64,000 nt of DNA from Actinomycetota bacterium (lineage in GTDB: Bacteria > Actinomycetota > Thermoleophilia > Solirubrobacterales > 70-9). The notes under the pieces were generated by a model. It was not told the origin of the DNA and searched no databases. It worked only from the letters and a program-made list of their open reading frames with translations. A program made the position numbers and the translations under genes. The stretch covers positions 62,001-126,000 of the forward strand of contig JAFDWO010000141.1 of the NCBI GenBank assembly GCA_018268415.1, given 5' to 3'. Positions 1 to 64,000 of the stretch are shown here, in pieces; the stretch's first letter is position 1; every line of letters begins with the position of its first letter.

Positions 1-479
1 TCGTAATAGGTCCCCGGGCCGTAGAACTGGCCGTAACGGAGGACCACACCGATGCCGTCATAGGCGAGGACCTGGGACTCGAGCGCTTCGCGGGACTCGT
101 TGCCGGCGGCGGGGGTCCAGGCGATGCTCTGGGCGAGGAAGCGCTCGGCCCCGGCCGCCCGGGCCGCCGCGACCAGGTTCGCGGTGCCCTCTTCGCGGAT
201 CCGCCGGTTGGCTCCGGCCCGCGCGGCGACCGCGGCGGCGTCGTCGGGCAGGTCGGTCAGCTGGTGCATGACCAGGTCGGGGGCGAAGTCGACGACCGCG
301 GCGCGCAGCCCCGCCGCGTCGTAGACGTCGATCACGACCGGCTCGGCACCGAGCCCGCGCACCAGCTCCGCCCTCGTGGCCGAGCGCGTCGTCCCCGCCA
401 CCAGGTGGCCCGCCTCGACCAGCATCGGCGTCAGCCGCCGCCCGATCACGCCGCTCGCCCCGGCGAGGAAGATCCTCAT
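1..479 (-). CDS. NAD-dependent epimerase/dehydratase family protein (3' end outside window)
   Basis: Extended-SDR nucleotide-sugar epimerase type protein, cut by the window edge so that its C-terminal part is missing. The N-terminus reads MRIFLAGASGVIGRRLTPML, a Rossmann nucleotide-binding loop of the GxxGxxG type. Further on are a region with VMHQLTDLPDD and the segment LRYGQFYGPGTYYE, which resembles the substrate-side loop of these enzymes. The start is an ATG 10 nt after the stop of the upstream SpoIID-domain gene, so the two probably share a transcript. The substrate cannot be told from the sequence. Confidence 0.8.
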   Translation of the reverse strand, partial: MRIFLAGASGVIGRRLTPMLVEAGHLVAGTTRSATRAELVRGLGAEPVVIDVYDAAGLRAAVVDFAPDLVMHQLTDLPDDAAAVAARAGANRRIREEGTANLVAAARAAGAERFLAQSIAWTPAAGNESREALESQVLAYDGIGVVLRYGQFYGPGTYY

Positions 480-489
480 CGGCCGACCG

Positions 490-1641
490 TCATTTGCCCA
501 CCACCTTCTGGAAGGTCATCCAGGTCGAGTAGCCGCCCAGCGCGACCTCGAGCTGTTCGCCGGTCGCCGTGGTCACGCCGCCGGTCCCGTAGAGCTTCGC
601 TTCGATGATCCGCGGCGAGTAACCGGTCTTCGTGATCACCACTTTCTTGAGCCGCCCGTCGAGCAGGCCCGCCAGCTTTGCGCTGATCTCCGGCCCACTG
701 AAGCGCAGCGTCCAGTCGTGCAGCGGGCAGAGGCTGTCGTAGGGGTCGGGAACGCCGACGAGGTAGGGGATCGCGCTGCCGAAGACGTTCGCGATGCTCT
801 CGGTCTTACCGCCCGAGCAGGCGGAGAAGAGCGTCTCGGCGACCTGCCCTTCGTACATCACCACCTGGCCCTTGGTCTGTTCGGCGGCTTCGTCGGTGGA
901 TTTGTACTCCGATTCGAGGCCCTTGTAGACCTGGCTGCGGGTGTCGTTGTAGAGGTCGAAGCCGTCGCCTTCGACCCCGCCGGTGAGGGCGAAGGAGCGC
1001 GAGATGATCGCCTGTGCCTTCAGCTCCGCCATCGGCCAGGAGGGCGGTGACTCGTTCGGGATCACGCCCTTCACGTAGGCCTCGAGGGAGAGCGCGTTGA
1101 CGACGTTGAGTTCGCTCGCGCCGGCGGGGACGACCTCGAGCGCGCCGCGGTAACGGGTGCCGCCGATGTCGATCGTCCCGGCGCCGCCCGCCGCGCGCAG
1201 CGTCCCGCCGCAGCGTTTCAGCGGTTTGCCACCGGAGGTCCGTAGGACGACGACGTTGCCGAAGCGATGTGCCTCGTAGCTGCGACTCGGTTCCAGCGCC
1301 ACCCCGCAGGCGCCGGTGGCTTCGGTGAAGGTGACGTCGCCCGAGGCGGCTTCGAGGAGGACGCGGACGACGTGCGGACCTTCGATCGTGCCGAGGCTCG
1401 TCCCCGGGTAGTAGTGGCCGAGGATGAACTTGTAGCCCTTGCCGTGGAGCGCGTAGCCGTAGGCGCCGTAGGCGCTCAGGCCCACCCCGTGGCCGAAGCC
1501 GTGCCCTTCGACGATCCAGTTGACCTGGGCCCGGGCGCTCGCGGCGAGCGCCCCGCAGGCGCAGGCGAGCGCCGCGAGCAGCGCGAGGGCGAGGGGGATG
1601 GGGCGGCGGCCAGGCGAGGGCATCAGGGAGCGGGCATGCAT
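490..1641 (-). CDS. SpoIID/LytB-domain secreted protein
   Basis: Exported protein with a SpoIID domain. In sporulating Firmicutes this family contains a lytic transglycosylase acting on peptidoglycan. From ATG 1641 the protein is 383 aa, with a basic start and a hydrophobic stretch (LALALLAALACACGALAASA) that looks like a signal peptide. Typical segments follow: GHGFGHGVGLSAYGAYGYA near the mature N-terminus, YVKGVIPNESPPSWP (conserved Glu region), LKAQAIISRSFAL, and FSACSGGKTESIANVFG. The frame is open further upstream to 1773, but those residues are not signal-peptide-like and overlap the divergent aldehyde dehydrogenase start, so ATG 1641 (or 1623) is preferred. A role in spore formation is not implied; the domain is widespread in actinobacteria. 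Confidence 0.8.
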   Translation of the reverse strand: MHARSLMPSPGRRPIPLALALLAALACACGALAASARAQVNWIVEGHGFGHGVGLSAYGAYGYALHGKGYKFILGHYYPGTSLGTIEGPHVVRVLLEAASGDVTFTEATGACGVALEPSRSYEAHRFGNVVVLRTSGGKPLKRCGGTLRAAGGAGTIDIGGTRYRGALEVVPAGASELNVVNALSLEAYVKGVIPNESPPSWPMAELKAQAIISRSFALTGGVEGDGFDLYNDTRSQVYKGLESEYKSTDEAAEQTKGQVVMYEGQVAETLFSACSGGKTESIANVFGSAIPYLVGVPDPYDSLCPLHDWTLRFSGPEISAKLAGLLDGRLKKVVITKTGYSPRIIEAKLYGTGGVTTATGEQLEVALGGYSTWMTFQKVVGK

Positions 1642-1700
1642 CACATCAACATGCGCGACGTGGGGGAGTCGCGGCGCCGCCGCTGGGCGGGCGCCGGCGC

Positions 1701-1706
1701 TACGCT
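1701..1706 (+). promoter_or_regulatory. -10 hexamer TACGCT for the aldehyde dehydrogenase gene
   Basis: TACGCT fits the TAnnnT pattern seen before many genes of this window. It lies 41 nt before the TTG start at 1748, so this gene would have a short leader holding the GAGAGGAGG ribosome binding site. The divergent SpoIID gene starts at about 1641. Confidence 0.4.
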
Positions 1707-1747
1707 GGGAGCGTCGAGCGCAGGTGAACGCTGAGAGGAGGTCCGAG

Positions 1748-3193
1748 TTGGCAACGCAGACGGTGAAGCCCACCGATCACAAGATTCTCGTCGCCGGTGA
1801 GTGGAGCGAGGGAACCGGTTGGCAGGAGGTCGAGAGCCCCTACGACGGCACCGTGGTCGGGCGTATCGCGACCGCCGACGAAGCGACGGCGATCCGCGCG
1901 ATCGAGGCTGCGCACCGGGCCTTCGAGACCGCGGACTTCCCGCAGCACGAGCGTGCCGCGGTGCTCGACCGGGCCGCCGCGCTCGTGCGCGAGCGGGTCG
2001 ACGACCTGGCGCGGACGATCGCCGCCGAGGCGGGCAAGCCGCTGAAGACGGCGACGGTCGAGGCGAGCCGCTGTGTCGACACGCTGACCTTCAGCGCCGT
2101 CGAGGCGCGCAAGCTCACCGGCGGCACGGTGCCGATGGACGCCTCGGCCGGTGGCGTCGGCAAGCTCGGCGTGATGCTGCGGGTGCCCTACGGGGTGGTC
2201 GGCGCGATCTCGCCCTTCAACTTCCCGCTGAACCTGGTGGCGCACAAGCTCGGCCCGGCGATCGCGGCCGGCAACGCGGTGGTGCTGAAGCCCGCCGGGC
2301 AGACGCCGATCACGGCGATCAAGCTGGTCGAGATCCTGAACGAAGCGGGGCTGCCGGAGGGTTGGCTGAACGTCGTCCCCGGCTCCGGCGCGGAAGTCGG
2401 CGGCGCGATCGTCGAGCACCCGCTGGTCGGTGCGATCACCTTCACCGGCTCGGCGCCGGTGGGCTGGGGCATCCGCTCGCGGGCGCCGCACAAGAAGGTT
2501 AACCTGGAGCTCGGCTCCAACGCCCCGCTGATCGTCAACGAGGACGGCGACTGGGAAGCGGCGGCGGACAAGGCCCAGATCCACGCTTTCGCCCACGCCG
2601 GGCAGGTCTGCATCTCGATCCAGCGCATCCTCCTGCACTCCGCGATCGCCGACCGCTTCACCGAGCGCCTCGTCGGCAACGTCGAGGCCCTCAAGGTCGG
2701 CGACCCGCTCGACCCAGACACCGACGTCGGCCCGCTGATCAGCCCTGCCGACCGTGATCGGGTCAAGGCCTGGATCGACGAGGCCGTCGCCGCGGGCGCC
2801 GAGCTGATCACCGGCGGGGAGTTGGTCGACGAGGGCCGGTGTATCGCCCCGACCCTGCTTCGCGCCGCCCCCAAAGACTCCAAGGTGTGGTGCGAGGAGG
2901 TCTTCGGCCCGGTCGCCACGATCGACACCTTCGACGACTTCGCCGCCGGCCTGGCGATGGCGAACGACTCCAAGTTCGGCCTCCAGGCCGGCGTCTTCAC
3001 CAAGGACCTGGGCCGCGCGATCGAAGCCGGCAAAACCCTCGAGTTCGGCGGCATCATGGTCAACGAAGTCCCCAGTTACCGCGCCGACCAGATGCCCTAC
3101 GGCGGCGTCAAGGACTCCGGCAACACGCGCGAGGGCCCGGCCTTCGCCGTGTACGAGCTCACCGAGGAGCGCTTCGTCACCCTGCAGGGCTAG
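1748..3193 (+). CDS. NAD(P)-dependent aldehyde dehydrogenase
   Basis: Member of the aldehyde dehydrogenase superfamily, oxidising an aldehyde to the acid; 481 aa, normal length. It has the cofactor-domain run around AISPFNFPLNLVAHKLGPAI, the catalytic general-base Glu in NLELGSNAP (about residue 254) and the nucleophile Cys in HAGQVCIS (about residue 287), then EVFGPVATIDTF and the C-terminal YGGVKDSGNTREGP. The start is TTG 1748, preceded by GAGAGGAGG; the frame is open further upstream but overlaps the divergent gene. The GNTREGP ending resembles succinate-semialdehyde/lactaldehyde-type enzymes, but the substrate is uncertain. A benzaldehyde role with the 6-kb decarboxylase would be speculation. 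Confidence 0.92.
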   Translation: MATQTVKPTDHKILVAGEWSEGTGWQEVESPYDGTVVGRIATADEATAIRAIEAAHRAFETADFPQHERAAVLDRAAALVRERVDDLARTIAAEAGKPLKTATVEASRCVDTLTFSAVEARKLTGGTVPMDASAGGVGKLGVMLRVPYGVVGAISPFNFPLNLVAHKLGPAIAAGNAVVLKPAGQTPITAIKLVEILNEAGLPEGWLNVVPGSGAEVGGAIVEHPLVGAITFTGSAPVGWGIRSRAPHKKVNLELGSNAPLIVNEDGDWEAAADKAQIHAFAHAGQVCISIQRILLHSAIADRFTERLVGNVEALKVGDPLDPDTDVGPLISPADRDRVKAWIDEAVAAGAELITGGELVDEGRCIAPTLLRAAPKDSKVWCEEVFGPVATIDTFDDFAAGLAMANDSKFGLQAGVFTKDLGRAIEAGKTLEFGGIMVNEVPSYRADQMPYGGVKDSGNTREGPAFAVYELTEERFVTLQG

Positions 3194-3201
3194 CCACCCC
3201 A

Positions 3202-3244
3202 GCGTTCGCACTCTGCCGTAACCGGTACGGCAAAGTGCGAACGC
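3202..3244. repeat. Hairpin a (GTTCGCACT...GTGCGAAC), copy A
   Basis: Two 19-nt arms (3202-3220, 3226-3244) with one mismatch and a 5-nt loop, starting 9 nt after the aldehyde dehydrogenase stop. No T-run follows. A related hairpin (CGTTCGCGCTTTACCGT arm) follows acnA at 49124-49165, so it may mark or end the 3' side of transcripts. Confidence 0.75.
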
Positions 3245-3464
3245 GGAGTGGAAGGGGAAGGGGCGCTGCCGACCGGCGCCGCGGAGGGATGGGCCTGGGG
3301 AAGCTGCCGCCCGGGAGGGACGGCGTCTCGGGAAGCTGTCGCCCGTGGGGAACGGGGCCCTTTCCCTCGGGCTGTCGCCCATGGGAAGGGCCCCGGCCCC
3401 TCGAGCTGTCGCCCATGGGAAGGGCCCCGGCCCCTCGAGCTGTCGCCCATGGCGGAAAGGGATG

Positions 3465-3516
3465 CGGCCGTCTCGTCCACGGCCCTGGCAGGCTGTGGCC
3501 GTGGCCGAGACGGCCG
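3465..3516. repeat. Hairpin c with loop CTGGCAGGCTGT, copy A
   Basis: Arms 3465-3484 and 3497-3516 (core GGCCGTCTCGTCCACGGCC) around a 12-nt loop. Including the closing pair, the loop reads CCTGGCAGGCTGTG, the exact reverse complement of the loop of the hairpin at 4135-4192. Other copies: 27572-27623 and 49479-49528. Confidence 0.8.
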
Positions 3517-3828
3517 AGGGTGCGGGGAGCGGGCGGAGAGAAGCACGGAAGGCCCCCGCGGGAGGATGCGGGCGAGCGTGAGGCGGATCCCCCACGGGGC
3601 TCCCACGGATCCCGCCGATCCCGGCGTCCGGGGCCGGAGGGTGTCACGGATCCCCCTGATCCCGGCCCCCGGGGGCCGGGAGGTGTGACGGATCCGTCAC
3701 GGAGGAGGGATCTGGTCACGGAGATGTCGGGAAGGTCGCGAGTGTGACGGGACCCTCACCGGACCGGGACCCCGTCACGGAGACGTAGGGAACTCCACGC
3801 CTCCTCCCGTGTTGTCCAACGCTCACGG

Positions 3829-3880
3829 ACGCCTTCCGTACTTTGACCATGCCATGGCAGGGTCAAAGTACGGAAGGCGT
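3829..3880. repeat. 52-bp palindrome e (core TTCCGTACTTTGACC), copy A
   Basis: Perfect 20-bp arms (3829-3848, 3861-3880) around ATGCCATGGCAG, itself nearly self-complementary. The outer stem differs from the copies at 27765 and 49921 on both arms at once (GCCTT/AAGGC here, GCGTT/AACGC there), which keeps the pairing. Confidence 0.85.
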
Positions 3881-4134
3881 TCCCGGGCCTTCTTTCCGGG
3901 CCCGGGGACGGACCGAAGGATCCGGAAAGCGTGACGTTCCCGGCGTCTTCGTGACCGATCGGGGCCAGGTGTGGCCTCTCCCGCACGGACCCGTCACGGA
4001 AGTCCGACCTCCTCCCGTCCCTGTGTCTCCCCTCATCCCTGTGTCGTCTTTTTCACGACCCCCTCCCATCCCTGTCCCGCCTTTTTCACGACCCCCTCCC
4101 GTCCCTATGTCGTCTTCCCCCGCGACCCCCTCCC

Positions 4135-4192
4135 GTCCCGGGCGCCTCATGGCGCTCACAGCCTGCCAGGAGCGCCATGAGGCGCCCGGGAC
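4135..4192. repeat. Hairpin g with loop CACAGCCTGCCAGG, copy A
   Basis: Perfect 22-bp arms (core GGGCGCCTCATGGCGCT) around the 14-nt loop CACAGCCTGCCAGG. The same arms and loop recur at 28004-28061 and, with slight change, at 50187-50244. Confidence 0.85.
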
Positions 4193-4300
4193 CATCTCGG
4201 ACGGGTGCGGGGGCCGGGGGCGGGCCCCCACGCACGCCCCGCGCCGCATCTCGGACGGGCGCCCGGGGCGGGGTCGTACCGTCCCGCCTCGACACCCCGC

Positions 4301-4353
4301 CCCCTCCGCTGTTCCTTATGCGCCTATGGGGCGCATAAGGAACAGCGGAGGGG
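4301..4353. repeat. Palindrome i (GCTGTTCCTTATG family), copy 1
   Basis: Perfect 24-bp arms (4301-4324, 4330-4353) and a 5-nt loop. The core GCTGTTCCTTATG is shared with copies at 13774 (inside ileS), 28452 and 39359. Outer stem pairs and the centre differ between copies while pairing is kept. Confidence 0.85.
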
Positions 4354-4442
4354 TCTCGGCGACGGCGGGGCGTCCGCGCCCATCCTCCGTCCGTCCGCCC
4401 ACCCGCGGCGGGCGCGCTGAGGCGCGCCCGCCTTGTCGCCGG

Positions 4443-5783
4443 CTAGCTCTCGTGGGGCCGCGCCATCGCGCGGTGGTCAAGGGCCTCATCCAGCGTCTCG
4501 GACGAGACGCCGTGCTCGAGCGCGACCTCGCGGAGGGGGCGGCCGGAGTCGGCGGCGTCCTTGACGATCGCGGCGGCGGCGTCGTAGCCGATGTGGGGGT
4601 TGAGGGCGGTAGCCGTGGCGAGCGTCGCCTCGGCGTGGCGCTCGGTCATCTCTTCGTTGGCCTCGAGGCCCGCGACGCACTTCTCGTTGAGCAGGCGCGA
4701 GGCGCTTGCGAGGAGCTTGATCGAGCCGAGTAGGTTGCGGGCGATCAGCGGCACCCGCACGTTCAGCTCGAACTGGCCCTGCATGCCGCCGATCGTGATC
4801 GCCGCGTCGTTGCCGATCACCTGGGCGGCGACCTGGATGACGACCTCGGGGATCACCGGGTTGACCTTGCCCGGCATGATCGAGGAGCCCTTCTGCAGCT
4901 CCGGCAGGCGCAGCTCGGCGAGCCCCGCCCGCGGGCCGGAGCCCATCAGCGCCAGGTCGTTGGCGATCTTGTTGAGCGAGACGGCGTAGACCTTGAGCGC
5001 GCCCGACAGCTCGACCAGCGCGTCACGATTGCCCTGCGCCTCGAAGGCGTCGAGGGGGCCGGAGATCTCGAGGCCGGTGTCGGTAGCGAGCTTCTCGCGC
5101 ACCTTGGCGGCGAACTCCGGGTGGGTGTTCAGGCCGGTGCCGGTGGCGGTGCCGCCGAGCGGGATCTGGCCGACCCGCCGCAGCGTTGCCTCGACCCGCT
5201 GCACGCCGAGGCGCACCTGCGCCGCGTAACCACCGAACTCCTGGCCGAGCGTCACCGGGACCGCGTCCATCAGGTGCGTGCGGCCCGCCTTGACGACGTC
5301 CTTGAACTCGCTCTCCTTGGCGGCTAGCGCGTCGGCGAGCGCGCCCATCGTGGGCAGCAGGTCGTGCGTCACCTCGTCCAGTGCCGCCAGGTGCACGGCG
5401 CTCGGGAAGACGTCGTTCGACGACTGGCCCATGTTCACGTGGTCGTTGGGGTGCGCCCCGTCACCGGCGAGGTTGGCGATCACCTCGTTGGCGTTCATGT
5501 TCGACGAGGTGCCCGAGCCGGTCTGGAAGACGTCGATCGGGAACTGGCCGTCGTGCTTGCCCTCGGCGACCGCGCTGCCGGCGGCGGCGATCCGCTCGGC
5601 GAGCTCGCCATCGAGCTTGCCCAAGGCGCCGTTCGCTTCCGCCGCGGCGGACTTGATCCGGCCCAGCCAGCGCACCACGGGAACCGGCACGCGCTCGCCG
5701 GAAACCGGGAAGTTGTCGACTGCTTTGGTGGTCTCGCCGCCCCAGAGCTGCTTGCCCGAGGTGGTCTCCGCGTCAACGCTCAA
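4443..5783 (-). CDS. fumC: Class II fumarate hydratase
   Basis: Interconverts fumarate and L-malate in the TCA cycle; cytosolic homotetramer in this family. At 446 aa it has normal class II length. It shows the active-site segments QTGSGTSSNMNANEVIAN, GRTHLMDAVPVTLGQE and the superfamily signature GSSIMPGKVNPV, which holds the catalytic serine loop. The start is taken as TTG 5783, because GGAGG lies 7 nt before it; longer readings to 5858 add a poorly structured His-rich stretch. The 3' end abuts composite repeat copy A. Confidence 0.95.
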   Translation of the reverse strand: MSVDAETTSGKQLWGGETTKAVDNFPVSGERVPVPVVRWLGRIKSAAAEANGALGKLDGELAERIAAAGSAVAEGKHDGQFPIDVFQTGSGTSSNMNANEVIANLAGDGAHPNDHVNMGQSSNDVFPSAVHLAALDEVTHDLLPTMGALADALAAKESEFKDVVKAGRTHLMDAVPVTLGQEFGGYAAQVRLGVQRVEATLRRVGQIPLGGTATGTGLNTHPEFAAKVREKLATDTGLEISGPLDAFEAQGNRDALVELSGALKVYAVSLNKIANDLALMGSGPRAGLAELRLPELQKGSSIMPGKVNPVIPEVVIQVAAQVIGNDAAITIGGMQGQFELNVRVPLIARNLLGSIKLLASASRLLNEKCVAGLEANEEMTERHAEATLATATALNPHIGYDAAAAIVKDAADSGRPLREVALEHGVSSETLDEALDHRAMARPHES

Positions 5784-5931
5784 GTTTCTGCCTCCATGGT
5801 GTCTATGGGGAAATCCGTGAAGCTTTTTGGGGGAGAACGAAGCGTATTGCGCGGGCACCGCCGGGCGCTTGCTCGCGGGCTCCGAGCGCGGTTGCGCGCT
5901 CTCGCTCGCGCGCGCTCTCGCGCTCTCGCGC

Positions 5932-6057
5932 TCAGGCGAGGGCTTCGGCGAACAGGCCGGCCAGGGTCGCCAGCGCGAACAGGATCGCGCAGAGGATCGC
6001 CAGGCCGGCGAGGCGCGGGCCGAGATCCGAATGGGCTCTGAGGCTCTGAGCTCTCAC
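5932..6057 (-). CDS. Possible 41-aa single-span membrane peptide
   Basis: Short frame starting with GTG 6057, with AGGA 5 nt before it. The peptide begins MRAQSLRAHSDLGPRLAG and continues into one hydrophobic helix (LAILCAILFALATLAGLFAEALA). It lies upstream of fumC on the same strand, divergent from the decarboxylase gene at 6147. No family is recognised. The clean amphipathic-then-hydrophobic layout and a start with an SD argue for a real gene, but chance cannot be excluded. Between it and fumC (5784-5931) there is only a CG/CTCG-rich low-complexity run. Confidence 0.35.
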   Translation of the reverse strand: MRAQSLRAHSDLGPRLAGLAILCAILFALATLAGLFAEALA

Positions 6058-6133
6058 TTGATCCTGATCGGTTGTCGCGTCAGACTCGTGAGTCCTGCAA
6101 CGAGTCGGCCAAAGATCTCTACACCGTTTTATG

Positions 6134-6139
6134 TAACAT
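6134..6139 (+). promoter_or_regulatory. -10 hexamer TAACAT, leaderless start
   Basis: TAACAT ends 7 nt before the ATG at 6147, with no Shine-Dalgarno sequence between, so transcription would begin at or next to the start codon. The palindrome GACTCGTGAGTC at 6083-6094 lies about 40 bp upstream and could be an operator. Confidence 0.45.
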
Positions 6140-6146
6140 CCCGCCG

Positions 6147-7745
6147 ATGCCGACCGTCCGCGAAGCGACCTTCGACCTCTTCCGGGAGCAGGGGATGACG
6201 ACGATCTTCGGCAACCCGGGTTCCACCGAGCTGCCGATGCTCCGTGACTTCCCGAGCGATTTTCGTTACGTGCTCGGCCTGCAGGAGGCGGTGGTGGTCG
6301 GGATGGCCGACGGCTTCGCCCAGGCGAGCGGTCGCACCACGGTGGTCAACCTGCACACCGCCCCGGGGGTCGGCAACGCGATGGGGGCGATCTTCAACGC
6401 GCAGGCCAACCACTCGCCGCTGCTGATCACGGCCGGGCAGCAGGCGCGCGCCCAGATCACGCTGCAGGCGAACCTCACCAACCGTGATGCCGCCCGGATG
6501 CCGCACCCGCTGGTCAAGTGGAGCTACGAGCCGCCGCGCGCCGAGGACGTGCCGCTGGCCCTGACCCACGGCGCCCACCTCGCCGGACTGGCGCCGCGCG
6601 GGCCGGTCTTCGTGTCGCTGCCGATGGACGACTGGGAGGTCGAGGTCGACGCCGCCGACGCCCGCCACGCGATTACCCGCAAGGTGACCGGCCGCGCCGT
6701 CGCCGACCCAGCCGCCGTGGCGGCGCTCGCCGCCGAGCTCGACGCGGCGCGCAGCCCCGTCCTCGTCGCCGGCCCCGACGTCGACACGGCCGGCGGCTGG
6801 GAGAGCGCCGTGGCCCTCGCCGAGCGCCAGCGCCTCCCGGTCTGGGCCTCGCCCGCGACCGGCGGCGTCCGCCTCGGCTTCCCCGAGGACCACCCGAACT
6901 TCCGCGGCGTCCTGCCGCCCGCGATCGGCCCCGTGGGCCAGACGCTCGAGGGCCACGACCTGATCCTCGTCGTCGGCAGCTCGGTCTTTCCGTACTACCC
7001 GTACATCCCCGGGCCCCTGCTGCCGGAGGGCGCCCGCCTCGTCGCGATCACCTCCGACCCCGACGAGGCCGTCCGCGCCCCGATGGGCGACGCGATCGTC
7101 GCCGACGTCGGCCTGACGCTGGCGGCGCTGGTCGAGGCGGTCCCCGCGTCCGCGCGCCCCGCGCCGGAGCCGAACCCCGGCCCCGGCGACCTCGAGATCA
7201 CCGACCCGCTCAACGCCTCGACCGTCCACGGCGCCCTCCGCGAGGTCCTCCCGGAGGACGCGATCGTCGTCCTCGAGTCGCCCTCCTCGACGCTCGCGCT
7301 GCGCAACCAGCTGCGCCTTTCCCGCCCCGGCTCCTACTACTTCAGCGCCGGCGGCGGCCTCGGCTTCGGCCTCGCCGCGTCGATCGGCGTGCAGATGGCG
7401 GAGCCCGACCGGCCCGTCGTCTGCGTCCTCGGCGAGGGCTCCGCCCAGTACGCGATCGCCGGCTTCTGGAGCGCCGTCGCCTACGACGTGCCGGTCACCT
7501 TCCTGGTCCTGCGCAACGAGGAGTACGCGATCCTCAAGTGGTTCGCCGAAGTCGAGCAGATCACCGGCGCACCCGGCCTCGACCTGCCGCGGCTCGACGT
7601 CGCCGCGGTCGCCGCCGGCTACGGGGTGAGTACGGTGACGGCGACCGACCGCGACAGCGTAGCGGGAGCCCTCGCCGCGGCGCTGGCGTCGTCGAAGCCG
7701 GAGCTGGTCGAAGTTCCCGTCGCCCCCGGCATGTCCCTCTTCTAG
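6147..7745 (+). CDS. Benzoylformate-decarboxylase-like ThDP enzyme
   Basis: Thiamine-diphosphate 2-oxo-acid decarboxylase, 532 aa, closest by pattern to benzoylformate decarboxylase (MdlC). Counting from ATG 6147, Ser26 (FGNPGSTELP), Glu47 (GLQEAVV) and His70 (VNLHTAPGVG) fall on the catalytic positions of the Pseudomonas putida enzyme. The runs ANHSPLLITAGQQ and PLVKWSYEP also match. Two key places differ: the second active-site His (MdlC His281, FRYHQY) is Tyr284 here (FPYYPY), and the metal-binding GDG motif is GEG (Glu430), with RNEEY where NNGTY is usual. Substrate may therefore differ from benzoylformate. Followed after 93 nt by a lactate/mandelate-dehydrogenase-like gene, probably one operon. 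Confidence 0.85.
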   Translation: MPTVREATFDLFREQGMTTIFGNPGSTELPMLRDFPSDFRYVLGLQEAVVVGMADGFAQASGRTTVVNLHTAPGVGNAMGAIFNAQANHSPLLITAGQQARAQITLQANLTNRDAARMPHPLVKWSYEPPRAEDVPLALTHGAHLAGLAPRGPVFVSLPMDDWEVEVDAADARHAITRKVTGRAVADPAAVAALAAELDAARSPVLVAGPDVDTAGGWESAVALAERQRLPVWASPATGGVRLGFPEDHPNFRGVLPPAIGPVGQTLEGHDLILVVGSSVFPYYPYIPGPLLPEGARLVAITSDPDEAVRAPMGDAIVADVGLTLAALVEAVPASARPAPEPNPGPGDLEITDPLNASTVHGALREVLPEDAIVVLESPSSTLALRNQLRLSRPGSYYFSAGGGLGFGLAASIGVQMAEPDRPVVCVLGEGSAQYAIAGFWSAVAYDVPVTFLVLRNEEYAILKWFAEVEQITGAPGLDLPRLDVAAVAAGYGVSTVTATDRDSVAGALAAALASSKPELVEVPVAPGMSLF

Positions 7746-7838
7746 GGCGATGCCCGGCCCAAGCCCAGCGCCGGCCGCCGGCCGCCGGCCTTCGCGGAGA
7801 GCGGGCCGCGGGATGCGGGCGGCGACTGGCGGGGCGCC

Positions 7839-10727
7839 GTGATGGCGCTCCGCTCCCTCTTCGACCGCGGCCCGGCCGCGCTCACGCCGCCGCCCCGCGA
7901 TCCGTCCCCGGACCGCGCTCCCGACTCTCTCGCCGGCGGCGTCGCCCAGCCGCTGCGCGGTGAACTGGAGGGCCTCCTCGGCGCCGACCGCGTTCTCGCC
8001 CGCCCCGGCGACCTCGTTCGTTACGCCTCCGACGCCAGCCCCTACCGCCGCTTCCCCCGCGCCGTGGTGATGGCGAAGGAGCATGGCGACGTCGCCAAGG
8101 TCCTCGCCTTCGGCCGCGCCCAGGGCATCCCGGTCACCTTCCGCGCCGGCGGCACCAGCCTCAACGGCCAGGGGCAGACCGACGGCATCCTGGTCGACGT
8201 GCGCCGCCACTTCCGCGGTCTCAAGGTGGAAGACGACGGCGCCGCGGTGCGCGTCGGCGCCGGCACGATCCTCGGCCACGTCAACCGCGTGCTGGCGCCG
8301 CTCGGCCGCCGCCTCGGTCCCGACCCGGCGAGCACCGACGTCGCCACCGTCGGCGGCGTCGTCGCCAACAACTCGGGCGGGATGCGCTGCGGGGTGACCA
8401 AGGACTCCTACTCGACGCTGCGCTCGTTGACCTTCGTCCTCCCCTCGGGGACGCGGATCGACACCGCCGCTCCCGGCGCCGCCGCCACGTTCGAGGCGGC
8501 TGAGCCGGATCTCGCCGCGGGCCTTGCGGCGATCCGCGACGAGATCCGCGCCGACGCCGACCTCACCGCCCGGATCCGCCGCAAGTTCGAGATCAAGAAC
8601 ACGACCGGGTACCGCCTCTGTGCCTTCCTCGACGCGGACGAGCCCCTGGAGATCTTCCGCCGGCTGCTGGTCGGCTCGGAGGGAACGCTCGCCTGGATCC
8701 CGGAGGTCGTCTTCGACACGGTCCCGCAGCCCGCCGTCACCACCACTGCCTGGGTCCACTTCCCCGACATCGACGGCGCGATCGCGCCGGTCAACGACCT
8801 CGTCGCCAGCGGCGCGACCGCGGTCGAGCTGATGGTCGCCCCGGCCTTGATCACCGCCGCCTGGAACATGGTCGGCGCGCCGCAGGAGTGGAAGGAGCTG
8901 GAGCCGACCTCGGCGGCGCTCCTGGTCGAGTACGGCGCCGCAACCCCGGCGGAACTCGACGCGCAGGTGGCGCGGGCGACCGAGCTGCTCGCGCACCACG
9001 CGACGATCCGGCCGCTCGACTTCACCCGTGATCCCGGCGAGATCGAGATGGCCTGGCGGGTGCGCGAGGGCCTCCAGGGCCTCGTCGGCCGCCTCCGCCT
9101 GCCGGGGACGGCGCTGATCCTCGAGGACGTCTGCGTGCCGCCCGCGCGAATTGCCGAGTGCGCCCGCGACCTCCAGCGCCTCCTCACCGAGCACGGCTTT
9201 CTGCCCGGCGTGGCCGGCCACGCCTCGGCCGGGAACCTTCATTTCATGCTGACCCCCGACTTCTCCAAGCCGGAGGACGTCGAGCGCTACCAGGCGTTCA
9301 TGGAGGCCCTGGTAGCGCTGATCGTCGACAAGTACGACGGCTCGCTGAAAGCCGAGCACGGGACCGGGGTGAACATGGCCCCGTTCGTCGCCCGCGAGTG
9401 GGGGGAGAAGGCGGCCGAGCTGATGTGGCGGGTGAAGCGGCTGGCCGACCCCGACGGGGTACTCAGCCCGGGCGTCGTCCTGAACCGGGACCCGACCGCG
9501 CACCTGCGGGACCTGAAGACCTCGCCGCCGATCGAGGGCGCGGCGACGACCTGCGTCGAGTGTGGCTTCTGCGAGCCGGTCTGCCCGAGCCGTGATCTGA
9601 CCACGACGCCGCGCCAGCGGATCGTGCTGCGGCGGGAGATCGCGCGGCAGCCAGACGGCTCGGCCGTGCAGCGGGCGCTGCTCGACGAGCTCGGCTACGC
9701 GGCGCTCGACACCTGCGCCGCCGACGGCAGTTGCCAGCTTGCCTGCCCGGTGGGGATCGACACCGGGGCGCTGGTGAAGGAGCTGCGGGCCGCGCGCCAC
9801 ACCGAGCGCGCCGAGCGGGCCGCGCTGGCGGCGGCGAAGCGCTGGGGCGCGGTCGAATCGGCCTCGCGCGCCGCCCTGCGCCTCGGCGGCGGCGCGGCGC
9901 GGCGGACCCGCAGGGGCCGGGCGCTCCCGGGGCCGGCCTCGCCCCGACTCCCGGCGACGACCCCGCCGCCGCCGGTCCCCGACACCCGACGGAGCGTCGG
10001 TGGGGGCGCCGCCGCGGTCTACGTTCCTTCGTGCACGAACCGGATCCTCGGCGGCGGCCCGGTCGAGGCGCTGGTCGCGGTGTCCGCCCGGGCGGGGCTG
10101 CCGGTCTGGATCCCGGACGACGTGGCGGGGAGCTGCTGCGGCCTGCCCTGGAGCTCGAAAGGCTTCGGCACCGCGCACGCGCACAAGGCCAACGAGCTGG
10201 TCGAGTGCCTCTGGGCCTGGAGCGGGGAGGGCGCGCTGCCGATCGTCGTCGACGCCGCCTCCTGCACCGGGGCGATCGTCGAACCGGGGGAGGGGACGCT
10301 GAGCGAGGCGAACGCCGCCCACCTGGCGGATCTCCAGATCCTCGACTCGATCGCCTGGGCCCACGACCGCCTGCTGCCCGAGCTGGAGATCGTCCGCAAG
10401 CTCGGCGCCGCGGCGATCCACCCGACCTGCGCGACCACGCGCCAGGGCCACGCCCCGCGGCTGCGCGCGCTCGCCGCGGCCCTGGCCGACGACGTCCACC
10501 AACCGCCGACCGCGACCTGCTGCGGCTTCGCCGGCGACCGCGGCGTCTCCCATCCCGAGCTGACCGCGAGTGCCACCCGCGACGAGGCGAGCGAGCTTTC
10601 GGGCCGTCGCTTCGACGCCTACCTGTCGAGCAACCGCACCTGCGAGATCGGCCTGACCCGCGCCACCGGCCACCGCTACGAGTCGATCATCAACGCCCTG
10701 GATCACGCGACGCGCCCGTCACACTGA
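7839..10727 (+). CDS. FAD- and Fe-S-containing D-2-hydroxyacid dehydrogenase (D-lactate dehydrogenase type)
   Basis: A 962-aa fusion of a GlcD-like FAD half and a GlcF-like iron-sulfur half, as in quinone- or cytochrome-linked D-lactate dehydrogenases. The PCMH FAD domain (about 55-240) contains FRAGGTSLNGQGQ and VGGVVANNSGGMRCG. The FAD-oxidase C domain ends near 540. Two ferredoxin-type cysteine groups follow, CVECGFCEPVCP and CAADGSCQLACP (about 568-635), then two CCG modules (CCGLPWSSKGFG, CCGFAGDRG). The start is GTG 7839 or the adjacent ATG 7842. With the preceding decarboxylase it could oxidise a D-2-hydroxyacid to the 2-oxoacid that is then decarboxylated (inference). Confidence 0.88.
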   Translation: MMALRSLFDRGPAALTPPPRDPSPDRAPDSLAGGVAQPLRGELEGLLGADRVLARPGDLVRYASDASPYRRFPRAVVMAKEHGDVAKVLAFGRAQGIPVTFRAGGTSLNGQGQTDGILVDVRRHFRGLKVEDDGAAVRVGAGTILGHVNRVLAPLGRRLGPDPASTDVATVGGVVANNSGGMRCGVTKDSYSTLRSLTFVLPSGTRIDTAAPGAAATFEAAEPDLAAGLAAIRDEIRADADLTARIRRKFEIKNTTGYRLCAFLDADEPLEIFRRLLVGSEGTLAWIPEVVFDTVPQPAVTTTAWVHFPDIDGAIAPVNDLVASGATAVELMVAPALITAAWNMVGAPQEWKELEPTSAALLVEYGAATPAELDAQVARATELLAHHATIRPLDFTRDPGEIEMAWRVREGLQGLVGRLRLPGTALILEDVCVPPARIAECARDLQRLLTEHGFLPGVAGHASAGNLHFMLTPDFSKPEDVERYQAFMEALVALIVDKYDGSLKAEHGTGVNMAPFVAREWGEKAAELMWRVKRLADPDGVLSPGVVLNRDPTAHLRDLKTSPPIEGAATTCVECGFCEPVCPSRDLTTTPRQRIVLRREIARQPDGSAVQRALLDELGYAALDTCAADGSCQLACPVGIDTGALVKELRAARHTERAERAALAAAKRWGAVESASRAALRLGGGAARRTRRGRALPGPASPRLPATTPPPPVPDTRRSVGGGAAAVYVPSCTNRILGGGPVEALVAVSARAGLPVWIPDDVAGSCCGLPWSSKGFGTAHAHKANELVECLWAWSGEGALPIVVDAASCTGAIVEPGEGTLSEANAAHLADLQILDSIAWAHDRLLPELEIVRKLGAAAIHPTCATTRQGHAPRLRALAAALADDVHQPPTATCCGFAGDRGVSHPELTASATRDEASELSGRRFDAYLSSNRTCEIGLTRATGHRYESIINALDHATRPSH

Positions 10728-10741
10728 CGTGCGCCGACGAT

Positions 10742-10790
10742 GTTGATGGGCCGAAAACTCAAGCCCACCTGGAGTTTTCGGCCCGTCAAC
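10742..10790. repeat. Palindrome ii (GGGCCGAAAACTC family), copy 1
   Basis: Arms 10742-10760 and 10772-10790, 19 nt each with one G:T-type pair, and an 11-nt loop. It sits between convergent genes and its right arm covers the stop codon of the SDR gene. The second copy is inside the AGPS-like gene at 58323-58359. It could work as a bidirectional terminator here, though there is no T-run. Confidence 0.8.
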
Positions 10791-11640
10791 CAGGCTGTTT
10801 GCCGGTGGCGCGGGCGTCGATCTCGGCCAGCAGGCGCTGGGTCCTCGCGTCGCGCTCCTGGCGCCTGTCGATCAGCGGGTTGACGATCCCGCGCAGCGCA
10901 CTCACGTAGCGCCACCACTTCGGCGCGAAGACGCGCGGGGCGCGCTCCTCGATCCCGCGGACGAAGGCGGCCGCGGCTTCGTCGGGCCTGATCCGCTTCA
11001 TCAGGAAGCTCGGGATGCCTTCGTTCAGCTTCTGGGCGTCGGGCTGGGAGAGGGCGTCCTGGACCATCGTCGTGTCGACCCAGCCGAAGTAGGCGACGGT
11101 GGCCGACGCGCCGTGCGGCGCCAGCTCCACCCGCAGTGAGCGTCCCAGGCTCTCGACCCCCGGCTTCGCCACCGCGTAGGGGCTGTTGCCCATGCCGTTG
11201 GCGAACGCGTAGACCGAGGAGACGAGGCCCAGGTGGCCGCGCCGCTCGACGATCTGCGGCAGCGCCGCGCGCACCGTGCGGAAGACGCCGAGCAGGTCGA
11301 CCTCCAGCACCCGTTCCCATTCCTCGCCCGACATGCCGTAGACGGTCGCCATCTGCTTCTGGGCGATCCCGGCATTGGCGACGGCACAGTCGAGGCCGCC
11401 GAAGGTCTCGACCACCTCCGCGACCGCGGCCAGCATCGCGCCCTGGTCGGTGACGTCGGCGCCGATCCCGATCGCCCGCGCGCCGATCCGCTCGGCCGCC
11501 TCGCGGGCCTGGACCGGATCGAGGTCGAGGACCGCCACCGAGGCGCCCCGCATCTGCATCTGACGCGCGGTCTCGTAACCGATCCCCCGCGCCGCGCCGG
11601 TCACCAGCGCCACCTTGCCGTTCAAATCGAATGCAGGCAT
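10786..11640 (-). CDS. Short-chain dehydrogenase/reductase
   Basis: Classical SDR oxidoreductase, 284 aa. It has the TGAARGIG cofactor loop near residue 15, an acidic residue after strand 2 (AVLDLDPVQA) suggesting NAD(H), the NAG motif (ANAGIA), and the catalytic Ser-Tyr-Lys as SSVYAFANGMGNSPYAVAK. The start ATG 11640 is preceded by TAGGGT with a 7-nt gap and no clear SD. Substrate unknown. Its last codons overlap a dispersed palindrome. Confidence 0.88.
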   Translation of the reverse strand: MPAFDLNGKVALVTGAARGIGYETARQMQMRGASVAVLDLDPVQAREAAERIGARAIGIGADVTDQGAMLAAVAEVVETFGGLDCAVANAGIAQKQMATVYGMSGEEWERVLEVDLLGVFRTVRAALPQIVERRGHLGLVSSVYAFANGMGNSPYAVAKPGVESLGRSLRVELAPHGASATVAYFGWVDTTMVQDALSQPDAQKLNEGIPSFLMKRIRPDEAAAAFVRGIEERAPRVFAPKWWRYVSALRGIVNPLIDRRQERDARTQRLLAEIDARATGKQPG

Positions 11641-11647
11641 CGGTGCA

Positions 11648-11653
11648 ACCCTA
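11648..11653 (-). promoter_or_regulatory. -10 hexamer TAGGGT, leaderless start
   Basis: On the minus strand TAGGGT is followed by 7 nt and then the ATG of the SDR gene. It lies back to back with the ileS promoter-like TAGAAT at 11726. Confidence 0.4.
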
Positions 11654-11725
11654 TTGGCTGTGCGGCCAGGATGCGCGCGGCCGCCCAGGCGGCGCCCCGT
11701 CGGCGGCCCGCGGCGTCCCCACTCC

Positions 11726-11731
11726 TAGAAT
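11726..11731 (+). promoter_or_regulatory. -10 hexamer TAGAAT before ileS
   Basis: TAGAAT followed by 8 nt and the GTG start of ileS, with no Shine-Dalgarno sequence; consistent with leaderless transcription. No T-box-like leader fits in this space. Confidence 0.5.
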
Positions 11732-11739
11732 CCGCTGCC

Positions 11740-14700
11740 GTGCCCGGATTCGCCCCCGTCGACCCGAAGCAGTCCTTCCCCGACCTCGAGCAGAGCGTGC
11801 TCGAGCGCTGGCGCGAGCAGGACCTCTTCGCCCGCACCCTCGCCGCGCGGGCCGACGCGCCGATCTGGTCCTTCTACGAGGGCCCGCCGACCGCCAACGG
11901 CCGCCCCGGCTCCCACCACGTCCTCGCCCGCGTCTTCAAGGACGTCTACCCGCGCTACCGCACCATGCGCGGGTACCGGGTGCCGCGCAAAGCGGGCTGG
12001 GATTGTCACGGCCTGCCGGTTGAGCTGGAGGTCGAAAAACAGCTCGGCATCTCCTCCAAGGGGGAGATCGAGGAGTTCGGCATCGCCGAGTTCAACCGCC
12101 GCTGCCGCGAGTCGGTCTTCGAGTACGTCGAGGAGTGGAACCGCCTGACCGAGCGGATCGGCTATTGGATCGACCTCGACGACCCCTACGTGACGCTCGA
12201 GGACCGCTACATCGAGTCGGTCTGGTGGTCGCTCTCCCAGTTGTTCGAGCAGGGCCGCCTCTACGAGGGCCACAAGGTCGTCCCCTACTGCCCGCGCGAC
12301 GGCACGCCGCTCTCCTCCCACGAGGTCGCCCAGGGCTACCAGGACGTCAAGGACGCCTCGATCTACGTCCGCTTCCCGCTGCTGGGCGCCGAGGCCGAAG
12401 CGCTGCTGGTCTGGACGACGACCCCCTGGACGCTCCCCGGCAACAAAGCCGTGGCCGTCAACCCGGCCGTCACCTACGTCCGCGCGCGGGTCGAGGACGA
12501 GACCCTGATCGTGGCGCGCGACCTCGCCGAGCGGGTCCTCGGCGAGGGCGCGGAGATCCTGGAGGAGCTTGACGGCACCTCCCTGATCGGCCGCGAGTAC
12601 CAGGGGCCGATCTTCGACCTGACCGACGTCGAGGAAGGCGGCTTCCCGGTGATCGCCGGGGACTACGTCACGACCGAGGACGGCACCGGCCTCGTCCACA
12701 TCGCGCCCCCGTTCGGCGAGGACGATTACGCCGTCGCGGCAGCCGCGGGCATCTTCGACCCCACCGTCGCGAGCACGCTCTACAACCCGGTTCGCCCCGA
12801 CGGAACCTTCGACCACCGAGTCATCGGCTTCTCCGGCGAGTTCGTAAAAGGAAGTGAGACGACGCGCCGCCTCATCGACCGCCTCGCCGAGCGTGGCCTG
12901 CTCTTCCGCGAGCAGGTCTACGAGCACGCTTACCCGCACTGCTGGCGCTGCGGCACGCCGCTCCTCTACTACGCGACGACCAGCTGGTACATCGGCACCT
13001 CGGCCGTCCGTGACGAGCTCCTGGCCAACAACGAGACGATCGGCTGGCACCCCGAGCACGTCAAGCACGGCCGCTTCGGCAAATGGTTGGAGAACAACGT
13101 CGACTGGGCGCTCTCCCGCAACCGCTATTGGGGGACGCCGCTGCCGATCTGGCGCTGCACCGACGCCGCCTGCGGAGCAGTCGCCTGCATCGGCTCGGTC
13201 GAGGAGCTGCGCGAGCGCTCCGGCGGCGAGGCCCCCGAGGACCTCCACCGCCCCTACATCGACGAAGTCACGATCCGCTGTCAGGACTGCGGGAAGGACA
13301 TGCGCCGCGTGAGCTCGGTGATCGACACCTGGTACGACAGCGGCGCGATGCCCTTCGCCCAGTTCCATTACCCCTTCGAGGGGCAGGAGGAGTTCGCCGA
13401 GCGCTTCCCCGCCGATTACATCTGCGAGGCCCAGGACCAGACCCGCGGCTGGTTCTACACCCTGCTCGCCGAGTCGACCCTGCTCTTCGATCAGTCGAGC
13501 TTCAAGAACTGCGTCTGCCTCGGCCTGATCCTCGACCCCGAGGGTCAGAAGATGTCGAAGAGCCGCGGCAACGTGGTCGACCCCTGGGACGTGCTCGGCA
13601 CGCACGGTGCCGACGCCTTCCGCTGGTACTACCTCACCACGCAGCAGCCCTGGGCCGGCTACCGCTTCTCCCTGGAGACGGTCGGCGAGTCGGTCCGCAG
13701 CTTCATGCTCACCCTCTGGAACACCTACGCGTTCTGGGTCCTCTACGCGAACGCCACCGAGGGGCTCGACCCCGCCGGCTGTTCCTTATGGTCCTCAGAG
13801 GACCATAAGGAACAGCCGGCGCTCACCGACCTCGACCGCTGGGCGCTCTCGCGGCTGCAGGCGACGGTGGCGACCGTCCGCGACCGCATGGACGACTTCG
13901 ACTGCACCACCGCCGGGCGGGCGATCGCCGACTTCGTCGAGGAGCTCTCCAACTGGTACGTGCGGCTCTCGCGGCGGCGCTTCTGGGACGGCGACGCGGC
14001 GGCGTTCGCGACCCTCGGTACCTGTCTGCTGGAGACGTCGAAGCTGCTCGCGCCGTTCACCCCGTTCCTCGCCGACGAGATCTACCGCAACCTCCAGGGC
14101 GGCGCCGCCGGCGAGTTCGGCGAGGCGCCCGACTCGGTCCATCTGGCCAGCTTCCCGGAGGTCGACGAGGCCCTCCTCGACCCCGACCTCGAAGCCGGGA
14201 TGGCCGCGGTGCAGCGGACCGTCCGCCTCGGCCACGCCGCCCGCTCCGCCGGCAAGGTGAAAGTGCGCCAGCCGCTGCGCCGCGCGGTGATCGTCGCCAA
14301 CGAGGACGAGCGTAGGGCGATCGAGGCGCTCGCCGACCTGGTCACCGCGGAGCTCAACGTCTACCAGCTCGACTTCGTCTCCGAGGAGGGCGAACTCGTC
14401 TCCTACACGGTGAAGCCGAACTACCGCACGCTCGGCCCGCGCTTCGGCAAGAAGATGCCGCAGGTGGCCGCCGCGGTGGCCGCGCTCGACGCCTCTCGCG
14501 TGGCCGGGACGCTCGCCGAAGGTGGCGAGGTCGGGATCTCGATCGACGGCACCGACCACACCTTCGGCCCCGACGACCTGATTCTGGCCCTGGCCCCGCT
14601 GGACGGCTACGAGGTCGAGGCCGAGGCGGGCCACGCCGTGGCGCTCCAGCTGGAGATCGACGAGGAGCTCCGTCGCGCCGGCCTCGCCCGCGAGGTCGTC

Positions 14701-14934
14701 CGCGCCGTCCAGGACGCGCGCAAGAACGCCGACCTCGAGATCACCGACCGGATCGAGCTCCGCCTCGGCGGCGACGCCGAGCTGCTCGCGGTCGCCGAGG
14801 AGCACCAGGCCTACATCGCCGGCGAGACCCTGGCGAGGAGCATCACGTTCGGCGACGGCGACGGAGCGGGGGGCACCGTCAGCGCCGCGACCATCGACTC
14901 CCGCGAGCTGCGAATCTCGGTCCGCACGGTTTGA
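11740..14934 (+). CDS. ileS: Isoleucyl-tRNA synthetase, eukaryote-like (type 2) form, carrying a palindrome insert
   Basis: Charges tRNA-Ile with isoleucine; class I synthetase of 1064 aa. The HIGH-like signature is in PTANGRPGSHHVLARVFKD near residue 55, the editing-domain run is LVWTTTPWTLPGNKAVAV, zinc-type CxxC pairs are present (CWRCG, CTDAAC, CQDCGKDM), and KMSKS lies near 605 (GQKMSKSRGNVVDP). PTANGRPGSHHVLARVFKD is typical of the second bacterial IleRS type, often mupirocin-tolerant. About 16 residues (AGCSLWSSEDHKEQPA, near 678-693), between the catalytic core and the anticodon-binding domain, are encoded by a 47-bp perfect palindrome. GTG 11740 is chosen from the TAGAAT 8 nt upstream. 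Confidence 0.95.
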   Translation: MPGFAPVDPKQSFPDLEQSVLERWREQDLFARTLAARADAPIWSFYEGPPTANGRPGSHHVLARVFKDVYPRYRTMRGYRVPRKAGWDCHGLPVELEVEKQLGISSKGEIEEFGIAEFNRRCRESVFEYVEEWNRLTERIGYWIDLDDPYVTLEDRYIESVWWSLSQLFEQGRLYEGHKVVPYCPRDGTPLSSHEVAQGYQDVKDASIYVRFPLLGAEAEALLVWTTTPWTLPGNKAVAVNPAVTYVRARVEDETLIVARDLAERVLGEGAEILEELDGTSLIGREYQGPIFDLTDVEEGGFPVIAGDYVTTEDGTGLVHIAPPFGEDDYAVAAAAGIFDPTVASTLYNPVRPDGTFDHRVIGFSGEFVKGSETTRRLIDRLAERGLLFREQVYEHAYPHCWRCGTPLLYYATTSWYIGTSAVRDELLANNETIGWHPEHVKHGRFGKWLENNVDWALSRNRYWGTPLPIWRCTDAACGAVACIGSVEELRERSGGEAPEDLHRPYIDEVTIRCQDCGKDMRRVSSVIDTWYDSGAMPFAQFHYPFEGQEEFAERFPADYICEAQDQTRGWFYTLLAESTLLFDQSSFKNCVCLGLILDPEGQKMSKSRGNVVDPWDVLGTHGADAFRWYYLTTQQPWAGYRFSLETVGESVRSFMLTLWNTYAFWVLYANATEGLDPAGCSLWSSEDHKEQPALTDLDRWALSRLQATVATVRDRMDDFDCTTAGRAIADFVEELSNWYVRLSRRRFWDGDAAAFATLGTCLLETSKLLAPFTPFLADEIYRNLQGGAAGEFGEAPDSVHLASFPEVDEALLDPDLEAGMAAVQRTVRLGHAARSAGKVKVRQPLRRAVIVANEDERRAIEALADLVTAELNVYQLDFVSEEGELVSYTVKPNYRTLGPRFGKKMPQVAAAVAALDASRVAGTLAEGGEVGISIDGTDHTFGPDDLILALAPLDGYEVEAEAGHAVALQLEIDEELRRAGLAREVVRAVQDARKNADLEITDRIELRLGGDAELLAVAEEHQAYIAGETLARSITFGDGDGAGGTVSAATIDSRELRISVRTV
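13774..13820. repeat. Palindrome i inside ileS, copy 2
   Basis: Perfect 23-bp arms around a single A (13797): 47 bp wholly inside the ileS reading frame. The core GCTGTTCCTTATG matches copies at 4301, 28452 and 39359. The frame is kept and no stop is introduced. Confidence 0.92.
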
Positions 14935-15800
14935 GGCGCGTCCGCCGACTTTCCGCGCCCCTCCTGGTGCTGCTGTGCGTCGCGCTCGTCGCGCCGGCGG
15001 CCGCGCTCGCCGCCGAAGCGGGGGCGCCTGAAGCTCCGCCCGCCGAATCGCCGCCCGCCGAATCGACCGGTGGCGAATCGACCGGTGGCGAAGGGGCGGG
15101 CGGCCTGGTCGGCTCGACCCAGCGCCCGCAGCTCCTCCTCATCCACGGCGGATCTTTCCTCTACAACGACCCGACCTTCGAACCGCTGACCCGCGGCCCC
15201 GCGGTCGCCGCCGGCTTCGTCCCGCACTACGTCAGCTATCCGCTCGACAACCTCCCGGCGGCGGTCGAACGGGCGCGTGCCGAAGCGCGCCGCCTGCGCC
15301 AGAAGTTCGGCCTCGACCGCGTCTACGCCTACGGCGCCTCGGCGGGCGGCACGCTGGTCTCGCTCCTCTCCGGCGACGAACTCGTCTCCGCCGCGGTGGC
15401 CAAGGCGCCCGTCTCCGACCTCGCAACCTGGGAATGGCCGACCGCGCAGTACGGCACCGAATACTGGAACGCGCTCGGGGTCGGCCAGGCGACGCGCGAA
15501 CGCCTCTCGCCGGTGCTGCGCCCGGAGCGCGCGCCGCTGCTGGTGATCCAGGGCCGCGCCGACAACGTCGTGCCACCAGCGATGAACGAAGCGTTCGCCG
15601 CCCGCTTTCCACGGGTAAGGCTGTGGATGGTGGCCGGCGGGCACACGACCGAGCGCGTGCGCCCCTTCCTGGTCACCCGCGCGATGGAATGGCTGGCGCG
15701 CATCGCATCCCGCAAGATGGGTGTCAAGCGCGAAGCCGAAGAAGAAGCCAAGGCCAAGGCCGAGGCCGAAGCCGAATCCAAAGTCAAAGCCAAGCGGTGA
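14931..15800 (+). CDS. Secreted alpha/beta hydrolase
   Basis: Serine hydrolase of the alpha/beta fold, 289 aa, probably exported: the N-terminus has Arg residues, the hydrophobic run LLVLLCVALVAPAAALA and then an acidic Pro/Glu/Gly linker with repeated ESTGGE. The oxyanion segment is LLIHGGSFLYN, the nucleophile elbow GASAGG, the likely acid Asp is in IQGRADNVVPP and the His in VAGGHTTE. The C-terminus is a charged, Ala/Glu/Lys-rich tail. TTG 14931 overlaps the ileS stop codon, so translation may be coupled to ileS. The family includes esterases and exopeptidases; substrate unknown. Confidence 0.82.
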   Translation: MRRVRRLSAPLLVLLCVALVAPAAALAAEAGAPEAPPAESPPAESTGGESTGGEGAGGLVGSTQRPQLLLIHGGSFLYNDPTFEPLTRGPAVAAGFVPHYVSYPLDNLPAAVERARAEARRLRQKFGLDRVYAYGASAGGTLVSLLSGDELVSAAVAKAPVSDLATWEWPTAQYGTEYWNALGVGQATRERLSPVLRPERAPLLVIQGRADNVVPPAMNEAFAARFPRVRLWMVAGGHTTERVRPFLVTRAMEWLARIASRKMGVKREAEEEAKAKAEAEAESKVKAKR

Positions 15801-15832
15801 GCGCCGGCGCGAGTCGAGTCGCGCCACCCCCT

Positions 15833-15838
15833 AAGCTC
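15833..15838 (+). promoter_or_regulatory. -10 hexamer TAAGCT before the acyltransferase gene
   Basis: TAAGCT followed by 10 nt and ATG 15849, without a clear SD; a very short leader or none. Confidence 0.35.
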
Positions 15839-15848
15839 AAGTTGACCA

Positions 15849-17930
15849 ATGGACTCAAGAAAACATCCTGACGAGGCAGAGTCGGGGCGTCGCTTTCGCC
15901 CCGACATCGAGGGGCTGCGCGCGGTCGCGATCGTCGCCGTCCTCCTCTGCCACGCCGGAGTGCCGTTCCTGGCGGGCGGTTACGTTGGGGTCGACGTCTT
16001 CTTCGTCATCTCCGGCTTTCTGATCACCCGCCTCCTGGTCGGGGAGCTCGACCGCACCGGCACGATCTCCCTGCGCGGCTTCTACGCGCGCCGCGCCAAA
16101 CGACTGCTGCCGCTGTCGGCGGTGCTGCTGGCGAGCGTCGGCGTCCTCTCGATGATCCTGCTCTCGCCGCTGCGCAACACCGAAGTCGCGGGGGACATCA
16201 TCGCCTCCGCCCTCTACGTCGCCAACTGGCACTTCGCCGCCCAGTCGGTCGATTACTTCGCCCAGGGGTTGGAACCGAGCCCGGTCCTCCACCTCTGGTC
16301 ACTGGCGATCGAGGAGCAGTTCTACGTCGTCTGGCCCGGCCTGATGCTGGCGGTCACCTGGTTCCGGCGCCGTCGCGGCCGTTCCGTGCGCCCGGCCCTC
16401 TGGGTCGCGCTGGCGGCGATCCTGGTCGGGTCGCTCGTCTACGGCATCGTGCTGACGAACGAAAGGCCGCCGTTCGCCTACTTCTCGACCTTCGCGCGGG
16501 CCTGGGAGCTCGGCCTCGGCGCCGCCCTCGCTCTCGTCGGGACCGTGGTCCTGCCGCGCCGCGCCGCCGCCGTGCTCGGCTGGGCCGGCGTCGCCGCGAT
16601 CGTCTACGCGAGCTTCGCCTTCAACGGGGAAACGATGTTCCCGGGGACCGCCGCGCTGGTGCCGACGCTCGGGGCCGCGGCCCTGATCCTCTCCGGCACG
16701 GCGCTGGCCGCCGGCAAGGGCGGGGTGACCGGCATGCGCGCCGGCGCCGGCTGGGTCCTCTCTCTCGCGCCGGTCCGTTACGTCGGCCGCATCTCCTACT
16801 CCTGGTACCTCTGGCACTGGCCGTTCATCGTCTTCGCGGCGGCGATCTGGGGCCCGCGCCTCTCCGTCGCCGCGGGCCTCGCCGCTGTCGCCGCCTCCTG
16901 GGTGCCGACCCAGCTGACCCACACGCTGATCGAGGATCCGGTCCGTCGTGCCCCGGCCCTGCGTCGTCTGCCGAACCGGGCGATCGCCCTTGGTCTCGCC
17001 TGCACCCTGGTCGCGGTGGGGGTCGGGATCGTCCTGCGCGACTCCCAGCCGACGGTGCGCCTGGCCAAGCTTTCCGACGTGCCCGGCGCGGCCGCGCTGG
17101 TCGACCAGCCGGTCCCCCAGGAAACCGCGACGGCGCTGCGCCCCAACCCGCTGCGCGCCCGCGCCGACCGCTCGCGCGGCTTCTACTCGGGCTGCCTGGT
17201 CGGGATCGAAGGCACGAACTCGAACAAATGCCTCTTCGGCGATCCGAACGGCGACCGCACCCTGATCCTCTTCGGCGACTCGCACGCGATGCAGTACTTC
17301 CCGGCGCTCGAGGAACTCGCCGAAATCCACCACTGGCGCCTGATCGAGCTGACCAAGGCGGAATGCCCGCCGGAGGAACTCGAAGTGCGCAGCATGGTCG
17401 AAGACCGCGAGTACTCCCAGTGCGACATCTGGCGCCAGTCGGCCCTCGAACGCATCGAAAAGGGCGACGAAAAGGTGACCGTGGTGATGAGCGGTGACAC
17501 GGTCTACGTCCCCTATGGACCGAACGGCGAAGAGCTGGCGGGCAAAGAAGCCGCTGAAGCGATGGAAGCGGGCTACCTGCGCACCCTCAACCGCATCGAG
17601 GCCGCGGGCCCGCGCACCGTGGTCATCCGTGATACCCCGGCTTCCTCACAGGACGTCCCCAGCTGCGTCTCCGAAGACATCGAGCACCTCAAGCGCTGCG
17701 CCTTCACCCGCCCCCGCGAATGGGACCGCGAATACGACGTCCGCGCCGCCAAGGCCCACCCGAGCACCCACCTGATCGACCTCGACGCCGAGATCTGCCC
17801 CGGTGAAGTCTGCCGCGCGGTGATCGGCAACGCCCTCGTCTACCGCGACAAATCCCACCTCACCGCCACCTTCGCCCGCACCCTCGAGCCGATGATCGAA
17901 GCCGACTTCCGCGAAGCCGGCCTTTTGTAG
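15849..17930 (+). CDS. Membrane acyltransferase 3 (OafA/YrhL type) with C-terminal SGNH domain
   Basis: Integral membrane O-acyltransferase, 693 aa, that adds acetyl-type groups to cell-surface polysaccharides. The N-terminal half has the family start RRFRPDIEGLRAVAIVAVLL, GGYVGVDVFFVISGFLIT, the RRAKRLLP motif and HLWSLAIEEQFYVVWP, over about ten hydrophobic segments (residues 20-400). The last 250 residues are an extracellular SGNH domain: ILFGDSHAMQYFPAL (Ser-Gly region), VIRDTPASS and the DKSHLT block with the Asp and His. This fused layout matches O-antigen and peptidoglycan acetyltransferases. It ends 47 nt before a convergent gene. Confidence 0.92.
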   Translation: MDSRKHPDEAESGRRFRPDIEGLRAVAIVAVLLCHAGVPFLAGGYVGVDVFFVISGFLITRLLVGELDRTGTISLRGFYARRAKRLLPLSAVLLASVGVLSMILLSPLRNTEVAGDIIASALYVANWHFAAQSVDYFAQGLEPSPVLHLWSLAIEEQFYVVWPGLMLAVTWFRRRRGRSVRPALWVALAAILVGSLVYGIVLTNERPPFAYFSTFARAWELGLGAALALVGTVVLPRRAAAVLGWAGVAAIVYASFAFNGETMFPGTAALVPTLGAAALILSGTALAAGKGGVTGMRAGAGWVLSLAPVRYVGRISYSWYLWHWPFIVFAAAIWGPRLSVAAGLAAVAASWVPTQLTHTLIEDPVRRAPALRRLPNRAIALGLACTLVAVGVGIVLRDSQPTVRLAKLSDVPGAAALVDQPVPQETATALRPNPLRARADRSRGFYSGCLVGIEGTNSNKCLFGDPNGDRTLILFGDSHAMQYFPALEELAEIHHWRLIELTKAECPPEELEVRSMVEDREYSQCDIWRQSALERIEKGDEKVTVVMSGDTVYVPYGPNGEELAGKEAAEAMEAGYLRTLNRIEAAGPRTVVIRDTPASSQDVPSCVSEDIEHLKRCAFTRPREWDREYDVRAAKAHPSTHLIDLDAEICPGEVCRAVIGNALVYRDKSHLTATFARTLEPMIEADFREAGLL

Positions 17931-17966
17931 AGGAAGCCGCGCTACCTTGCGGATCCGCTCCTCTTC

Positions 17967-17993
17967 CCCGACGGGCGCTACTCGCCCGTCGGG
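17967..17993. terminator. Hairpin between convergent genes
   Basis: CCGACGGGCG paired with CGCCCGTCGG around a 5-nt loop. It overlaps the stop codon of the tautomerase gene and lies 37 nt after the acyltransferase stop. No T-run, so at most a weak bidirectional terminator. Confidence 0.45.
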
Positions 17994-18154
17994 TTGATCA
18001 GGAAATCGGCTTTCGAGGAGTCGGAGAACTTGATCCAGCAGTGGTCGGGGGCCACGCCGGCCACCTCGACCAGCGCCTGCTCGATGCGTTTCGCGACCTC
18101 GGCCTTCTGCTCGTCGGAGCGGCCCTCGAACCAGTGGATCTCGACGAAGGGCAT
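17978..18154 (-). CDS. Small tautomerase (4-oxalocrotonate tautomerase family)
   Basis: A 58-aa protein beginning MPFVEIHWFEGRSDEQKAEV. Removal of Met exposes Pro1, the catalytic base of this family, and the length matches the 60-residue 4-OT subunit. The C-terminal part has VAPDHCWIKFSDSS and ends FLINPTGE. The usual Arg11/Arg39 pair is not obvious (Gly11-Arg12 here; Lys at the later position), so the substrate may not be 4-oxalocrotonate. It starts 16 nt after the thioredoxin stop and is probably co-transcribed with it. Confidence 0.75.
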   Translation of the reverse strand: MPFVEIHWFEGRSDEQKAEVAKRIEQALVEVAGVAPDHCWIKFSDSSKADFLINPTGE

Positions 18155-18170
18155 GGGAGGGGCGCCGCCG

Positions 18171-18497
18171 TCAGGCGAGCGCCGGCTCCAGTTCGGCCTC
18201 GAGGCGACGCTTGGGCATCGCGCCGACGATTTTCTTCGTCATCTGACCGCCCTTGAAGAGGATCATCGTCGGGATCGAGAGGACTTCGTACTGCGCCGCG
18301 GTCTGCTGGTTCTCGTCGACGTTGAGGCTGAGGATGGTGAGGTCGTCACGCTCGGAGTCGATCTCCTCGAGGACCGGGTGGACCACGCGGCACGGCCCGC
18401 ACCAAGGGGCCCAGAAGTCGACCAGCACGGCGCCCTCGGCGTCGAGGACGTCAGATTTGAAGGTGGCGTCGGTTACGTCGGCCAAATTTCCACTCAC
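18171..18497 (-). CDS. trxA: Thioredoxin
   Basis: Cytosolic protein-disulfide reductant, 108 aa. The fold order is normal: AVLVDFWAPWCGPCRVVHPV with the redox WCGPC near residue 33, NVDENQQTAAQYEV, then the cis-Pro segment SIPTMILFKGG. GTG 18497 is used, with GAGAG 8 nt upstream. A good sigma-70-type promoter lies at 18544-18572. It is the first gene of a pair with the tautomerase. Confidence 0.95.
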   Translation of the reverse strand: MSGNLADVTDATFKSDVLDAEGAVLVDFWAPWCGPCRVVHPVLEEIDSERDDLTILSLNVDENQQTAAQYEVLSIPTMILFKGGQMTKKIVGAMPKRRLEAELEPALA

Positions 18498-18543
18498 GGT
18501 GATCGCTCTCCCGAATCGCGTTTAGAAGCTCAATACTTCAGAA

Positions 18544-18572
18544 AGTATAGCGCCCTCTGAGAGGGTCCCCAA
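18544..18572 (-). promoter_or_regulatory. Sigma-70-type promoter of trxA
   Basis: On the minus strand: -35 TTGGGG, 17-nt spacer, -10 TATACT (GCTATACTTTC). The spacer holds the palindrome CTCTCAGAG. The leader to GTG 18497 would be about 40 nt. Confidence 0.55.
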
Positions 18573-18627
18573 GGCTAGTCCCTACCCCGGCGCGCGAGGA
18601 TCAAGCAGGGGCTGGGGCGGCCGGCGC

Positions 18628-18633
18628 TAGGTT
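18628..18633 (+). promoter_or_regulatory. -10 hexamer TAGGTT, leaderless start of polX
   Basis: TAGGTT followed by exactly 6 nt and ATG 18640; no Shine-Dalgarno sequence. Confidence 0.5.
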
Positions 18634-18639
18634 GGGACG

Positions 18640-20370
18640 ATGACCAACGCCGAGATCGCTGCCGCGCTGGAGGAACTGGGCGTCCTCTACGAGCTCGACG
18701 GCGCGGTCCGTTACCGCGTCCTCGCCTACTCGACCGCGGGGAAGGCGATCCGCGAAAGCCCGGTCTCGGTCGAGGAGCTGGCCCGCGCCGGGAAGGCCAC
18801 CGACATTCCCGGCGTCGGCAAGACGCTGGCCGAAAAGATCGACGCGCTGCTCGACACCGGCGAGATTCCCGCCGCGGTGAAGCTGAAGGCGAAATTCCCG
18901 CCGACCCTGGTGGAGGTGACCCGCGTCCCCGGGGTCGGCCCGAAAACCGCGCGCCTGCTCTGGGATGAGCTGCAGGTCGCCTCGCTCGAGGACCTGAAGA
19001 AGGCCGCCGAGGAAGAAAAGATCCGTGACGTCAAGGGCCTCGGGCCGAAAGCCGAGGAAAACGTGCTGGCCGCGCTCGAGCGCCTGGGCGAGCCGGGGGA
19101 GGGGCCGGGGCGCCTGCTGCTCTCGACCGTGCGGCCGATCGCCGAGGAGCTCGCCGCGGCGCTGCGTGAGCATCCCGGTGCCCACCGGGTCGAGGTCGCG
19201 GGCAGCGTCCGTCGCTGGGCCGAGACCTGCAAGGACATCGACCTGATCGCGACCGCCGACGAAGGAGCGGAGCTCGCCCGATTCCTCGTCGACCACGCGC
19301 TGATCGCGGCCGCCGGCAAACCGGGCAAGAACGGCGTCCGTGCCCAGACCCACAACGGCGTCTCGGTCGACCTGCGGATCGTCCCGCCCGCCGCCTTCGG
19401 CAATTTGCTGCAGCACTTCACCGGCTCCCAGACCCACAACATCGAGCTGCGCGAGGACGCGGTGAAGCGCGGTCTCTCGGTCTCCGAGCACGGCATCACC
19501 GACACCGAGACCGACGAGGTCACGCTGTGCGAGACCGAGCACGAGGTCTACGAGCGGCTCGGCTACGCCTACATCGAGCCGGAGCTGCGCGAGGGCCGCG
19601 GCGAGCTGAGGGCGGCGCGCGACGGCGAGCTGCCGGAGCTGGTCGAGCTCGGCGACGTGCGCGGGGACCTGCACGCCCACACGACCCTCTCCGACGGCCG
19701 TAACTCCCTCGCCGAGATGGCGGCGGCGGGCCGCGATCGCGGTTATGCCTACATGGCGATCACCGACCACTCGGCCAGCCACGGCTTCGGCGACGACGTC
19801 CAGCCCGACGCGCTGCGGCACCGGATCGAGGAGGTCCGGGCCTGGAACGAGGAGCACGGCAGCCGCCGCTTCCGCCTCCTGGTCGGCTCGGAGATCAACA
19901 TCGGCCTCGACGGCTCGCTCGACTATCCCGACGACCTGGTCGCCGAGCTCGACTGGGTCGTCGCCTCGGTCCACACCTCCTTCAACGTCGCCGAAAAGGA
20001 CATGACGGCGCGCGTCGTCGCCGCGATCGAAGACCCGAACGTCGACTGCATCGGCCACCTCACCGGCCGGCTGATCAACCGCCGCGAGCCCTACGGGATC
20101 GACGTCGAGGCGGTCGCCGAGGCTGCTGCCCGCACCGGCACGATGATCGAGATCAACGGCAACCCCAACCGCCGCGATCTCTCCGACCGCCACGCCCGCC
20201 TCGCCGCCGACGCCGGCGTCCGCATCGTCCTCAACACCGACGCCCACGGCGTCGACACCCTCGACAACATGACTTACGCCGTCGCCACCGCCCGCCGCGC
20301 CTGGCTGACCAAGGCCGAAGTCGCCAACACGCGGACCTGGTCGGAGTTCAAGAAGCTGCTCAAGAAGTGA
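18640..20370 (+). CDS. polX: DNA polymerase X family protein with PHP domain
   Basis: Bacterial PolX, a gap-filling repair polymerase with a PHP nuclease domain; 576 aa, full length. The N-terminal helix-hairpin-helix part has ATDIPGVGKTLAEKI and RVPGVGPKTARLL. The polymerase palm has VAGSVRRWAETCKDIDLIAT (metal Asp pair) and SVDLRIVPP (third Asp). The PHP domain (about 335-576) has GDLHAHTTLSDG, ITDHSASHGFG, VASVHTSFN and NTDAHGVDTLDNM, so its metal ligands look intact. The start is set by the TAGGTT 6 nt before ATG. Confidence 0.93.
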   Translation: MTNAEIAAALEELGVLYELDGAVRYRVLAYSTAGKAIRESPVSVEELARAGKATDIPGVGKTLAEKIDALLDTGEIPAAVKLKAKFPPTLVEVTRVPGVGPKTARLLWDELQVASLEDLKKAAEEEKIRDVKGLGPKAEENVLAALERLGEPGEGPGRLLLSTVRPIAEELAAALREHPGAHRVEVAGSVRRWAETCKDIDLIATADEGAELARFLVDHALIAAAGKPGKNGVRAQTHNGVSVDLRIVPPAAFGNLLQHFTGSQTHNIELREDAVKRGLSVSEHGITDTETDEVTLCETEHEVYERLGYAYIEPELREGRGELRAARDGELPELVELGDVRGDLHAHTTLSDGRNSLAEMAAAGRDRGYAYMAITDHSASHGFGDDVQPDALRHRIEEVRAWNEEHGSRRFRLLVGSEINIGLDGSLDYPDDLVAELDWVVASVHTSFNVAEKDMTARVVAAIEDPNVDCIGHLTGRLINRREPYGIDVEAVAEAAARTGTMIEINGNPNRRDLSDRHARLAADAGVRIVLNTDAHGVDTLDNMTYAVATARRAWLTKAEVANTRTWSEFKKLLKK

Positions 20371-20412
20371 GCGTCTGCGCTTGACCGGCTGGAGGCCGGT
20401 GGACTGCAGACG

Positions 20413-20928
20413 CTACGTCGCGTGCAGGCGGTCGCTGCGCAGGCCGGGGGTGCGAACCAGCTGGATCGGCCGGAGGGCCGAGTTGGGGACGACGAAGAAG
20501 CGGACGCCGTCGCGCTCCTCGATCGCCTGGACGGCGGCCTCCCGGGTGTGCCAGGAGAGGGAGACGATCAGCGCGTAACCGGTGCCGATGATCGCGACGC
20601 CGGGGAAGAAGAGCCCGAGCCCGCCTGCAAGGATCGCGGTGAGGAGGATCGGCCAGAGACGCTGGATCGCGATCCGGGCGGGGGACTCGGAGGGGAGGGA
20701 CGTGGCCATGCGGGCGCGGGAGAGGGGCTCGCGCATGTCCTCCCGGGCGCGCTCCGGGCGTCCCAGCCAGAAGCCGAGGATGAGCGCGATCGCCCACCAG
20801 GCGAGGGCGATGATTACGGTCGTGCCGCTCGGTTCGCCGCCGACGGCGATCGCGCTGATCGCCCCCAACACGGTCGCCTCGGCGCCGCTGAGGAAGACCG
20901 TGGCGCGGAGCAGGTCGGTGTAGGGCAC
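20413..20928 (-). CDS. Membrane protein of unknown function
   Basis: A 171-aa protein with four likely membrane segments: LSGAEATVLGAISAIAVG and TVIIALAWWAIALILGFWLG near the N-terminus, and PILLTAILAGGLGLFFPGVA and IIGTGYALIVSLSW after a charged loop (residues 60-85). The C-terminus is soluble and predicted cytosolic. The GTG start lies 3 nt after the stop of otsB, so it is almost certainly co-transcribed and perhaps translationally coupled. I do not recognise the family. Confidence 0.7.
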   Translation of the reverse strand: MPYTDLLRATVFLSGAEATVLGAISAIAVGGEPSGTTVIIALAWWAIALILGFWLGRPERAREDMREPLSRARMATSLPSESPARIAIQRLWPILLTAILAGGLGLFFPGVAIIGTGYALIVSLSWHTREAAVQAIEERDGVRFFVVPNSALRPIQLVRTPGLRSDRLHAT

Positions 20929-20931
20929 CGA

Positions 20932-21750
20932 CTACTCCGCGAGCCAGGCGAGGATCTCGAGCCAGCCGGCCGGGCCCTCCACGGTCACGTCGGACTCCTC
21001 GGTGACCTCTGGCGGCCCCTCGGCGGAGAGGATGCCGACCCGGACCGCGGTCACGAGCTCGCCCGCGTCGCGCAGCTCGGCGAGCCGGCGGAAGGCGTCG
21101 ACGTCGGTGCGGTCGTCACCCGCGTAGACGACGCGGTCGACGCCGTCCTCGGCCAGGATCGAGGCCACCGCGGCGCCCTTGCCGCCGCCCCCGACCGGCC
21201 GCAGCTCGAGGACCTTGCGGCCCCAGTGCGGTTCAAGCCCTGCCCGACCGCCCTCGACGGCGACCTCGCGGGCCACGGCCTCGGCGCGCGCCTCGTCGGC
21301 GGCGCCGCGCCAGTGGAGCGCCTGGATCGGCCCCTTGTCCTCCGGTCGCAGCCCCGCGTCGTCGAGCCGCGCCGCCTCGATCCCCGCCATGAACGCGGCC
21401 GCGTCGCCCTCGCGGCCGTCCACCGAGGGGTCGGGCTTCGGCTCGCTTTCACCCGGCATCATCAGCTCCAGCCCGTGGTTGCCCGCGTAGGCGACCCGGT
21501 CGAGGCCCACCCGCGCGCGCACGTCGGCGGCGCGCCGTCCCGATACCGCGCCGACCATCGCATAGCGGTCGATCAGCCGCAGCAGCACCGCGCGCGCCTC
21601 CTCCGGCAGTGCCACGTCGTCGGCACGCTCGACGATCGGCGCCAGGGTGCCGTCGAAGTCGGTGAGGATCGCCGCCCTGCCCGGCTCGGCCCGCAGCGGC
21701 CCGAGCAGCTCCCGCCAAGCCGCCGTCGTGGTCTGGGATTCACCCGCCAT
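20932..21750 (-). CDS. otsB: Trehalose-6-phosphate phosphatase
   Basis: HAD-superfamily phosphatase giving free trehalose from trehalose 6-phosphate; 272 aa. Motif I is ILTDFDGTLAPIVE, motif II AVSGRRAADV, AGNHGLE belongs to the cap region, and the late motifs include GGKGAAV and VYAGDDRTDVDAFRRL. All are typical of OtsB. No trehalose-phosphate synthase is in the window. AGGA lies 5 nt before ATG 21750, directly after the 3' arm of a 164-nt inverted-repeat element that would form its leader. Confidence 0.9.
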   Translation of the reverse strand: MAGESQTTTAAWRELLGPLRAEPGRAAILTDFDGTLAPIVERADDVALPEEARAVLLRLIDRYAMVGAVSGRRAADVRARVGLDRVAYAGNHGLELMMPGESEPKPDPSVDGREGDAAAFMAGIEAARLDDAGLRPEDKGPIQALHWRGAADEARAEAVAREVAVEGGRAGLEPHWGRKVLELRPVGGGGKGAAVASILAEDGVDRVVYAGDDRTDVDAFRRLAELRDAGELVTAVRVGILSAEGPPEVTEESDVTVEGPAGWLEILAWLAE

Positions 21751-21757
21751 CCGTCCT

Positions 21758-21921
21758 AGAGCCTATCCCGGTAGGGCCCGCACCCCCGGATGCGGCCTGG
21801 ATGACTTCGCGCTGCTTCGTCCTCGGTCGGCCAAATGGCTCTGCCATCAGACCTCCCTGCGTCCTCGCCCCGCTCGTCCCCAGGTCGCTCCGGTGGCATG
21901 TTCCCTACCGGGACAGGCTCT
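21758..21921 (-). other. 164-bp inverted-repeat element in the otsB leader (possible structured RNA or MITE)
   Basis: Outer arms AGAGCCTGTCCCGGTAGGG (minus strand, from 21921) and its partner at 21758-21776, 19 nt each. The one non-identical pair would be G:U in minus-strand RNA but A:C in plus-strand RNA, so the minus strand is the likelier RNA. Inside are box 1 AGGACGCAGGGAG, a small hairpin ATGGC-AGA-GCCAT and box 2 CGACCGAGGACG. The same boxes in the same order lie in the element at 57087-57210. A 47-codon frame (ATG 21899 to a TAG at the 3' arm) spans the element. No transposase. Known MITEs and IS5-like ends can look similar, so transposable origin stays open. Confidence 0.6.
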
Positions 21922-21927
21922 TAGTAT
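21922..21927 (+). promoter_or_regulatory. -10 hexamer TAGTAT, leaderless start
   Basis: TAGTAT followed by 6 nt and ATG 21934 of the TSUP gene. It directly abuts the inverted-repeat element. Confidence 0.5.
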
Positions 21928-21933
21928 CGCGGC

Positions 21934-22320
21934 ATGGCGAATTCAAACGCGGCCGCGAGTCGCGGCGACCTGCTGCGACTGGCCGCGGTCGGCACCGCGG
22001 CCGGTGCTTTCAGCGGCCTCTTCGGGGTCGGCGGCGGCACCGTCATCGTGCCGCTGCTGATCCTCTGGTTCGGCTTCGGCGAGCGCCTCGCCACCGGGAC
22101 GAGCCTCGCCGCGATCGTCATCGTCGGCACCCTCGGCGCGCTCGCCCAGGGCGGCATCTACGGCAACGTCCACGTCGTCACCGGACTACTGCTGGCGATC
22201 CCCGCGGTGCTCGGCGTCGTCCTCGGCACGGCGATCCAGCAGCGCATCCCGCAGCGCGCCGTCTCCTACCTCTTCGCCCTCGTCCTGGTCGCCGTCGCGG
22301 TCGACCTGATCCTGAAATGA
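21934..22320 (+). CDS. TSUP (TauE/SafE) permease, half-size subunit 1
   Basis: A 128-aa membrane protein matching the N-terminal half of the sulfite exporter TauE/SafE family. It has the family Gly-rich motif AFSGLFGVGGGTVIVPLLI and then SLAAIVIVGTLGALAQGG, with about four hydrophobic helices. Full-length TSUP proteins are about 250 aa with two such repeats; here the two halves are separate genes. The stop overlaps the start of the second half (ATGA), which indicates coupled synthesis of two subunits. The transported anion or sulfur compound is unknown. Confidence 0.85.
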   Translation: MANSNAAASRGDLLRLAAVGTAAGAFSGLFGVGGGTVIVPLLILWFGFGERLATGTSLAAIVIVGTLGALAQGGIYGNVHVVTGLLLAIPAVLGVVLGTAIQQRIPQRAVSYLFALVLVAVAVDLILK

Positions 22321-22682
22321 ACGAGACCCTCGCCGTCCTCGTCTGCATCGCGGGGGGCCTGGCCGGCGGCCTGGTCGGCGTCGGCGGCGGCGTCCTCTTC
22401 GTCCCCGCGCTCACCGTCTTCATCGGTCTCGGCCAGGTGGAAGGCGAGGCGACCTCGCTGCTGATGATCGTGATCGTCGCCCTCGTCGGCACCGCCCGCC
22501 AACGCGGCTACGGCAACGTGCGCATGCGCGAGGCGCTGATCATCGGCGCGCTCTCACCGGTCGGCGTCCTCGCCGGCGTCGCCGCGTCCAACCTTCTGCC
22601 GGAGCGCGCCCTCCAGCTCGCCTTCGCCGCGCTCGCCTTGTTCATGGCGGCCCACCTGGTGCGCCGCGCCCGCGCCGCCTGA
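22317..22682 (+). CDS. TSUP (TauE/SafE) permease, half-size subunit 2
   Basis: A 121-aa membrane protein, the second half of the split TSUP transporter. It repeats the motif as GGLVGVGGGVLFVPALTVF and has EATSLLMIVIVALVGTARQ plus two further helices. ATG 22317 overlaps the preceding stop by four bases. Together the pair rebuilds a normal eight-helix TSUP fold (inference). Confidence 0.85.
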   Translation: MNETLAVLVCIAGGLAGGLVGVGGGVLFVPALTVFIGLGQVEGEATSLLMIVIVALVGTARQRGYGNVRMREALIIGALSPVGVLAGVAASNLLPERALQLAFAALALFMAAHLVRRARAA

Positions 22683-22717
22683 GCAACTCGCTCCCTCGCG
22701 CCGCCCAACCCATCCTC

Positions 22718-22723
22718 TACGCT
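22718..22723 (+). promoter_or_regulatory. -10 hexamer TACGCT, leaderless start
   Basis: TACGCT followed by 6 nt (GAACTT) and GTG 22730 of the PAC2 gene; no Shine-Dalgarno sequence. Confidence 0.5.
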
Positions 22724-22729
22724 GAACTT

Positions 22730-23608
22730 GTGGATTCTCTGCGCTGGAAAGCCGACCTTCCCAAGCTCCGCTCGCCGGTCATGGTCTGCTCCTTCCGCGG
22801 CTGGAACGACGCCGCGGCGGCGGCGTCGACCGCGTTGGCGGCGATCGGCAACTCGCTCGATGCCGAAGTGATCGCCTGGATCGACCCCGAGGAGTACTTC
22901 GACTTCCAATCGACCCGCCCGACGATCACGATGGCGGCGGGGGAGACGCGCCGGATCGAGTGGCCGGAGAACAACTTCATCGCCGTGCGGGTGCCGAGCG
23001 CCGAGCGTGACCTGGTGCTCCTCGACGGCACCGAGCCGAACCTCCGCTGGCGCACCTTCTCGGAGACGGTGGCGACCGCCGCCGATGCGCTCGAGGTCGA
23101 GCTGGTGATCACGCTCGGCTCGCTGATCGCCGAGGTCTCCCACACCCTGCCGGTGCCGATCACCGGTCTCGCCTCCTCGCCGGGGCTGGTCGACGAGCTC
23201 GACCTCGAGCGCTCCAACTACGAGGGGCCGACGGGGATCGTCGGCGTCGTCCACGACCTCTGTCGCCAGACCGGGATCGATTCCGCCTCGCTCTGGGCGG
23301 CGGTGCCGCACTACGTCGCCGCGGTCCCCAATCCGAAGGCGGCGCTGGCGCTGCTGCGCCGGCTCGAGGGGATGACCGGGATCGCCATCGAGGCCTCCGA
23401 GCTGGAGGAGGAAACGGCCGACTACGAGGAGCAGATCGGCCGTGCCGTGGCGGCCAATCCGGAGATCGAAGAGCTGGTCGAACGGATCGAGGCCGAACAG
23501 GTCGACATGCTGGCCGACGAGGTCGACGACCTGCCCTCCGCCGACTCGATCGCCCGCGAGTTTCAGCGCTTCCTGCGCCAGCGCGGCGGCGGCCCGGAGC
23601 CGAACTAG
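22730..23608 (+). CDS. PAC2 family protein
   Basis: A 292-aa soluble protein of the PAC2 (proteasome assembly chaperone 2-like) family, common in actinobacteria. Family landmarks are VMVCSFRGWNDAAAAAS near the N-terminus, the DPEEYFDFQSTRP loop, LVLLDGTEPNLRWRTF, VITLGSLIAEVSHTLPVP and AAVPHYVAAVPNPKAALAL, and an acidic coiled C-terminus (EELVERIEAEQVDM). Biochemical role in bacteria is not established. GTG 22730 is placed by the TACGCT 6 nt upstream. Confidence 0.9.
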   Translation: MDSLRWKADLPKLRSPVMVCSFRGWNDAAAAASTALAAIGNSLDAEVIAWIDPEEYFDFQSTRPTITMAAGETRRIEWPENNFIAVRVPSAERDLVLLDGTEPNLRWRTFSETVATAADALEVELVITLGSLIAEVSHTLPVPITGLASSPGLVDELDLERSNYEGPTGIVGVVHDLCRQTGIDSASLWAAVPHYVAAVPNPKAALALLRRLEGMTGIAIEASELEEETADYEEQIGRAVAANPEIEELVERIEAEQVDMLADEVDDLPSADSIAREFQRFLRQRGGGPEPN

Positions 23609-23613
23609 TCCCG

Positions 23614-26577
23614 TCAGGATTCCGCGGCCGGGCAGACCAGGCGGTAGTCGCACCACGAGCAGACGCTCGGCGACGGGCGCGGCTCGAAGTCCTGTGACAG
23701 CACGCCCTCGCCGACCGTGACCACGGTGCGCTCGACCCGCTCGGCGTCGTCGGGACGGGTCGGCGCCTCGACCTTCTCGGCGTCGAGCACGTAGTCGTAG
23801 GAGGCGTAGGCGGCCTCGATCTCCCAGGCCTCGCGCGCCGCCAACCGGTAGAGCGCCAGTTGTAGGTCGGAGTCGAGCTCCGCCTCGGTCTTCCGTTCGC
23901 CGGTCTTGTAGTCGATCAGCTCGAAGGCGCCGTCGGCGAGGCGGTCGACACGGTCGACGCGGCCGCGCACGTGGTGGTCGGCGACCTTGAAGTCGAACTT
24001 GCGCTCCAGCCAGACCGGCTCGGAGTCGGAGATCCGTTCCCGCTCCCAGTAGAGGCGGAGCGCCTCGCGGCCGCGGTCGCGGTACTGCATCTCGTCGTCG
24101 GACTCGCCGAAGCCGCCGCGTCGCCAGCCCCCCTCGAAGAGCCGGTTCAGCGCCCGCAGCTCGTCCCCCTCCTCGGGCGGCTCCTTGTGGAACCGTTCGA
24201 GCACGTTGTGCATGAGGATCCCGAACCGCTGGTTGATCGTCGGTTCCTGGGGGATGCCGAAGACGCGGGCGAACTTGTACTTCAGCGGGCAGGTCAGGTA
24301 CAGGGTCAGGTCGGAGGCCGAGAGGCTGAGGCGGCCATCGCCCCGGCGCGGCAGGAACGCCTCCAGCGAGGGCTCCTCGCGGGCGGCGATCAGCTGGAAG
24401 CGGCGACCGCGCTCGCGCTCGGAGTCGAGCAGGTAGGCGTCGAGCGAGGACGCGTCGAGCTCCGCCTGCTGCTCGGGCGTCGCGACCTGGCGCAGGAGGC
24501 CGTTGACCGCCTCGATCGCCTCCGCCGTCCCCTCCTCGCCGGGCCGCTGGGCGAGCGCCGCGAGCTTCAGCAGCTCCAGATAACGGGCGATCGCCCGGTT
24601 GACGTCGATCGCGGTGTCGAGGCGCGGCTCCGACAGCTCGCGGCCCGCCCGCCAACTCGCCTCCAGCACCTGCTCGCGCAGCGTCCGGTAGGTCGCGTGG
24701 AGGCCCTCGGCGGGGCCGAAGAGCTCCTCCTCGTGCTCCTCCTCGGCCGCCTCGGGGGACGCCGCGAGCGCCTCCGCGTAGGCACGGGCGGGGCGGGCGG
24801 TCTCGGCGCCGGCAACGCGGGAGAGGACCATCTCGGTGCGGGCGGGCCAGCCGATTCGCCCCCACTCGGCGTCGGCCTCGAGCCCGAGCGCGAAGACATG
24901 GTCGAAGCCCAGGCCCTTCACCGCGCCGAGGGCCATCCCGACCACGGCCCCCGGGGCGGGCGGCTCCTCGCCGCCGGTCGGCTCGACCCCCGCCTCGGCG
25001 ACCGCGGCGAGGTAGGCGACGAAGCCGCGGGTCGAACCGTGCGGCTCGCGCCGCGCCCAGGCGGTCGCCAGCTCCGCCAGGCGCGAGAGCCCGAGCAGCC
25101 GCTCGGCGACCTCCGGCTGGGCGGCGAAGAGGCGCTGGCGGCGCAGGCCGACCGCCTCGATCAGCCGCCGCACGAAGACGTCGGCGCGGCGCTCCTCCAT
25201 CACCGCGGCGGCGGTGCCGTAGAGCTTCAGGAAGGTTTGGATGCGCTCGCGCGCCTCGGGCTGGAACTGGGGACTGTCGAGGGCGGCCTCGCAGCCCGCG
25301 ACCATGTCGAGCTTGCGGCGGCGGGCGATCGTCGTCAGGCGGGCGAGGTCGCCGGGGCGCAGCTCGACCGGCGGCCGGGTCAGGGCGCGGGCCGCCGCCG
25401 CGGAGTCGTCGGGGTCGGCGAGCACGCGCAGCCAGGCGATCGCATCGCGCACCTCGGCGCGCTGGAAGAGCGCGGTAGGCCCGGCGAGGTGGAAGGGGAT
25501 GCCGCGCTCCTCCATCGCCGCGGCGATCGCGCCGCCCTCGTGGGTCGGGTCGGCGAGCAGGACGCAGATGCCATCGGCCCGGGTGCCGCCCGCGAGCAGT
25601 TGCTCGACCTCCCGCGCCGTCGATTGCGCCTGCGCCCGCTCGTTGGCGCACTTCCAGAAGCGCAGCTTCGGCTCGCGGAACCGGCGCTCGAGCACGACCG
25701 CGTCGCCCTCGGGGTGGAGGTCGTGGTACCAGGCCTCCAAGGCGGGATCGCCCGCTCCCGCGCCGTCGGCCTCCAGCGCGAACACCTGGTTCGGGTTGTC
25801 GCCCGCCAGCCCCTCGAGCAGCGCCCGCTGGGCCGGCGTCGACTCCTCCAGCTCGTCGACCTCGACCTGGGTGAAGCGCGCCGCGATCGCCGCCCGCACG
25901 TCGGGCCGTTCCACCAGCAGGCAGTCGAGGGCGAGGAAGACGTCGCCGCGGTCGAGGCTCCCCGACTCGGCCAGGACACGATCGTGGGCGGTGTAGAGCT
26001 CGGCGAACTCGAGTTCGCGCCGCGCGGTCTCGTGGCCGGCCTCGTCGCCCGCTTCTTCGGCCTGCCGCCGGGCCATCTCGGCCAGCGTCGTCGGCCCGAT
26101 CCGTTCCGCCTTCAGCGTGTCGATCCGCCCCAGCAGGCGGGCCAGGAGCCCGGCCGGATTGCCGCGGATCTCGTGGCGGCGCAGCGGCAACGAGTCGAGG
26201 CGGTCGAGCAGCACCGCCAGGCGCTCCGCCCGGCCGAGCACGTCGAAGAAGGGGTCGAGGCCCGCCGCCTCGGCGTGCTCGCGCAGCAGGCGCTCGCCGA
26301 CCTCGTCCCAGTCGCCGACCCAGAGCTCCTCGTAGGGACCCTCGAGCAGCGCCTCGCAGCGATCACGGAGCCGCCGCGCCGTCACCCGGCGGGCGCCGAT
26401 CACCAGCACCCGATCGGGGGGAATTCCGTCCGCCGCCAGGTCGGCCAGCCGCCGCGCGAGGAGCTCGCTCTTCCCCGTCCCGGCGGCGCCGAGAACGAGC
26501 AGGGGGCCGTCCGCGTGCGTGGCGGCGCGCCGCCGCCCGCCCGCCTCCCCCTCTGCAGTCGGGTCGGTTTGACGCAT
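23614..26577 (-). CDS. UvrD/AdnB-like helicase fused to a RecB-family Fe-S nuclease
   Basis: A 987-aa helicase-nuclease of double-strand-break processing type. Walker A is GAAGTGKSELLARRL near residue 30; the motif II region is VDELEESTPAQR. The helicase core then becomes divergent: the usual H.AKGLEF motif is AVKGLGFDHVFALGL. The C-terminal PD-(D/E)XK nuclease is intact (GRVDRVDRL, FELIDYKTGE), with an Fe-S cysteine set formed by LTCPLKYKF and CSWCDYRLVC. This is the layout of AdnAB subunits, but no partner is adjacent. TAGCTT lies 6 nt before ATG 26577, which favours that start over the TTG just before it. It converges with the PAC2 gene, 5 nt apart. Confidence 0.85.
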   Translation of the reverse strand: MRQTDPTAEGEAGGRRRAATHADGPLLVLGAAGTGKSELLARRLADLAADGIPPDRVLVIGARRVTARRLRDRCEALLEGPYEELWVGDWDEVGERLLREHAEAAGLDPFFDVLGRAERLAVLLDRLDSLPLRRHEIRGNPAGLLARLLGRIDTLKAERIGPTTLAEMARRQAEEAGDEAGHETARRELEFAELYTAHDRVLAESGSLDRGDVFLALDCLLVERPDVRAAIAARFTQVEVDELEESTPAQRALLEGLAGDNPNQVFALEADGAGAGDPALEAWYHDLHPEGDAVVLERRFREPKLRFWKCANERAQAQSTAREVEQLLAGGTRADGICVLLADPTHEGGAIAAAMEERGIPFHLAGPTALFQRAEVRDAIAWLRVLADPDDSAAAARALTRPPVELRPGDLARLTTIARRRKLDMVAGCEAALDSPQFQPEARERIQTFLKLYGTAAAVMEERRADVFVRRLIEAVGLRRQRLFAAQPEVAERLLGLSRLAELATAWARREPHGSTRGFVAYLAAVAEAGVEPTGGEEPPAPGAVVGMALGAVKGLGFDHVFALGLEADAEWGRIGWPARTEMVLSRVAGAETARPARAYAEALAASPEAAEEEHEEELFGPAEGLHATYRTLREQVLEASWRAGRELSEPRLDTAIDVNRAIARYLELLKLAALAQRPGEEGTAEAIEAVNGLLRQVATPEQQAELDASSLDAYLLDSERERGRRFQLIAAREEPSLEAFLPRRGDGRLSLSASDLTLYLTCPLKYKFARVFGIPQEPTINQRFGILMHNVLERFHKEPPEEGDELRALNRLFEGGWRRGGFGESDDEMQYRDRGREALRLYWERERISDSEPVWLERKFDFKVADHHVRGRVDRVDRLADGAFELIDYKTGERKTEAELDSDLQLALYRLAAREAWEIEAAYASYDYVLDAEKVEAPTRPDDAERVERTVVTVGEGVLSQDFEPRPSPSVCSWCDYRLVCPAAES

Positions 26578-26583
26578 CAACCA

Positions 26584-26589
26584 AAGCTA
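26584..26589 (-). promoter_or_regulatory. -10 hexamer TAGCTT, leaderless start
   Basis: On the minus strand TAGCTT is followed by 6 nt and ATG 26577 of the helicase-nuclease gene. Confidence 0.45.
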
Positions 26590-26639
26590 GCGCTCCGGGT
26601 GGCCCGCCACGGCGTCCGCCCGAGAATTCGACGGACGCT

Positions 26640-26645
26640 TAGAGT
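26640..26645 (+). promoter_or_regulatory. -10 hexamer TAGAGT, leaderless start
   Basis: TAGAGT followed by 7 nt and GTG 26653; no Shine-Dalgarno sequence. Confidence 0.45.
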
Positions 26646-26652
26646 CCGGCGC

Positions 26653-27471
26653 GTGGACGTCTTCGCCGCGGACTGGCCGGGAATCTGTCGCCGTATCGTG
26701 ATGGCGCAGCGCCGCATCTTCGCCGAGGTCGTGACCAGCGAGGAACGGACCGTCTACGAGGGGGTCGGCGAGGGCGGCGACCGCACGCTGGTGATCGACC
26801 GCCGCTGTGAGGACCAGGTCTTCGCCGAGCTGGAGAAGCTCGCCGCCGAAGGCGCCTCGTTCGTCGCCGTCTCCGAGGAGCGCGGTGAGGTCGTCTTCGG
26901 CGACGGCGGCCCGGTCCGGGTGGTGGTCGACCCGATCGACGGCTCGCTCAACGCGCGTCGCACGATTCCCTCCCACAGCCTCAGCATCGCCGTCGCCGAG
27001 GGAGACTCGATGGCCGATGTGCGCTTCGGCTTCGTCCACGACTTCGGCGCCGACGAGGAGTTCATGGCGATCCGTGGCGAGGGCGCCTCGGTGGGCGGCC
27101 GGGCGGCGCAGGTGGCCGTCGGCAACGGCCGCCTCGAGGTCGTCGGCCTCGAGTCGGCGGAGCCCGAATGGACCCTCCCCGCGATGCGCGCCCTGGCGGG
27201 CAACGCCTACCGGCTGCGGGTGGTCGGCTCGATCGCGATCACCGCCGCCTACGTCGCCGCCGGCCGCTTCGACGCCTTCCTCAGCCTGCGCCCGTGCCGC
27301 TCCGTCGACGCCGCCGCCGCCCAACTCATCGTCCGCGAGGCCGGCGGCGCGGTCTCCTTCGGCGACGGCGATCTCACCGCCGCCCCCCTCGCCCTCACCG
27401 CCCGCTACCCGATGGCGGCCGCCCGCGACGACAACGCCCTGGCCGCCGTCCGCGCCGCCCAGAGCGCGTAG
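26653..27471 (+). CDS. Inositol-monophosphatase family phosphatase
   Basis: Mg-dependent sugar/inositol phosphatase fold, 272 aa. The metal-binding signature is VVDPIDGSLNARR (family DPIDGTxN); SEERGEV near residue 75 supplies a Glu. The second signature is present as RSVDAAAAQLIVREAGG, where Ser replaces the usual Trp before the Asp. Substrate could be inositol phosphate, fructose bisphosphate or PAP; not decidable. The reading frame is open far upstream, antisense to the helicase gene, but the TAGAGT/GTG arrangement and the family's length fix the start. It is followed by composite repeat copy B. Confidence 0.85.
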   Translation: MDVFAADWPGICRRIVMAQRRIFAEVVTSEERTVYEGVGEGGDRTLVIDRRCEDQVFAELEKLAAEGASFVAVSEERGEVVFGDGGPVRVVVDPIDGSLNARRTIPSHSLSIAVAEGDSMADVRFGFVHDFGADEEFMAIRGEGASVGGRAAQVAVGNGRLEVVGLESAEPEWTLPAMRALAGNAYRLRVVGSIAITAAYVAAGRFDAFLSLRPCRSVDAAAAQLIVREAGGAVSFGDGDLTAAPLALTARYPMAAARDDNALAAVRAAQSA

Positions 27472-27571
27472 GCAGTGGGCTCCCGGGGCCACGCCTAGGT
27501 GTCCCCGGGGTGTCCCGGCCCCGGGAAGGGATGGGGCCCTCTCAAGCTGTCGCCCACAGCGACAAGGGATG

Positions 27572-27623
27572 CGGCCGTCTCGGCCACGGCCCCGGCAGGC
27601 TGTGGCCGTGGCCGAGACGGCCG
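27572..27623. repeat. Hairpin c, copy B
   Basis: Perfect 20-bp arms (CGGCCGTCTCGGCCACGGCC and partner) around CCGGCAGGCTGT. The stem is fully paired here, while copies A and C have T:G pairs at one place. Confidence 0.8.
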
Positions 27624-27764
27624 GGTATGAAAGCGGTGGAGGAAGGCCCACGGGAAACCCACGGGAGCACCACTGATCCCTCACGGGACCGTCACGGAGG
27701 AGGGACCCCGTCACGGAGACGTAGGGAACTCCACGCCTCCTCCCGTGTTGTCCAACGCTCACGG

Positions 27765-27816
27765 ACGCGTTCCGTACTTTGACCCTGCCATGGCAGGGTC
27801 AAAGTACGGAACGTGT
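27765..27816. repeat. 52-bp palindrome e, copy B
   Basis: Two 26-nt arms with no loop and one G:T-type pair near the end; centre CTGCCATGGCAG. Matches 3829-3880 and 49921-49972. Confidence 0.85.
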
Positions 27817-28003
27817 TCCCGGGCCCTCCTTCCAGGCCCGAAAAGAGACCGAAGGTTGCGGAAAGGGTGACGTTCCCGGCGTCTTCGTGACCGATCGGGG
27901 CGGGGTGTGGCCCCTCCCGCACGGACCCGTCACGGAAGTCCGACCCCCTCCCGTCCCTGTGTCTCCCCTCATCCCTGTGTCGTCTTTTTCACGACCCCCT
28001 CCC

Positions 28004-28061
28004 GTCCCGGGCGCCTCATGGCGCTCACAGCCTGCCAGGAGCGCCATGAGGCGCCCGGGAC
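28004..28061. repeat. Hairpin g, copy B
   Basis: Perfect 22-bp arms and the loop CACAGCCTGCCAGG, identical to copy A. Confidence 0.85.
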
Positions 28062-28420
28062 CATCTCGGACGGGTGGGGGCCGGGGTCGGGACGCACCTC
28101 GGACGGGCGCGGGGGCCGGGGTCGGGCGGCATCTCGAACGGGCGCACGGGCCGAGGTCGGGACGCATCTCGGACGGGTGCGGGGGTCGGGGTCGCGCCGC
28201 CACGCACCCCGGGACGCACCTCGGACGGGTGCGGGGGTCGGGGTCGGGCCGCCACGCACCCCGCGCCGCACCTCGGACGGGTGCGGGGGTCGGGGTCGGA
28301 CCGCAACGCTCACTCGCCCGCCATCTCGGACGGGAGGGAGGCCCGGGGTCGGCACGCATCTCGGACGGGCGGGGCGGCCTGGACCGCGCCGCACCTCGAA
28401 CCGCCGCACCGTCCAGGGTC
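28062..28420. repeat. Degenerate tandem repeats of CATCTCGGACGGGTGCGGGGG type
   Basis: About nine units of 30-45 bp built on C(A/G)(T/C)CTCGGACGGG followed by a G-rich run. Copy A has two units and copy C about five, so the number varies between sites. Spacing and sequence drift exclude a CRISPR array. Confidence 0.8.
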
Positions 28421-28451
28421 GGGCCCGTCCCTCTTCGACGGCCTGAGCCCT

Positions 28452-28496
28452 TCCGCTGTTCCTTATGGCGCCCAGGGCGCCATAAGGAACAGCGGA
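28452..28496. repeat. Palindrome i, copy 3
   Basis: Perfect 22-bp arms around a single A (28474); core GCTGTTCCTTATGG. It ends the repeat series of copy B. Confidence 0.88.
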
Positions 28497-28705
28497 GCGG
28501 TCCCGGGGACGGCGGGGGCCGGGGTCGCGCCGCCACGCGGCCCTGCAGCACAACTCGGACGGCCGTCTAGGCCGGCACCACGCCCTACCGTGGCCGGCCG
28601 CCTGGCCCACGAATCACATCCGTCCAGCCTCCGGACCCGCCGTCCCTCCACCCGCTCCGCGTCCCGGTTTTCACGCCTGTGTAACCAAAGGCGTACCGAT
28701 GTTTA

Positions 28706-28735
28706 AGAACGTTTGTTCGTGGAAACATATGTTCG
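28706..28735. promoter_or_regulatory. Two LexA/SOS-box-like inverted repeats
   Basis: AGAACGTTTGTTCG at 28706-28719 matches 9 of 10 positions of CGAAC-N4-GTTCG, the box used by LexA of actinobacteria and Bacillus. GAAACATATGTTCG at 28722-28735 matches 8 of 10. The centres are 16 bp apart, about 60 bp before the start of the histone-like gene. Binding is an inference. Confidence 0.45.
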
Positions 28736-28786
28736 TTAGACTCGGCGTCGCCCGAGCCATTCGACCAGACCAAGGGGTACGTCTTC

Positions 28787-29287
28787 ATGGCAGACAGCAC
28801 CAGTAGCAACGGCAGTACCAGCTCGAAGAAGGAGGCCAAGAGCACGGCCGCCAAAGCGAAGAAATCGACTGCGAAAACCGCCGGCACGGCGAAAAGGACG
28901 GCGGCCAAGACCACTGTCGCGGAGAAGAACCAGGCCCAGGCGATCATCGAGACCGCCGTCGACTTCCCGGTCGGGGTCGTCCTCTCCGCGAGTGACCGGC
29001 TGAACGACATCGTCGAGCCGTGGACCAGCCGCGCGAAGGCCGAGAAGGAGCTGCAGGCCTACCGCCGCAAGATCGAGAACGCCGCCAAGCGCACCGAGCG
29101 GCGCGGCACGAGCGCCCGTAAACGCGCCACCACCGAGGCCCGCAAGACCCGGACCCGGGTCGAGCGCGACGTCCGCAAGCGCCAGAAGGCGGTGACGTCG
29201 ACCGCGACCTCGACGATCAAGACCAGTCGCAGTGAGGTCGAGCGCCGGGTCAAGCAGGTCTCCGACCAGCTCTCCGCGCTCCGCTAG
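28787..29287 (+). CDS. Lys/Arg/Ala-rich histone-like protein
   Basis: A 166-aa very basic protein. Residues 14-45 are an H1-like Lys/Ala/Thr tail (KKEAKSTAAKAKKSTAKTAG). A short ordered part follows (IIETAVDFPVGVVLSASDRL), then a long charged helix rich in Arg/Lys/Glu that looks coiled-coil (residues 85-166). Similar proteins in actinobacteria are nucleoid-associated H1-like or heparin-binding-hemagglutinin-like proteins; which one applies here is not clear. ATG 28787 is the only sensible start; no strong SD. It is followed by a good terminator and preceded by LexA-like boxes. Confidence 0.75.
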   Translation: MADSTSSNGSTSSKKEAKSTAAKAKKSTAKTAGTAKRTAAKTTVAEKNQAQAIIETAVDFPVGVVLSASDRLNDIVEPWTSRAKAEKELQAYRRKIENAAKRTERRGTSARKRATTEARKTRTRVERDVRKRQKAVTSTATSTIKTSRSEVERRVKQVSDQLSALR

Positions 29288-29310
29288 GCCGCCGGGCCAC
29301 CCGAGCACCC

Positions 29311-29341
29311 AGGCCGCCCCGGCTACCCGGGGCGGCCTTTT
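29311..29341 (+). terminator. Rho-independent terminator of the histone-like gene
   Basis: GGCCGCCCCGG-CTAC-CCGGGGCGGCC followed by TTTT, 24 nt after the stop. Also faces the 3' end of the convergent gene. Confidence 0.85.
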
Positions 29342-29353
29342 CGTGCTCGGACG

Positions 29354-31414
29354 TCAGCCGGTGACGGCCTGGGGGCGTGATGCCGCCGGGGCGTACGCCC
29401 AGTTGCCGGTGGCCGGGACGAACGCGCGGAAGAGGAAGCGGACGCCGTTGCTGTCGTCGTCGCTGAACGTGTAGGGGTAGGCGAACCGGCCCGCGGAGTC
29501 GGTCTGCAGGGTGCGGAACTCGGCCCAGGCCGTGCCTGGCAGGCGGAACTCGAGGTGGACCGGCAGCCCCGTCGGCGGGATCCGCGCTTCCGGGTGGACG
29601 ACGAGCCCGTGGAAGACGACCGGTGCGCCCCCGACCTTCACCCGGGTCGTCGAGACCCGCAGGTGGACGCCGGCGCGGACGCGGAGCCGAAGTCGCAGCC
29701 CGCTCGCGCGGGTGAGGCGGTGGGTGCCGTCGAACTGCGCGCTCACGCGTCGGCTCGGCCCCGGCGCGAGCCAGGCGCGGAAGGCGCCGCGCGCGTCGGT
29801 GGTGACGGTGGTCGTCCGGGTGCCGGTGCGGGCGCCGCGGGCGAACGTCTCGACCACGCCGACGCTCTGCCCCGGCAGCGGCTCGCCGTCCCCGGTGAGC
29901 AGTCGGCCGCCGACCAGGGCGCCGTGGCAGCAGGGCAGGGCGCGGCTCGTCGGGCGCTTGGCGAAGGATCGGATCACCGCGCGGTGGCAACGGCGCGCCC
30001 CGTCGGCGCGCGTGCAGCGCTGGAAGACGAGCTTGTCGGCGCCGAAGCCGAAGGCGAGCCGCGCGACCCCCTTCACCGGGTTGTGGAGGACGAGTGGCGC
30101 GCCGTCCGCCCCCCGGGTCGAGGCCGCCGGGTTGCCCGCCGCGTCATAGCCCACCGCGCGGAGCTCGTAGGCCCCGCGCGGATAGTCGTCGGAGCTCCAG
30201 CGGGCGACGAGCCTGCCGTGCCCGACCTCGGTGGGCAGGGCCTGGAAGCGCCCGGTGCTGCCCACCGGGCGCAACTCGATCCTGCCGCGATCGGCCGCCG
30301 GCCCGGAGAGTCGGTCGGAGACGGTGGCCTCGATCCGCTCCGGGTCGCCCGGGTCGCCCGCAGCGAAGCGCACCGTCGGCTCGGTTTCGTCGATCCGCAC
30401 CGTCGTCGCTGCGGGTCGGGCGAAGGGCAGGCTGCCGTCGCCCGCGTTGCCGACCGCGTCGCGCCCCCAGTAGGCGACGCGGTGGTTGCCCTCGCCCGCC
30501 ACCGTTGCGCTCACGGTGGCGCCGGGGGCGAGCAGGGGCGGGCCGCCGTCGACCTCGATCGCCGTTTCCGGGCCGCCCGGCCCCGTCGACGCCATCCCCG
30601 ACAGCGGGTCGGAGGCGATCGCCGTCACCGTCACCGGGCCCGCGGCCCATCCTCCTGGGCTACCGTCGAGCTGGACCTGCGGCGGCGTCCCGTCGACGCC
30701 GATCGCCAGCGTCGTGGCCCGCGCCGAGCGCTTCCCCGAGCCCGACACGGCGACCGCGTGGACGTAGCTCACGCCCTCCGGCGGGGTGGGCAACGAGACG
30801 GCGCCGGGGGCGCCCCCGACCGGGAGGTCGATCTCGGCGGGCGCGCAGCGGTCGGCGAGGGCGCAAGGTGAGGCGCCTGCCGCGGCGTCGACCGAGACCG
30901 CGTACCCCTGGATCCGGGAGAGCGGCAGCGGCGGGGTGGGCGGCGCGACGCGGATCGGGACGCGGGTTCCGGCCGCCACCCAGGCGGGCGCCGACACCGA
31001 GACCGCGGGCGGCTGGGCGTCGTCGAAGTAGAGCGGCACCGCCACCCGCGGGCCATCCGCGCTACCGACGTCCATCGTCACGTGGTTCCAGGCTTCGAAC
31101 CAGTAGACGCCGGGCGCCGGCGGGACCTTGACGGTCACCAGGTTCCAGGGGTTCTCGACCGTATGGGTCTCGTAGCCAGGCAGGGCTTCTCGCTGCGGCC
31201 CCCGCACCGCATATCTGACCACGGACTGGAACGGCGTCGGCGGGTTGGGGTCCCATTCGACGCGGAACACGTTGTCGGCATGCCAGACGTCGCCGCCGAC
31301 GACGCGGAGCCCGGTGAGGCTGGCGCCGTCGGAGGCGGCGGCGGGGGAGGGGAGCACCGCCGCCAGCAGGGCGAGGACCGCGGCGATCACGGTGAGCCGG
31401 GCGGCGCCGCTCAC
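29354..31414 (-). CDS. Secreted multi-domain Ig-like protein
   Basis: A 686-aa exported protein. The signal peptide is clear: LTVIAAVLALLAAVLPSPAAASDG. The mature part is beta-rich, with repeated Ig/bacterial-adhesin style segments such as GTPPQVQLDGSPGGW, PLSGMASTGPGGPETAIEVD and TEPTVRFAAGDPGDPERIEA, plus recurring YWGRDAVGNAG and VGYDAAGNPA blocks typical of such repeats. A later part has Cys pairs (RCTRADGARRCHRA, LPCCHGAL). No enzyme motif is seen. GTG 31414 overlaps the stop of the preceding sigma-factor gene, so the two are translationally coupled; the secreted product may belong to the regulatory circuit of that sigma factor (inference). Confidence 0.78.
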   Translation of the reverse strand: MSGAARLTVIAAVLALLAAVLPSPAAASDGASLTGLRVVGGDVWHADNVFRVEWDPNPPTPFQSVVRYAVRGPQREALPGYETHTVENPWNLVTVKVPPAPGVYWFEAWNHVTMDVGSADGPRVAVPLYFDDAQPPAVSVSAPAWVAAGTRVPIRVAPPTPPLPLSRIQGYAVSVDAAAGASPCALADRCAPAEIDLPVGGAPGAVSLPTPPEGVSYVHAVAVSGSGKRSARATTLAIGVDGTPPQVQLDGSPGGWAAGPVTVTAIASDPLSGMASTGPGGPETAIEVDGGPPLLAPGATVSATVAGEGNHRVAYWGRDAVGNAGDGSLPFARPAATTVRIDETEPTVRFAAGDPGDPERIEATVSDRLSGPAADRGRIELRPVGSTGRFQALPTEVGHGRLVARWSSDDYPRGAYELRAVGYDAAGNPAASTRGADGAPLVLHNPVKGVARLAFGFGADKLVFQRCTRADGARRCHRAVIRSFAKRPTSRALPCCHGALVGGRLLTGDGEPLPGQSVGVVETFARGARTGTRTTTVTTDARGAFRAWLAPGPSRRVSAQFDGTHRLTRASGLRLRLRVRAGVHLRVSTTRVKVGGAPVVFHGLVVHPEARIPPTGLPVHLEFRLPGTAWAEFRTLQTDSAGRFAYPYTFSDDDSNGVRFLFRAFVPATGNWAYAPAASRPQAVTG

Positions 31415-32895
31415 GGGCCGAACTCCCCGGCGGCGCTGCCGCTCGATGACGAGGCGGCGGAGGAGCCGGCGCCCGACGGTGACGAAGAAGAGGCCGAGGC
31501 CGTCGCTTCGACCGGCGCCGGCGATTCGGTGTATTCGGTCGCGCCGCTTTCGCTCGGCGGGGTGGCGGCGATCGCTTCTTCGACCGGCGCCCGTTCCGGG
31601 TCGGGCTTCGACCGGCTCTCCCTCTGGTGGCCTTCTTCCCCGGGCTGCGCAGCTTCCTGCGCCTGTGGATCCGGTTCGACTGCCGCTTCCTCGGCCGACG
31701 GTTCCGGTTCGTAGGGGGTCGGCAGCTCGACCGTCAGGTCCTCGGTTCGGTGGCGAGCGTGATCGGCGACCTTCGCCGGGGGCGCCTGCCGGTGCGCGGG
31801 CGAGTCGAGCAGGGGTGCCGGGACGACCCCGGTGGCGACGCAGGCGGCCGCCCCGCCGACGGTCCCCGCGCAGAGCGCCAAGACCTTGGCGAGCGCCGTC
31901 ATCCCGGCGCCCCGGGTGCCGCCCGCCGCGGCGACCCCGCCGAGGGTCGAGTCGGAGGCTCCCGACCCGCCGCCGACTCGCGTCGCGACCGCGGCGTAGG
32001 CGTCCTGGAGGCGGCCGACGACGGTGCCACGGGCGGGCGGCACGATCGGCACCAGCGCCGCCGCGGCACCGGGCGCGGCGCGGTAGGCGCGCAGGGTCGA
32101 GCGGCAGTGGGGGCAGGTGCGGAGGTGCTCGCGCAGGGTGGCGACGTCGGTGGCCTCGGCCTCGTCGTCGGCGAACGCGGAGATGAGCGGTGCCAGCTCG
32201 GCGCACCGGGCACCGCCCTCGCGGCGGAGGAGGAAGTGGCGGAAGCGCTCCCGGCCCTCGGCGATCGCGCGGTTCACTTTCGTCGACGAGTAGCCGGTGA
32301 TCGCGGCGATCTCGCGGTAGGTGTAGCCCTCGGCGAGCAGCCCGAGCGCGCGCAGCTCCTGCGGCTTCAGCGTGCCCAGCGCCTCACGACTGCGCTCGAT
32401 CGCCTCGTGGCGCTCGGCCCGTTCGGCAGGTCCGGCGACCTCGGCGGGCAGCATCGCCACCCAGTCCTCGCGGCCCGGCACGGGGGTCTCGGCGGCGGGT
32501 CCGGCGAGCGTCCGCTCGCGCTCGGCGCGCACCGCCAGCGCCTCGTGCTTGACCACCGTCTGGGTCCAACGGACCAGGTCGCGCGGGTCCTCCGAGGGCG
32601 CCTTGTTGAGCAGGATCTCGAGCCCGCGCTGCAGGGCATCGTCGGCATCGTCGGCACAGATCGAGTACCGCTGCGCGGTGCGCCGCAGCACCGCCTCGTT
32701 GCGGGCGAAGGTCTCGACCGCGACCCGCTTGCGCGCCGCCGCCCCGATCGGCGTCGCCCCGTCCTCCCGCTCGATCTCGTCCCGCTCGACCACGTCCAGC
32801 TCGACGTCCTCCGGCTCGACCTCCTCCGGCGCGACCACGTCCAGCTCGACATCTACCGTGGCGTCGTCGCGCCCGGCCCCCCTGCTCGGACTCAC
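31411..32895 (-). CDS. ECF-type sigma factor fused to a zinc-finger anti-sigma-like domain and membrane segment
   Basis: A 494-aa protein. Residues about 55-230 are sigma-70 regions 2 and 4 (RRTAQRYSICADDADDALQR, LKPQELRALGLLAEGYTYRE, ITGYSSTKVNRAIAEGRERF). The next part holds H-x3-C-x2-C within LREHLRTCPHCRSTLRAYR, the pattern of ZAS/zf-HC2 anti-sigma domains. It continues into a hydrophobic segment (LAKVLALCAGTVGGAAACVA, about 345) and a 130-residue acidic/Ser-rich tail, predicted outside the membrane. Sigma and anti-sigma functions therefore seem joined in one membrane-anchored chain. GTG 32895 is preferred over TTG 32949 because GGGAGA lies 9 nt before it. Confidence 0.82.
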   Translation of the reverse strand: MSPSRGAGRDDATVDVELDVVAPEEVEPEDVELDVVERDEIEREDGATPIGAAARKRVAVETFARNEAVLRRTAQRYSICADDADDALQRGLEILLNKAPSEDPRDLVRWTQTVVKHEALAVRAERERTLAGPAAETPVPGREDWVAMLPAEVAGPAERAERHEAIERSREALGTLKPQELRALGLLAEGYTYREIAAITGYSSTKVNRAIAEGRERFRHFLLRREGGARCAELAPLISAFADDEAEATDVATLREHLRTCPHCRSTLRAYRAAPGAAAALVPIVPPARGTVVGRLQDAYAAVATRVGGGSGASDSTLGGVAAAGGTRGAGMTALAKVLALCAGTVGGAAACVATGVVPAPLLDSPAHRQAPPAKVADHARHRTEDLTVELPTPYEPEPSAEEAAVEPDPQAQEAAQPGEEGHQRESRSKPDPERAPVEEAIAATPPSESGATEYTESPAPVEATASASSSSPSGAGSSAASSSSGSAAGEFGP

Positions 32896-33095
32896 TAGTT
32901 CGAATCTCCCCGTCCGCTTTATTCCGCTGCACCAAACACTGCCAGGCAAGGGCCCGTTGGCGTCGGCTTCTCCCCCCTTGTCGGCCCTCCTCGCGGGGAA
33001 ACGCGCGCAATTTGGAGAGAACGCGTAAGGCGAGGCCGGAGTGGGCGGCCTCGGTCGTCAGGGCGCCACGACGGCAGCCGTCCGCGCCGAGCAGA

Positions 33096-33101
33096 TAGCA
33101 T
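33096..33101 (+). promoter_or_regulatory. -10 hexamer TAGCAT, leaderless start
   Basis: TAGCAT followed by 8 nt and ATG 33110 of the UDP-glucuronate decarboxylase gene. Confidence 0.45.
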
Positions 33102-33109
33102 CGAGTCCG

Positions 33110-34057
33110 ATGACGACCTGTGTGGTTACCGGCGGCGCGGGCTTCCTCGGGTCCCACCTCTGCGAGAACCTGCTCGCGGCGGGGCACCGGGTCATCTGCC
33201 TCGACAATCTCGAGACCGGTTCGCTGGAGAACATCGCGCACATTCGTGACGAGAAGTTCGACTTCCGGCACACCGACATCACCGAGTACGTCGATATCGC
33301 GGAGCCGGTGGACTTCGTCTACCACCTGGCCTCGCCGGCCAGCCCGATCGATTACCTGCGGCTGCCGCTGCACACGCTGCGGGTCGGCTCGCAGGGCAGT
33401 CACAACATGCTCGGCGTCGCCAAGTGGAAGCGCGCCCGCTTCCTGATCGCCTCGACGTCCGAGGTCTACGGTGATCCCAAAGTCCACCCGCAGCGTGAGG
33501 ACTACTGGGGACACGTCAACCCGATCGGCCCGCGCGGCGTCTACGACGAGGCGAAGCGCTATGCCGAGGCGCTGACGATGGCCTACCACCGCCAGCAGGG
33601 CGTCGACACCGCGATCGTCAGGATCTTCAACACCTATGGCCCGCGGATGCGCCCCCACGATGGTCGCGCGATCCCGACCTTTCTGCGTCAGGCGCTGCAG
33701 GACCGACCCCTCACCGTCTTCGGTGAGGGGAGCCAGACGCGCAGCTTCTGTTACGTCGACGACTTGATTCGTGGCATCGTCGCGCTCGCCGAGTCGGACG
33801 TCCACACGCCGGTCAACATCGGCAACCCGGACGAGTTCACGCTGCTGGAACTGGCGAAATCCGTGATCGAGGTGACCGACTCCCGGTCGGAGATCATCTT
33901 CGAGGCGCTGCCCACCGACGATCCCCAGCAGCGCCGCCCCGACATCGGTCGTGCCCGCGATCTGCTCGGCTGGGAGCCGACGATCAAGCTCGACGAGGGC
34001 CTGCGGCGGACGATCGACCAGTCCGGCGTCGAGCGCCTCGTCGGCGCCGGCGACTGA
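33110..34057 (+). CDS. UDP-glucuronic acid decarboxylase (UDP-xylose synthase) family
   Basis: Extended SDR converting UDP-glucuronate to UDP-xylose; 315 aa. It has [49 protein letters not shown] (Ser/Thr site), [17 protein letters not shown] (Tyr-x3-Lys) and [16 protein letters not shown], which together are diagnostic of the UXS family. The product would feed surface glycans. Its stop codon lies in the first copy of a 23-bp direct repeat (34044-34066, 34093-34115). Near-relatives such as dTDP-glucose dehydratases lack the PASP loop. Confidence 0.92.
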
Positions 34058-34115
34058 CGCCACCCCTCCTCGGCGGCCGAAGCCGTCCCTCCGCGCCGGC
34101 GACTGACGCCACCCC
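34044..34115. repeat. 23-bp direct repeat at the end of the UXS gene
   Basis: GCGCCGGCGACTGACGCCAC plus CCC occurs at 34044-34066 and again at 34093-34115. The first copy includes the stop codon, so the second looks like a local duplication of the gene's 3' end. Confidence 0.75.
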
Positions 34116-34149
34116 CTCGGCGCTGCCGCACGACCCCCACGCCCCCACG

Positions 34150-34178
34150 AAAAAGGGCGGCCCGGAGGCCGCCCTTCC
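34150..34178. terminator. Bidirectional terminator between convergent genes
   Basis: Stem AGGGCGGCC-CGGA-GGCCGCCCT, with an A-run on the left (34149-34154) that gives a T-run for the minus-strand transcript. It lies between UXS (+) and the HtaA-like gene (-). Confidence 0.75.
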
Positions 34179-34199
34179 CCTGAATCCTTCTGCGGTCGG

Positions 34200-35567
34200 C
34201 TATTCGCCGGTCGCGGTGAAGGAGAACGAACCGAGCGTTTCGCCCGCTTTGATTTCGAGTGCTTTGGCTTCCGCCGCCGCCTCTTCACTGCCTTTTTTCA
34301 GCCCGATCGCCGCGGCTTCGGCTTCCGAGATCGGGGGGCCTTTTTCAAGCGCTTCGATGAACGCTTTTTCGCCCTCGGCTTTGGCCAGGACTTCGGTCTG
34401 TTTGACCTGGTGGACCTTGACGAAGCCGTTGAGGGCTTCGGCTGCCACCGCCTGGATCGTCCCGGTCGCGGTGACGGTCACGGTCCGGGTCGCCGGGCTC
34501 GGCGTCGCGGTGTACGTGATGTCGGCGATCGAGCTACGGCCCAGGTTGCCCAGGTTCAACGGTTTTTTGGGCGGGTTGCTGCCCGGTTCGACGAAGGTCG
34601 ATTCGCCGATCACTTCGACGCCCGCGGTTTTCGCCGCCAGGTCGACGCCGATGTTGGCCAGCGTGATCGAGGTGTTCGCCTGTTGGCCCAGTGAGGTCAG
34701 GTCCAGCGACTGCGACAGCTTCAGGCCACCGCTGCTGTTGACCTGACCGCTGGTGCCGAGCGGGGAGATCGTGCCGCCGCTGAGCGGCGAGACGAACGTC
34801 GTCAGGCCGTTGGCGACCGTCGGGGCGATCACTTCCAGTTTGACTTCCGCTTTGGCGAGTTTGCCGAGGACGCCCGCGTCACCGGCGAAGGTCATCGTGC
34901 CGGTCGCCAGGACGTTGTCCGTGGTCGGTTCCACTTCGGTAGTGGTCTTGCCGAGCACCATGTTCGCCTTGAAGACGGGCTTGGCCTTGACGGTCTTGAC
35001 CACGGTCTTGCCGTTCTTCTTCTTGACCTTGGTCTTGGTCGGCTTCGGGGTCAGCTTCGCGTTCAGCGCCTTGGCGCCGGCACCGGTCAGCTTCACGCTC
35101 TTCGCCGAGATGCTGTTGCCGAAACCGAGGCGGGCCGACGAGACGCCGCCCAGCGTCGCGAGCTTCGTCTTCTTGCCGCCCACGCTGGCCGTGAGGGACT
35201 TGGTCTGGGTGTTGATTTCGATGGCCTTCAGGGTCACGGACTTCTTGCCCTGGGTCAGCTTCAGGCCACCGCTGTGGGTGATCGTGCCCGCGCCGGTGGT
35301 CGGTTCGACCTGACCGCCGGTGACCGTGAAGGTCGCCTTGGTGCCCTTGAGCGTGGCCGGCTTCACCGCGGCGATCCTGATCCCGGCCTGCTTGGCCTTG
35401 TTGTTGAAGCCACTGTTGATGGTGAGCTTGGTGGTGCCCTTCGCGATCGGATTGGGCGCGGCGGAAGCGAGCGGTGCGAGAACCAACATCGCGGCTACGG
35501 CCGCGGCCACGATTGCGACCGGCAGCATCCTTCCCCTGGCCCTGCCGAGCCGGGTCGATTCAGACAT
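34200..35567 (-). CDS. Secreted HtaA-domain-like protein
   Basis: A 455-aa exported protein with signal peptide (LPVAIVAAAVAAMLVLAPLASA). Two similar halves follow, each with a phrase such as TGAGTITHSGGLKLTQGKK or SSGGLKLSQSLDLTSLGQQ and a strand VTVTATGTI or ATGTMTFAG, in the manner of HtaA domains. HtaA proteins of corynebacteria bind heme at the surface; no heme-ligand assignment is attempted here. The C-terminal 60 residues are an acidic helical tail. GGAGG lies 7 nt before ATG 35567. The gene stands alone, with a 17-bp inverted repeat upstream. Confidence 0.7.
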   Translation of the reverse strand: MSESTRLGRARGRMLPVAIVAAAVAAMLVLAPLASAAPNPIAKGTTKLTINSGFNNKAKQAGIRIAAVKPATLKGTKATFTVTGGQVEPTTGAGTITHSGGLKLTQGKKSVTLKAIEINTQTKSLTASVGGKKTKLATLGGVSSARLGFGNSISAKSVKLTGAGAKALNAKLTPKPTKTKVKKKNGKTVVKTVKAKPVFKANMVLGKTTTEVEPTTDNVLATGTMTFAGDAGVLGKLAKAEVKLEVIAPTVANGLTTFVSPLSGGTISPLGTSGQVNSSGGLKLSQSLDLTSLGQQANTSITLANIGVDLAAKTAGVEVIGESTFVEPGSNPPKKPLNLGNLGRSSIADITYTATPSPATRTVTVTATGTIQAVAAEALNGFVKVHQVKQTEVLAKAEGEKAFIEALEKGPPISEAEAAAIGLKKGSEEAAAEAKALEIKAGETLGSFSFTATGE

Positions 35568-35613
35568 GTAGTTCCTCCAAATTGCGTTTGCCGCCCCCTG
35601 CGGTTGCCCTAGG

Positions 35614-35630
35614 CGACTTACGGCAAGTCG
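35614..35630. promoter_or_regulatory. Inverted repeat CGACTT-N5-AAGTCG, possible operator
   Basis: Perfect 6-bp arms, 47 bp upstream of the HtaA-like ATG and between divergent genes. Resembles a dimeric repressor site; the regulator is unknown. Confidence 0.3.
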
Positions 35631-35703
35631 ATTAGTCGGGAAGCCTATTCGCGGGTCCCGCCCCGAACAACCCCATCGCCGGTCGCTGGTTGCGGTCTCT
35701 CAA

Positions 35704-35709
35704 TATCCT
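35704..35709 (+). promoter_or_regulatory. -10 hexamer TATCCT, leaderless start
   Basis: TATCCT followed by 7 nt and ATG 35717 of the mutase gene; no Shine-Dalgarno sequence. Confidence 0.45.
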
Positions 35710-35716
35710 TCCCTGC

Positions 35717-37360
35717 ATGGCGACGACTCCTGACTCCTCCGCCGAGGAGGCCCACCGCACGATCGCGCCGCTCGTCGGTCCCGACGACGAGCGCGTCTTC
35801 ACCGACTCGGGGATCGAGATCCAGGGTCTCTACGGGGAGGGCGACGTCGCGCCGGACCTCGCGGAGCGGCTGGGTGTGCCGGGTGAGCCCCCGTTCACCC
35901 GCGGCATCCACGAGGGGATGTACCGCGACCGGCTCTGGACGATGCGCCAGTACGCCGGGTTCGCCTCCCCGGAGGACACCAACGAGCGTTATCGCTACCT
36001 GATCGAGAACGGCTCGACCGGGCTTTCGATGGCCTTTGATCTGCCGACCCAGCTCGGTCGTGACTCCGACGACCCGCTCTGCTTCGGCGAGGTGGGGCGG
36101 ACCGGGGTGCCGATCGACACGATCGAGGACATGCGGATCTGCTTCGACCAGATCCCGCTCGACGGCGTTTCCACCTCGATGACGATCAACGCGCCCGCCG
36201 CCTGCCTGCTGTTGCTCTACGAGCTGGTCGGCGAGGAGCAGGGCGTGCCGTCCCAGAAGCTGCGCGGCACGGTCCAGAACGACGTGCTGAAGGAGTACAT
36301 GGCGCGCGGGAACTACATCTTCCCGCCCGAGCCGACGATGCGCCTGACCACCGACATCTTCGAGTACTGCCGCGAGAACGTGCCGAAATGGAACACGATC
36401 TCGATCTCCGGGTACCACATCCGCGAGAAGGGCTGCTCGGCCGTGCAGGAGGTCGCCTTCACGCTCTCCAACGCGATCGCCTACGTCGAGGCGGCGCTGG
36501 AGCGCGGCCTCGCGATCGACGAGTTCGCTCCGCGCCTCGCGTTCTTCTTCAACTGTCACAACAACGTGTTCCAGGAGATCGCCAAGTTCCGCGCGGTGCG
36601 CCGGATGTGGGCAAAAATCGTCAAGGAGCGGTTCGGGGCCGAGAACCCGAAATCGATGCAGATCCGCTTCCACACGCAGACCGGCGGGGTGACGCTGCAG
36701 GCGCAGCAGCCCGAGGTCAACATCGTGCGGGTGGCGCTGCAGGGCTTCGCCGCCGTCGCCGGCGGCACCCAGTCGCTCCACACCAACGGCTTCGACGAGG
36801 CGCTGGCGCTGCCGACCGAGCGCTCCGCCCGGATCGCGCTGCGCACCCAGCAGGTGCTCGCCTACGAGTCGGGCGTCGCCGAGACGGTCGACCCCTTCGC
36901 CGGCTCCTACTTCGTCGAGTCGCTGACCGACGAGGTCGAGGCGCGCTCCTGGGAGCTGATGGGGAAAGTCGAAGACCTCGGCGGCTCGGTCGAGGCGCTG
37001 GAGTTCATGCAGCGCGAGATCGAGGAGTCCGCGCACAGCTACCACGAGCGTTACCGCTCCGGCCAGGACATCATCGTCGGGGTGAACAAATTCGTCACCG
37101 ACCAGGTCGACGACGTCGACATCCTCAAGGTCGACCCAGAGTCCGAGCAGCGTCAGCTGGCGCGCCTGAAGGCCTTCAAGGAGCGCCGCGACCAGGCTGC
37201 GGTGGACGCCAAGCTGGAGAGCCTGCGCGACGTCGCCCGCGGCGACGGGAACCTGCTGCATCCGATCCGCGCGGCGCTCGCCGCCGACGCCTCGTTGGGC
37301 GAGGTCTGCGGCGCGATGCGCGACATCTTCGGCGAATACAAGGGCGGTGCGTTCTTCTAG
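35717..37360 (+). CDS. Methylmalonyl-CoA mutase, large (catalytic) subunit
   Basis: Rearranges methylmalonyl-CoA to succinyl-CoA; 547 aa, catalytic TIM-barrel part only. It shows [53 protein letters not shown] and [20 protein letters not shown]. The B12-binding domain (DxHxxG) is absent, as in the two-subunit form found in archaea and several actinobacteria; the small subunit is not in this window. SGYHIREKG supports methylmalonyl- over isobutyryl-CoA mutase, but not strictly. Near the propionyl-CoA carboxylase gene, so a propionate-to-succinyl-CoA route is likely. Confidence 0.9.
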
Positions 37361-37464
37361 GGCGCGCGGCGCTCTGAACGTTCCCGCCCAAAATGGCGGG
37401 CCCGGCAGGAACGGCGGCCCGGTGACCGAAACCGGGGGCCATGGTCGAGGCGTCAAGGACCCTG

Positions 37465-37650
37465 ATGAAGTCGGAGCCGGAGCTGGCCGAGCTGATCGCC
37501 ACGGTCGAGGGCGTCGAGGTGACGATGGCCGAAAAGGGCTTCGGCACGCGGGTCCACATCCGTGCGGAGGACCGCACCGGGCTCCGGCAGGCCGACCTCG
37601 AGGCCGTCCTCGATCGCCTCGCCGAGCCGCAACGGCGCCCCTTCACCTGA
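37465..37650 (+). CDS. Small protein between mutase and carboxylase genes
   Basis: A 61-aa soluble protein (MKSEPELAELIATVEGVEVT...) with alpha/beta-like pattern and no known motif. AAGGA lies 8 nt before ATG 37465; an in-frame ATG at 37441 is less well supported. It sits 104 nt after the mutase stop and ends 22 nt before a strong terminator. By position it could be an accessory of the mutase or carboxylase, but it does not resemble the known biotin-carboxylase epsilon subunits. The frame is well behaved and followed by the terminator, so I think it is real. Confidence 0.55.
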   Translation: MKSEPELAELIATVEGVEVTMAEKGFGTRVHIRAEDRTGLRQADLEAVLDRLAEPQRRPFT

Positions 37651-37672
37651 GAGCTTCCACCCCAGCGACAAC

Positions 37673-37703
37673 AAAGGCCCGCCCCCCGGCGGGCCTTTTG
37701 TTT
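37673..37703 (+). terminator. Rho-independent terminator
   Basis: AAAGGCCCGCC-CCCC-GGCGGGCCTTTT followed by GTTTT. It ends the mutase/small-gene transcript before the carboxylase gene. Confidence 0.88.
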
Positions 37704-37714
37704 TCCGCTGCACA

Positions 37715-37720
37715 TAGAAT
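37715..37720 (+). promoter_or_regulatory. -10 hexamer TAGAAT of the carboxylase gene
   Basis: TAGAAT 27 nt before ATG 37748, right after the terminator; the gene thus has its own promoter with a short leader. Confidence 0.45.
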
Positions 37721-37747
37721 CGCCCGCGCCCCTTCGGCCACCCCTGT

Positions 37748-39328
37748 ATGCCGCCAGATATCCGCGAGAAAAACCCGGTCACCCACGAGGAGAAGCTTGC
37801 CTACCTCCGCGAGTTGCGTGAGGCGGCGGTCCACTCGGCCTCCGAGGAAGCGGTCGAGAAGCAGCACGCCCGCGGCAAGCTGACCGCGCGTGAGCGGATC
37901 GACCTGCTGCTCGACCCCGGCTCGTTCGAGGAGCTCGACACGTTCGTGCGCCACCGCACCTACGACTTCGACATGCAGAAGAAACGGCCGTGGGGCGACG
38001 CGGTCGTCACCGGCCACGGCACGATCGAAGGCCGCACGGTCTTCGTCTTCTCCCAGGACTTCACCGTGTTCGGGGGGAGCCTCGGCGAGGTCATGGCGGA
38101 GAAGATGTGCAAGGTCATGGACCTCGCCGCCGAGGTCGGGGCTCCGGTGATCGGCATCAACGACTCGGGCGGCGCGCGGATCCAGGAGGGCGTCGTCTCG
38201 CTCGGTGCCTACGGGGACGTCTTCGCGCGCAATGTCAAATGCTCCGGCGTGATCCCGCAGATCAGCCTGATCATGGGTCCCTGTGCGGGCGGCGCCGTCT
38301 ACTCGCCGGCGATGACCGACTTCATCTTCATGGTCAAAGAGACCAGCCACATGTTCATCACCGGCCCGGAAGTGATCAAAACGGTGACCGGCGAGGAAGT
38401 CGAGTTCGAGGCCCTGGGTGGGGCGATGAGCCACAACTCGAAGTCGGGGGTCGCGCACTTCGCCTCCGAGGACGAGGAGAGCTGTCTCGAGGACGCCCGT
38501 TACCTGCTCAGCTTCCTGCCCTCGAACAACCTGGAGCTGCCGCCGCGCTTCGAGCCTTCAGATGACCCGGAGCGCGAAGACGCCGACCTCGACACCGTCG
38601 TCCCCGACGACCCGTCGAAGCCGTACGACATGCGCGAGGTGATCAAGCGGATCGTCGACGACGAGGAGTTCTTCGAGGTCCACGAGCACTTCGCCAAAAA
38701 CATCATCTGCGGCTTCTCCCGCCTCGACGGCTATCCGGTCGGGATCGTCGGCAACCAGCCCGCCTTCCTCGCCGGGGTGCTCGACATCGAGGCCTCCGAG
38801 AAGGCGGCCCGCTTCGTCCGCACCTGCGATTGCTACAACGTCCCGCTCCTCACCTTCACCGACGTCCCCGGCTTCCTGCCGGGCACCGATCAGGAGTGGA
38901 ACGGGATCATCCGCCACGGCGCCAAGCTCCTCTACGCCTACACCGAGGCGACGGTGCCGAAGCTCACCGTCGTCACCCGCAAGGCCTACGGCGGCGCCTA
39001 CGACGTGATGGCGTCCAAGCACATGCTGGCCGACTTCAACTACGCCTGGCCGACCGCCGAGGTCGCGGTGATGGGCCCCGAGGGCGCGGTCAACATCATC
39101 TACCGCAAAGACATCTCCACCTCGCCGACCCCCGACGAGCGTCGCCAGAAACTGATCGACGACTACAAAGCCCACTTTGCCAACCCCTACTCGGCGGCGG
39201 AGCGCGGTTATATCGACGACGTCATCGAGCCCCGCCAGACGCGCCCGAAGCTGATCAAAGCCCTGCGCATGCTGCAGTCCAAGCGCGTCCCCCAGCCGAA
39301 GCGCAAGCACGGCAACATCCCGCTCTAA
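37748..39328 (+). CDS. pccB: Propionyl-CoA carboxylase beta chain (carboxyltransferase)
   Basis: Carboxyltransferase subunit of a biotin-dependent acyl-CoA carboxylase, 526 aa. It has [20 protein letters not shown], the oxyanion-hole segments [12 protein letters not shown] and [20 protein letters not shown], and [20 protein letters not shown] and [16 protein letters not shown] in the second crotonase fold, ending in the usual KHGNIPL. Propionyl-CoA is the likeliest substrate given the neighbouring methylmalonyl-CoA mutase, but actinobacterial homologues also carboxylate acetyl-CoA. The alpha (biotin) subunit is not in the window. Confidence 0.92.
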
Positions 39329-39358
39329 GCGAGCTCCGCCACCTCCAAGGGGGGAGAA

Positions 39359-39415
39359 CCCCCGCCCGCTGTTCCTTATGGTCTTGTGGGGACCATAAGG
39401 AACAGCGGGCGGGGG
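39359..39415. repeat. Palindrome i, copy 4
   Basis: Left arm 39359-39383, loop TTGTGGG, right arm 39391-39415; core GCTGTTCCTTATGGTC. It lies 30 nt after pccB and reaches into the 5' end of the next reading frame. Confidence 0.9.
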
Positions 39416-39430
39416 TGGTCTTGGCGCGAG

Positions 39431-40324
39431 GTGGGAATTCTGGCGTCGAGACAGCAGGGGCTTGTCTCGCGGGAGCAACTACGGGATCTGGGTCTGAGTG
39501 ACGAGGCGGTCTCGAAGGCGGCGGCGCGAGATTGGCTACGGCCGGTATTTCACGGCGTCTTCTCGGTCGGGCATGAGCATCTCACCGTCTACGCGCGGTT
39601 GTTGGCGGCGACGATGGCGTGTGGGGCGGGGAGCGTGGTGTCGCATGGGACCGCGGCCTGGTTGCTCGGGCTCCGCACCTGGCAGCCGGAGGAGATCGAC
39701 GTGATCGCGCCGGTCGAAGCGGGGAGGAAGATCGCCGGGATCCGAAGGCGGTTCGTGCCGCCGCCGGCCGGCGGTGAAATCTGGCGGCGCCACGGCATTC
39801 TGTTGACCGGCCCTGCGCGGACGATCGTCGACTGTACGGGGACTCTGGACGCTCGGGGGCTCGGCGACCTGATCGAGGAGGCTTCGGTGCAGGGGCTGCT
39901 CGACGTCCGGGCGATCGACCGGGTCCTCGACGGTCCCCGACGGCGGGGTTCGGGTCGGTTGCTGCGCGCGCTCGCACCGTGGCGTCGCTATCGCCGTGGG
40001 ATCAAGATCCGCAGCCGCATGGAGGCGAAGCTCCTGCCGCTCCTGACCGAAGCGGCACTGCCGATCCCGGAGACCAACGCGAAGCTGCGCCTCGCCGGCA
40101 AGGTCTACGAGGTCGATTTCCTCTGGCGAGCGCAGAAGCTGGTTGTCGAAACCGACGGCAGTCGCTTCCACGACAACCCGGCGGCCGGCGCGCGCGACAG
40201 CGCCCGCAACCGCGCGCTCGCCGACGCCGGGTATCGGCTCCCGCGGCTCGGCTGGGAGGATCTGCGCGACCGCCCCGAGGAGACGATGCGGCAGATCAGG
40301 CAGCTGCTCCGGCCGCCGAGTTAG
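39431..40324 (+). CDS. AbiEi-antitoxin-like N-terminus with DUF559 nuclease-like C-terminus
   Basis: A 297-aa protein. The N-terminus resembles the AbiEi-type winged-helix segment found with these proteins (SRQQGLVSREQLRDLGLSDE, then RPVFHGVFSVGH). The middle has SHGTAAWLLGL. The C-terminal 100 residues look like DUF559/Vsr-fold endonucleases (YEVDFLWRAQKLVVETDGSR with Asp and Glu-x-Asp, then RNRALADAGYRLPRL). Such proteins are frequent in actinobacteria, often without a toxin partner, and their function is unproven. GTG 39431 is chosen; the frame is open to GTG 39386 inside the palindrome, so a longer product is possible. Confidence 0.7.
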   Translation: MGILASRQQGLVSREQLRDLGLSDEAVSKAAARDWLRPVFHGVFSVGHEHLTVYARLLAATMACGAGSVVSHGTAAWLLGLRTWQPEEIDVIAPVEAGRKIAGIRRRFVPPPAGGEIWRRHGILLTGPARTIVDCTGTLDARGLGDLIEEASVQGLLDVRAIDRVLDGPRRRGSGRLLRALAPWRRYRRGIKIRSRMEAKLLPLLTEAALPIPETNAKLRLAGKVYEVDFLWRAQKLVVETDGSRFHDNPAAGARDSARNRALADAGYRLPRLGWEDLRDRPEETMRQIRQLLRPPS

Positions 40325-40368
40325 AGGCCAGGGTCGGGCGAGGTCGCCGCGCGCGGCGCCCACGTGGG

Positions 40369-41250
40369 CTAGTGCGCCGCGGTGGCCTCGGTCTCGGCGA
40401 TGGTTGCGGCGCCTGCCGTCGTGGCAGTGCCGGCGGCGCCGCCGCGGCCGGGGGTGAGGCCCGCATCGTCGCTGGAGAGGCGGTGGGCGAGGTAGACGGG
40501 GATGATCGAGAGGACGATCAGGATCACCGCGACCGCGGGGACGATCGGGAGCTCTTTGGGGCGGAAGAGGTTGTGGTAGATCCAGATCGGCAGGGTTTCT
40601 TCGCCCGCGCCGATGGTGAAGTTGGTGACGATGATCTCGTCGAAGGAGAGGGCGAAGGCGAGCAGGGCGCCGGCGCCGAGGGCGCTCCGCAGCGCCGGGA
40701 AGGTGACCCAGCGGAACGTTTGCCAGGGGTCGGCGCCGAGGTCGGCGGAGGCTTCCTCGAAGGAGCCGGAGGTGCGGCGCAGGCGGGCGACCACGTTGTT
40801 GTAGACGACGACGATGCAGAAGGTGGCGTGGCCGATGATCACCGTCATCAGGCTGAGGCTGATGCCCATGACCTGGGTGAAGGTGTTGGAGAGGGCGACG
40901 CCGGTGACGATCCCCGGCAGGGCGATGGGGAGGACGACGAGGAAGGAGATCGTGTCCCTGCCGAAGAACTTGCGCCGGCCCACCGCCAGCGCGATCAGCG
41001 TCCCCAGGGCGACGGCGATCAGCATCGCCACCGCGCCCGCCTCGATCGAGGTGACCAGCGCTTCGCGGGCCGATTCGTCTTCGATCGCCTTGCCGAACCA
41101 GCTGAGCGTGAAGCCGGGCGGCGGCCATTTGAGGATGCGGCTCGAGTTGAAGGCCTCGACCAGGATCACCAGCAGCGGGATGTAGATGAACGCGAGGACC
41201 AACGCGACGGCGGCTCGCAGGATGATCTTGCCGCGCCTCGACAGCCGCAT
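40369..41250 (-). CDS. ABC transporter permease, spermidine/putrescine type (PotC-like)
   Basis: Inner-membrane permease, 293 aa, six hydrophobic helices starting with VALVLAFIYIPLLVILVEAF. The EAA loop that docks the ATPase is present as EEASADLGADPWQTFRWVTF. DEIIVTNFTIG and WIYHNLF are typical of PotC. The last 30 residues are an Ala/Thr/Gly-rich tail not usual for the family. ATG 41250 overlaps the stop of the preceding permease (TGATG), so translation is coupled. Last gene of a four-gene operon. Confidence 0.9.
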   Translation of the reverse strand: MRLSRRGKIILRAAVALVLAFIYIPLLVILVEAFNSSRILKWPPPGFTLSWFGKAIEDESAREALVTSIEAGAVAMLIAVALGTLIALAVGRRKFFGRDTISFLVVLPIALPGIVTGVALSNTFTQVMGISLSLMTVIIGHATFCIVVVYNNVVARLRRTSGSFEEASADLGADPWQTFRWVTFPALRSALGAGALLAFALSFDEIIVTNFTIGAGEETLPIWIYHNLFRPKELPIVPAVAVILIVLSIIPVYLAHRLSSDDAGLTPGRGGAAGTATTAGAATIAETEATAAH

Positions 41251-42137
41251 CAGACGTGCTCGAAGGCGCCGAGCTTGCGGGCGACGCCGAGATAGGCGAT
41301 GACGACGACGATCGGCACCAGCGCGAAGGCCGCCGCGAAGGGCTGGTTGTTGGTGATCGAGTCGAAGATCGAGGTGCCGATGAACTGTTCGTTGGAGACG
41401 AGTTTCGGCGCCAGGTAATCGCCGAGGGTGAGGGAGAAGGTGAAGATCGAGCCCGCCACCACCGCCGGGAATGACAGCGGCAGGATCACCTTGCGGAAGG
41501 TGGTGAAGGGGTGGGCGCCGAGGTCCTCGGAGGCGGCGATCAGCGAGTCCGGGATCCGTTCGAGCCCGGCGAAGATCGGCAGGATCATGTACGGCAGCCA
41601 GAGGTAGCTCATCGTCAGCCACACCGAGGTGACGCCCTGGCCCGGGCCGTGTAGCCCGATCGGTTCGAGCGCCCAGTTCAACACCCCGTGTTCGGCGAGG
41701 ATCGCCCGCCAGGCGATGATCTTGACCAGGTAGCTCGCCCAGAGCGGCATCAGCACCGCGACGACGAGCAGCGCCTTCGTCTTCCGGCCGGCCACCTTCG
41801 CCATGTAGAAGGCGATCGGAAAGGCGATGACCGCGTCGGTGAAGGTCACGAGGATGGCGGTCCGTACGGTCCTCCAGGTGATCTCGCGGTAGACCGGGAC
41901 GTTGACCAGTTCTTCGAAGTTTTCGAGGCTGAATTCCTTGATCACGCTCCCGCTGAGGGGATTGACCGTCCAGAAGGCGGTGACCAGGAGCGCGACCAGC
42001 GACCCCAGGTAGAGGATCACCAGCCACGCCATCGGGGCGGCCAGCAACGACCCGATCTGCAGTCGGGGGCGACCGTTGAAGAGGCCGGCGAGCCGCCTGC
42101 CCGCCGACCTCTTCACCACGACCGCGTCAGTCGCCAC
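41250..42137 (-). CDS. ABC transporter permease, spermidine/putrescine type (PotB-like)
   Basis: Inner-membrane permease, 295 aa, six hydrophobic helices. It has AFPIAFYMAKVAGRK and PLWASYLVKIIAWRAILAEHG, and the EAA loop AASEDLGAHPFTTFRKVILP, followed by FSLTLGDYLAPKLV as in PotB. GTG 42137 is the start, 31 nt after the binding-protein stop. It works as a heterodimer with the next gene product. Confidence 0.9.
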   Translation of the reverse strand: MATDAVVVKRSAGRRLAGLFNGRPRLQIGSLLAAPMAWLVILYLGSLVALLVTAFWTVNPLSGSVIKEFSLENFEELVNVPVYREITWRTVRTAILVTFTDAVIAFPIAFYMAKVAGRKTKALLVVAVLMPLWASYLVKIIAWRAILAEHGVLNWALEPIGLHGPGQGVTSVWLTMSYLWLPYMILPIFAGLERIPDSLIAASEDLGAHPFTTFRKVILPLSFPAVVAGSIFTFSLTLGDYLAPKLVSNEQFIGTSIFDSITNNQPFAAAFALVPIVVVIAYLGVARKLGAFEHV

Positions 42138-42168
42138 CTCGACCGCTCCGACTCAGGTCAGCCTGGCC

Positions 42169-43383
42169 CTAGCCTTTGATTTCGGTCCAGGCCCGGACCC
42201 AGGCGTTGTAGTCCATACAGTTGCTTTCCCCGCCTTCGGTGCATTCCGCCAGCGGCGTCTCCCAGTAGTAGACCCGCTTCCAGAATGCCGGTTCTTCCGC
42301 GTGGTATTCGCTGCAGAAGTTGGGGTTTTCCGTGTGTTCGCAGGCCTTTTCCTGGGCCGGTGCCTCGCCGAAGAATTCCGCAACTTCGGCGTTTGCTTTC
42401 GGGCTGATGATGTAGTTCATCCACATGTACATGCAGTTGGGGTGCTTGGCATGCACGCTGATCATCCAGGTGTCCGACCAGCCCGTCGCACCCTCTTCCG
42501 GCAGGAAGCCCTGGCTCGCCGGGCTCGCTTCCACCGGTTCGTTTTCGCCTTTGAGGGCGAAGTACTGGTACTGCCAGGTCGTCCCGACCTGGTTCGAGCC
42601 GTTGGCGAACCCTTCGATCTGCTGTTCGGCGCTGGACCAGTATTCGCCGACGTAGGGCTTCTGTTCCTTCATCAGGGAGACCGCCGCGTCGAACTGTTCT
42701 TCGTTCAGCTCGTAGGGATTTTCGATCCCCAGGCTTGGTTTGTGGTTCATCAGGTAGAGCGCGCCTTCGGCGATCGACATCGGGTCGTCGTACTGGGTGA
42801 TGTGGCCCTTGTACTTGGCGGCCACCTTCGGGTTCAGGGTGATTTCCCACGAGCTCGGCGGTGGCGAGACGTCGTTCTTGTTCCACATCAGCAGGTTCGC
42901 GCCGCGCCCGTGTGGGATCCCGTACGGCTTGCCTTCGAAGGTGTTGTAGGGCTGGTTCTTGAGGTCGGCGAAGACCGTCTTGTAGTTGGGGACCAGCGAG
43001 ACGTTGACCGGGGCGACTTCTCCGGCGGCCCAGAGCCGCGCCGTCGCGTTGCCGGAGGCGGAGACCCCGTCGTACTGCCCGGTCTCCATCAGTTTCACCA
43101 TTTCGTCCGAGGTGCCGGCGACCTTGTCGTTGACCTTGCAGCCGGTTTCCCCTTCGAACGCCTTGACCCATTGAGGTTCGACGTATCCCGCCCAGGAGAT
43201 GAGGTTCACTTCCCCCTCGCCCTTGCCGAGCTTCTGCAGTTCTTCACCGCTGCCACCTTCGCCGCCGCTGGTCCCCGAGGTCGAGCTGCCACCTCCGCAG
43301 CCGGCCAGGACGAGCATGAACGCGACCAGGCCCGCGACGACGAACCACGCCGTGCGCGCCGGGCTTCCCTTTTGTCCCCTCAT
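42169..43383 (-). CDS. Polyamine-type solute-binding lipoprotein (PotD-like)
   Basis: Membrane-anchored binding protein, 404 aa. The signal is of lipoprotein type: [13 protein letters not shown] with the lipobox Cys at about 29, then a Gly/Ser linker. The mature start [20 protein letters not shown] is typical of PotD/PotF-type proteins, as are [21 protein letters not shown] and [18 protein letters not shown]. The ligand is a polyamine or similar small cation by family (inference). GGAGG lies 7 nt before ATG 43383, and the start overlaps the ATPase stop. Confidence 0.9.
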
Positions 43384-44354
43384 GGTGCTACCTCCTCCTT
43401 GTTCTTTGCACCGGTAACTGCCGCCGCGTGCTGCGGTCGCCATCCCACGACGACCTCGGCCCCCTGCGTGGGCGCGACGCCCGGCGCCTCGCCCACGTTC
43501 TGTCTCACCAACTGCAAGATTCCCCCGGCGTCCAAGGCCACCGTGTAACGCGTCACCGCGCCCGCGTAGGCGACCTGGGCGACCCGGCCGCGCTCGGTGA
43601 CGAGGCCATCGGTGGACGCCCCCGGCCCGATCACCTCGATCTTCTCCGGCCGCACGGTGAACCGCTCGCCATCCCGCTCGAGCACGTTCGAGGTGCCGAC
43701 GAAGTCGGCGACGAACTCGTTCACCGGGTGCTCATAGAGGTCTTCCGGGGTCGCGACCTGCTCGATCCGCCCGTCGTTGAAGACAGCGATCCGGTCGCTC
43801 ATCGTCAGCGCCTCGTCCTGGTCGTGGGTGACGTAGACGAAGGTGATCCCGACTTCCCCCTGGATCGACTTCAGCTCCATCTGCATCTGCTCGCGCAGCT
43901 TCAGGTCGAGCGCCCCCAGCGGCTCGTCCAACAGCAGCACCCGGGGCCGGTTGACGATCGCCCGCGCCAGCGCCACCCGCTGGCGCTGCCCGCCGGAAAG
44001 CTCGGCCGGCTTGCGGGCGCCGTACCCGGGCAGCCGCACCATCGCCAGCGCCTCGTCGCGGCGCCGGGCCCGCTCGGACCTGTCGGTCTTCGCCACTTTG
44101 AGGCCGTAGGCGACGTTGTCGGCCACGGTCATATGCGGGAAGAGCGCGTAGTCCTGGAAGACCGTGTTGACGGCACGCTCGTAGGGCGGCACGCCCGCGA
44201 CGTCGACGCCCGCCAGTTCGATCGTCCCCGCGGTCGGGTCCTCGAAGCCGGCGATCATCCGCAGGGTCGTCGTCTTGCCGGACCCGGAGGGTCCGAGCAT
44301 GGTGAAGAACTCACCGGCATGGATCTCAAGATCGATGCCGGCGACGGCGGTCAC
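43380..44354 (-). CDS. Polyamine-type ABC transporter ATPase (PotA-like), start uncertain
   Basis: ATP-binding subunit, at least 324 aa. Walker A is [20 protein letters not shown], the signature [19 protein letters not shown], Walker [17 protein letters not shown], with THDQDEA as the H-loop and a TOBE-like C-terminal part. The first usual start codon in frame, GTG 44354, would remove the first beta strand. The frame upstream still reads [14 protein letters not shown], which is what PotA proteins have there, and stays open to a stop at 44421. None of the codons between is ATG, GTG or TTG. The real start may be a rare codon such as ATC 44390 (GAGGGG 12 nt before) or ATA 44411. Confidence 0.88.
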
Positions 44355-44555
44355 ACCACCGTATTGCTTGGTGAGACCGGCAAGGCGGATGTCAGGCGAA
44401 GACCCCTCTATTCCGCGACGTTAGCCGAGCCGGCCATAGTGCGCAGGACAATTCCCCCCTCGCGCCTTGGCCGCTGCGGAGTATGGGGAGTTTCCCCGGC
44501 GTGCCCGGGGTGGACGCCGGGGTCGGCCGGCGCCCGTCAGCTTGGGCCGGAGCGG

Positions 44556-45116
44556 CTAAAAGCCGGTCGGGTGGCGCGCGACGAACCCTTCGTTCGTGCG
44601 CAGTTCGGTGTGCCAGCGGGGGCCGGTTTCTTCGCCTTCGTCGCCGCTGGTGTCGAAGCGATACCCGGCGACCGTCATGTAGGCGTGGCCGGCGTTGGCG
44701 TAGACGGTGATCCAGCGGCCGGAGCCTTCTTCGCCCCAGGTCATCATCGGGCCGGACGGAAGCGGGCTTTCAAGGAATCTGCCGCCGTGCAGGGCGAAGG
44801 AGACCGAGCCGGAACAGTCGTAGCCGCTGGAGGCGAAGCTGGCGTGGCCGCCGCCCCAGACGTAGGGCTTGGTGCGGATCTTGTTCGCCGCGGCGATGAC
44901 GGCCTTGACGCGGGGCGGGGCGGACACCGGCGCGATGAGTTCGCCACCGGCGAGCAGCTTGGCCTTCGCGGTCGGGGTGCAGATGTCGATTGCGGCGGGG
45001 GTGAGGCCGCCGGTGCGGCAGGCGGCGGAGGCGCCACCGGGAGCGAGAAGGGCCGCGACCATGATGGCCATTGCGATGGCCAGACCGGCCTTGAGCTTGA
45101 AACCGCGCTTCGGCAA
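44556..45116 (-). CDS. NlpC/P60-family secreted peptidoglycan hydrolase
   Basis: A 186-aa exported cysteine peptidase that cuts peptidoglycan stem peptides. The signal peptide is AGLAIAMAIMVAALLAPGGASA. The catalytic Cys is in SGYDCSGSVSFAL, the His in NAGHAYMTVAGYRFD; the polar third residue lies further on. It is short, with no binding domain. TTG 45116 is the start, with AAGGAGA 8 nt upstream. A c-di-AMP riboswitch leads the transcript, the classic arrangement for wall hydrolases in actinobacteria. No terminator with a T-run is seen in 44421-44555. Confidence 0.88.
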   Translation of the reverse strand: MPKRGFKLKAGLAIAMAIMVAALLAPGGASAACRTGGLTPAAIDICTPTAKAKLLAGGELIAPVSAPPRVKAVIAAANKIRTKPYVWGGGHASFASSGYDCSGSVSFALHGGRFLESPLPSGPMMTWGEEGSGRWITVYANAGHAYMTVAGYRFDTSGDEGEETGPRWHTELRTNEGFVARHPTGF

Positions 45117-45124
45117 ACCGATAT

Positions 45125-45270
45125 CTCCTTCGTCGGCCTACGGGGTTAGCTGTCGGGCTGGCGCTGAAAGAGCCTGCGCCTCCACCACTGGTGGATTAGC
45201 CCCGAAAACGTGGTTCCCCCGTTCCCGCGTGCCAGATGGCATGCAGGACTCGGCGTTTCGGTCTTATTGA
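45125..45270 (-). promoter_or_regulatory. Cyclic di-AMP riboswitch (ydaO-yuaA class)
   Basis: On the minus strand the region reads ...GGGAACGGGGGAACCACG... then GGGGCTAATCC, CTCTTTCAGCGCCAGCCCGA and CAGCTAACCCCGTAGGC, directly before GAAGGAG of the NlpC/P60 gene. These are the conserved blocks of the ydaO class, in order and at normal spacing. Family knowledge: c-di-AMP binding switches the gene off. Ends are approximate. Confidence 0.88.
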
Positions 45271-45372
45271 CCGGCGGCATAGTAGTGCATTCGTCCGGCG
45301 CTTGCTTACAAAACGCAAACATTAGGTTCCGATTCGCACTAGATGCGGCGGTTCCTGCGGCCCCTCCCCTAG

Positions 45373-45378
45373 TAGATT
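45373..45378 (+). promoter_or_regulatory. -10 hexamer TAGATT before the SDR gene
   Basis: TAGATT 11 nt before ATG 45390; leader of only a few nt. No Shine-Dalgarno sequence. Confidence 0.35.
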
Positions 45379-45389
45379 GGGCTCTTGGA

Positions 45390-46193
45390 ATGCAGATCGC
45401 CGGGCGCACAGCACTTCTCACCGGGGCCACCGGAGGCCTCGGTCGGGCGATCGCGCGGGGACTGGCGGGAGCCGGCGCCTCCCTCGTTTTGAGCGGGCGG
45501 CGCGAGGAGGACCTCCTGGCGCTGGCCGAGGGCCTGCCCGGCGACGGTCACCGGGTCCTCGTCGCCGACCTCGCCGAGGACGGCGAGGCGGAGCGGCTGG
45601 CGGCGGCGGCCGCGGGCGTCGACATCCTCGTCGCCAACGCCGGGCTCCCCGGTGCGGGCTGGCTCGCCGAGTTTTCCGCCGAGGAGGTGAAGCGCGTCCT
45701 GCGGGTCAACCTCGAGGCGCCGATGCTCCTCGCTCGCGCCCTCTTTCCGGAAATGCTGGAGCGCGGCTCCGGCCACCTCGTCTTCGTCTCCTCGCTGTCC
45801 GGCAAGTCGGCGAGTCCCCGTACGTCCGTCTACAACGCGACCAAGTTCGGCCTCCGCGGCTTCGCGCTGGGCCTGCGCACCGACCTCGCCCCCCGCGGGG
45901 TCGGCGTGTCCCTCGTCTCACCCGGCTTCGTCCGCGAGGCCGGCATGTTCGCCTCCGCCGGTGAAAGGAAGCCGCCGCTGATGGGGACCACCACCCCCGA
46001 GGCGGTCGCCGACGCCGTCCGCACGGCGATCGTGAACGACCGTGTCGAGGTTGCCGTCGCGCCGCTCTTCGACCGGGTCGCGGCCCACGCCGGGCTGGTC
46101 AGCCCGCGGGCCGCGGTCCTCGCCCAGAGCGGCAGCGTCGGCCAGCGCGCCGCCGCGGCGATCGCCACGGGCCACGCCGAGGCCAAGCGTTGA
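45390..46193 (+). CDS. Short-chain dehydrogenase/reductase
   Basis: Classical SDR, 267 aa. Cofactor loop [24 protein letters not shown] after strand 2 has Arg residues, which suggests NADP(H); VANAGLPG; catalytic Ser and Tyr-x3-Lys as [20 protein letters not shown]. The C-terminal 60 residues match the lipid-type dehydrogenases annotated as DltE/YqjQ-like. Substrate unknown. 40 nt before acnA on the same strand. Confidence 0.88.
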
Positions 46194-46233
46194 GGAACTC
46201 CCCCGTCCCCCTCCCCGAAAGGTTCGTCTCATC

Positions 46234-49047
<2,814 letters not shown>

Positions 49048-49123
49048 CCCCCGCGGCCCGGCGGGCGGGAGGTCGACCGTATCGACCGTTCTCTCTTAAG
49101 CAGGGATGCGGCCGGGATCGCCC

Positions 49124-49165
49124 CGTTCGCGCTTTACCGTCACCGATACGGCAAAAGCGCGAACG
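49124..49165. repeat. Hairpin a, copy C
   Basis: Arms CGTTCGCGCTTTACCGT and ACGGCAAAAGCGCGAACG, imperfect; 77 nt after the acnA stop. Counterpart of 3202-3244. Confidence 0.7.
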
Positions 49166-49478
49166 CGGGGGATGGGGCTCGGGAAGCTGCCGCCCGGGGG
49201 AGGATGGGGTCCCTGAAGCCGGCGCCCGGGAAGGGATGGGGCCGTCTCGAGCTGTCGCCCGGGAAGGGATGGGGCTCCCGGGGCTGGCGCCCGAGGCCAA
49301 GGGATGAGCCCCCTGAAGCTGTCGCCCGGGGAAGGGACGGGCCCTTGCGAGCTCGCCCGGGAAGGCCCCCGGCCCCTCGAGCTGTCGCCCGTGGGGAAAG
49401 GCATGCGGCCCGAGAAGGCTGGCGCCCCGGGCAAGGGATGCGGCCCCCTCGAGCTGTCGCCCACGGCGGAAAGGGACG

Positions 49479-49528
49479 GGCCGTCTCGTCCACGGCCCTG
49501 GCAGGCTGTGGCCGTGGCCGAGACGGCC
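49479..49528. repeat. Hairpin c, copy C
   Basis: Arms GGCCGTCTCGTCCACGGCC and partner around CTGGCAGGCTGT, identical loop to copy A. Confidence 0.8.
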
Positions 49529-49920
49529 GGGGGTGCGGGAGCGGGCGGGGGAAGCACGGAAGGCCCCGGGCGGATGCGGGCGGATCCCTCACGCGAGCGA
49601 CACGGGGGTGCCACGGATCCGTGACGGGACCGTCACGGAAGGAGACCTCGTCACGAAGACGTCGCGAACGTCACCTTCCTCCCACCCTTCGCCATCACTC
49701 AAGGATCTCCGTGTTTGGTTTCGGTTGCTCAGCAACCAAAACTCGACGCGCGTCCCACGGACCCCCGATCCCGGCGTCCGGGGGCCGGAGGGTGCCACGG
49801 ATCCCCCCGATCCCGGCCCCCGGGGGCCGGGAGGTGTGACGGATCCCTCACCGGACCGGGACCCCGTCACGGAGACGTAGGGAACTCCACCCTTCCTCCC
49901 GTGTTGTCCAACGCTCACGG

Positions 49921-49972
49921 ACGCGTTCCGTACTTTGACCCTGCCATGGCATGGTCAAAGTACGGAACGCGT
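49921..49972. repeat. 52-bp palindrome e, copy C
   Basis: 26-nt arms with one mismatch near the centre (CTGCCATGGCAT); outer stem GCGTT/AACGC. Confidence 0.85.
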
Positions 49973-50186
49973 TCCCGGGCCCTCTTTCCGGGCCCGGGAA
50001 CGGACCGAAGGTTGCGGAAAGCGTGACGTTCCCGGCATCTTCGTCACAGATCGGGGCGGGGTGTGGCCTGGACCCGTCACGGAAGTCCGACCTCCCCCCG
50101 TTCCTGTATCCCCCCTCATCCCTGTGTCGTCTTTTTCACGACCCCCTCCCATCCCTGTCCCGTCTTTTTCACGACCCCCTCCCGTC

Positions 50187-50244
50187 GTCCCGGGCGCCTC
50201 ATGGCGATCACAGCCTGCCAGGAGCGCCATGAGGCGCCCGGGAC
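50187..50244. repeat. Hairpin g, copy C
   Basis: 21-bp arms (GGGCGCCTCATGGCG core). The loop again contains CACAGCCTGCCAGG; one inner base pair is lost relative to copies A and B. Confidence 0.8.
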
Positions 50245-50664
50245 GCAGCTCGGACGGGCGCGGGGGGTCGGGGTCGGGGGGCAGCTCGGACGGGTGGGGT
50301 GGCCGGGGTCGGGCGGCCACGCGCCCCGCACCGCATCTCGGACGGGCCCAGGGGCCGGGGTCGCGCCACGACACGGTCCGGGTCGCATCTCGGACGGGTG
50401 GGAGACCCGAGATCGCGCCGCACATCGACGGGCGCTCCGGCCGCGTCAATCACCCGGTGCCCAGTGACGGTTCTCTCCGCCGGGTGGGAGGGGAGATGCA
50501 GGAGGGGCGCGGGAGGCAGGGGGGTCCGCGCGCCCCTCGCTGCACCTGCGCGCCGGTAGCCAGGGAGGGATGCCGACGCGGCCATTCTGGGGCGGCGCCC
50601 CAGAACAGTCCGGACTAGCTATACCGCCAGTTCAGGCTTCGGTCAAGGTCGATATACCGAACCG

Positions 50665-51039
50665 CTACGTTCGTTCGGTCGCGCCATGCGACGCGCCCCC
50701 CGTCGGGGTGGGGCGGGCGATGCCCCAGCCCATGCGCTCGATGAGCTCGATCCCGATCACCGAGCCGATCGGCCCGAAGGGCGTCAGGGTGCCCGCGAGG
50801 AGGGTGTAGGGGGCCTCGTGGCGCACGCAGGCGATCCAGATGACGATGCAGAGGACGCAGAAGCCGAGGCCGTGGGCCCAGCCGAAGATCATCGTCTCGG
50901 TTTCGAAGCCCGGCGCGATCCAGAAGAAGAGGAGGCCGATGAATACCACCAACTCGACGTAGGAGACCCGCTTCACCCAGACGAAGAGCTCACCGGGGAC
51001 GGGCTTCTCGAACGGTTTGAACGGGCGCGGGCGGCGCAT
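50665..51039 (-). CDS. DUF3817 membrane protein
   Basis: A 124-aa integral membrane protein with three to four hydrophobic segments (YVELVVFIGLLFFWIAPGFE, MIFGWAHGLGFCVLCIVIWI, TLLAGTLTPFGPIGSVIGIE) and the histidine-containing GWAHG motif of DUF3817. Function unknown; the family is actinobacteria-rich. It starts 16 nt after the kgd stop and is probably co-transcribed. The C-terminus (TPTGGASHGATERT) is low-complexity. Confidence 0.82.
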   Translation of the reverse strand: MRRPRPFKPFEKPVPGELFVWVKRVSYVELVVFIGLLFFWIAPGFETETMIFGWAHGLGFCVLCIVIWIACVRHEAPYTLLAGTLTPFGPIGSVIGIELIERMGWGIARPTPTGGASHGATERT

Positions 51040-51055
51040 CGCCGGGACCGGCCGG

Positions 51056-54000
51056 CTAGAGGCCGGGGGTGAGCGCGGTCAGCGCGATGCGCTCCTGCTC
51101 GAGCGCGTGCGCCGCGGCGTAACCCTCGCCCGGGCTGGCGCGGCCGGGGCGTCCGATGTAGGTGAGGTCGACGCCCTCGGGCAGCACCTGCGGGAAGCGA
51201 CGCGACATGACCTTCCAGGCGCCCATGTTGCGCGGCTCCTCCTGGACCCAGGCGATCTCCTTCAGGTTCGGGTAGCCCGCGATCACCTCTTCGAGGCGCT
51301 GCTTGGCGAAGGGGTAGAGCATCTCGACCCGGGCGATCGCCACGTTCTCGGCCGCGGCGCGGCGGTCGGTGGCGTCCATGTCGTAGTAGATCTTGCCGGT
51401 GCAGAGGACGAGGCGCTCGACCTTGTCGCGGCGGTCCTCGACGGTCGGGTCGTCGAGGATGTGGCGCCACTCGCCGTCGGTCAGGTCGGCCATCGTGGAG
51501 GAGGCGCGGTCGAGCCGCAGGAGCCCCTTCGGCGTGAAGACGATCAGCGGCCGCGCCTTGCGGATCAGCGCCTGGCGGCGCAGTAGGTGGAAGTACTGGC
51601 CGGCGGTGGTCGGGTTGGCGATCCGGATGTTGCCCTCGGCGCCGAGCGCCAGGAAGCGCTCGATGCGGGCGCTCGAGTGCTCGGGGCCGGACCCCTCGTA
51701 CCCGTGCGGCAGCAGCATCGTGAGCCGGCTCGTCTGCCCCCACTTCGCCTCGCCGGAGACGATGAAGCTGTCGACGATCACCTGCGCCGCGTTGGCGAAG
51801 TCGCCGAACTGCGCCTCCCAGAGGACCAGGGCGCTTGGCTGCGCGGCCGAGTAGCCGTACTCGAACCCGAGGCAGGCGACCTCCGAGAGCGGGCTGTTGT
51901 GGAGCTCGAAGGGCGCCTTCGCGTCCCGCAGGTTCTGCATCGGCGTGTACTCGAGGCCGGTGTTCTCGTCGTGCAGGACGAGGTGACGGTGGGAGAAGGT
52001 GCCGCGCTCGGAGTCCTGGCCGGTGAGCCGGATGTGGACGCCCTCGGTGAGCAGGGAGCTGAAGGCGAGGCCCTCGGCCTGGCCGAAGTCGATGCCGCCT
52101 TCGGCCAGCGCGTCGGTCCGCTTGCCCAGCGGGCGGCGCAGCTTGCGGTGCACGTTGAAGCCGTCCGGCACCCGCAGCAGTTCCTCGTTCAGCTTGATCA
52201 GCGTGTCGGCGCTCAGCGAGGTGTCGATCACGGGGCTCGCGGTGCGGTCGAGTTCGCCGGTGCCGGTGGCGACGGTCGGGTCCTCGTAGTCGCCCGCGTC
52301 CATCTTCTCGCGCAGCTGCTTGAGCGCCGCCGACATCTCGGTTTTGCGCGATTCGCCCTCTTCGGCGACGACCTCGGCGGTGGTCACGCCCTCGGCGATC
52401 AGCTTGTCGGCATAAAGCTCGGAGACCGGCTTGTGGTCTTTGATCTTCGCCGCCACCGTCGGCTGCGTGTAGGCGGGCTCGTCGGTCTCGTTGTGGCCAT
52501 AACGGCGGTAACCGATGACGTCGATGACGACGTCCCGGTGCCAGCGCTCGCGGTAGGCCATCGCCAGGCGGACCGCCGACATGCAGGCCTCGACCTCGTC
52601 GGCGTTGACGTGGATGATCGGCACGTTGAAGCCCTTGGCGAGGTCGCCGGCGTACGGGGTCGAGCGGGCGTCCTCGGGATCGGTGGTGAAGCCCACCTGG
52701 TTGTCCTGGATGATGTGGACGGTGCCGCCGGTCGAGTAGCCCTTCAGCCCCTGCAGGTTGAGCGTTTCGGCGACGACCCCCTGGGCGGGGAACGCGGCGT
52801 CGCCGTGCAGCAGGACCGGGACCGCGCCCATCGTGTCCTGGGACAGCGACGCACCGTCGAACTTGTTCTGCAGGAAGCGGGCGCCGCCGGTGACCACCGG
52901 GTCGACGAACTCGAGGTGGCTCGGGTTCGGGTAGAGGCGGACCGAGGTCTTCTCTCCCGCGTGGCTCTCGTACACGCCGCGGTGGCCGTAGTGGTATTTG
53001 ACGTCGCCGGTGCCGCCGTGCGGGATCGCGGCGACGGCCTTGACCGCGCTCAGCCGTTTGGAGCCCTCGAACTCGGCCAGGATCGATTCCACCGGGCGTC
53101 CGAGGTTGTGGGCGAGGACGCTGAGCCGGCCGCGGTGGGCCATGCCGAAGACGACGTCGTCGGCGCCGGCGCGATGGGCGAGGGTGACGACCTCGTCGAG
53201 CATCGGCACGATCACGTCGAGCCCCTCGATCGAGAACATCTTCTGGCCCAGGTACGTTTTCTCGAGGAAGCGCTCGAACTGGAAGACGTCGATCAGCCGG
53301 TGCAGCAGGCGCTCTTTCTCGTCCGCCGCGAGGGGCTGGCGGTGGGCGCCGGTCTCGATCATCTCGCGCAGCCAGATCCGCTGCTGGTGGGAGGAGATGT
53401 GCTCGAACTGGTAGCCGATGGTCGAGCAGTAGGCGTCCCGCATCCGGGGCAGCGCCTCCAAGAGCGTTTCGCCGGGGACCCCGATGCGCAGGATCGAGGC
53501 GGGGATCCGCGCCATCAGCTCCGGCGTCAGGTTGAGGTTCTCGGGCTCCAGGCCGGGGTCGCCTTTCGGCTTCGAGCCGAGCGGATCGAGCCGCGCCGCC
53601 AGGTGGCCCTGGGTGCGGTAGGCCTTCAGCAGCGAGGTCGCCGCCTGCACCGCCTGCAGCAGCTCCTCGTCGACCTGGCCGGGAACCCCTGGGACCGCGG
53701 CGGCGGGGGCCGCGGCGGCGAGCGGCGCGGGCGAGGCGGAGGCGGGGTGGGCGTTGGTGATCGGCGCCGCCTCGATGCCGAGGTCGGCGGCGACCCGCTC
53801 GTAGAACTCGTCCTCGCCCTGCAGCAGCTGCTCGACCCGGCGCAGGAACTCGCCCGACTCGGCGCCCTGGATGACGCGGTGGTCATAGGTCGACGTCAGC
53901 GTCATCACTTTCGAGACGCCGAGCTGCTTGATCCGTTCCGGCGAGGCATGCGACCACTCCGGCGGGTAGGCGATCGAGCCGGTGGCGATGATCGCGCTCT

Positions 54001-55021
54001 GGCCCGCGAGCAGTCGCGGCACCGAGGCGACGGTGCCGATCCCGCCCGGGTTGGTGAGGCTGATGTTGGTACCGACGAAGTCGTCGGCGGTGAGCTTGTT
54101 CTCGCGGGTCTTCGCGATCAGCTCTTCGAAGCGGGTGTGGAAGCTCGCGAAGTCGAGGTCCTGGGCGCCCTTGATCGCCGGGACCATGAGGCCGTGGGAG
54201 CCGTCCTTTTTGGTCACGTCGACGGCGATGCCGAGGTTGACCGGGCCGTTCTCGATTGCGTAGGGCTTGCCGTCGCGCTCCTCGAAGCTGCGGACCATCA
54301 CCGGGATCTCGCGGGCGGCCTCGACGATGGCCCAGGCGACCAGGTGGGTGAAGGAGGTCTTCAGGCCGCGCTCCTTGAGCTGCGCGTTGATCACCTTGCG
54401 CTTGGCGTCGAGGGTGTCGACGGCGATCGTGCGGAAGCTGGTCGCGGTGGGCACGGCGCGGCTTTCGTCCATCGCCTTGGCGAGCATCGCGGCCGGGCCG
54501 CGCAGCTGCTTCTCTTCGCCGGTGGTCGGCGCGGCGGCGCCGTTGGGGCCGCTCAGCACGTCCTCTTTGGTCACTTTGCCGCCGAAGCCGGTGCCGGTGA
54601 CGCTGCCCAGGTCGACTCCCTGCGCTTCCGCCATCCGCCGGGCGACCGGCGTCGCCTTGACGTCGGCGCCGTTGGTGCCGCTGCCGCTGTCGCCGTTGAT
54701 CGCGGCAGGCTGGGACGCGCCCGGCGCCTCGGCCGGGGCCGGGGCCGCCGCCGGGGCGCTGCCATCGCCCTCGCCGGCCTCCATCTCCACCATCGGCGCG
54801 CCGACCGGAACCTCGTCGTCGACCTCCACCAGGAGCTTGGTGATCGTGCCGCTGGTCGGTGCCGGAACCTCGGCGTCGACCTTGTCGGTGGAGACCTCGA
54901 CGACGGTGTCGCCCTCGTTGACAAAGTCGCCAACGGCGACGTGCCACTCGAGGACGATGCCCTCGGTCACCGACTCTCCCATCTCGGGCATCGTGATCTG
55001 CACGGTCGCCGTCTCTGGCAT
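51056..55021 (-). CDS. kgd: Multifunctional 2-oxoglutarate decarboxylase/dehydrogenase E1 with fused lipoyl E2
   Basis: A 1321-aa fusion covering two parts of 2-oxoglutarate dehydrogenase (2-oxoglutarate to succinyl-CoA). Residues 1-80 are a lipoyl domain (MPEMGESVTEGIVLEWHVAV, lipoyl Lys in EVSTDKVDAEV). A peripheral-subunit-binding motif follows (ATPVARRMAEAQGVDLGSV). Then comes the E2 acyltransferase domain with STYDHRVIQGAESGEFLRR (about 200-420), and the ThDP E1 part (about 470-1321) with VFGMAHRGRLSVLAHNLG, HGDAAFPAQGVVAETLNL and VHIIQDNQVGFTT. Mycobacterial Kgd keeps E2-like and E1 domains but lacks the lipoyl domain, so this chain is unusually complete. GGAG lies 2 nt before ATG 55021. 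Confidence 0.93.
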   Translation of the reverse strand: MPETATVQITMPEMGESVTEGIVLEWHVAVGDFVNEGDTVVEVSTDKVDAEVPAPTSGTITKLLVEVDDEVPVGAPMVEMEAGEGDGSAPAAAPAPAEAPGASQPAAINGDSGSGTNGADVKATPVARRMAEAQGVDLGSVTGTGFGGKVTKEDVLSGPNGAAAPTTGEEKQLRGPAAMLAKAMDESRAVPTATSFRTIAVDTLDAKRKVINAQLKERGLKTSFTHLVAWAIVEAAREIPVMVRSFEERDGKPYAIENGPVNLGIAVDVTKKDGSHGLMVPAIKGAQDLDFASFHTRFEELIAKTRENKLTADDFVGTNISLTNPGGIGTVASVPRLLAGQSAIIATGSIAYPPEWSHASPERIKQLGVSKVMTLTSTYDHRVIQGAESGEFLRRVEQLLQGEDEFYERVAADLGIEAAPITNAHPASASPAPLAAAAPAAAVPGVPGQVDEELLQAVQAATSLLKAYRTQGHLAARLDPLGSKPKGDPGLEPENLNLTPELMARIPASILRIGVPGETLLEALPRMRDAYCSTIGYQFEHISSHQQRIWLREMIETGAHRQPLAADEKERLLHRLIDVFQFERFLEKTYLGQKMFSIEGLDVIVPMLDEVVTLAHRAGADDVVFGMAHRGRLSVLAHNLGRPVESILAEFEGSKRLSAVKAVAAIPHGGTGDVKYHYGHRGVYESHAGEKTSVRLYPNPSHLEFVDPVVTGGARFLQNKFDGASLSQDTMGAVPVLLHGDAAFPAQGVVAETLNLQGLKGYSTGGTVHIIQDNQVGFTTDPEDARSTPYAGDLAKGFNVPIIHVNADEVEACMSAVRLAMAYRERWHRDVVIDVIGYRRYGHNETDEPAYTQPTVAAKIKDHKPVSELYADKLIAEGVTTAEVVAEEGESRKTEMSAALKQLREKMDAGDYEDPTVATGTGELDRTASPVIDTSLSADTLIKLNEELLRVPDGFNVHRKLRRPLGKRTDALAEGGIDFGQAEGLAFSSLLTEGVHIRLTGQDSERGTFSHRHLVLHDENTGLEYTPMQNLRDAKAPFELHNSPLSEVACLGFEYGYSAAQPSALVLWEAQFGDFANAAQVIVDSFIVSGEAKWGQTSRLTMLLPHGYEGSGPEHSSARIERFLALGAEGNIRIANPTTAGQYFHLLRRQALIRKARPLIVFTPKGLLRLDRASSTMADLTDGEWRHILDDPTVEDRRDKVERLVLCTGKIYYDMDATDRRAAAENVAIARVEMLYPFAKQRLEEVIAGYPNLKEIAWVQEEPRNMGAWKVMSRRFPQVLPEGVDLTYIGRPGRASPGEGYAAAHALEQERIALTALTPGL

Positions 55022-55069
55022 TTCTCCGGCCAGTCTTACAAACCGTGACTGCGGGCGGCTTTCTCGGGA

Positions 55070-55075
55070 TAACCT
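55070..55075 (+). promoter_or_regulatory. -10 hexamer TAACCT, leaderless start
   Basis: TAACCT followed by 8 nt and ATG 55084; the divergent kgd start is 50 bp away. Confidence 0.45.
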
Positions 55076-55083
55076 GGTACCGG

Positions 55084-57075
55084 ATGAGCTACTTCGTCAC
55101 CGGGGCAACGGGTTTCATCGGACGCAATCTCGTCGGGCGTCTGCTACAGCGTGAGGGCACGATCTACGCGCTGGTGCGGGCTGGCTCGCGCGGTCGCCTG
55201 GAGGAGTTGCGCACCGGCTGGGGAGCCGACGGGGCACGTGTGGTGCCGATTTCCGGCGATCTGACCCAGCCCGGCCTGGCGATCTCCGAGGAGGATCTGA
55301 TCACGATGCGGGGGGAGATCGGGCACTTCTTCCACCTCGCCGCGATCTACGACATCACCGTCGACGCGGAGACCCAGGAGGTCGCCAACGTCGCGGGGAC
55401 GCGCCACGCAATCGAGCTTGCAGGCGCGCTCGAGGCCGGCTGCTTCCACCACGTCAGCTCGATCGCGGCGGCCGGTCTCTACCGCGGCACCTGGACCGAG
55501 GACATGTTCGACGAGGCCGAAAGGCTGGACACGAACCCCTACTTCCGCACCAAGCACGAAGCCGAGCGGCTGGTCCGCGAGGACTCGCCGCGGCCCTGGC
55601 GGGTGTACCGGCCGGGGATCGTCGTCGGTGACTCGCGCAGCGGCGCGATCGACAAGATCGACGGGCCGTACTACTTCTTCAAGTCACTGCAGCGGGCGCG
55701 GCGGGTGCTGCCCTCGTGGTTGCCGACCGTGGGCATCGAAGGCGGCGAGATCAACATCGTCCCGGTCGATTACGTCGCCGGGGCGATCGACCACATCGCC
55801 CACGCGCCGGACCTCGACGGGCGTGCCTTCCACCTCACCGACCCGAATCCGCGGCGGGCCGGGGAGGTGGTCAACATCTTCGCCAAGGCGGCCGACGCGC
55901 CACGGATGCAGTGGCGGCTGGACACCGACGTCACCGAGCCCGCGGCGGGCGCGCTGCGCTCGGCGCTGCGGCTGGTGCCGGGGTCGAAGCGGGCGGTGGC
56001 GGCGGTGCTCGGGGAGGTCGGGTTGCCGGCCGACGTCCTCACCTACCTCGATTACCCGACCAGCTTCGACTCGACCGCGACCCAGGAGGTCCTGGCCGGG
56101 AGCGGCATCGAGGTGCCGCCACTGGAGAGCTACGCGACGCGGATCTGGGACTACTGGGAGCGCAATCTCGACCCCGACCTGTTCAAGGACCGCAGTCTGG
56201 CCGGCGCGGTGCGGGGAAAGGTGGTGCTGATCACCGGGGCCTCGTCGGGGATCGGCCGGGCGACCGCGGTCAAGGTCGCCGACGCGGGGGCGACGGTGCT
56301 GCTGGTCGCCCGCTCCGTCGACAAGCTGGAAGAGACGAAGGAAGAAATCATCGCCGCGGGCGGCGTCGCCCACATCCATCGCTGTGACATGGCCGACGCC
56401 GAGGACGTGGCGCGGATGGCCGACGAGGTGCTCACCTATCACGGCCACGTCGACATCCTGGTCAATAACGCGGGGCGCTCGATCCGCCGCTCGGTGGCGC
56501 TCTCCTACGACCGCTTCCACGATTACGAGCGGACGATCCAGCTGAACTACCTGGGGTCGCTGCGGCTGATTCTGGCGCTGCTGCCGGAGATGCGGGCGCG
56601 CAAGTCAGGGCACATCATCAACATCAGCTCGATCGGCGTGCAGACGAACCCGCCACGCTTCTCCGCCTATGTCGCCTCGAAGGCGGCGCTCGACGCTTTC
56701 AGTCGGGTGATCGCCTCCGAGGTGATCGACGACAAGGTTCACATCACCACGATCAACATGCCGCTGGTGCGGACGCCGATGATCGCGCCGACCCGGATGT
56801 ACGACATGTTCCCGGCGATCACCCCCGAGGAGGCCGCCGAGCTGATCTCCAAGGCGATGGTCAACAAGCCGAAGAAGGTGGCGACGAAACTCGGCAACCT
56901 CGGCGAGCTGGTCTACGCGGTGGCGCCGAAGGCGAGCGATTCGATCCTCAACACCGCCTACAAGCTCTTCCCCGACTCGCAGGCGGCGAAAGGCAAAACC
57001 GAGGAGCGCCCGGACAAGGCGCCGTCGACCGAGGCCGTGGCTTTTGCGCACCTGATGAAAGGCGTGCACTGGTAA
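55084..57075 (+). CDS. Acyl-CoA reductase-like fused SDR protein (Acr1/FcrA type)
   Basis: A 663-aa protein of two oxidoreductase halves. The N-terminal half is an extended SDR (YFVTGATGFIGRNLVGRLL; HHVSSIAAAGLYRG; YFRTKHEAERLV). The C-terminal half is a classical SDR (VVLITGASSGIGRATAVKV; LVNNAGRSI; SSIGVQTNPPRFSAYVASK). This order is that of mycobacterial/Acinetobacter fatty acyl-CoA reductases, which reduce long-chain acyl-CoA toward aldehyde or alcohol. Activity here is inferred. It precedes an AGPS-like ether-lipid enzyme gene; fatty alcohols are the substrate of that enzyme, so the two may act together in ether-lipid or wax synthesis. Confidence 0.85.
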   Translation: MSYFVTGATGFIGRNLVGRLLQREGTIYALVRAGSRGRLEELRTGWGADGARVVPISGDLTQPGLAISEEDLITMRGEIGHFFHLAAIYDITVDAETQEVANVAGTRHAIELAGALEAGCFHHVSSIAAAGLYRGTWTEDMFDEAERLDTNPYFRTKHEAERLVREDSPRPWRVYRPGIVVGDSRSGAIDKIDGPYYFFKSLQRARRVLPSWLPTVGIEGGEINIVPVDYVAGAIDHIAHAPDLDGRAFHLTDPNPRRAGEVVNIFAKAADAPRMQWRLDTDVTEPAAGALRSALRLVPGSKRAVAAVLGEVGLPADVLTYLDYPTSFDSTATQEVLAGSGIEVPPLESYATRIWDYWERNLDPDLFKDRSLAGAVRGKVVLITGASSGIGRATAVKVADAGATVLLVARSVDKLEETKEEIIAAGGVAHIHRCDMADAEDVARMADEVLTYHGHVDILVNNAGRSIRRSVALSYDRFHDYERTIQLNYLGSLRLILALLPEMRARKSGHIINISSIGVQTNPPRFSAYVASKAALDAFSRVIASEVIDDKVHITTINMPLVRTPMIAPTRMYDMFPAITPEEAAELISKAMVNKPKKVATKLGNLGELVYAVAPKASDSILNTAYKLFPDSQAAKGKTEERPDKAPSTEAVAFAHLMKGVHW

Positions 57076-57086
57076 TGGCGCGCCAT

Positions 57087-57210
57087 CTTCAGGCGTCGTG
57101 ACCAAGCAGTTCAAGGACGCAGGGAGACGAGGCGAGGGGAGCGCACTCCGGTGCGTGACCCGAGGCGAGCGACCGAGGACGCCGAAATGCGCCGGTCACG
57201 ACGCCTGAAG
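57087..57210 (+). other. 124-bp inverted-repeat element over the start of the AGPS-like gene (possible structured RNA)
   Basis: Perfect 17-bp arms CTTCAGGCGTCGTGACC (57087-57103) and GGTCACGACGCCTGAAG (57194-57210). Inside are box 1 AGGACGCAGGGAG, an internal hairpin CGCAC-TCCG-GTGCG and box 2 CGACCGAGGACG. Boxes and order match the element at 21758-21921, but the outer stems are unrelated. Box 2 contains GAGGA, the probable SD of the ATG at 57187, and the 3' arm is coding. Folding could therefore hide or expose the start site. Confidence 0.6.
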
Positions 57211-58893
57211 CATTGGGGGTGGGGTTACGAGGACCAGGCGCCGACGGCGGCGCAGTTGAGGGAGGCGGCGGCGGGGATCAGGGAGCGGTTCGGCTTCGGC
57301 GGTGAGGCGCGGGCGGCGGTCCCGCCGGCGGAGGTCGAGGTGCGGGCGCCGCGGTTGCGGCGGCCCGAGGCTTTCGGCGACCTGTTCACGGACGAGAAGT
57401 ACGAGCGGGTGTCGCGGGCGCTGGGCAAGGCCTACCGTGACGTCGTCCGCGGGCACCGGGGGGAGTTCGAGCACCCGCCCGACCTGGTGGCGCTGCCGCG
57501 TGACTGCTCGGAGGTGGGGACGGTCCTGAGCTGGGCCGAGGCCGAGGGCGCGGCCGTGGTGCCCTTCGGTGGCGGCACGAGCGTGGTCGGTGGGGTGGAG
57601 GCGCGGCTCGGCGACCGGCCGGTGGTGACGATGGACCTGCGCCGGCTGGATCGCCTGGTCGAAGTCGACGCGACCAGCCTGGCGGCGCGGATCGAGGCGG
57701 GTGCGACCGGACCACGCCTGGAGGAGCAGCTGCGCGAGCACGGGCTGACGATGCGTTGCTTCCCGCAATCCTTCGAGTACGCGACGCTGGGTGGCTGGAT
57801 AGCGACCCGCGCGGGCGGCCACTTCGCGACCAGGGAAACCCACGTCGACGACCTGGTCGAGTCGGTCCGCGCGGTGACCCCGCGGGGGACGTGGGAGAGC
57901 CGGCGGCTGCCGGGCTCGGGGGCGGGCCCCTCGCCCGATCGCCTGCTGCTGGGCTCCGAGGGCATCCTCGGGGCGATCACCGACGCCTGGGTCCGGGTGC
58001 GCCCGCGGCCGGAGTGGAAGGCGGCGGCGACGGTGCGGTTCGAGGGCTTCGCCGACGCCTGCGAGGCGGTCCGCGAGATCGTCCAGGCCGGTCTCGACCC
58101 CGCCAACTGCCGGCTCCTGGAAGCGGCCGAGGCGGAGATGACCGGCGCGGGCGACGGCAGCGCACACCTGCTGCTCCTGGCCTTCGAGTCCGCCCACCAC
58201 CCGGTCGACGGTCCGCTGCAGGTGGCCCTGGCCGCGGCGGAGGACCACGGCGGCCGCCCCGACGCGCCCCGGGTCACGGAACCGTCGCCGCCGTCACACT
58301 CCGGTCGCAACCCCCCGTCGACGGGCCGAAAACTCAAGGAGGGCTTGAGTTTTCGGCCCACCAACAAGGGGGGCGCGCGGGAGGGTGACGGAAGTGCGGC
58401 GGAGAGTTGGCGAGGGGCGTTCCTCTTGGCGCCGTATTTGCGCGACACCTTCGTGTCTTGTGGGGTGCTTTCGGAGACGTTCGAGACGGCGATCACCTGG
58501 GATCGGCTGGAGGAGTTCCACGCGGCGGTGATGGCGACGACGCGGCGGGTGGTCGCCGAGGTCTCGGGCGCGCCGCGCGAGGGGCGGGGGGCGCCGCTCG
58601 TCACCTGCCGTTTCACGCACGCCTACCCGGATGGCGTCGCGCCCTACTTCACCGTGCTGGCGCCGGCCGTCCGCGGCGGCGAGGTGGAGCAGTGGGACGA
58701 GGTCAAGGCCGCCGTCTCGGAGGCGCTGCTCGAGGGCGGCGGCACGATCACCCACCACCACGCAATCGGCCGCGATCACCGTCCCTGGTACGACCGCCAG
58801 CGGCCCGCGCCCTTCGCTGCCGCCTTGCGCGCCGCCAAGGCCGAGCTCGATCCGGCGGCGATCCTGAACCCCGGCGTTCTCCTCGATCCCTGA
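57187..58893 (+). CDS. FAD-linked oxidase of alkyldihydroxyacetonephosphate synthase type, with palindrome insert
   Basis: A 568-aa flavoprotein like alkyl-DHAP synthase (AGPS), which swaps an acyl for an alkyl chain in ether-lipid synthesis. N-terminal HWGWGYED matches the family; FAD-binding PFGGGTSVVGGVE and QSFEYATLGGWIATRAGGH are clear, as is the C-terminal active-site THHHAIGRDHRPWY. Between SAHHPVDG... and SWRGAFLLAPYLRD is an unusual stretch (PSTGRKLKEGLSFRPTN, about 379-395) encoded by a palindrome. ATG 57187 has GAGGA 9 nt upstream; a GTG at 57151 is also in frame. Substrate not certain, because many bacterial homologues have other roles. Confidence 0.87.
   Translation: MRRSRRLKHWGWGYEDQAPTAAQLREAAAGIRERFGFGGEARAAVPPAEVEVRAPRLRRPEAFGDLFTDEKYERVSRALGKAYRDVVRGHRGEFEHPPDLVALPRDCSEVGTVLSWAEAEGAAVVPFGGGTSVVGGVEARLGDRPVVTMDLRRLDRLVEVDATSLAARIEAGATGPRLEEQLREHGLTMRCFPQSFEYATLGGWIATRAGGHFATRETHVDDLVESVRAVTPRGTWESRRLPGSGAGPSPDRLLLGSEGILGAITDAWVRVRPRPEWKAAATVRFEGFADACEAVREIVQAGLDPANCRLLEAAEAEMTGAGDGSAHLLLLAFESAHHPVDGPLQVALAAAEDHGGRPDAPRVTEPSPPSHSGRNPPSTGRKLKEGLSFRPTNKGGAREGDGSAAESWRGAFLLAPYLRDTFVSCGVLSETFETAITWDRLEEFHAAVMATTRRVVAEVSGAPREGRGAPLVTCRFTHAYPDGVAPYFTVLAPAVRGGEVEQWDEVKAAVSEALLEGGGTITHHHAIGRDHRPWYDRQRPAPFAAALRAAKAELDPAAILNPGVLLDP
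58323..58359. repeat. Palindrome ii inside the AGPS-like gene, copy 2
   Basis: Perfect 16-bp arms GGGCCGAAAACTCAAG / CTTGAGTTTTCGGCCC with a 5-nt loop; an outer CCCCCC/GGGGGG pair may lengthen the stem. In frame, no stop. Same core as 10742-10790. Confidence 0.9.
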
Positions 58894-58979
58894 TCGGGTA
58901 ACCAGGGACGGGGGCGGTACCCTTTCGCGACCGGATCCGGCGGCGGATGCATCCGCCGCCTGCTACTCGCCGCCCCGCG

Positions 58980-59930
58980 ATGGAAACGATCACCTCCGAA
59001 CATCCGACCGTGCCCCCCGCCGACGAGAGCTCGAACCTCGACGAGCCGGTGGTGCCTCGCCGCAGTCCGCTGCGCGCCGCGATCAAGACCGGGCGGCCGA
59101 AAGAGTGGATCAAAAACGTCTTCGTCTTTGCCGGCCTGCTCTTCTCCGGCAAGTTCAACCAGAGCCATGACGTCCTCGAGGCGGTCATCACCTTTGTCGC
59201 CTTCTGCCTGATCTCCAGCGCGGGCTACTTCGTCAACGACCTGATCGACGTCGAGCTCGACCGCAAGCACCCGAAGAAGCGCTTCCGTCCGATCGCCGCC
59301 CGCGAGCTCTCCGAGCGCAGCGCGATGACGATCGCGCCGGTCCTCGCGTTGGTCGGGATCGGCATCGGCTTTGCGGTCAACTGGAAAGTCGGCCTGATGG
59401 TGGTCGGTTATGGCGTCGCCCAGATGGCCTACAGCCTCGGCCTCAAGCAGATCGTGATCATCGACGTGATGACGTTGGCGGGCCTCTTCGTCCTGCGCGT
59501 CGCCGCGGGCGCCAGCGCGGTCGACGCCCACGCCTCGGAGTGGCTGCTCCTCTGCACCGGCTTTCTCGCCGCGTTCCTCGGCTTCACCAAGCGTCGCCAG
59601 GAGGCCGTGTCCGAGCTCCACGAGGGGACCTCGACCCGGCCCGTCCTCGAGCACTACTCGCTCCCCTTCCTCGACCAGATGGTCTCCCTGGTCACCACCG
59701 GCACCGTGATCAGCTATGCGATCTACACGGTGAACTCGCCGATCATCGGCAACCAGATGATGCTCACGATCCCGCCGGTGGTCTACGCGATCTTCCGTTA
59801 CCTGTACCTGATCTACGACCGCAACGACGACCGCTCGATGTCCGGCATCATCGCCGGCGACCGTGGCATCCAGGCCGCCGGCGCCGTCTGGGTGCTGGTC
59901 GCGTTCCTGCTGCTCTACGTCTTCAACTAG
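58980..59930 (+). CDS. Decaprenyl-phosphate phosphoribosyltransferase (UbiA superfamily)
   Basis: Membrane prenyl-phosphate phosphoribosyltransferase, 316 aa, homologous by pattern to mycobacterial UbiA/DPPR synthase, the first step to decaprenyl-phospho-arabinose for cell-wall arabinan. It has RPKEWIKNVFVFAGLLFSGK, the Asp-rich site GYFVNDLIDVELDRKHPKKR, a second motif GFTKRRQEAVSEL, and nine hydrophobic segments. RPKEWIKN and KHPKKRFRPIA are typical of the DPPR subgroup rather than quinone-type UbiA. ATG 58980 is used; an upstream in-frame ATG 58947 adds only MHPPPATRRPA. The stop overlaps the convergent gene by 4 nt. Confidence 0.88.
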   Translation: METITSEHPTVPPADESSNLDEPVVPRRSPLRAAIKTGRPKEWIKNVFVFAGLLFSGKFNQSHDVLEAVITFVAFCLISSAGYFVNDLIDVELDRKHPKKRFRPIAARELSERSAMTIAPVLALVGIGIGFAVNWKVGLMVVGYGVAQMAYSLGLKQIVIIDVMTLAGLFVLRVAAGASAVDAHASEWLLLCTGFLAAFLGFTKRRQEAVSELHEGTSTRPVLEHYSLPFLDQMVSLVTTGTVISYAIYTVNSPIIGNQMMLTIPPVVYAIFRYLYLIYDRNDDRSMSGIIAGDRGIQAAGAVWVLVAFLLLYVFN

Positions 59931-60349
59931 GCGAGCTCGGCGCCCTCGGGGACGCCTTCCATCAGGTAGAAGCGGGCGCGGCCCAGCTCCTCTCCGTTGA
60001 CCTCGACCACGGCCGCGTGCGGGCCGGCGGCGGTGAAGGTGGCGGTGGCGGCGATCGACATCACCAGGCGCTGCTCCTGGCCCTGGGGCATGCCGGGCGG
60101 GCGCCCCGTCTCGAAGTTGGCGGTGAGGCCGTCGCCGAGCTCGTTGCCGTCGGGGTCCTGGATGGTGACGCTCAGCTCGTGGGGGCTGTTGGTCTCGTGC
60201 CAGGCGACGTCGATCCCGAGGCCGATGTGGAAGGACCACTCATGGGGTAGCTCGGGGAGGCGGAGGACGTTCCAGCCCCCGCCGGTGAGGTAGAGCTTCC
60301 CGTTCACCGCCTCCGAGTAGTCGGTGAGCATGAGGAAGCCGATGTTCAC
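59927..60349 (-). CDS. DUF6941-like protein of unknown function
   Basis: A 140-aa soluble, beta-rich protein beginning MNIGFLMLTDYSEAVNGKLY, with LTGGGWNVLRLPELPHEW and a later EVNGEELGRARFYL. The DYSE..NGKLYLTGGGW start resembles the DUF6941 family; this is recognised by pattern only. No catalytic motif. ATG overlaps the preceding stop (ATGA). Third gene of a tightly coupled trio. Confidence 0.7.
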   Translation of the reverse strand: MNIGFLMLTDYSEAVNGKLYLTGGGWNVLRLPELPHEWSFHIGLGIDVAWHETNSPHELSVTIQDPDGNELGDGLTANFETGRPPGMPQGQEQRLVMSIAATATFTAAGPHAAVVEVNGEELGRARFYLMEGVPEGAELA

Positions 60350-60711
60350 TCGTCCTTGCCCTTCTTCTTGCCCTTGTGCTCGGTTCCGGGGTAGGGGGTC
60401 ACCGGCAGGTCGGCGACCAGCTCCGTTTTGCCTTCGCGCCGGAACTGCAGGTCGACTTTCTCGTCCTTACGGTAGGTGCCCCAGAGGCCGAGGTACATCG
60501 CCAGCCAGCGGCTGGTGCCCATTTCCTCCTTGACGATCGCCCGGGTGAAGACGAGTTCGTGATCCTCGACGTTGAAGTCCACGCCCTCGGTCTGCTCGAC
60601 CCCGTTGATGAAGACGGTGTAGGGGCGCTCGGCGCCGGCGGGCATCTTCACCCGCTCGCCTGCCGCATAGCTGCCTTTCGGCACACCGGGCTTGTTCATG
60701 TGATCGGTCAT
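60346..60711 (-). CDS. Small protein of unknown function
   Basis: A 121-aa soluble protein. The middle reads RPYTVFINGVEQTEGVDFNV, a strand-turn-strand pattern like phage-tail or virion-type beta domains, followed by MGTSRWLAMYLGLWGTYRKD. The C-terminus is lysine-rich (HKGKKKGKDE). ATG 60711 overlaps the stop of the gene before it and its own stop overlaps the next start, so its dose is tied to both neighbours. Family not recognised. Confidence 0.68.
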   Translation of the reverse strand: MTDHMNKPGVPKGSYAAGERVKMPAGAERPYTVFINGVEQTEGVDFNVEDHELVFTRAIVKEEMGTSRWLAMYLGLWGTYRKDEKVDLQFRREGKTELVADLPVTPYPGTEHKGKKKGKDE

Positions 60712-61067
60712 CGATTGGCTCCTTCCAGAGTCTCGCGCACCAGGTCGAATGGCGTGTCGTGCCCGCTCGGGTCGAGCTCTTCGCGTTGCAGGCCGCCCCG
60801 GTAGGGGGCGAAGGTACCGTCACCGCGTACGTCGATCCCGGCGACCGGCTTGTGCAACAGGCCGCGCCCGCTCAGCTCCAGACGCGCCGTCACCTGATCC
60901 TCCGGCTCGAACTTGCGGATCAGGCTGGCCGCCTTCGGCGGTCCTTCGGCGCGGATGGCGAGCGCCCGCTCGCGCATCCGCACCACCGCTGCGCCGATGT
61001 CGTCGAACCGTTCGTGTTCAACCTCGGCGCCGTTGCGCACGGTCAACTTCCAGCTGGGACGGGCCAC
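60708..61067 (-). CDS. Small protein of unknown function
   Basis: A 119-aa soluble protein: MARPSWKLTVRNGAEVEHER, a helix IGAAVVRMRERALAIRAEG, then strands RKFEPEDQVTARLELSGRG and GIDVRGDGTFAPYRGG. Family not recognised. GTG 61067 has TAAGCT 6 nt upstream, overlapping the end of gltA, so the trio seems to have its own leaderless promoter. Confidence 0.68.
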   Translation of the reverse strand: MARPSWKLTVRNGAEVEHERFDDIGAAVVRMRERALAIRAEGPPKAASLIRKFEPEDQVTARLELSGRGLLHKPVAGIDVRGDGTFAPYRGGLQREELDPSGHDTPFDLVRETLEGANR

Positions 61068-61073
61068 CGCCCC

Positions 61074-61079
61074 AGCTTA
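61074..61079 (-). promoter_or_regulatory. -10 hexamer TAAGCT, leaderless start of the three-gene unit
   Basis: On the minus strand TAAGCT is followed by 6 nt and GTG 61067. It lies immediately after the gltA stop codon. Confidence 0.45.
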
Positions 61080-61080
61080 T

Positions 61081-62481
61081 TCAGGCGCCGCGCCGCGGAC
61101 GCTTCGGGCGCCGCGCCGGTGGGCCGACGATTTTTTCCGCGCCCTCGCGGTCGGCGACCGCGACGTAGTCCCGCTCCCGCGCGCCGGTGTAGATCTGACG
61201 CGGCCGGGCGATTTTCTGCTCCGGGTCTTCCTTCATCTCCATCCACTGGGCGACCCAGCCGGCCGTCCGCGGGATCGCGAAGATCACCGTGAACATGTCG
61301 GTCGGGATCCCCAGCGCCTCGTAGATGATCCCAGAGTAGAAGTCGACGTTCGGGTACAGCTTGCGCTCGGTGAAGTACTCGTCGGCGAGGGCGTGTTTCT
61401 CGAGCTCGCGGGCGATCTCGACCAGCGGGTTGTACTCGGTCGCCTCGAAGACGGCGCCCATGTGCTCCTGGATGATCCGCGCCCGCGGGTCGTAGTTCTT
61501 GTACACGCGGTGGCCGAAGCCCATCAGTTTCTCCTCGCGGTCCTTCACCCGGGCGAGGAAGTCAGGGATGTTGTCGACGCTGTCGATCCGCCGCAGCATC
61601 CGCAGCACCGCCTCGTTGGCGCCGCCGTGGAGCGGCCCGTAGAGCGCCGCGACGCCGGCCGCCACCGCCGAGTACGGGTCGACGTCGGAGGACCCGACCC
61701 CGCGCACCGCGTTGGTGGAGCAGTTCTGTTCGTGGTCCGCGTGGAGGATGAAGAGGACGTCGAGCGCTTTGGTCAGCTCCGGCTTCGGGACGTGCTTCTC
61801 TTCGGTCTTCTTGAAGACCATCGAGAGGAAGTTCTCGGCGAAGCTGAGGTCGTTGTCCGGGTAGACGTAGGGCAGGCCCATGTTGTGCCGGTAGGAGAAG
61901 GCGGCCAGCGTCGGGATCTTGGCGATCAACCTGACCGCGGCCATGTAGCGCTCTTCCTGGTCGTTGACCTGCTTCGCGTCGGGGTAGAAGGTGGAGAGCG
62001 CGCCGACCCCGGAGAGCAGCATTCCCATCGGGTGCGCGTCGTAGCGGAAGCCCTCGAAGAGGTGCTTCAGGTCCTCGTGCACGAAGGTGTGGTGTGTGAT
62101 GTCGTAGGTCCAGCGCTCCAGCTGCGCCCTGGTCGGCAGCTCGCCCCAGATCAGCAGGTAGGCGACCTCGAGGAAGCTCGAGTTCTCGCACAGCGTCTCG
62201 ATCGAGTAGCCGCGGTGTTCGAGGATGCCCTTGTCGCCGTCGATGAAGGTGATCGCGGAGCGGCAGGAGGCGGTGTTGGTGAAGGCCGGGTCGTAGGAGA
62301 GGAGGCCGAATTCGTCCTCGTCGACCTTGATCTGGCGCAGGTCCATCGCGCGCACCGTGCTGTCGGTGATCGGCAACTCATAAGTCCTGCCGGTCCGGTT
62401 GTCGGTGACCGTCAGGGTGTCTTTTCCGCTCCCGATCCCGTTCTCGGCCTTGGCGTCGGTGGTCTGCTGCACGGTGGCCAT
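61081..62481 (-). CDS. gltA: Citrate synthase
   Basis: Condenses acetyl-CoA and oxaloacetate, first TCA step; 466 aa, long (type II-like) bacterial form. The CoA/active-site segment is LHADHEQNCSTNAVRGVGSS, then AALYGPLHGGANEAVLRML with the catalytic His, and GFGHRVYKNYDPRARI. The catalytic Asp near the C-terminus is in the segment NVDFYSGIIYEALGIP. The last 25 residues (PARRPKRPRRGA) are a basic tail. ATG 62481 is used, with GAAGGAG 4 nt upstream. Confidence 0.95.
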   Translation of the reverse strand: MATVQQTTDAKAENGIGSGKDTLTVTDNRTGRTYELPITDSTVRAMDLRQIKVDEDEFGLLSYDPAFTNTASCRSAITFIDGDKGILEHRGYSIETLCENSSFLEVAYLLIWGELPTRAQLERWTYDITHHTFVHEDLKHLFEGFRYDAHPMGMLLSGVGALSTFYPDAKQVNDQEERYMAAVRLIAKIPTLAAFSYRHNMGLPYVYPDNDLSFAENFLSMVFKKTEEKHVPKPELTKALDVLFILHADHEQNCSTNAVRGVGSSDVDPYSAVAAGVAALYGPLHGGANEAVLRMLRRIDSVDNIPDFLARVKDREEKLMGFGHRVYKNYDPRARIIQEHMGAVFEATEYNPLVEIARELEKHALADEYFTERKLYPNVDFYSGIIYEALGIPTDMFTVIFAIPRTAGWVAQWMEMKEDPEQKIARPRQIYTGARERDYVAVADREGAEKIVGPPARRPKRPRRGA

Positions 62482-62566
62482 CACGCTCCTTCTCCTGCTC
62501 TCGCGCGGAGTTCCTCTCCTGCTTTTTGGGGAGTAGCGAGTATCGCAGTTCGGCGCAGCCGACCTG

Positions 62567-63508
62567 TTAACCGCGGGGGGCGGGAACGCCCTCGAACTGG
62601 GTCATCCCGCGGAGCGCCTCGAAGCGCTCGTCGATCTCCTCGCGCTGCAGGCGCGAGACGCGCTCGGTGCCGAACTCCTCGACGTTGAAGGAGGCGAGCA
62701 CCGTGCCGTAGCCCATCGCCCGGCGCAGGTTGGCCTCGTCGAGATCACCGCCGGACCCGTCGAGGTAGCCGAAGAAGCCGCCCGCGAAGCTGTCGCCGGC
62801 GCCGGTCGGGTCGCGTACGTCCTCCAACGGGAAGCCCGGGAGGGCGAAGAAGCTCTGGTCCTCGGCGCCGGTGCCGGTGAACAGCGCCGCGCCGTACTCG
62901 CCGCGCTTGGCGACCACCGCCTGCGGCCCCATCTCCATCACCGCGCGGGCCGCCCGGGCGAGGTTCGACTCGCCGGTCAGCATGCGGATCTCGGCGTCGT
63001 TGACGACCAGGCAATCGACTTCCTCGATCGCCGCCGTGAGCGAGTCCTTGGCGGTCTCGATCCACAGGTTCATCGAGTCGAGGCCGCTGAACCCGGCGGG
63101 GCACTGGGCGCGGACCTGGCGCTGCAGGTCAGGCTGGATGTTGGCGAGGAAGAGGGTGTCGGCGGACTTGGCGGCGTCGGAGAGCTTCGGCTCGAACTCG
63201 CCGAAGACGCCGAGCTGGGTGTCGTCGGTGTGGGCGACGTTGAGGTCGAAGTCGTAGTGCCCGCGCCAGAAGAAGCTCTGGCCGCCGGCGACGCGCTCGA
63301 TGTCCTCGGTGGCGATCCCCCGCGCCTCGAGCAGCTCGAACTGCTCACCGCCGAAGTCGTCGCCGACCGGCCCCACCGGCCGCACCTCGGTGAAGAAGCT
63401 CGCGGCGAGCGAGAAGTGGACGGCGGCGCCGCCGAGCATCCGCTCACGCTCCCCGAACGGGGTCCTGACGGCGTCAAAGGCGATCGATCCGACGACGGTG
63501 AGAGCCAT
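62567..63508 (-). CDS. PfkB-family carbohydrate kinase
   Basis: Ribokinase/PfkB-fold kinase, 313 aa. N-terminal VVGSIAFDAVRTPFGERERM and GGAAVHFSLAASFF form the substrate side. The anion-hole and catalytic base are in RDPTGAGDSFAGGFFGYL; the ADP-side segment is KRGEYGAALF. It resembles the adenosine/sugar-kinase-like group widely annotated in actinobacteria; substrate undetermined. TAGGCT lies 9 nt before ATG 63508. Confidence 0.87.
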   Translation of the reverse strand: MALTVVGSIAFDAVRTPFGERERMLGGAAVHFSLAASFFTEVRPVGPVGDDFGGEQFELLEARGIATEDIERVAGGQSFFWRGHYDFDLNVAHTDDTQLGVFGEFEPKLSDAAKSADTLFLANIQPDLQRQVRAQCPAGFSGLDSMNLWIETAKDSLTAAIEEVDCLVVNDAEIRMLTGESNLARAARAVMEMGPQAVVAKRGEYGAALFTGTGAEDQSFFALPGFPLEDVRDPTGAGDSFAGGFFGYLDGSGGDLDEANLRRAMGYGTVLASFNVEEFGTERVSRLQREEIDERFEALRGMTQFEGVPAPRG

Positions 63509-63517
63509 GGCTCCCGC

Positions 63518-63523
63518 AGCCTA
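63518..63523 (-). promoter_or_regulatory. -10 hexamer TAGGCT before the PfkB gene
   Basis: On the minus strand TAGGCT is followed by 9 nt and ATG 63508; no Shine-Dalgarno sequence. Confidence 0.4.
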
Positions 63524-63619
63524 GCCTGCCGCGGCGGCGTGGGGGCGCCTCCAGCGACCGAAGGGAGCGGTGCGAGCGCGAAGCGCGAATTCCTTGCGAG
63601 GCCGGCCACGCCGCCCCAG

Positions 63620-63639
63620 GGGCGCCCTGAAGGGCGCCC
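63620..63639. repeat. Short palindrome GGGCGCCCT-GA-AGGGCGCCC
   Basis: Perfect 9-bp arms with a 2-nt centre, between divergent genes. Could be an operator or a small hairpin; not clearly related to the larger palindrome families. Confidence 0.5.
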
Positions 63640-63721
63640 GGCAGGCCCGCCTCGGAATCCCGATCCCTGCGGCCCCGGTCTGCGAGACTGCCGGCGGGAT
63701 GATTCCGCGAGGGGAGGGACG

Positions 63722-64000
63722 ATGAGGGCGATCCAGTTGCGGGAGTTCGGTGGCGCCGATGCGATCGAGGTGGTCGAGATCGCGGACCCGACGCCGGGCG
63801 AGGGCGAGGTGGTGGTCGACGTGGTCCGCTCGGGGGTCAACTTCGCCGACACGCACCAGACGCGGAACGACTATCTGTCCGGGCAGGAGCTGCCGCTGAT
63901 CCCGGGGACCGAGGTGGTGGGCGCGACCGCCGACGGACGCCGGGTCGTCGCCCTCACCGGTACCGGCGGTTACGCCGAGAAGGTGGCGGTGCCCGAGGCG
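63722..64000 (+). CDS. NADPH:quinone oxidoreductase-like MDR protein (3' end outside window)
   Basis: The first 93 residues of a medium-chain dehydrogenase/reductase: MRAIQLREFGGADAIEVVEI, the segment VRSGVNFADTHQTRNDYLSG and PLIPGTEVVGATADGRRVVA. NFADTHQTRNDY is the quinone-oxidoreductase pattern and lacks the zinc-ligand Cys of alcohol dehydrogenases. GGGAGGGAC is a strong ribosome binding site 2-10 nt before ATG. The protein is cut by the window end. Confidence 0.85.
   Translation, partial: MRAIQLREFGGADAIEVVEIADPTPGEGEVVVDVVRSGVNFADTHQTRNDYLSGQELPLIPGTEVVGATADGRRVVALTGTGGYAEKVAVPEA

What the first reader, a model, noticed from the sequence alone, without database searches (positions are those of the whole stretch)
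3194..4442. A 1.2-1.6 kb composite palindrome element in three copies, with fixed part order
Copies at 3194-4442, 27472-28660 and 49048-50664 share the same ordered parts: GCTGTCGCCC tandem units, hairpin c, a core of about 300 bp, a 52-bp palindrome, TTTTTCACGACCCCC units, hairpin g and CTCGGACGGG units. No coding gene or transposase is in them. Two copies sit between convergent genes. I know of no described element with this layout; it could be a BIME-like mosaic, a nucleoid- or gyrase-binding region, or a long structured RNA.
Basis: seen in the sequence. Interest (0 to 1): 0.85.

Follow-up and report, generated by a model that had tools for sequence, protein, structure and literature searches.

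The report
Hairpin-ended repeats between converging genes
This bacterium carries well over a hundred copies of a large non-coding DNA element that ends in two mirrored hairpins and mostly sits where two genes run into each other; it behaves like a mobile repeat, but the two kinds of moving enzyme looked for were not found in its genome.

Summary
The three copies share the stated part order and belong to a family of about 185 in this 4.74 Mb draft genome (185 g-hairpin and 180 c-hairpin matches, controls 0). Six of 12 genus genomes have both hairpins; a seventh has weak core matches only; five small-genome species have none.

c and g are inverted versions of one hairpin: 20-24 bp stems that covary (12 of 24 g pairs changed on both sides) around a near-invariant 12-nt loop. 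A fast-changing palindrome (e) and short repeats lie between. Of 30 own copies with both neighbours called, 23 sit between convergent and 0 between divergent genes.

Collinear relatives show empty sites: copy 2 is a 1.2 kb insertion absent from G040 and G033; G040 has a copy where this genome has 5 bp. At the one shared site compared, copies resemble their own genome's family more than each other.

Best reading: a non-autonomous, REPIN/BIME-like insertion family with far longer hairpins, lacking the Y1/RAYT transposase (0 of 12 genomes). The mobilising enzyme is unknown; host roles are untested; a single structured RNA is not supported.

The parts
3195..4436 (+). Copy 1 of the composite element, between convergent aldehyde dehydrogenase (+, ends 3193) and fumarase C (-, 4443-5783) genes
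   Evidence: alignment with G040 stops at 3194 and resumes at 4437, where G040 has its own diverged copy
3202..3244 (+). hairpin a (19-bp arms, 5-nt loop)
3283..3452 (+). tandem units with AGCTGTCGCCC, expanded outer flank of hairpin c
   Evidence: mostly a single unit in relatives
3465..3516 (+). hairpin c (20-bp arms, loop CTGGCAGGCTGT; ACAGCCTGCCAG on - strand)
3829..3880 (+). palindrome e (26-bp arms, no loop)
4034..4139 (+). 33-bp units with TTTTTCACGACCCCC
4134..4193 (+). hairpin g (23-24 bp arms, loop ACAGCCTGCCAG)
   Evidence: 88.0 bits
4196..4260 (+). CTCGGACGGG units, outer flank of hairpin g
4301..4353 (+). hairpin i (TGTTCCTTATG family)
27463..28678 (+). Copy 2, after an inositol monophosphatase gene (+, ends 27471); absent from the collinear site in G040 (about 6 bp) and G033 (about 34 bp)
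27572..27623 (+). hairpin c of copy 2
27765..27816 (+). palindrome e of copy 2
28003..28062 (+). hairpin g of copy 2
28056..28352 (+). expanded 35/52-bp CTCGGACGGG array of copy 2
28452..28496 (+). hairpin i of copy 2
49048..50488 (+). Copy 3, between convergent genes (aconitase on + ends 49047); right boundary between about 50488 and 50501
49170..49462 (+). GCTGTCGCCC array of copy 3 (about 8-9 units)
49479..49528 (+). hairpin c of copy 3
49921..49972 (+). palindrome e of copy 3
50110..50183 (+). TTTTTCACGACCCCC units of copy 3
50186..50245 (+). hairpin g of copy 3
   Evidence: 88.2 bits
50245..50402 (+). CTCGGACGGG units of copy 3
10742..10790 (.). solo palindrome j (GTTGATGGGCCGAAAACTC), at a convergent junction; a separate palindrome family of the same clade
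39358..39416 (.). solo palindrome i outside any composite element

Best explanation
It is a non-coding, non-autonomous insertion element, REPIN/BIME-like in its logic: two hairpins of one type (c and g) in inverted orientation, enclosing a variable palindrome (e) and linkers. Whole copies insert at gene 3' ends, above all between convergent genes, have spread to about 185 copies, and stay more similar within a genome than between genomes. SHOWN: copy number and order; filled and empty sites in collinear relatives; convergent bias; stem covariation around a near-invariant loop; higher within-genome identity of c and g than of linkers; outer flanks that are mostly single units in relatives but tandem arrays here. 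INFERRED: c and g are the ends recognised, as folded single strands with the loop ACAGCCNGCC(A/C)G exposed, by an unidentified enzyme acting in trans; insertions elsewhere are lost by selection or avoided by targeting; gene conversion between copies, or turnover by re-insertion, keeps copies alike. The elements may secondarily act as gene-end boundaries.
For: 185 g and 180 c hairpin matches in the genome, controls 0. c and g hairpins in 6 of 12 genus genomes, 0 of 38 genomes of other genera in the family. Empty/filled sites in a collinear region: copy 2 absent in G040 and G033; G040 element of about 0.5 kb (with g, no c seen by eye) in a junction that is 5 bp here and about 4 bp in G033; site 3 is 155-177 bp without an element in G033, G034, G036, G041. 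One junction filled in opposite orientation in G000 (L016) and G040 (L195), as independent insertions could be. Convergent 23 of 30 own elements against 10 of 46 window junctions, Fisher P 4e-6; divergent 0 of 30. g stem: 12 of 24 pairs with both-sided changes, 47 cells, 0 of 500 shuffles. In 35 own copies identity is 0.94-0.99 in c and g, 0.79 in linkers, 0.83 in e. At site 1 the G000 and G040 linkers are 0.75 identical, within the 0.71-0.79 of other cross-species pairs, against 0.89-0.94 among four G000 and 0.78-0.89 among four G040 copies.
Against: No enzyme found: Y1_Tnp (PF01797) in 0 of 12 genus genomes; reverse transcriptase not in own genome, in 2 of 12 genus genomes, one a carrier and one not; no gene called in 41 elements. 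Other transposase and recombinase families were not searched. No clear target duplication or terminal repeat at the two cleanest sites. Paired changes in palindrome arms can also come from template switching between arms, without any recognition. Site 1 is filled in the same orientation in G000 and G040, which old vertical inheritance would also give.
Confidence: 0.55

Rival explanations
1. A host-serving gene-end boundary: the hairpins stop or process read-through transcripts from both converging genes (bidirectional terminator, insulator or 3'-end stabiliser), and selection for this role keeps loops and stems.
For: Convergent placement and scarcity at divergent sites; the layout is symmetrical, so a transcript from either side meets the same hairpin order; loops and stems conserved while linkers diverge.
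Against: 8 of the window's 10 convergent junctions lack it, and two of those show, by eye, ordinary short terminators with T-runs; five sister species do without it; occupancy of orthologous junctions differs between species. REPs, often held to be mobile, show similar placement (PMC3733652, passages).
Confidence: 0.25
2. A chromosome-topology site (gyrase, condensin or nucleoid-protein binding, as proposed for E. coli BIMEs), spaced along the chromosome.
For: Convergent genes collect positive supercoils (general knowledge); no two listed copies closer than 4.8 kb among 47 intervals, fewer short gaps and more 19-26.5 kb gaps than random; GTCACGGA-like boxes seen by eye in the linkers of G000, G040 and G042 copies.
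Confidence: 0.1
3. A long structured non-coding RNA whose c and g hairpins kiss through their complementary 12-nt loops.
For: Loops CTGGCAGGCTGT and ACAGCCTGCCAG are exact complements in many copies, and stems covary.
Against: Complementarity follows from c and g being inverted copies; loop variants are not compensated within a copy (L107, L110, L114, L039, L141); c wobbles lie on the - strand (24 cells against 2, 12 stem positions against 2; g 25 against 12, 11 positions against 10); no orientation bias at tandem sites; no Rfam match there.
Confidence: 0.05
4. Decayed remains of a known IS, integron array or prophage.
For: High copy number, hairpins at both ends.
Against: No gene called in 41 copies; no Y1 transposase in the genus; the six viral contigs with the loop 16-mer score only 15-19 bits with the hairpin model. 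No IS, integron or prophage library was searched.
Confidence: 0.05

Closest known systems
REPINs / REP doublets with RAYT transposases (PMC8049555, PMC3733652, passages read)
   Same: Two inverted palindromic units around a diverse spacer, many intergenic copies, gene 3' ends and convergent junctions favoured, non-coding.
   Different: Stems 20-24 bp against 5-13 (GTAG) or 8-9 bp (CGTC); 12-nt loop; 238-842 bp between loops in the pairs measured; extra palindromes and arrays; no Y1/RAYT gene in 12 genus genomes.
BIMEs of E. coli (bacterial interspersed mosaic elements; mostly recalled)
   Same: Mosaic of palindromes in alternating orientation with linkers, extragenic.
   Different: Copies of 1.2-1.4 kb in the window with three to five long hairpins; gyrase/IHF binding not tested.
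MITEs (ERIC, Correia, RUP and the like; recalled)
   Same: Non-coding insertion elements without their own transposase, filled and empty sites between relatives.
   Different: No clear target duplication or ordinary terminal inverted repeat found; the mirrored hairpins share loop and part of the stem only.
CGTC-tagged REPs (PMC3733652, passages)
   Same: No dedicated transposase known; most g hairpins here begin with CGTC.
   Different: CGTC REPs have 8-9 bp stems, 4-5 nt loops and a CCA-like tail; hairpin c does not start with CGTC.

Membership tests
REP / BIME / REPIN | many intergenic palindromic copies in one genome | tested here: met
   185 g and 180 c hairpin matches, controls 0
REP / BIME / REPIN | short stem (5-13 bp) with a GTAG tag, or 8-9 bp with a CGTC tag, at one end | tested here: not met
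   stems 20-24 bp, loop 12 nt; GTAG or CTAC near an end in 1 of 95 distinct hairpins; most g start with CGTC but with a stem more than twice as long, c do not; definition from PMC3733652
REP / BIME / REPIN | inverted pairs of units | tested here: met
   c and g carry the same loop on opposite strands
REP / BIME / REPIN | placed between convergent or unidirectional genes, rarely divergent | tested here: met
   29 convergent, 15 tandem, 1 divergent of 45 with both flanks called, out of 51 elements
REP / BIME / REPIN | RAYT (Y1, IS200/IS605-type) transposase in the genome or lineage | tested here: not met
   PF01797: 0 of 12 genus genomes, rings in 5 of 14 controls; drafts 78-100% complete. CGTC REPs are also reported without a dedicated transposase
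REP / BIME / REPIN | binding of gyrase, IHF or Pol I (BIMEs, recalled) | not testable with these tools
   needs ChIP or binding assays
MITE | filled and empty sites at orthologous places | tested here: met
   copy 2, the G040 site at window 23608/23614, site 3
MITE | target-site duplication and terminal inverted repeats | tested here: inconclusive
   none clear at two clean sites; a CGTCCCTT motif on outer flanks of both ends in some relatives
MITE | parent transposase with the same ends | tested here: inconclusive
   no gene called in 41 elements, which were limited to c-g distances under 1.3 kb; no longer c-g pair up to 6 kb among 45 pairs in capped listings; most copies not read
Structured non-coding RNA | covarying stems | tested here: met
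   also expected of DNA hairpins
Structured non-coding RNA | one consistent sense strand | tested here: inconclusive
   c wobbles on the - strand, g slightly on the + strand; no transcription data
Known Rfam family | match at gathering score | tested here: not met
   one match in the window, a c-di-AMP riboswitch elsewhere

The most novel reading that the evidence does not exclude
A new class of hairpin-ended mobile DNA in bacteria: an element of roughly 0.4-1.4 kb whose two inverted ends are recognised by loop sequence (ACAGCCNGCC) and stem shape, with stem letters able to drift, moved by an enzyme unrelated to the Y1/RAYT system, and part of a wider invasion of this clade's gene-end junctions by long palindromes (families c/g, e, i, j) that goes with larger genomes (3.8-4.7 Mb against 2.4-2.9 Mb in sister species).
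Probability: 0.35. Interest if true: 0.8.

Novelty: new variant of a known kind. Interest (0 to 1): 0.64.

Why it matters
If right, REPIN-like sequence populations arose a second time in a lineage without the transposase known for REPINs, as much larger elements (REPIN size recalled) whose hairpins evolve by compensation. That gives a natural test of what such elements need (loop, stem, enzyme) and why gene-end junctions are their refuge. It also bears on the quality of these draft genomes: 32 of the 100 g hairpins listed lie within 1 kb of a contig's start (counted by hand), so repeats of this kind break assemblies and may join wrong contigs.

Tried and rejected
Kissing-loop RNA: the complementary loops of c and g looked decisive, but variants at loop positions 2 and 6 are not compensated within copies. 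RAYT/IS200 origin: no Y1_Tnp in 12 genus genomes. Retroelement: no RVT_1 in own genome. Phage carriage: six viral contigs share the 16-mer, model scores 15-19 bits. CTAG stop-codon target: TAG in 45 of 67 neighbouring genes against 21 of 46 in the window, too little to build on, dropped. A GTGGAATCAACCATCTAGG end motif: 12 scattered matches. Ordinary terminators: c, e and g show no T-run and longer arms than the window's terminators (by eye). Regular spacing: suggestive only.

Results against the reading, told here too: two hairpin-model hits outside the genus (G354, G336; E 9e-4 and 6e-4 in 399 genomes), taken as near chance but not examined further. The g-loop pattern rang in only 4 of 12 genus genomes, because G037 and G042 have other loop or stem letters; their hairpins were found by DNA similarity. 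The wobble count had four G037 g hairpins misfiled as c; one search repeats it with these moved (one shifted hairpin dropped). The wobble asymmetry of c (12 positions against 2) is not seen in g by positions (11 against 10).

Full report
WHAT WAS CHECKED. The three regions were read in full and scanned for tandem and inverted repeats. Hairpin c has 20-bp arms and a 12-nt loop, palindrome e is 52 bp with no loop, hairpin g has 23-24 bp arms and a 12-nt loop. Of 16 hairpins scoring 14 or more in the window, 14 are intergenic and 12 of these belong to the three copies; the other two are solo palindromes at 10742-10790 and 39358-39416. A codon-usage gene finder calls no gene inside 41 elements of G000 and five relatives. 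These were picked with c and g under 1.3 kb apart; in the capped own listings, 45 c hairpins have a g on the same strand 303-842 bp downstream, none has its first g between 842 bp and 6 kb, and 21 have no listed g, many of these at contig ends.

COPY NUMBER. The window is G000:C46:62001-126000 of a draft of 4,743,377 bases in 160 contigs. A g-hairpin pattern has 185 matches (105 forward, 80 reverse; control 0), a c-hairpin pattern 180 (96 and 84; control 0). Listings stop at about 100 places, so statements on all copies rest on the counts alone. 32 of the 100 listed g places lie within 1 kb of a contig's start (by hand).

DISTRIBUTION. In 50 genomes of the family, 7 match the element DNA, all in the window's genus (10 candidates scored per genome). 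Six of these (G000, G032, G037, G038, G040, G042; 3.8-4.7 Mb) have c and g hairpins; G039 (3.4 Mb) has two weak core matches. The five other genus members (G033-G036, G041; 2.4-2.9 Mb) have none. A g-loop pattern rang in 4 of the 12, missing G037 and G042, whose loops or stems differ. A covariance model of hairpin g, run with strict filters, found 6 of 399 genomes of the class: four of this genus and two marginal single hits; G032 and G042 do not appear among the genomes listed there, so it is a sample, not a census. A named record with closely similar g and e hairpins to G040's is an Actinomycetota MAG, JAFDWB010000063.1.

ANATOMY. Read on the strand where its loop is ACAGCCNGCC(A/C)G, hairpin g lies on the element's + strand and hairpin c on its - strand: c and g are inverted versions of one hairpin. 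I aligned 28 distinct g hairpins from seven sources, chosen by hand from those; the two of G037 have one more base pair and are partly out of register. 12 of 24 pairs show changes on both sides, in 47 cells; 0 of 500 shuffles reach these or the covariation score, 31 of 500 reach the number of pair types, and no slid version comes near. In 35 own copies, mean pairwise identity is 0.95-0.98 in the c and g arms, 0.94 and 0.99 in their loops, 0.79 in linkers and 0.83 in e; more than half of these copies came from a search with copy 1's core, which favours similar cores. Central palindromes differ in sequence between and within genomes: 44 of 51 elements have at least one above threshold, 56 in all, with 40 of 1245 arm positions mismatched (they were selected for pairing, so the low mismatch is partly by construction). 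Two more palindrome families share the clade: j (51 places in own genome, 0 in the five small-genome species and G039) and i (96 in own genome, 80 in G037, 52 in G040, 14 in G039, 2 in G035).

SITES. Genes were called with a simple codon-usage finder trained on the window; it misread the inositol monophosphatase gene left of copy 2, which is not among the elements counted below. Of 51 elements, 45 have both flanks called: 29 convergent, 8 and 7 tandem, 1 divergent. In own genome the figures are 23 convergent, 7 tandem and 0 divergent of 30. The window's 46 gene junctions, elements included, are 10 convergent, 25 tandem and 11 divergent. Fisher P is 4e-6 for the convergent excess in own genome and 0.003 for the divergent deficit. 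The tandem orientations (7 against 8) show no preference.

EMPTY SITES. The window is collinear with G040:C82 and G033:C30. Copy 2 is missing from both: the alignment to G040 stops at window 27462 and resumes at 28679 with about 6 bp between, and in G033 with about 34 bp (resuming at 28701). The insertion displaced the last codons of the upstream gene, whose old stop context (GTGTAACC) survives at the right edge. Conversely G040 has an element of about 0.5 kb, with g but no c hairpin seen, at the junction 23608/23614, which is 5 bp here and about 4 bp in G033 by eye. At site 3 the element-free species have 155-177 bp from stop to stop. The outgroup being empty, gain by insertion is the simplest reading. 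No target duplication was clear at either clean site.

SHARED JUNCTIONS. Among the fetched loci, a minority of all copies, four junctions carry an element in G000 and a relative: site 1 (both flanks, G040, same orientation), L016/L195 (both flanks, G040, opposite orientation), L024/L202 (one flank, G040, same) and L182/L077 (one flank, G038, same). The opposite case means independent insertion at one junction or inversion between c and g. At site 1, the only shared site whose linkers were compared, G000 and G040 linkers are 0.75 identical, within the 0.71-0.79 of the other pairs among four G000 and four G040 copies, although the flanking genes are 87-91% identical; the four G000 copies are 0.89-0.94 alike. 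Global alignment of such G+C-rich sequence has a high floor. Copies are therefore homogenised within a genome or replaced over time.

MECHANISM. The facts fit a non-autonomous insertion family kept at gene ends by targeting or by selection, like REPINs. Near-invariant loop, drifting but paired stems and inverted ends point to recognition of folded single strands; this is inference. Y1 transposases, the enzymes known for REPINs, are absent from all 12 genus genomes as far as the drafts go; RVT_1 occurs in G035 and G037 only. Other recombinases were not searched. Template switching between arms could produce paired changes without recognition, so covariation alone does not prove a binding partner.

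SPACING. Of 47 intervals between neighbouring copies on the listed contigs the shortest is 4,843 bp; random placement gives 4 to 8 below 4.8 kb, and 12 fall between 19 and 26.5 kb against about 6. Thresholds were chosen after seeing the data; the coefficient of variation has P 0.06 or 0.006 depending on the null. I keep it as a lead.

LITERATURE. Searches listed no description of this element in the open library; closed-access papers are not covered. Definitions of GTAG and CGTC REPs come from passages of PMC3733652, of REPINs from passages of PMC8049555; RepRanger (PMC12306157) was seen in passages only. MITE names, BIME protein binding, REPIN size and the 6C RNA likeness are recalled.

VERDICT. 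The element is real, abundant, mobile on an evolutionary scale and, in the genomes sampled, confined to one clade. It works like REPIN/BIME repeats but fails two of their tested defining features, so it is filed as a new variant of interspersed palindromic elements, not as a member.

Noticed in passing
window 50489-50620, - strand: A conserved small-RNA-like gene present in carriers and non-carriers alike: promoter-like TTGACC/TATAGC, then two hairpins with C-rich loops, reminiscent of 6C RNA (recalled). Rfam at E up to 5 gave only a chance miRNA match.
   Followed up: partly
window 10742-10790; pattern counts: Solo palindrome family j (TTGATGGGCCGAAAAC...GTTTTCGGCCCATCAA), 51 places in own genome, 33 in G040, 16 in G042, none in the five small-genome species.
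   Followed up: partly
window 39358-39416; pattern counts: Palindrome family i with fixed outer arms (TGTTCCTTNTG) and varying, mostly paired inner arms; 96 places in own genome, 80 in G037, 52 in G040, 14 in G039.
   Followed up: partly
L157 and L202 (G040 C82 and C63): The two flanks of window site 3 lie in different contigs of G040, each beside an element copy: recombination between copies or a misassembly at the repeat.
   Followed up: partly
L016 against L195: Same gene junction filled by an element in opposite orientation in G000 and G040: independent insertion, or inversion between the c and g hairpins.
   Followed up: partly
genus g1: Carriers have 3.8-4.7 Mb genomes, non-carriers 2.4-2.9 Mb (G039, with weak matches, 3.4 Mb); the link with genome size was not tested.
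   Followed up: no
window 45120-45265, - strand: c-di-AMP riboswitch (RF00379, 73.1 bits).
   Followed up: no
L158 and L159, junction at window site 3: In G038 and G042 this junction holds, by eye, a different and shorter inverted-repeat element.
   Followed up: no
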